Part shown: piece by piece, positions 1 through 11,287 of the stretch
Numbering within the stretch: position 1 is the stretch's first letter
How the letters are laid out: every line of letters begins with the position of its first letter
Notes under the pieces: model-generated
Seen by the model: only the letters and a program-made list of their open reading frames with translations
Told to the model about the DNA's origin: nothing
Database searches by the model: none
Assembly (NCBI GenBank): GCA_016937995.1
Contig: JAFGVM010000058.1
Span: 1 to 11,287, forward strand
Source: Candidatus Delongbacteria bacterium
GTDB taxonomy: Bacteria; UBA4055
Length of the DNA stretch: 11,287 nt
Direction of reading: 5' to 3'
Translations under genes and position numbers: made by a program

Positions 1-72
1 AACTCTAAAAATAAAAATATGAACTTATATAATCAAATCTTAATGAGTTACAACGATTTTAGCACCCACTTT

Positions 73-101
73 TTGACCATTAACCCTTTTTAAATTATTA
101 A
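73..101 (+). promoter_or_regulatory. possible sigma70-type promoter of the lipoprotein gene
   Basis: TTGACC at 73-78 and TATTAA at 96-101 are separated by 17 bases. The -35 is good, but the -10 matches only four of six consensus bases. The spacing is ideal and the gene starts about 65 bases downstream. In such AT-rich DNA chance matches are common, and FCB bacteria may use a different promoter consensus, so this is tentative. Nothing else is recognisable in bases 1-166. Confidence 0.3.
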
Positions 102-166
102 TTTTCTTTGATATTATCTACAAAATACGATAAATTGCTAACAACTGAAACAAAGAGAGTATTGAT

Positions 167-1033
167 ATGAAATACAGACACATTATATATCTTTTGATCA
201 TTGCATTTATTCTTACATCCTGTACATCATCAAGGAACAGAAGTGCAGGTAGTTTATCAGGTGCTATGGATAAAGCATCGGATGATCATCAGGGAGAAAG
301 AAAAGTTAAAGCTGTTGTAACTGAAGAAGACGAAGAGGATGAAGAAAACGAAGAATACTATGGTAGTCACGGTTACAACGGAGATACTGAATTTATCACT
401 GTAGAGAAAAGTCAGAATAATTCAAACTCTGAAATAACTCTGGGTAAAGACCACTGGCTCGGATTCCAGTTTGGAACAGGGATCTTAAGCTCTGAAAGTT
501 TTTACGGCATATCATCTTTCTCAGTTACCGGGAATCAGTTCACTTCTGAGAAGAGATCTGTAAGCTATGAATTGGGTCTCGATTATTCACCCTTACAGAC
601 AGCGGAAGTTGATTTAAATGACAGTACAATAGTTAATGCTTTGGAAGGTGGTATTGTTTCACTTCATGCAGGATTCCAGAGAAGATTCTATGTTACACCT
701 AAACATACTTTCCTCGGGAATTACTATTCTCTGGGTGCAAGAGTTCATGCTATGTTCTGGGAGTATAAAAATGAACTTGAAGTAATTGAATATGATGAAT
801 TTGACAATCCTATAGGTACGGACTATGTTAAACATGACCACATATGGGGAGTTGACTTTAATACTGCAGCAGGTTTTAATTTAATGCAGTTCAAACATTT
901 TAAACTTGGAGTAGAGTTGAATCCCGGAGTGGTTATCTGGTGGTTTGATACGTATCAAGGTTTCTCTAACGATGTATTCGCACCGTTCTTATATCTGAAA
1001 ACAAATTTCAGATTCCTTCTTGGTGGAGGGTAG
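167..1033 (+). CDS. putative outer-membrane lipoprotein with acidic linker and barrel-like C-terminus
   Basis: This 288-residue protein has no recognised family. A lipoprotein signal is clear: a basic start (KYRH), a hydrophobic stretch at residues 6-16, and the lipobox LTSC with Cys19 as the lipidated residue. A polar region follows, with a very acidic run around residues 53-65 (mostly E and D). Residues from about 95 to 288 alternate hydrophobic and polar residues, are rich in Gly, Phe, Tyr and Trp, and end with a Phe-rich strand before a Gly tail. This looks like a small beta-barrel or beta-sandwich, but that is inference. The start is supported by GAGAG about seven bases upstream. The gene stands alone, followed by a palindrome-rich gap and a convergent trxB. 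It could be an envelope porin-like or structural lipoprotein; no enzymatic motif is seen. Confidence 0.8.
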   Translation: MKYRHIIYLLIIAFILTSCTSSRNRSAGSLSGAMDKASDDHQGERKVKAVVTEEDEEDEENEEYYGSHGYNGDTEFITVEKSQNNSNSEITLGKDHWLGFQFGTGILSSESFYGISSFSVTGNQFTSEKRSVSYELGLDYSPLQTAEVDLNDSTIVNALEGGIVSLHAGFQRRFYVTPKHTFLGNYYSLGARVHAMFWEYKNELEVIEYDEFDNPIGTDYVKHDHIWGVDFNTAAGFNLMQFKHFKLGVELNPGVVIWWFDTYQGFSNDVFAPFLYLKTNFRFLLGGG

Positions 1034-1061
1034 AGATCTTTTGACTTTCCTGCACTCAATG

Positions 1062-1169
1062 AAATTTAGGTTACCTGTCGGAAGTGATTATTCACTGTTG
1101 TGTAAAAACTACCACTAGTATTATGGGATGCAGATTTTAAAGTGAATAATACCGGTAGACCCTAAATTT
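1062..1169. repeat. long imperfect inverted repeat
   Basis: AAATTTAGG (1062-1070) pairs with CCTAAATTT (1161-1169), and ATTATTCACT (1087-1096) pairs with AGTGAATAAT (1141-1150). A partly unpaired segment lies between the two matched blocks of each arm, and a 44-base loop lies in the middle. Both blocks are perfect and in nested order, so an RNA from here could fold into one long hairpin just after the lipoprotein gene. It could be a transcript-end structure or the remnant of a small non-coding mobile element. No coding potential is seen. Confidence 0.55.
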
Positions 1170-1194
1170 ACATTCGTGCTGCCCTTTTCTTTCT

Positions 1195-1224
1195 AACTTT
1201 CTTTTGGGCAAGCAAAAGAAAGTT
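1195..1224. repeat. perfect 11-bp inverted repeat
   Basis: AACTTTCTTTT (1195-1205) and AAAAGAAAGTT (1214-1224) are exact reverse complements around the 8-base spacer GGGCAAGC. The stem is A/T-rich and no T run follows, so it is a poor intrinsic terminator. It looks like a dispersed intergenic palindrome and sits in a run of such elements between two convergent genes. Confidence 0.6.
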
Positions 1225-1250
1225 TAAATAATACAAATCCTAAAAAAAAG

Positions 1251-1295
1251 AATGACGGTTTCGGATTGCCACACACCCAGGTGTTCGCAATGACA
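1251..1295. repeat. REP-like palindromic repeat (ATTGC...GCAAT type)
   Basis: ATTGC (1265-1269) pairs with GCAAT (1287-1291), and an inner ACAC/GTGT pairing closes over a CCAG loop. It is flanked by AATGAC-type ends (about 1251 and 1290). This general form, a GATTGC...CGCAATGAC hairpin, resembles dispersed intergenic repeats of many bacterial genomes. Membership of such a family is inference from shape only. Confidence 0.45.
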
Positions 1296-1299
1296 ACAT

Positions 1300-1329
1300 A
1301 AAAAAGGGGATGATAAGAAATCGTCCCCT
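1300..1329 (-). terminator. intrinsic terminator downstream of trxB
   Basis: On the minus strand a 10-bp stem (AGGGGACGAT with ATCATCCCCT, one G-T pair) closes a 5-base loop and is followed directly by six T residues. It lies about 55 bases past the trxB stop, so it should end the thioredoxin/trxB transcript. The plus-strand reading also has a weak T run, so it may also stop transcripts coming from the lipoprotein gene. Confidence 0.75.
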
Positions 1330-1352
1330 ACATTTTTATTAAATACCCCTGG

Positions 1353-1376
1353 ATTCCTCCCGAATTCGGGAAGAAT
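1353..1376. repeat. REP-like palindrome around CCCGAATTCGGG
   Basis: The perfect palindrome CCCGAATTCGGG (1359-1370) is extended by ATTC/GAAT arms with single mismatches, and is flanked by GGATTCC and GAATGAC. This matches the general form of the very widespread GTCATTCCCG...CGGGAATCC intergenic repeats. It ends only a few bases from the trxB stop codon. Confidence 0.5.
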
Positions 1377-1384
1377 GACATAAT

Positions 1385-2305
1385 TTATTTCGTATTCAAA
1401 TATTCCATCACACTCAAAGCAGCGACAGTCCCGTCACTAACTGCAGTAGTGACCTGCCTGTACTTTTTAGTAACAACATCACCGGCAGCAAAAACACCTA
1501 TCACATTGATCCTAAGATCAGCATCTACAATGATCTCTCCCCTGTCATTAATATCTAATATACCTTTAAAATGATCAGTTCTCGGAATATAACCAATAAA
1601 AATAAAAGCACCTGTTGCATTCAAAACCTGAGTCGAGCCGTTCTTATTACTCCTGATCCTGACAGAAGTTAAACTCTCATCCCCGAGAAATTCATCAACC
1701 TCATGCTCCAGAATAATATTTATCTTCGGATGATCGTTAGCTTCTCTGATCGCATGTTCATAACCCTGAAAATGATCGAACTGATGAACTATAGTTACAC
1801 TCTTAGCGTACTTGGTCAATGATACGGCTTCCTCCAGTGCAGAGTTTCCCCCACCGACGACAATAATATCCTGGTCCTGAAAAAAATCTCCATCGCATGT
1901 TGCACAATAAGAAATACCTTTACCTTTGAACTTCTTTTCAGAATCCAATCCCAAAGACCTCGGTTCTCCACCGGTCGCTATAATAACAGAATCCGCTGAA
2001 AATTCATCTTCTCCATCTATCTGAATAAATTTTTCTTTGCCGAGAATATCCATCTTTGTAATTTTACTGCTGGAATAAATTTTACAACCGAAAGATTTTG
2101 CCTGTTTCTTCATATTGTTAGCTAATTCATATCCGGAAATTTCCAGAACGCCCGGATAATTGGCGATCTTATGAGTAAGAACCATTTGACCACCTGCAGC
2201 TCCCTGATCAACTATCAAAACTGATTTTTTTGCTCTAGCAAGATAAATACCCGCAGTTAAACCTGCCGGTCCTGCCCCGATGATAATTGTATCGAATTTT
2301 TTCAT
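1385..2305 (-). CDS. trxB: thioredoxin-disulfide reductase (flavoprotein), atypical cofactor site
   Basis: Flavin-dependent reductase of 306 residues, the usual length for low-molecular-weight TrxB, transferring electrons from a cofactor through FAD and a dithiol to thioredoxin in the cytoplasm. Visible motifs are the FAD GxGxxG at residues 9-14, the redox centre CATC at 134-137, a second nucleotide fold GGGNSA at 151-156, and the FAD-contacting AAGD around 273-276. The HRRxxxR stretch that grips the NADPH phosphate in E. coli TrxB is replaced here by HQFDHFQ (174-180), so NADPH specificity is doubtful; NADH or another donor is more likely. Its ATG overlaps the thioredoxin stop (TAATG), so the two are translationally coupled and surely partners. 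The FAD/redox assignment is secure; the electron donor is inference. Confidence 0.92.
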   Translation of the reverse strand: MKKFDTIIIGAGPAGLTAGIYLARAKKSVLIVDQGAAGGQMVLTHKIANYPGVLEISGYELANNMKKQAKSFGCKIYSSSKITKMDILGKEKFIQIDGEDEFSADSVIIATGGEPRSLGLDSEKKFKGKGISYCATCDGDFFQDQDIIVVGGGNSALEEAVSLTKYAKSVTIVHQFDHFQGYEHAIREANDHPKINIILEHEVDEFLGDESLTSVRIRSNKNGSTQVLNATGAFIFIGYIPRTDHFKGILDINDRGEIIVDADLRINVIGVFAAGDVVTKKYRQVTTAVSDGTVAALSVMEYLNTK

Positions 2306-2655
2306 TATTCTGGTTTCCCGAATTCTGAGTTAAGAATTGCTGTAACTTCTTGTTTGTTCTGAATACTACTGGTAGCTTTTACAACTTTACCGTTCTTGTA
2401 ATAGACAGTAAAAGGAAGACCGTAGAAATTACTGCATTCCGGAAGATTTCTTATAACCCCGGCATCAGGAATATCAAATTCCATATCAAAGAATTTAACA
2501 TTTTCGTATTTATCTTCCAGATTTTCCATTATATCATAAACAGGTAAGCACATTGGACCCATTCTTCCGCAACATACCATAACATTTTCATTTTCTGATA
2601 TAGCCTTTTCCAATGCAGAGGCTAATTCGATGTGATCCAGATTCGTTCCTAACAT
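2305..2655 (-). CDS. thioredoxin-like protein with unusual Cys motif
   Basis: This 116-residue protein has the length and layout of thioredoxin: an N-terminal helix, a strand (VMVCC), the redox segment, a long helix, and a cis-proline loop (LPFTVYYKNGK, Pro81) followed by the C-terminal strand and helix. In place of WCGPC it has CCGRMGPMC (residues 28-36), so the candidate redox cysteines are Cys28/Cys29 and Cys36, spaced wider than CxxC. Another Cys is at 74. It presumably accepts electrons from the coupled TrxB. The start follows a strong AAGGAG four to five bases upstream of ATG. The gene has its own promoter. Trx fold is confident; the redox pair and targets are unknown. A role in reducing selenium intermediates or the selenoproteins nearby is only suggested by context. 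Confidence 0.85.
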   Translation of the reverse strand: MLGTNLDHIELASALEKAISENENVMVCCGRMGPMCLPVYDIMENLEDKYENVKFFDMEFDIPDAGVIRNLPECSNFYGLPFTVYYKNGKVVKATSSIQNKQEVTAILNSEFGKPE

Positions 2656-2709
2656 TATTCTCTCCTTGTTATTAGATTTTGTTATGAGTAGCCCTTAGAC
2701 TACTTCACT

Positions 2710-2738
2710 AATATAATAACAACAGAACTCAATGTCAA
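2710..2738 (-). promoter_or_regulatory. strong sigma70-type promoter of the thioredoxin/trxB operon
   Basis: On the minus strand a perfect TTGACA (2733-2738) is 17 bases upstream of TATATT (2710-2715), matching 11 of 12 consensus bases. The start codon at 2655 lies about 50 bases past the -10, preceded by a clear ribosome site. The leader contains a small imperfect palindrome, AGTAG/CTACT at 2687-2704, which could be an operator or a short hairpin. Confidence 0.75.
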
Positions 2739-2764
2739 TATTTATTTTTGATTTTTTGTAATAT

Positions 2765-2791
2765 TTAGTAAAGACGCAACATTTTGCGTCT
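2765..2791 (-). terminator. probable terminator hairpin after prmC
   Basis: AGACGCAA and TTGCGTCT form a perfect 8-bp stem (2772-2791) with a 4-base loop. It starts within the prmC stop codon. The following T run on the minus strand is short and interrupted (TTACT), so termination may be partial. It separates the selA-prmC operon from the thioredoxin promoter. Confidence 0.5.
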
Positions 2792-3642
2792 CATTTCAGG
2801 CTTCCAATAAAAACTCGATCATTTCCGCCATAATCCCTAATGATCTTAATATCTTTAAATTTGTCCTTAAAGATATTCTTAACAGGTTCAGCCTGCTCAA
2901 AACCGATCTCCAAAAACAGCATACCGTCAGGCTGTAATATTTTTTCAATTATTTCATTTATCCTTCTGTAAAATTTCAAACCGTCACCTTCATCAGTCAA
3001 TGCTGTTCTCGGTTCATGGTCCTTTACTTTAGGATCAAGACCATTATAATCTTTTAATGAAATGTACGGAGGGTTAGAAATTACAATATCGTGGAGTGAC
3101 CTTGATGGAGCATTCCTGAACAGATCCCACTTAAAAAATTTTATCTTACCTGAGAGTTCATTTATATCTGCATTTTTTCTAGCCGTATCCAGAATTTCAT
3201 TAGAAATATCGGAGGCAAAAAATAAATTATTCGGACATTCTTTCGCTATAGCTATAGGGATACAACCGCTTCCGGTGCCTATATCCAGTATTCTAAGATT
3301 TTTATCCGATAAATATTTGATAACTTCCTCAACAAGTATCTCTGTGTCATTTCTAGGGATCAAAGTGTGTTCATTTACCATTATCCTGACGTTATAGAAA
3401 TCTTTTTCACCCTTGATATATTGGACCGGTTCATTAAAGGAACTTCTTTTTAGTAATGGTCTTATCTTAGCTAGTTCCTCTTCAGTAACTAACCTGTCAT
3501 ACTGCAGATAAAGATCAAGCCTTTTCATACTTAACGCACTTGAAACTATGAGTTCAGCATTTAATCTCGGTTCTTCGATATTGTGTTCTTTTAGGTAATC
3601 TGTAGAGAGGTTTAATATATCTAAAAGTTTTTTATCTGCCAT
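2791..3642 (-). CDS. prmC: peptide chain release factor N5-glutamine methyltransferase
   Basis: Class I SAM-dependent methyltransferase that modifies the glutamine of the GGQ loop in release factors RF1 and RF2. At 283 residues it has normal family length. Visible are the N-terminal helical domain, PVQYIKGEKDFYN (72-84) and PRNDTE (96-101, the PRPETE region), the SAM-binding LDIGTGSG (119-126), the acidic Asp of motif II around 145, and the catalytic NPPY (190-193) that positions the glutamine amide. The ATG overlaps the selA stop (TAATG), with GGAAG about 11 bases upstream. It ends in TGA, evidence that UGA still serves as a stop here. In this operon its link to selA may be incidental, though both touch UGA decoding: RF2, a PrmC substrate, competes with Sec insertion at UGA. 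Confidence 0.95.
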   Translation of the reverse strand: MADKKLLDILNLSTDYLKEHNIEEPRLNAELIVSSALSMKRLDLYLQYDRLVTEEELAKIRPLLKRSSFNEPVQYIKGEKDFYNVRIMVNEHTLIPRNDTEILVEEVIKYLSDKNLRILDIGTGSGCIPIAIAKECPNNLFFASDISNEILDTARKNADINELSGKIKFFKWDLFRNAPSRSLHDIVISNPPYISLKDYNGLDPKVKDHEPRTALTDEGDGLKFYRRINEIIEKILQPDGMLFLEIGFEQAEPVKNIFKDKFKDIKIIRDYGGNDRVFIGSLK

Positions 3643-5039
3643 TATATATCGTACTTCCTTATTATCTCATTCAAATTTTGTTTGATCTGGGAAAATTCAT
3701 TCTCAAAAATAGTCCTTGAACTTAAATAATATTTTTCGTCTGAAATATATCCGAAAACAGGAGTTTTACTGATCATCCTCATTTCTTTTGAAAGTTTAGA
3801 AACTCCAAGGTCATTCTGCTCTATTGAAACTGCGAGACCTTCAAGTTTTTCAGTAGGTAAAGTCCCGGATCCTGCCTGATCTAGAACATTTTCAACTTTT
3901 ACTTTCCAGTGTTTTGGTACAATTGATTCAATCTGTTCCTTCAATTTTTCAGATTTTTTCTTAAGATCACTTCTTTTTGCTGAAAGTAACTTCAGAGTTA
4001 AATGACCTGAATTTACAGGGTCCTTTTCAACGAAAATCTTGAGGGTTTCCTCTAAAAGTGCCAATCTTATCTTATCCGTTCTCAATACACGCATCAATGG
4101 ATTCTTTTTTACTTTTTCTATCAGTTCCTTACTTCCTGCTATGATACCGCATTGCGGTCCGCCAAGAACCTTGTCTCCGCTAAAAGAATAAATATCTGCA
4201 CCATCATTGATAGCTTCCTGGACAGTTGGTTCGTGAGGCAATCCGTATTTATCCAGATCTGAAAAGATCCCGCCTCCCAGATCATAATAGAATGGTATAT
4301 TATGTTTTTTTCCTAGTTCTGCCAGCTCTTTAACAGTAACTTCATCCGTAAATCCTTCAATTCTATAATTTGAAGTATGAACTTTGACCAAAGCACCGGT
4401 TTTTGTTGTAATTGCATCTTCATAATCAGAAATCTTTGTCTTATTTGTAGAACCGACCTCAAACATCTTTCCACCGGATTTCTTGATCACATCAGGCATT
4501 CTGAACGACCCGCCGATCTCTACAAGTTCACCGCGGGATACAATGACTTCTTTTCTTTGAGCCAACGTATTAATACATATCATTACTGCTGCTGCGTTAT
4601 TATTGACTACCGTTGCCGCTTCAGCACCTGTTATAATACTGATAAGTTCACTTATTTTATCTTCTCTACGACCTCTCTTCCCTGTTTCAACATTGACCTC
4701 AAGGGTTGAATAACCCTGAAGAATACCCTGAAGATTTTCCAGAGCAACTTCTGATAACGGTGCTCTTCCAAGACCTGTATTTAGAACAATACCTGTCGCG
4801 TTTACAGCATGGCGGGTAAATGGAAGAAATCTTTCTGAAATAGAATCTGATATCTTAGATAAAATATCTTTATCAATACTCTTCCTTTTATTTTTTAAGA
4901 TATCACGGCGAACAGTATCCAGTTCATCCTGAATAAGCTTCACCAATATTTCATGCTTATATTTATTCCTCAGTGATACAAACTCATTACTTTCAAGAAC
5001 TTTATCCACTTTAGGTATATTTTTTAATATATTCTGCAT
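3642..5039 (-). CDS. selA: L-seryl-tRNA(Sec) selenium transferase (selenocysteine synthase)
   Basis: PLP enzyme that converts seryl-tRNA(Sec) to selenocysteyl-tRNA(Sec) using selenophosphate, in the cytoplasm. Collinear similarity to E. coli SelA is plain: RHAVNATGIVLNTGLGRAPL, VVNNNAAAVM, VSRGELVEIGGSFRMPDV, VKVHTSNYRIEGFT, and SFSGDKVLGGPQCGI, whose Lys (residue 290 from the chosen start) binds PLP. The N-terminal helical domain for tRNA(Sec) is present. The chosen start is ATG 5039, with AGGA just upstream; an in-frame TTG at 5051 gives four more residues but lacks a ribosome site. It lies 16 bases after the double ferritin-like gene and overlaps prmC. It shows that the genome makes selenocysteine and supports reading nearby in-frame UGAs as Sec. 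selB, selC and selD are not in the window. Confidence 0.96.
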   Translation of the reverse strand: MQNILKNIPKVDKVLESNEFVSLRNKYKHEILVKLIQDELDTVRRDILKNKRKSIDKDILSKISDSISERFLPFTRHAVNATGIVLNTGLGRAPLSEVALENLQGILQGYSTLEVNVETGKRGRREDKISELISIITGAEAATVVNNNAAAVMICINTLAQRKEVIVSRGELVEIGGSFRMPDVIKKSGGKMFEVGSTNKTKISDYEDAITTKTGALVKVHTSNYRIEGFTDEVTVKELAELGKKHNIPFYYDLGGGIFSDLDKYGLPHEPTVQEAINDGADIYSFSGDKVLGGPQCGIIAGSKELIEKVKKNPLMRVLRTDKIRLALLEETLKIFVEKDPVNSGHLTLKLLSAKRSDLKKKSEKLKEQIESIVPKHWKVKVENVLDQAGSGTLPTEKLEGLAVSIEQNDLGVSKLSKEMRMISKTPVFGYISDEKYYLSSRTIFENEFSQIKQNLNEIIRKYDI

Positions 5040-5055
5040 TGTTCCTACCAAATTT

Positions 5056-6015
5056 TTAATCGAATTTTATAATATTTCTTACTCTGATCGAATTTATTAT
5101 ATCTCTGTGTTTTTTTGTGTCGATAGAAAGATTTTTTAGTATTTCAACAATCATAGGATCATCTGAGTCGAACAGCTTGAACAGATCTTTCTCAATTATC
5201 GAATTTTCTAAAATAAAAGCGAATGAATATGCCATTTCAAGAGTGTATTCATCAGTAAATACTTTTGCCATTTCATTCTTAACATTATTAATTGAAACTT
5301 TTACTTCTTCAAGGGAGCTGTCTCGATGGTCAAATCTGATCAACCCCTCGTTAATTTTTATAATGATCTGTTTGATCCATGCTTCGTGCTTTTTTTCCTC
5401 TTCCACAAGAAAAATCCATACACTCTCTTTAGTGAATTTTTTACTGTAGTAAGAATACAATTGACTTATCATCCTTTCATGTTCGGCATGATATCCCAAC
5501 AGAACAAGTCCTTTATCTATCTCCTCTTTCAGCTCTTTATTCGTCTTACAATTATTTAATAATTCATCAAGTTTTTTCTCTAAAACATCCTTATGCGATT
5601 CGGTGTCCTTTTTAAGATCATCCAATACTTTCTGAATACCTTTAAGATCACTCCAAAAACTATCGAACATTTTTCTTTCAATTATTGAATTTTCCAAATT
5701 CTTTGCAAAATCAACTACTTCAGACAACTTAATACCGTATTTTTCCACTTTTAATCTGAAATCAACGATCGATTCTATGGATTTTGAAATATATTCAACA
5801 GAATAATGCCTTTTATCAAACTTCACTGAACCTTCAACAACATTGTCTAATATTGATCTTAGCCAATCTGCATGTTTAAATTCCTCTTTAGACAAAAAAT
5901 CCCAGATATCCATATCAGGGAAATACGCATTTAATACAGAATATAGATTACCTATAGCTTCTTCATGAAATGCCATTAGTTCTATGATCTCAAAAATTTC
6001 TTCTTTTTCATTCAT
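5056..6015 (-). CDS. tandem double ferritin-like (rubrerythrin-type) protein
   Basis: This 319-residue protein consists of two copies of a four-helix ferritin-like module of about 155 residues. Each copy has the likely diiron ligands in order. Module one: Glu18/19 in HEEAIGNLY, EEFKH (44-48), LENSIIER (107-114; Glu108 and Glu113) and DTESH (137-141). Module two: Glu180 in HERMISQLY, EEEKKH (205-210), LENSIIEK (269-276) and DTKKH (299-303). No rubredoxin zinc site is present, so it is not a full rubrerythrin. A basic/acidic linker joins the modules (about 150-170). No signal peptide is seen, so it is likely cytoplasmic. Its start overlaps the upstream 171-residue paralogue by 8 bases, with AAAGGA upstream. 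Roles in peroxide reduction or iron handling are plausible; function is unproven. Confidence 0.8.
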   Translation of the reverse strand: MNEKEEIFEIIELMAFHEEAIGNLYSVLNAYFPDMDIWDFLSKEEFKHADWLRSILDNVVEGSVKFDKRHYSVEYISKSIESIVDFRLKVEKYGIKLSEVVDFAKNLENSIIERKMFDSFWSDLKGIQKVLDDLKKDTESHKDVLEKKLDELLNNCKTNKELKEEIDKGLVLLGYHAEHERMISQLYSYYSKKFTKESVWIFLVEEEKKHEAWIKQIIIKINEGLIRFDHRDSSLEEVKVSINNVKNEMAKVFTDEYTLEMAYSFAFILENSIIEKDLFKLFDSDDPMIVEILKNLSIDTKKHRDIINSIRVRNIIKFD

Positions 6016-6523
6016 TGTTGATCCTTTTCACTATATTTTCGAAAGAATTATACTCTTTCTCCTTTAAATATTCGTCCAGTGCTTTCTCTAAAATATTCTG
6101 ATGGGATTTAGTATCCGTCCTGAGTTGAACAAGAACTTTCTCCAATTCCGGATCATCGCTGCTGAAATAATTTAAAAAATTCTTCTCTAACATTGAACTT
6201 TCCAGCTTTAAAGCAAACTTTATAGCTTTACCAAGTGTTCTGCCTCCATTTTCAACAATTTTCAGTTCATTTAAAACCTGTTCGATAGCCATAGTGATCG
6301 TTTTAACCGAAAAATGCATGTCACTGAAATCTACAGAACCATCCTCAACATTATCTTTGATCGATATTACCAGATGAAAATGATCTTCTTCCTCTTTTCG
6401 CAGAAAAGTCCACAATTTAAAATCAGGGAATTTTTCACTGTAAGAGGTATAAAGATCAGCTAATGCCTGCTCATTCCTTGCTAACAATTCAACGATCTCA
6501 ACAATTTCTTCCCTTGTCTTCAT
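6008..6523 (-). CDS. single-module ferritin-like (rubrerythrin-type) protein
   Basis: This 171-residue protein is a paralogue of the following gene's module one, with nearly the same residue numbering: NEQALADLY (17-25; Glu18), EEEDH (44-48), LESSMLEK (107-114; Glu108 and Glu113) and DTKSH (137-141). Together these are the set expected for a diiron site in a four-helix bundle. Hydrophobic/charged periodicity fits helices throughout, and there is no signal peptide. It is the first gene of the operon leading to selA and prmC. The GGAG upstream of its ATG is about 12 bases away, longer than usual. It ends in TGA. It may pair with the double-module protein or be the ancestor from which that one grew by duplication. 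Oxidant or iron function is inference. Confidence 0.78.
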   Translation of the reverse strand: MKTREEIVEIVELLARNEQALADLYTSYSEKFPDFKLWTFLRKEEEDHFHLVISIKDNVEDGSVDFSDMHFSVKTITMAIEQVLNELKIVENGGRTLGKAIKFALKLESSMLEKNFLNYFSSDDPELEKVLVQLRTDTKSHQNILEKALDEYLKEKEYNSFENIVKRINNE

Positions 6524-6591
6524 AAATGATATTTACTCCATATATATACCTGAATAATGAACCGTCATATTTACTGTACATGTCATACGTA

Positions 6592-6621
6592 AATATAAAA
6601 GTTAATATCGTTAAATAACAA
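6592..6621 (-). promoter_or_regulatory. possible promoter of the ferritin-like/selA/prmC operon
   Basis: On the minus strand TTGTTA (6616-6621) and TATATT (6592-6597) are 18 bases apart, matching four and five of six consensus bases. It lies about 70 bases before the first operon gene, in the 217-base divergent gap. The gap is very AT-rich, so chance matches are likely. A TTTAC/GTAAA palindrome lies nearby at about 6569-6594. No tRNA is visible in the gap. Confidence 0.4.
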
Positions 6622-6681
6622 CTAAAAACTGTTTCCAAAAACTAAAATGGTCCTTGTATATGAGTTTTTTCATATTTTTTA

Positions 6682-6710
6682 TAGACTTTTTTACATATTA
6701 TTGTTACTAT
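6682..6710 (+). promoter_or_regulatory. possible promoter of the exported selenoprotein gene
   Basis: TAGACT (6682-6687) and TACTAT (6705-6710) are exactly 17 bases apart, each matching four of six consensus bases. The start codon is 31 bases past the -10, and a GAGG ribosome site lies at 6727-6730, ten bases from ATG. It is divergent from the selA operon promoter, so the two could be co-regulated. Confidence 0.35.
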
Positions 6711-6740
6711 ATAACTGAATAAAACTGAGGCTTAACTTAT

Positions 6741-8288
6741 ATGAAAAAGATATTACTTACAGTGCTTTTCCTTACATCAATGGTATTTGCCGGTGAAGGG
6801 GATGAACTGATCAACATTGGCGATATATCTTATCAGGATATGAACTGGAATGATAATGGAGACATTTTTTATTCAAGAAGAAATATACAGGATATGACTT
6901 CTAAAGGACAACCTGTTGTTATTCATTTTTTCACCGCCTGCTACAGTTGATCAGGTATTCAAACGATGCCGGAGGCGTCTTCCTTTGAAAGAGCTTACAA
7001 TAACATAAATCTAAAATCGGATATATATATTGTAGGTGCTTCTACAAATTTAAATTTGATCCCTGATCTTAAATATACCCAGGAAATAAATTTTATCCGT
7101 TATAATATGGCAACTGAAATTGAATTAGGACATTATTACAAATATTTTGATTTTGAAACTGACTATTATTCTAATTTCCTATTCATAGGCAAGAACAATA
7201 AAGTTATCGGAAAACTTGATTATTCAGCTACTCAGGAAGAATTAGAGAATATGTTCAATCTTACTTTAGCATCATTTGAAGGAATCCATAAAAGAAAACT
7301 TATTGAAAATACTATTCTTACCGGTGAGACTGTATCCTTTGATCTTAGTGATTACATTTACATTGAGGATGGAAAGAGTGCTCAATTTTCAATTAGCGGT
7401 AATTCAAATCCATTAGCCGTAACAGGAAATATTGGAAATGGTAAATTGAATTTGATAAAAGGAGAATACACCGGAAGTTCGAAAATGACCGTTCAGGTAA
7501 AAGTTCCCGAGAAAGAGATATATTTCAATATGGATTTCTACGTTTTCAGTGCATTGGGAGAGAGTGAGGATTTCGAATACGATTTACTTACTGAAAGTAA
7601 TCTTCCATGGGATAATGACAGAGAGGAATGGATCATAGCAGAAGATTTTTCTTTTACTGGAAATTATTCGATCAGATCCGGAGATATAGTGGACAAACTA
7701 TCCACAACTCTATCTTTGACAATAAATCTGGAGAACCCTGATTTTATAAGTTTCGCATACAGAACATCTTCTGAAGTTGGGGGTGACACCTTAAGTTTTC
7801 ACGTTGATAATACTTTAATGAACTTTTCAGACCCCGTTTCCTTATGGTCAGGTTATAATGACTGGAGAGTAGTGACCTATAATTTACGTCCTGGAGAGCA
7901 TATTTTAAAATGGACATATTCAAAGAATGATTTTGGAAGTGTTGGAGACGATTGTGTTTGGCTTGATGCTGTTGTTCTCCCTGTTAATTCTGTTGTGGGT
8001 AGTGGGATAGAGAACGATAAATTACCTTCCTCACTTGATATTTCAAATTATCCGAACCCTTTCAATCCTGATACCACTATTGATTTCTCACTTAACAGAG
8101 CTTCTAATGTAATATTAAGTATATATGACATGAACGGTCAGATAGTTGAAAAAATTCACGAAGGATTTACTCAGGCAGGAAATTACTCTCATAATTTCAA
8201 CGGGGACAATATCTCCAGTGGAATATATTATGCTGTTATTAAAACTGAGAATCAACAGAAAGTTTCAAAAATGATCCTTGTAAAATAA
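6741..8288 (+). CDS. exported thioredoxin-like selenoprotein with type IX secretion sorting domain (in-frame UGA = Sec)
   Basis: Read through the UGA at 6948-6950, one uninterrupted frame encodes 515 residues. Order: signal peptide 1-17 (cleavage after VFA); thioredoxin-like domain about 50-175, with strand PVVIHFF followed by Cys67-Tyr-Ser-Sec70, the place of CxxC; a beta-rich stretch about 185-268; a MAM/gingipain-adhesin-like jelly-roll about 275-414, with FISFAYRTSSE, DWRVVTYNL, HILKWTY and DDCVWLDAVVLP; and a sorting domain 436-515, starting at NYPNPFNP and ending KMILVK. The usual cis-proline before the FLFIG strand appears absent. The ATG follows GAGG by ten bases. Conventional calling would split it into a 69-residue peptide and a 440-residue protein starting at 6966, where no ribosome site exists. 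Support for Sec: selA next door, CxxU context and a downstream hairpin. It likely acts as a surface or secreted oxidoreductase; the substrate is unknown. The alternative is a nonsense mutation. Confidence 0.85.
6951..6979 (+). promoter_or_regulatory. candidate bacterial SECIS element
   Basis: Directly downstream of the UGA, GATGCC (6965-6970) pairs with GGCGTC (6974-6979), six pairs with one T-G, closing a GGA loop. The loop begins 20 bases after the UGA, within the distance known for SelB-dependent bacterial SECIS hairpins, and its first base is G as the family prefers. The stem is the most GC-rich spot in an AT-rich gene. The ATG at 6966 lies inside this stem. Confidence 0.7.
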
Positions 8289-8311
8289 TACTCATTATCT
8301 TCATATAATAT

Positions 8312-8337
8312 AAAAGGGTGATCAGGTCACCCTTTTT
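8312..8337. terminator. bidirectional intrinsic terminator between the two selenoprotein genes
   Basis: AAAAGGGTGA (8312-8321) and TCACCCTTTT (8327-8336) form a perfect 10-bp stem with a TCAGG loop. A T run follows on the plus strand, and an equivalent run is on the minus strand. It lies 23 bases after the plus-strand selenoprotein stop. On the minus strand it contains the stop codon of the SelW-like gene, so it can end both convergent transcripts. Confidence 0.8.
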
Positions 8338-8555
8338 ACATTTAGTAATTTTTCCATCTCACCTTTATCCGGAAAACGCCCCTCTGTATATTTATCGAAT
8401 ACTGATTTACCGTCCAGAGTTATCTGAAAAATACCCCTACCTTTTTCTATCAGTTCAATTTCAGCATTTTTACAAGTTTCCAGAATTTCTTTTTCCACAC
8501 GGGAAGCGAACGGGAAATAATCTCAATCACCGCAGTATATAATTTTGATATTCAC
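8322..8555 (-). CDS. SelW/Rdx-family selenoprotein (CxxU, in-frame UGA = Sec)
   Basis: A 77-residue gene readable only if the UGA at 8523-8525 is decoded. The product starts VNIKIIYCGD-Sec and has Cys8-Gly-Asp-Sec11 at the end of the first strand, exactly as in SelW/SelT/SelH proteins of the Rdx thioredoxin-like family. Later family marks are GRGIFQITLDGKSVF and the terminal GRFPDKGEMEKLL. Size matches bacterial SelW-like proteins. The start is GTG at 8555, whose first base is the last base of the peptidase's TAG, with GGAG eight bases upstream inside the peptidase gene, so it is translationally coupled. No signal peptide is seen, so it is likely a cytoplasmic redox protein; the physiological substrate of the family is poorly known. 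The gene ends at TGA inside the terminator stem. The family match on both sides of the UGA makes Sec far likelier than a nonsense mutation. Confidence 0.88.
8489..8522 (-). promoter_or_regulatory. candidate bacterial SECIS element of the SelW-like gene
   Basis: Reading the minus strand after the UGA, TTCC (8505-8502) pairs with GGAA (8496-8493) around the loop CGTGT, which starts 21 bases after the UGA. G is the second loop base, followed by T, as in many bacterial SECIS loops. The stem is short; a competing pairing of TTTCC (8517-8513) with the same GGAAA is possible, so the exact fold is uncertain. Confidence 0.55.
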
Positions 8556-9868
8556 TATAATTTCTCCACGTATTTATTAAAATTCTTTGCAATATCCCTA
8601 TAGATTTTTTCCAGCTCTATGACACTTTTTATTTCAACCCATTCATGTGCTCTGTGTGAATTCCAACCTACAGGTCCTAATACAAGTACCGGTATCTTTG
8701 GAAAATGTCTTTTGAAAACATTTTCATCTGCTACAGAATAACCCATGTTGAAATTCATAAAGTGTATCGTTTTATTCACATTATCTTTTACAAATTGAGT
8801 AAAAGGATGATTTTCTCCCGTAAGATAACCTTCACTGAAAGGAGTAGGTCTTTCTTTAAGCTTTACAGAGCATTTCTTTAAAACTCCATCAATCACTACT
8901 TCTCTTAATACATTATTATCATACAGAGAATTTATCATATCATCGAACATTCTTTTAAGCTTTTCGATGCTCATATTAGGTGTAAAAGTACAGTCAATGG
9001 AAATATTACCTTTAGAAGGGATAGAGAGAGAACCGTCCCCGCAGACAATTTTATTAACGAAGAATGATCCTTCGATATAATTTACAGCTTTTTTGTCAGG
9101 AACTTCACTATTGAAAAAATCAAATTTGTCATTAAATGTTTTTCTAAGATCTTCAAGAGCAGCAACGATCTTTGAACCTTCTACAGCTGCATTAATAAAA
9201 CTCTCATCAAAAGAAATGGCTCCATGTCCACCTGTACCATGTACTTCAATTTCAAATTCACACCTCCCTAGTCGTCCGATACCAATTGATCCACCACCAT
9301 AGATATAATTCGGACCATCCCCAATTTCCGGAACAATTATACCTTTTACATCATCCATGAAACTCGATCTTACCAATTGATTTGCACCAAGTGAAAAAAA
9401 TTCCTCATCCACTCCGAAACACAGCTTTATTTTATAATTTTCAGGTTCTACGTCCTTAAAAGCTTCCAACAAAACAGCGATTCCAGCTTTCATATCATTT
9501 GATCCAAGTCCGACTAACACATCTCTATCTTTTCCCTGAAACTCCAATTCTGATCTCTTTGGAGTTAGTGCATCACTTTTACTTAACCATGGGTTCGAAC
9601 TTACAGTATCCATATGAGCATAAAATAGGATAGAATTTTCTCCGGATCCTTTCTCCGCTAAAATATTAAAGAACTTATTACTGTCCTTATCGGTGTGAAC
9701 ATATTGTTTATAGAATTTAAAACCATTCCCGTATAACTTATTAATTATGTATTCAGAAATTTCATTTTCATTTCCTCCCTGAATATATTCTTTTTTTATC
9801 TTTTCTATTGTAAAGGGATTTCTTGAGTCTATCTTGATCAATTCTTCTAAAGTTTTTATAACTTCCAT
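8555..9868 (-). CDS. M20-family metallopeptidase / deacylase (ArgE-DapE-like)
   Basis: Zinc-dependent amidohydrolase of 437 residues. Metal and catalytic motifs are in the usual order: AHMD (84-87; His85 ligand, Asp87), GLGSNDMKAG with bridging Asp125, DEE (154-156; catalytic and metal Glu), the acidic PEIGD (180-184), the dimerisation/substrate His215 in GTGGHG, and a C-terminal HRAHEW with the last His ligand. These favour an active di-zinc enzyme cutting a small peptide or N-acyl amino acid; the exact substrate cannot be told. The chosen ATG at 9868 has AGAGG five bases upstream; an ATG at 9904 would add 12 residues without a ribosome site. The last codons carry the ribosome site of the SelW-like gene, with which it overlaps by one base (TAGTG). 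Divergent from the MFS transporter. Confidence 0.88.
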   Translation of the reverse strand: MEVIKTLEELIKIDSRNPFTIEKIKKEYIQGGNENEISEYIINKLYGNGFKFYKQYVHTDKDSNKFFNILAEKGSGENSILFYAHMDTVSSNPWLSKSDALTPKRSELEFQGKDRDVLVGLGSNDMKAGIAVLLEAFKDVEPENYKIKLCFGVDEEFFSLGANQLVRSSFMDDVKGIIVPEIGDGPNYIYGGGSIGIGRLGRCEFEIEVHGTGGHGAISFDESFINAAVEGSKIVAALEDLRKTFNDKFDFFNSEVPDKKAVNYIEGSFFVNKIVCGDGSLSIPSKGNISIDCTFTPNMSIEKLKRMFDDMINSLYDNNVLREVVIDGVLKKCSVKLKERPTPFSEGYLTGENHPFTQFVKDNVNKTIHFMNFNMGYSVADENVFKRHFPKIPVLVLGPVGWNSHRAHEWVEIKSVIELEKIYRDIAKNFNKYVEKL

Positions 9869-9911
9869 TTTTACCTCTGAATTTGTAATGAATAAAATAT
9901 ACAAAATATCA

Positions 9912-9941
9912 TTGATAAAACATAAAACAAAACTTTATATT
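9912..9941 (+). promoter_or_regulatory. probable promoter of the MFS transporter gene
   Basis: TTGATA (9912-9917) and TATATT (9936-9941) are 18 bases apart, each matching five of six consensus bases. Transcription would start near 9948, leaving a short leader with GGAG at 9959-9962. This placement fits translation starting at 9969 rather than at the distant ATG 10035. Confidence 0.5.
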
Positions 9942-9968
9942 TGAATGTTAAATAAAAAGGAGTGAATT

Positions 9969-11129
9969 ATTTCAACAGAAAATAAAAACATTTTAAAGAA
10001 ATCGTTTGATTATGCTACTGTACTAACTGTTTCTATGGCGCATTTGGTTGGAGATATGTATTCAGCATTTCTTGCTCCAGTTCTACCGATCTTAATAACG
10101 CAGCTCGGTATTTCAAATTTTCAGGGAGGTATGCTCGATTTCGCAAGAAAGATTCCATCACTTCTTAACCCTATATTCGGTATTATTGCTGATAAGATCG
10201 ATGCAAAATATTTTATGATCATAGGTATTATCATAATCACTGTAAGTATGAGCTTACTTGGTGTGGTGCCGGATTTTATAACCCTGTTTATTCTTGTATT
10301 CACTGCGGGATTAGGTACCAGTATCTTTCACGTACCAGGTCCGGTTATAATTAAAAAAGTAGCTCATGAAAGACTGGGTCTGGGAATGAGCTTTTATATG
10401 CTCGGTGGTGAATTTGCCAGAACTTTAGGACCTTTGCTAATACTTGGAGCAGTCAGTCTTTGGGGATTTGAAGGTACATACAGAGTTATGCCGCTTGGAT
10501 TAGCTGTAGCAGCGATATTGTATTTTAGATTCAGAAAGATCCATGTTCATAAAAAGATCAACAAAAAAGACAGAGGAAAAGCTGATTATAGAAAATATCT
10601 CAGATTTTTCGTTATTATTACTGGAATTGTTATTTTTAGATCAGGTATGCATTCAGCTCTCACACTTTATCTTCCAACATATCTTACGCATAAAGGCAAC
10701 TCTCTTTGGTTGGCAGGTATATCTCTTTCAATTCTTCAGTTTGCAGGAGCAGCAGGTACTTTTTCTATTGGGATGCTTTCTGATAAATTAGGTAGAAGAA
10801 AAACACTTATAATTCTCTCTATTCTTAATCCTATTTTGATGTTCGCATTTGTTTTCTCGTCAGGTTTTATGATATTTCCAATTCTTGTTGTATCAGGCTT
10901 CATTCTTTTTGGAAGTAATCCTATAATTCTTGCACTTGTTCAGGAAAGAGATACAAAAAATCTTGCATTTTTAAACGGGACTTATATGACAATAAGTTTC
11001 GTGGGAAGTTCTTCAATGTTTCTTACTGTAGGTTTCCTTTCCGATATTCTTGGACTTGATACAACATATTTGATAACGGCATTTTTATCTATTGCCGCTA
11101 TACCTTTTGTTCTAATGTTAAAGAAATAA
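9969..11129 (+). CDS. MFS transporter, fosmidomycin-resistance (Fsr)-like, probable AUU start
   Basis: Inner-membrane major facilitator of about 386 residues with some twelve hydrophobic segments. The first helix region HLVGDMYSAFLAPVLPIL, the loop GIIADKIDAKY, the segment GLGTSIFHVPGPV and GGEFARTLGPLL resemble the Fsr-like branch; the central loop GMLSDKLGRRKT is the MFS motif A. Substrate is unknown; a drug or small-metabolite efflux role is typical. The first ATG (10035) has no ribosome site and starts inside helix one. The open frame extends upstream to an in-frame TGA at 9963 without ATG, GTG or TTG; the ATT at 9969, six bases after GGAG, adds a polar 22-residue N-terminus (STENKNILKKSFDY...) typical of the family. 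A sequence error or ATG-to-ATT mutation is the alternative. Confidence 0.85.
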   Translation: MSTENKNILKKSFDYATVLTVSMAHLVGDMYSAFLAPVLPILITQLGISNFQGGMLDFARKIPSLLNPIFGIIADKIDAKYFMIIGIIIITVSMSLLGVVPDFITLFILVFTAGLGTSIFHVPGPVIIKKVAHERLGLGMSFYMLGGEFARTLGPLLILGAVSLWGFEGTYRVMPLGLAVAAILYFRFRKIHVHKKINKKDRGKADYRKYLRFFVIITGIVIFRSGMHSALTLYLPTYLTHKGNSLWLAGISLSILQFAGAAGTFSIGMLSDKLGRRKTLIILSILNPILMFAFVFSSGFMIFPILVVSGFILFGSNPIILALVQERDTKNLAFLNGTYMTISFVGSSSMFLTVGFLSDILGLDTTYLITAFLSIAAIPFVLMLKK

Positions 11130-11130
11130 A

Positions 11131-11156
11131 AAAAGCCGACTGAAAAGCCGGCTTTT
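11131..11156. terminator. bidirectional intrinsic terminator
   Basis: AAAAGCCG (11131-11138) and CGGCTTTT (11149-11156) form a perfect 8-bp stem two bases after the MFS stop. T runs follow on both strands, so it serves the transporter gene and the convergent gene at the right edge. Confidence 0.82.
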
Positions 11157-11175
11157 ATATAATAACAATGTTCAA

Positions 11176-11287
11176 TTATTTTGTTGCGTTAGTAGCTACA
11201 ATATAATAGAACAGTTTTGCCTGATCAGCTGCCACTGTGTACTGGTTTGTACCAACTGAAGCAGCTAAAGTAAATGTTCCATAAGGA
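11176..11287 (-). CDS. C-terminal end of an unidentified protein (partial)
   Basis: On the minus strand an open frame runs from the window edge to TAA at 11176-11178, encoding the last 36 residues: PYGTFTLAAS, then a stretch with TNQYTVAADQAKLFYYIVAT and the end NATK. The composition (Thr, Ala, Val, Tyr, no charge clusters) suggests a beta-rich, perhaps secreted or surface, protein. The frame is open to the edge and the terminator lies correctly 20 bases beyond the stop, which supports a real gene. The family cannot be told from this fragment. Confidence 0.6.
   Translation of the reverse strand, partial: PYGTFTLAASVGTNQYTVAADQAKLFYYIVATNATK

Follow-up and report, generated by a model that had tools for sequence, protein, structure and literature searches.

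A candidate type IX-secreted selenoprotein with a thioredoxin-like domain, and its family in Candidatus Delongbacteria

Selenoproteins, thiol-disulphide oxidoreductases and type IX cargo

Most catalogued selenoproteins are redox proteins of the cytoplasm, membrane or periplasm. The gene considered here lies in an 11,287-nucleotide stretch of DNA (the window; contig C3) from a Candidatus Delongbacteria genome of 2.75 Mb and 97% completeness, and its product invites comparison with several described systems. The first comprises the extracytoplasmic thiol-disulphide oxidoreductases of the ResA/TlpA type, which resemble the N-terminal domain of the window protein in fold (Z 15.7), in the profile of its family (E 4.4e-12) and, probably, in being exported. 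The window protein differs from them in having selenocysteine (Sec) for Cys, in the jelly roll and type IX tail fused to its redox domain, and in belonging to a clade with CxxU and without the cis-Pro. Sec-containing TlpA, Redoxin and peroxiredoxin (Prx)-like families have also been catalogued, namely UGC-TlpA, thiol-disulphide isomerase-like and Prx-like families with UxxC, and Trx7/PDZ with CxxU (PMC13188914). They combine a thioredoxin (Trx)-like fold with UxxC or CxxU, as here, but a type IX sorting domain is listed for none of them. The Sec-peroxiredoxins (TxxU) share with the window clade the TxxU found in two orthologues, the invariant Sec and the missing cis-Pro; by contrast, the window clade is without the PxxxT motif and its fold is nearer to ResA.

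Type IX (type A) cargo of Bacteroidota and their relatives shares with the window protein modular beta domains, a Por_Secre_tail domain, a genome encoding SprA and PorU and, probably, a signal peptide; the difference is that the candidate cargo of the window would contain Sec. To our knowledge, no Sec-containing type IX cargo is known. Selenoproteins catalogued in the outer membrane include a TonB-dependent receptor with FCYxU and the MtrB/PioB-like GSU2204 (PMC13188914); they too carry Sec beyond the inner membrane, but they are integral barrels and not type IX cargo. The preliminary description of the locus had stated that no selenoprotein with a type IX sorting domain was known to be described, and this stands: such cargo is absent from the 119 prokaryotic selenoprotein families of the 2026 catalogue (PMC13188914), and the open-access literature on selenoproteins or selenocysteine with type IX secretion, or on Delongbacteria with either, held nothing relevant, an absence that is not proof. 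The component parts are of known kinds; what appears to be new is their combination, the expansion of the family and the placing of Sec at the surface.

One reading frame across UGA70 and the means to decode it

The anatomy of the gene, its family, the covariation of its hairpin and the genes of the decoding machinery were established by sequence and computation (Table 1). A single frame, ending in TAA, is interrupted only by a UGA at codon 70, in agreement with the preliminary description, and this TGA is placed right behind a Trx-type beta-strand (...PVVIHFFTACYS-U-SGIQTMPEASS...). As that description had also foreseen, standard annotation splits the gene: translation table 11 yields two ORFs of 69 and 440 aa. 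The split could be taken at face value. UGA70 would then be a genuine stop or an error of sequencing, and the locus either a decayed gene or the source of a short peptide and of a 440-aa protein starting at the ATG of codon 76. The ATG start of the second ORF is compatible with this, and TGA is an ordinary stop in the host genome, for example at the end of ORF 6008-6523. Against it, the TGA at the redox position is shared by dozens of paralogues and by the orthologues of ten independent assemblies, the frame is open and conserved on both sides of UGA70, a covarying hairpin lies downstream and the Sec apparatus is complete. A pseudogene, a sequencing error and two separate ORFs were all rejected, and we regard a genuine stop or error as extremely improbable. 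The TGA of this frame is not a product of chance, as it recurs singly, at the same redox position, in five paralogues of the genome and in over 40 homologues elsewhere. The split gene very probably encodes one Sec-containing redox protein exported to the surface through the type IX system.

Table 1. Positions of annotated features in the window
Feature	Positions	Strand	Basis
selA, L-seryl-tRNA(Sec) selenium transferase	3642..5051	-	PF03841 E 8.9e-141; 470 bits
Selenoprotein CDS, 515 aa, UGA70 = Sec	6741..8288	+	single TGA, paralogues, homologues
Probable signal peptide, MKKILLTVLFLTSMVFA	6741..6791	+	sequence by eye; helix 2-17 in AF2 model
Thioredoxin-like (ResA-type) domain, residues 22-180	6804..7280	+	VIA-align Z 15.7 to ResA 1st9; family profile vs ResA E 4.4e-12
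Cys67 of CYSU	6939..6941	+	Cys in 8/10 orthologues, Thr in 2/10
UGA codon for Sec70	6948..6950	+	invariant, 10/10 orthologues
bSECIS-like hairpin, 6 bp stem, GGA loop beginning 20 nt past UGA	6965..6979	+	
Jelly-roll beta domain, MAM/CBM-like, residues 272-416	7554..7988	+	Z 14.4 meprin beta 4gwm; 12.5 TmCBM61
Type IX (type A) C-terminal sorting domain, residues 437-512	8049..8276	+	PF18962 45 bits, TIGR04183 45 bits
Second selenoprotein gene, SelT/SelW/SelH family, CGDU, GTG start, UGA 8523-8525	8322..8555	-	NF041051 E 2.9e-22

The host genome has the full set of selA, selB, selC and selD. Besides selA, already recognized in the window by the preliminary description, the genes selB (334 bits) and selD (354 bits, itself carrying one TGA) and a tRNA-Sec with anticodon UCA (58.4 bits vs 47) were found where that description had proposed to look for them. 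A bSECIS element, another feature that it had proposed to look for, is matched by the hairpin 20 nt past the window UGA, which fits the bSECIS model and has a predicted energy of -9.0 to -9.5 kcal/mol. Most UGAs of the family are likewise followed, 16-21 nt downstream, by a hairpin whose apical loop is small and contains G, in line with the published model. Among ten window orthologues, 60/60 pair cells of the hairpin contain standard pairs, 12 of them with both bases changed (stems such as AUGCC/GGCGU, CUGCC/GGCAG and AAGCC/GGCUU); the observed pairing was reached by 0/500 shuffles, and slid controls fell to 28-63%. CCG and GAG, shared by all ten orthologues, are minority codons (0.215 and 0.298). 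Compared with synonymous recodings, the hairpins are more stable (mean z -1.86 over 49 sites), being individually below 0.05 at only 18; their energies vary and are weak at some paralogue sites. An Rfam scan of the window gave weak chance matches only. Genome-wide recoding of UGA is ruled out, as other genes terminate at UGA.

The second selenoprotein gene of the window had been left unmentioned in the preliminary description. It overlaps the end of the M20 peptidase gene, and an orthologue is found at the same place in another locus (L062). Two proteins encoded at 5056-6523 (-) have a repeated helical, ferritin-like look, with E..H/E..KH patterns, and Pfam matches neither; homologues are found on the flanks of the locus in L062 and L064.

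A family of tailed redox proteins

A scan of genome contigs with the window protein alone returned zero relatives. The family was searched with a profile built from six N-domains of the host genome: that of the window protein and those of five paralogues, which carry VGUSTC (contig C71), GUNTC, WUPGC and GUISC (a tandem of three on C50) and GUPGC (C46). All five have a signal-like N-terminus, a single TGA at the redox position of the window protein and a type IX tail. With this profile, members were found in 11/13 genomes of the bacterial family, and the bacterial group holds about 50 genes, nearly all of them frames that span about 500 aa and contain just one TGA. One further member, with ATWUGGC and a tail, comes from another phylum, in which its genome (G013) was the only one with a member. 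More distant matches lack a type IX tail and belong to the ordinary CxxC TlpA/ResA proteins. Synteny of the window locus, including a convergent M20 peptidase gene, extends to six relatives. An exact correspondence between type IX-secreted selenoproteins and the Sec apparatus was considered and fails, as two genomes (G006 and G008) have selB and no clear member.

A Sec-TGA is present in 47 of the 51 members aligned, from the 11 Delongbacteria-family genomes and the genome of the other phylum. Their tree contains 37 UxxC members, 8 CxxU members, among them that of the window, 2 with TxxU, a single CxxC member (L080, TWCVPC, tailed) and 3 in which the site is lost. The CxxU members form one clade (support 96/85), which is joined to the TxxU members at 99/96. 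The CxxU centre of the preliminary description thus holds for the window protein and its clade and fails as the norm of the family, where UxxC occurs in 37/47 Sec members. Homologues compared at position 70, as that description had suggested, have UGA or Cys there, and none of the outcomes that it had named as refuting its selenoprotein proposal occurred. The best explanation, to which as a whole we assign a probability of about 0.87, is one 515-residue Sec protein exported by the type IX system, with Sec70 as its redox centre, which belongs, as one branch, to a family expanded in Delongbacteria.

Several members depart from the usual plan. Three tailed proteins (L074, L086 and L087) have neither Sec nor a Cys pair at the site, an apparent loss of the redox centre, and three short ones of about 280 aa (L071, L072 and L081) have the Trx-like Sec domain fused straight to the type IX tail, without a jelly roll. 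As a side observation, contig C46 has on its minus strand (L019, about 3.2-4.2 kb) a lipoprotein-like frame with FLADGUASC and a single TGA at the site, probably another exported selenoprotein; it adjoins a Cys-type TlpA (FWASWCVPC).

Predicted secretion, fold and possible chemistry

The type IX sorting domain that had been proposed at the C-terminus is borne out by a Por_Secre_tail match (E 1.4e-11, 45 bits, cut-off 27) that exceeds the curated cut-offs of both Pfam and NCBIfam. All 29 full-length members scanned (29/29) have such a tail, and two L061 members end without it. The window N-terminus, by eye, is typical of a signal peptide. The search for type IX genes in the same genome, also suggested earlier, found both SprA (649.9 bits summed over its pieces) and the PorU sortase (557 bits) above cut-off, together with dozens of other proteins with a type IX tail. 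A periplasmic selenoprotein whose C-terminal domain has a structural role as a beta-sandwich and does not act as a sorting signal would fit the similarity of Por_Secre_tail to FlgD_ig folds; it is made quite unlikely by the tail match in two libraries, by the conserved NYPNPFNP and C-terminal Lys, and by the other tailed proteins, SprA and PorU of the genome. Delivery of the window protein to the surface is what its sorting domain and the type IX genes would predict. At another locus (L017, 82-1653, minus strand), a cyclophilin-type peptidyl-prolyl isomerase is fused to a jelly roll of the same type and carries a type IX tail; it is apparently another folding or redox enzyme sent outside.

In the AF2 model of the window protein (mean pLDDT 85.8), residues 22-180 superpose on ResA with an rmsd of 2.2 over 133 aligned residues, and they also match other extracytoplasmic thiol-disulphide oxidoreductases. 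The N-domain by itself matched no model in Pfam or in NCBIfam; the family N-domain profile matched ResA and PDI in the PDB. The jelly roll noticed in the preliminary description is recovered as a domain that matches MAM domains (meprin) and then CBM61. A C/U-x-x-C/U pair occupies the strand-helix loop, as CYSU in the window protein and UxxC in 37 paralogues, the register of the window clade being ambiguous. MAFFT pairs C67 of the window with the Sec of the paralogues and U70 with their Cys, which implies an inverted Sec/Cys order, and an alternative, possible alignment of Sec on Sec requires a one-residue shift. A further AF2 model, built for a UxxC paralogue, was weaker than that of the window protein (pLDDT 79.9, pTM 0.41) and did not decide between the two registers. 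The thioredoxin cis-Pro is missing in the window clade (SNFLFIG) and kept in the paralogues (VPLF etc.); the protein is therefore termed ResA-like in fold and not a member of ResA/TlpA. As Cys67 is Thr in two orthologues, Sec70 is the invariant residue.

The window protein is likely to be an oxidoreductase, as the preliminary description had proposed; with a Cys67 that is not invariant and without the cis-Pro, it may act on disulphides or on peroxides. It is possible, if clearly the lesser prospect, that the window clade acts at the surface as a peroxidase of the peroxiredoxin or GPx-like kind, with Sec as the peroxidatic residue. The invariant Sec, the TxxU of two orthologues, as in Sec-peroxiredoxins, and the missing cis-Pro all point that way, and peroxiredoxins are close in structure (AhpC Z 12.3, Bcp1 Z 12.6; range Z 12-13). 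They nevertheless rank below ResA, most paralogues have UxxC and the cis-Pro, and the PxxxTxx(C/U) motif is not seen, Thr occurring only in two orthologues, P being missing and the window protein itself having C. Less probable still, the Sec/Cys pair may have an extracellular role in binding or transforming metals and metalloids (Hg, As, Se) or sulfane sulfur, without redox turnover of the oxidoreductase kind. Several catalogued CxxU selenoproteins handle metals (PMC13188914) and an extracellular reductant is not evident, but the fold is of the thiol-disulphide oxidoreductase type and the window has no metal-resistance neighbours.

For an exported Sec oxidoreductase, the course that we infer, from Sec insertion through secretion to catalysis and its electron donor, would begin with SelB and Sec-tRNA(UCA) decoding UGA70 as Sec, guided by the downstream hairpin. 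The signal peptide would take the protein across the inner membrane, and the protein may then fold to give its three domains, the ResA-like one of thioredoxin type, the jelly roll and the type IX sorting domain. The SprA translocon would move it over the outer membrane and PorU would cut off the tail, so that the protein stays on the surface or is released, the jelly roll probably acting as an anchor to a glycan or protein ligand. Sec70 would be the nucleophilic redox centre, with Cys67 as its partner in most orthologues, and would most likely reduce extracellular disulphides or peroxides.

Selenol chemistry on proteins sent whole through the outer membrane would add to the locations known for Sec, and Sec outside that membrane raises the question of its reductant there. 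Annotation of UGA as a stop hides expanded selenoprotein families, and this one offers a natural series of variants in Sec/Cys order within one fold. We lean towards a broader picture in which the phylum builds its cell surface with expanded type IX-secreted selenoproteins, a 'surface selenoproteome' of up to about 10 paralogues per genome, one branch of which may have inverted UxxC to CxxU and lost the cis-Pro for new extracellular chemistry.
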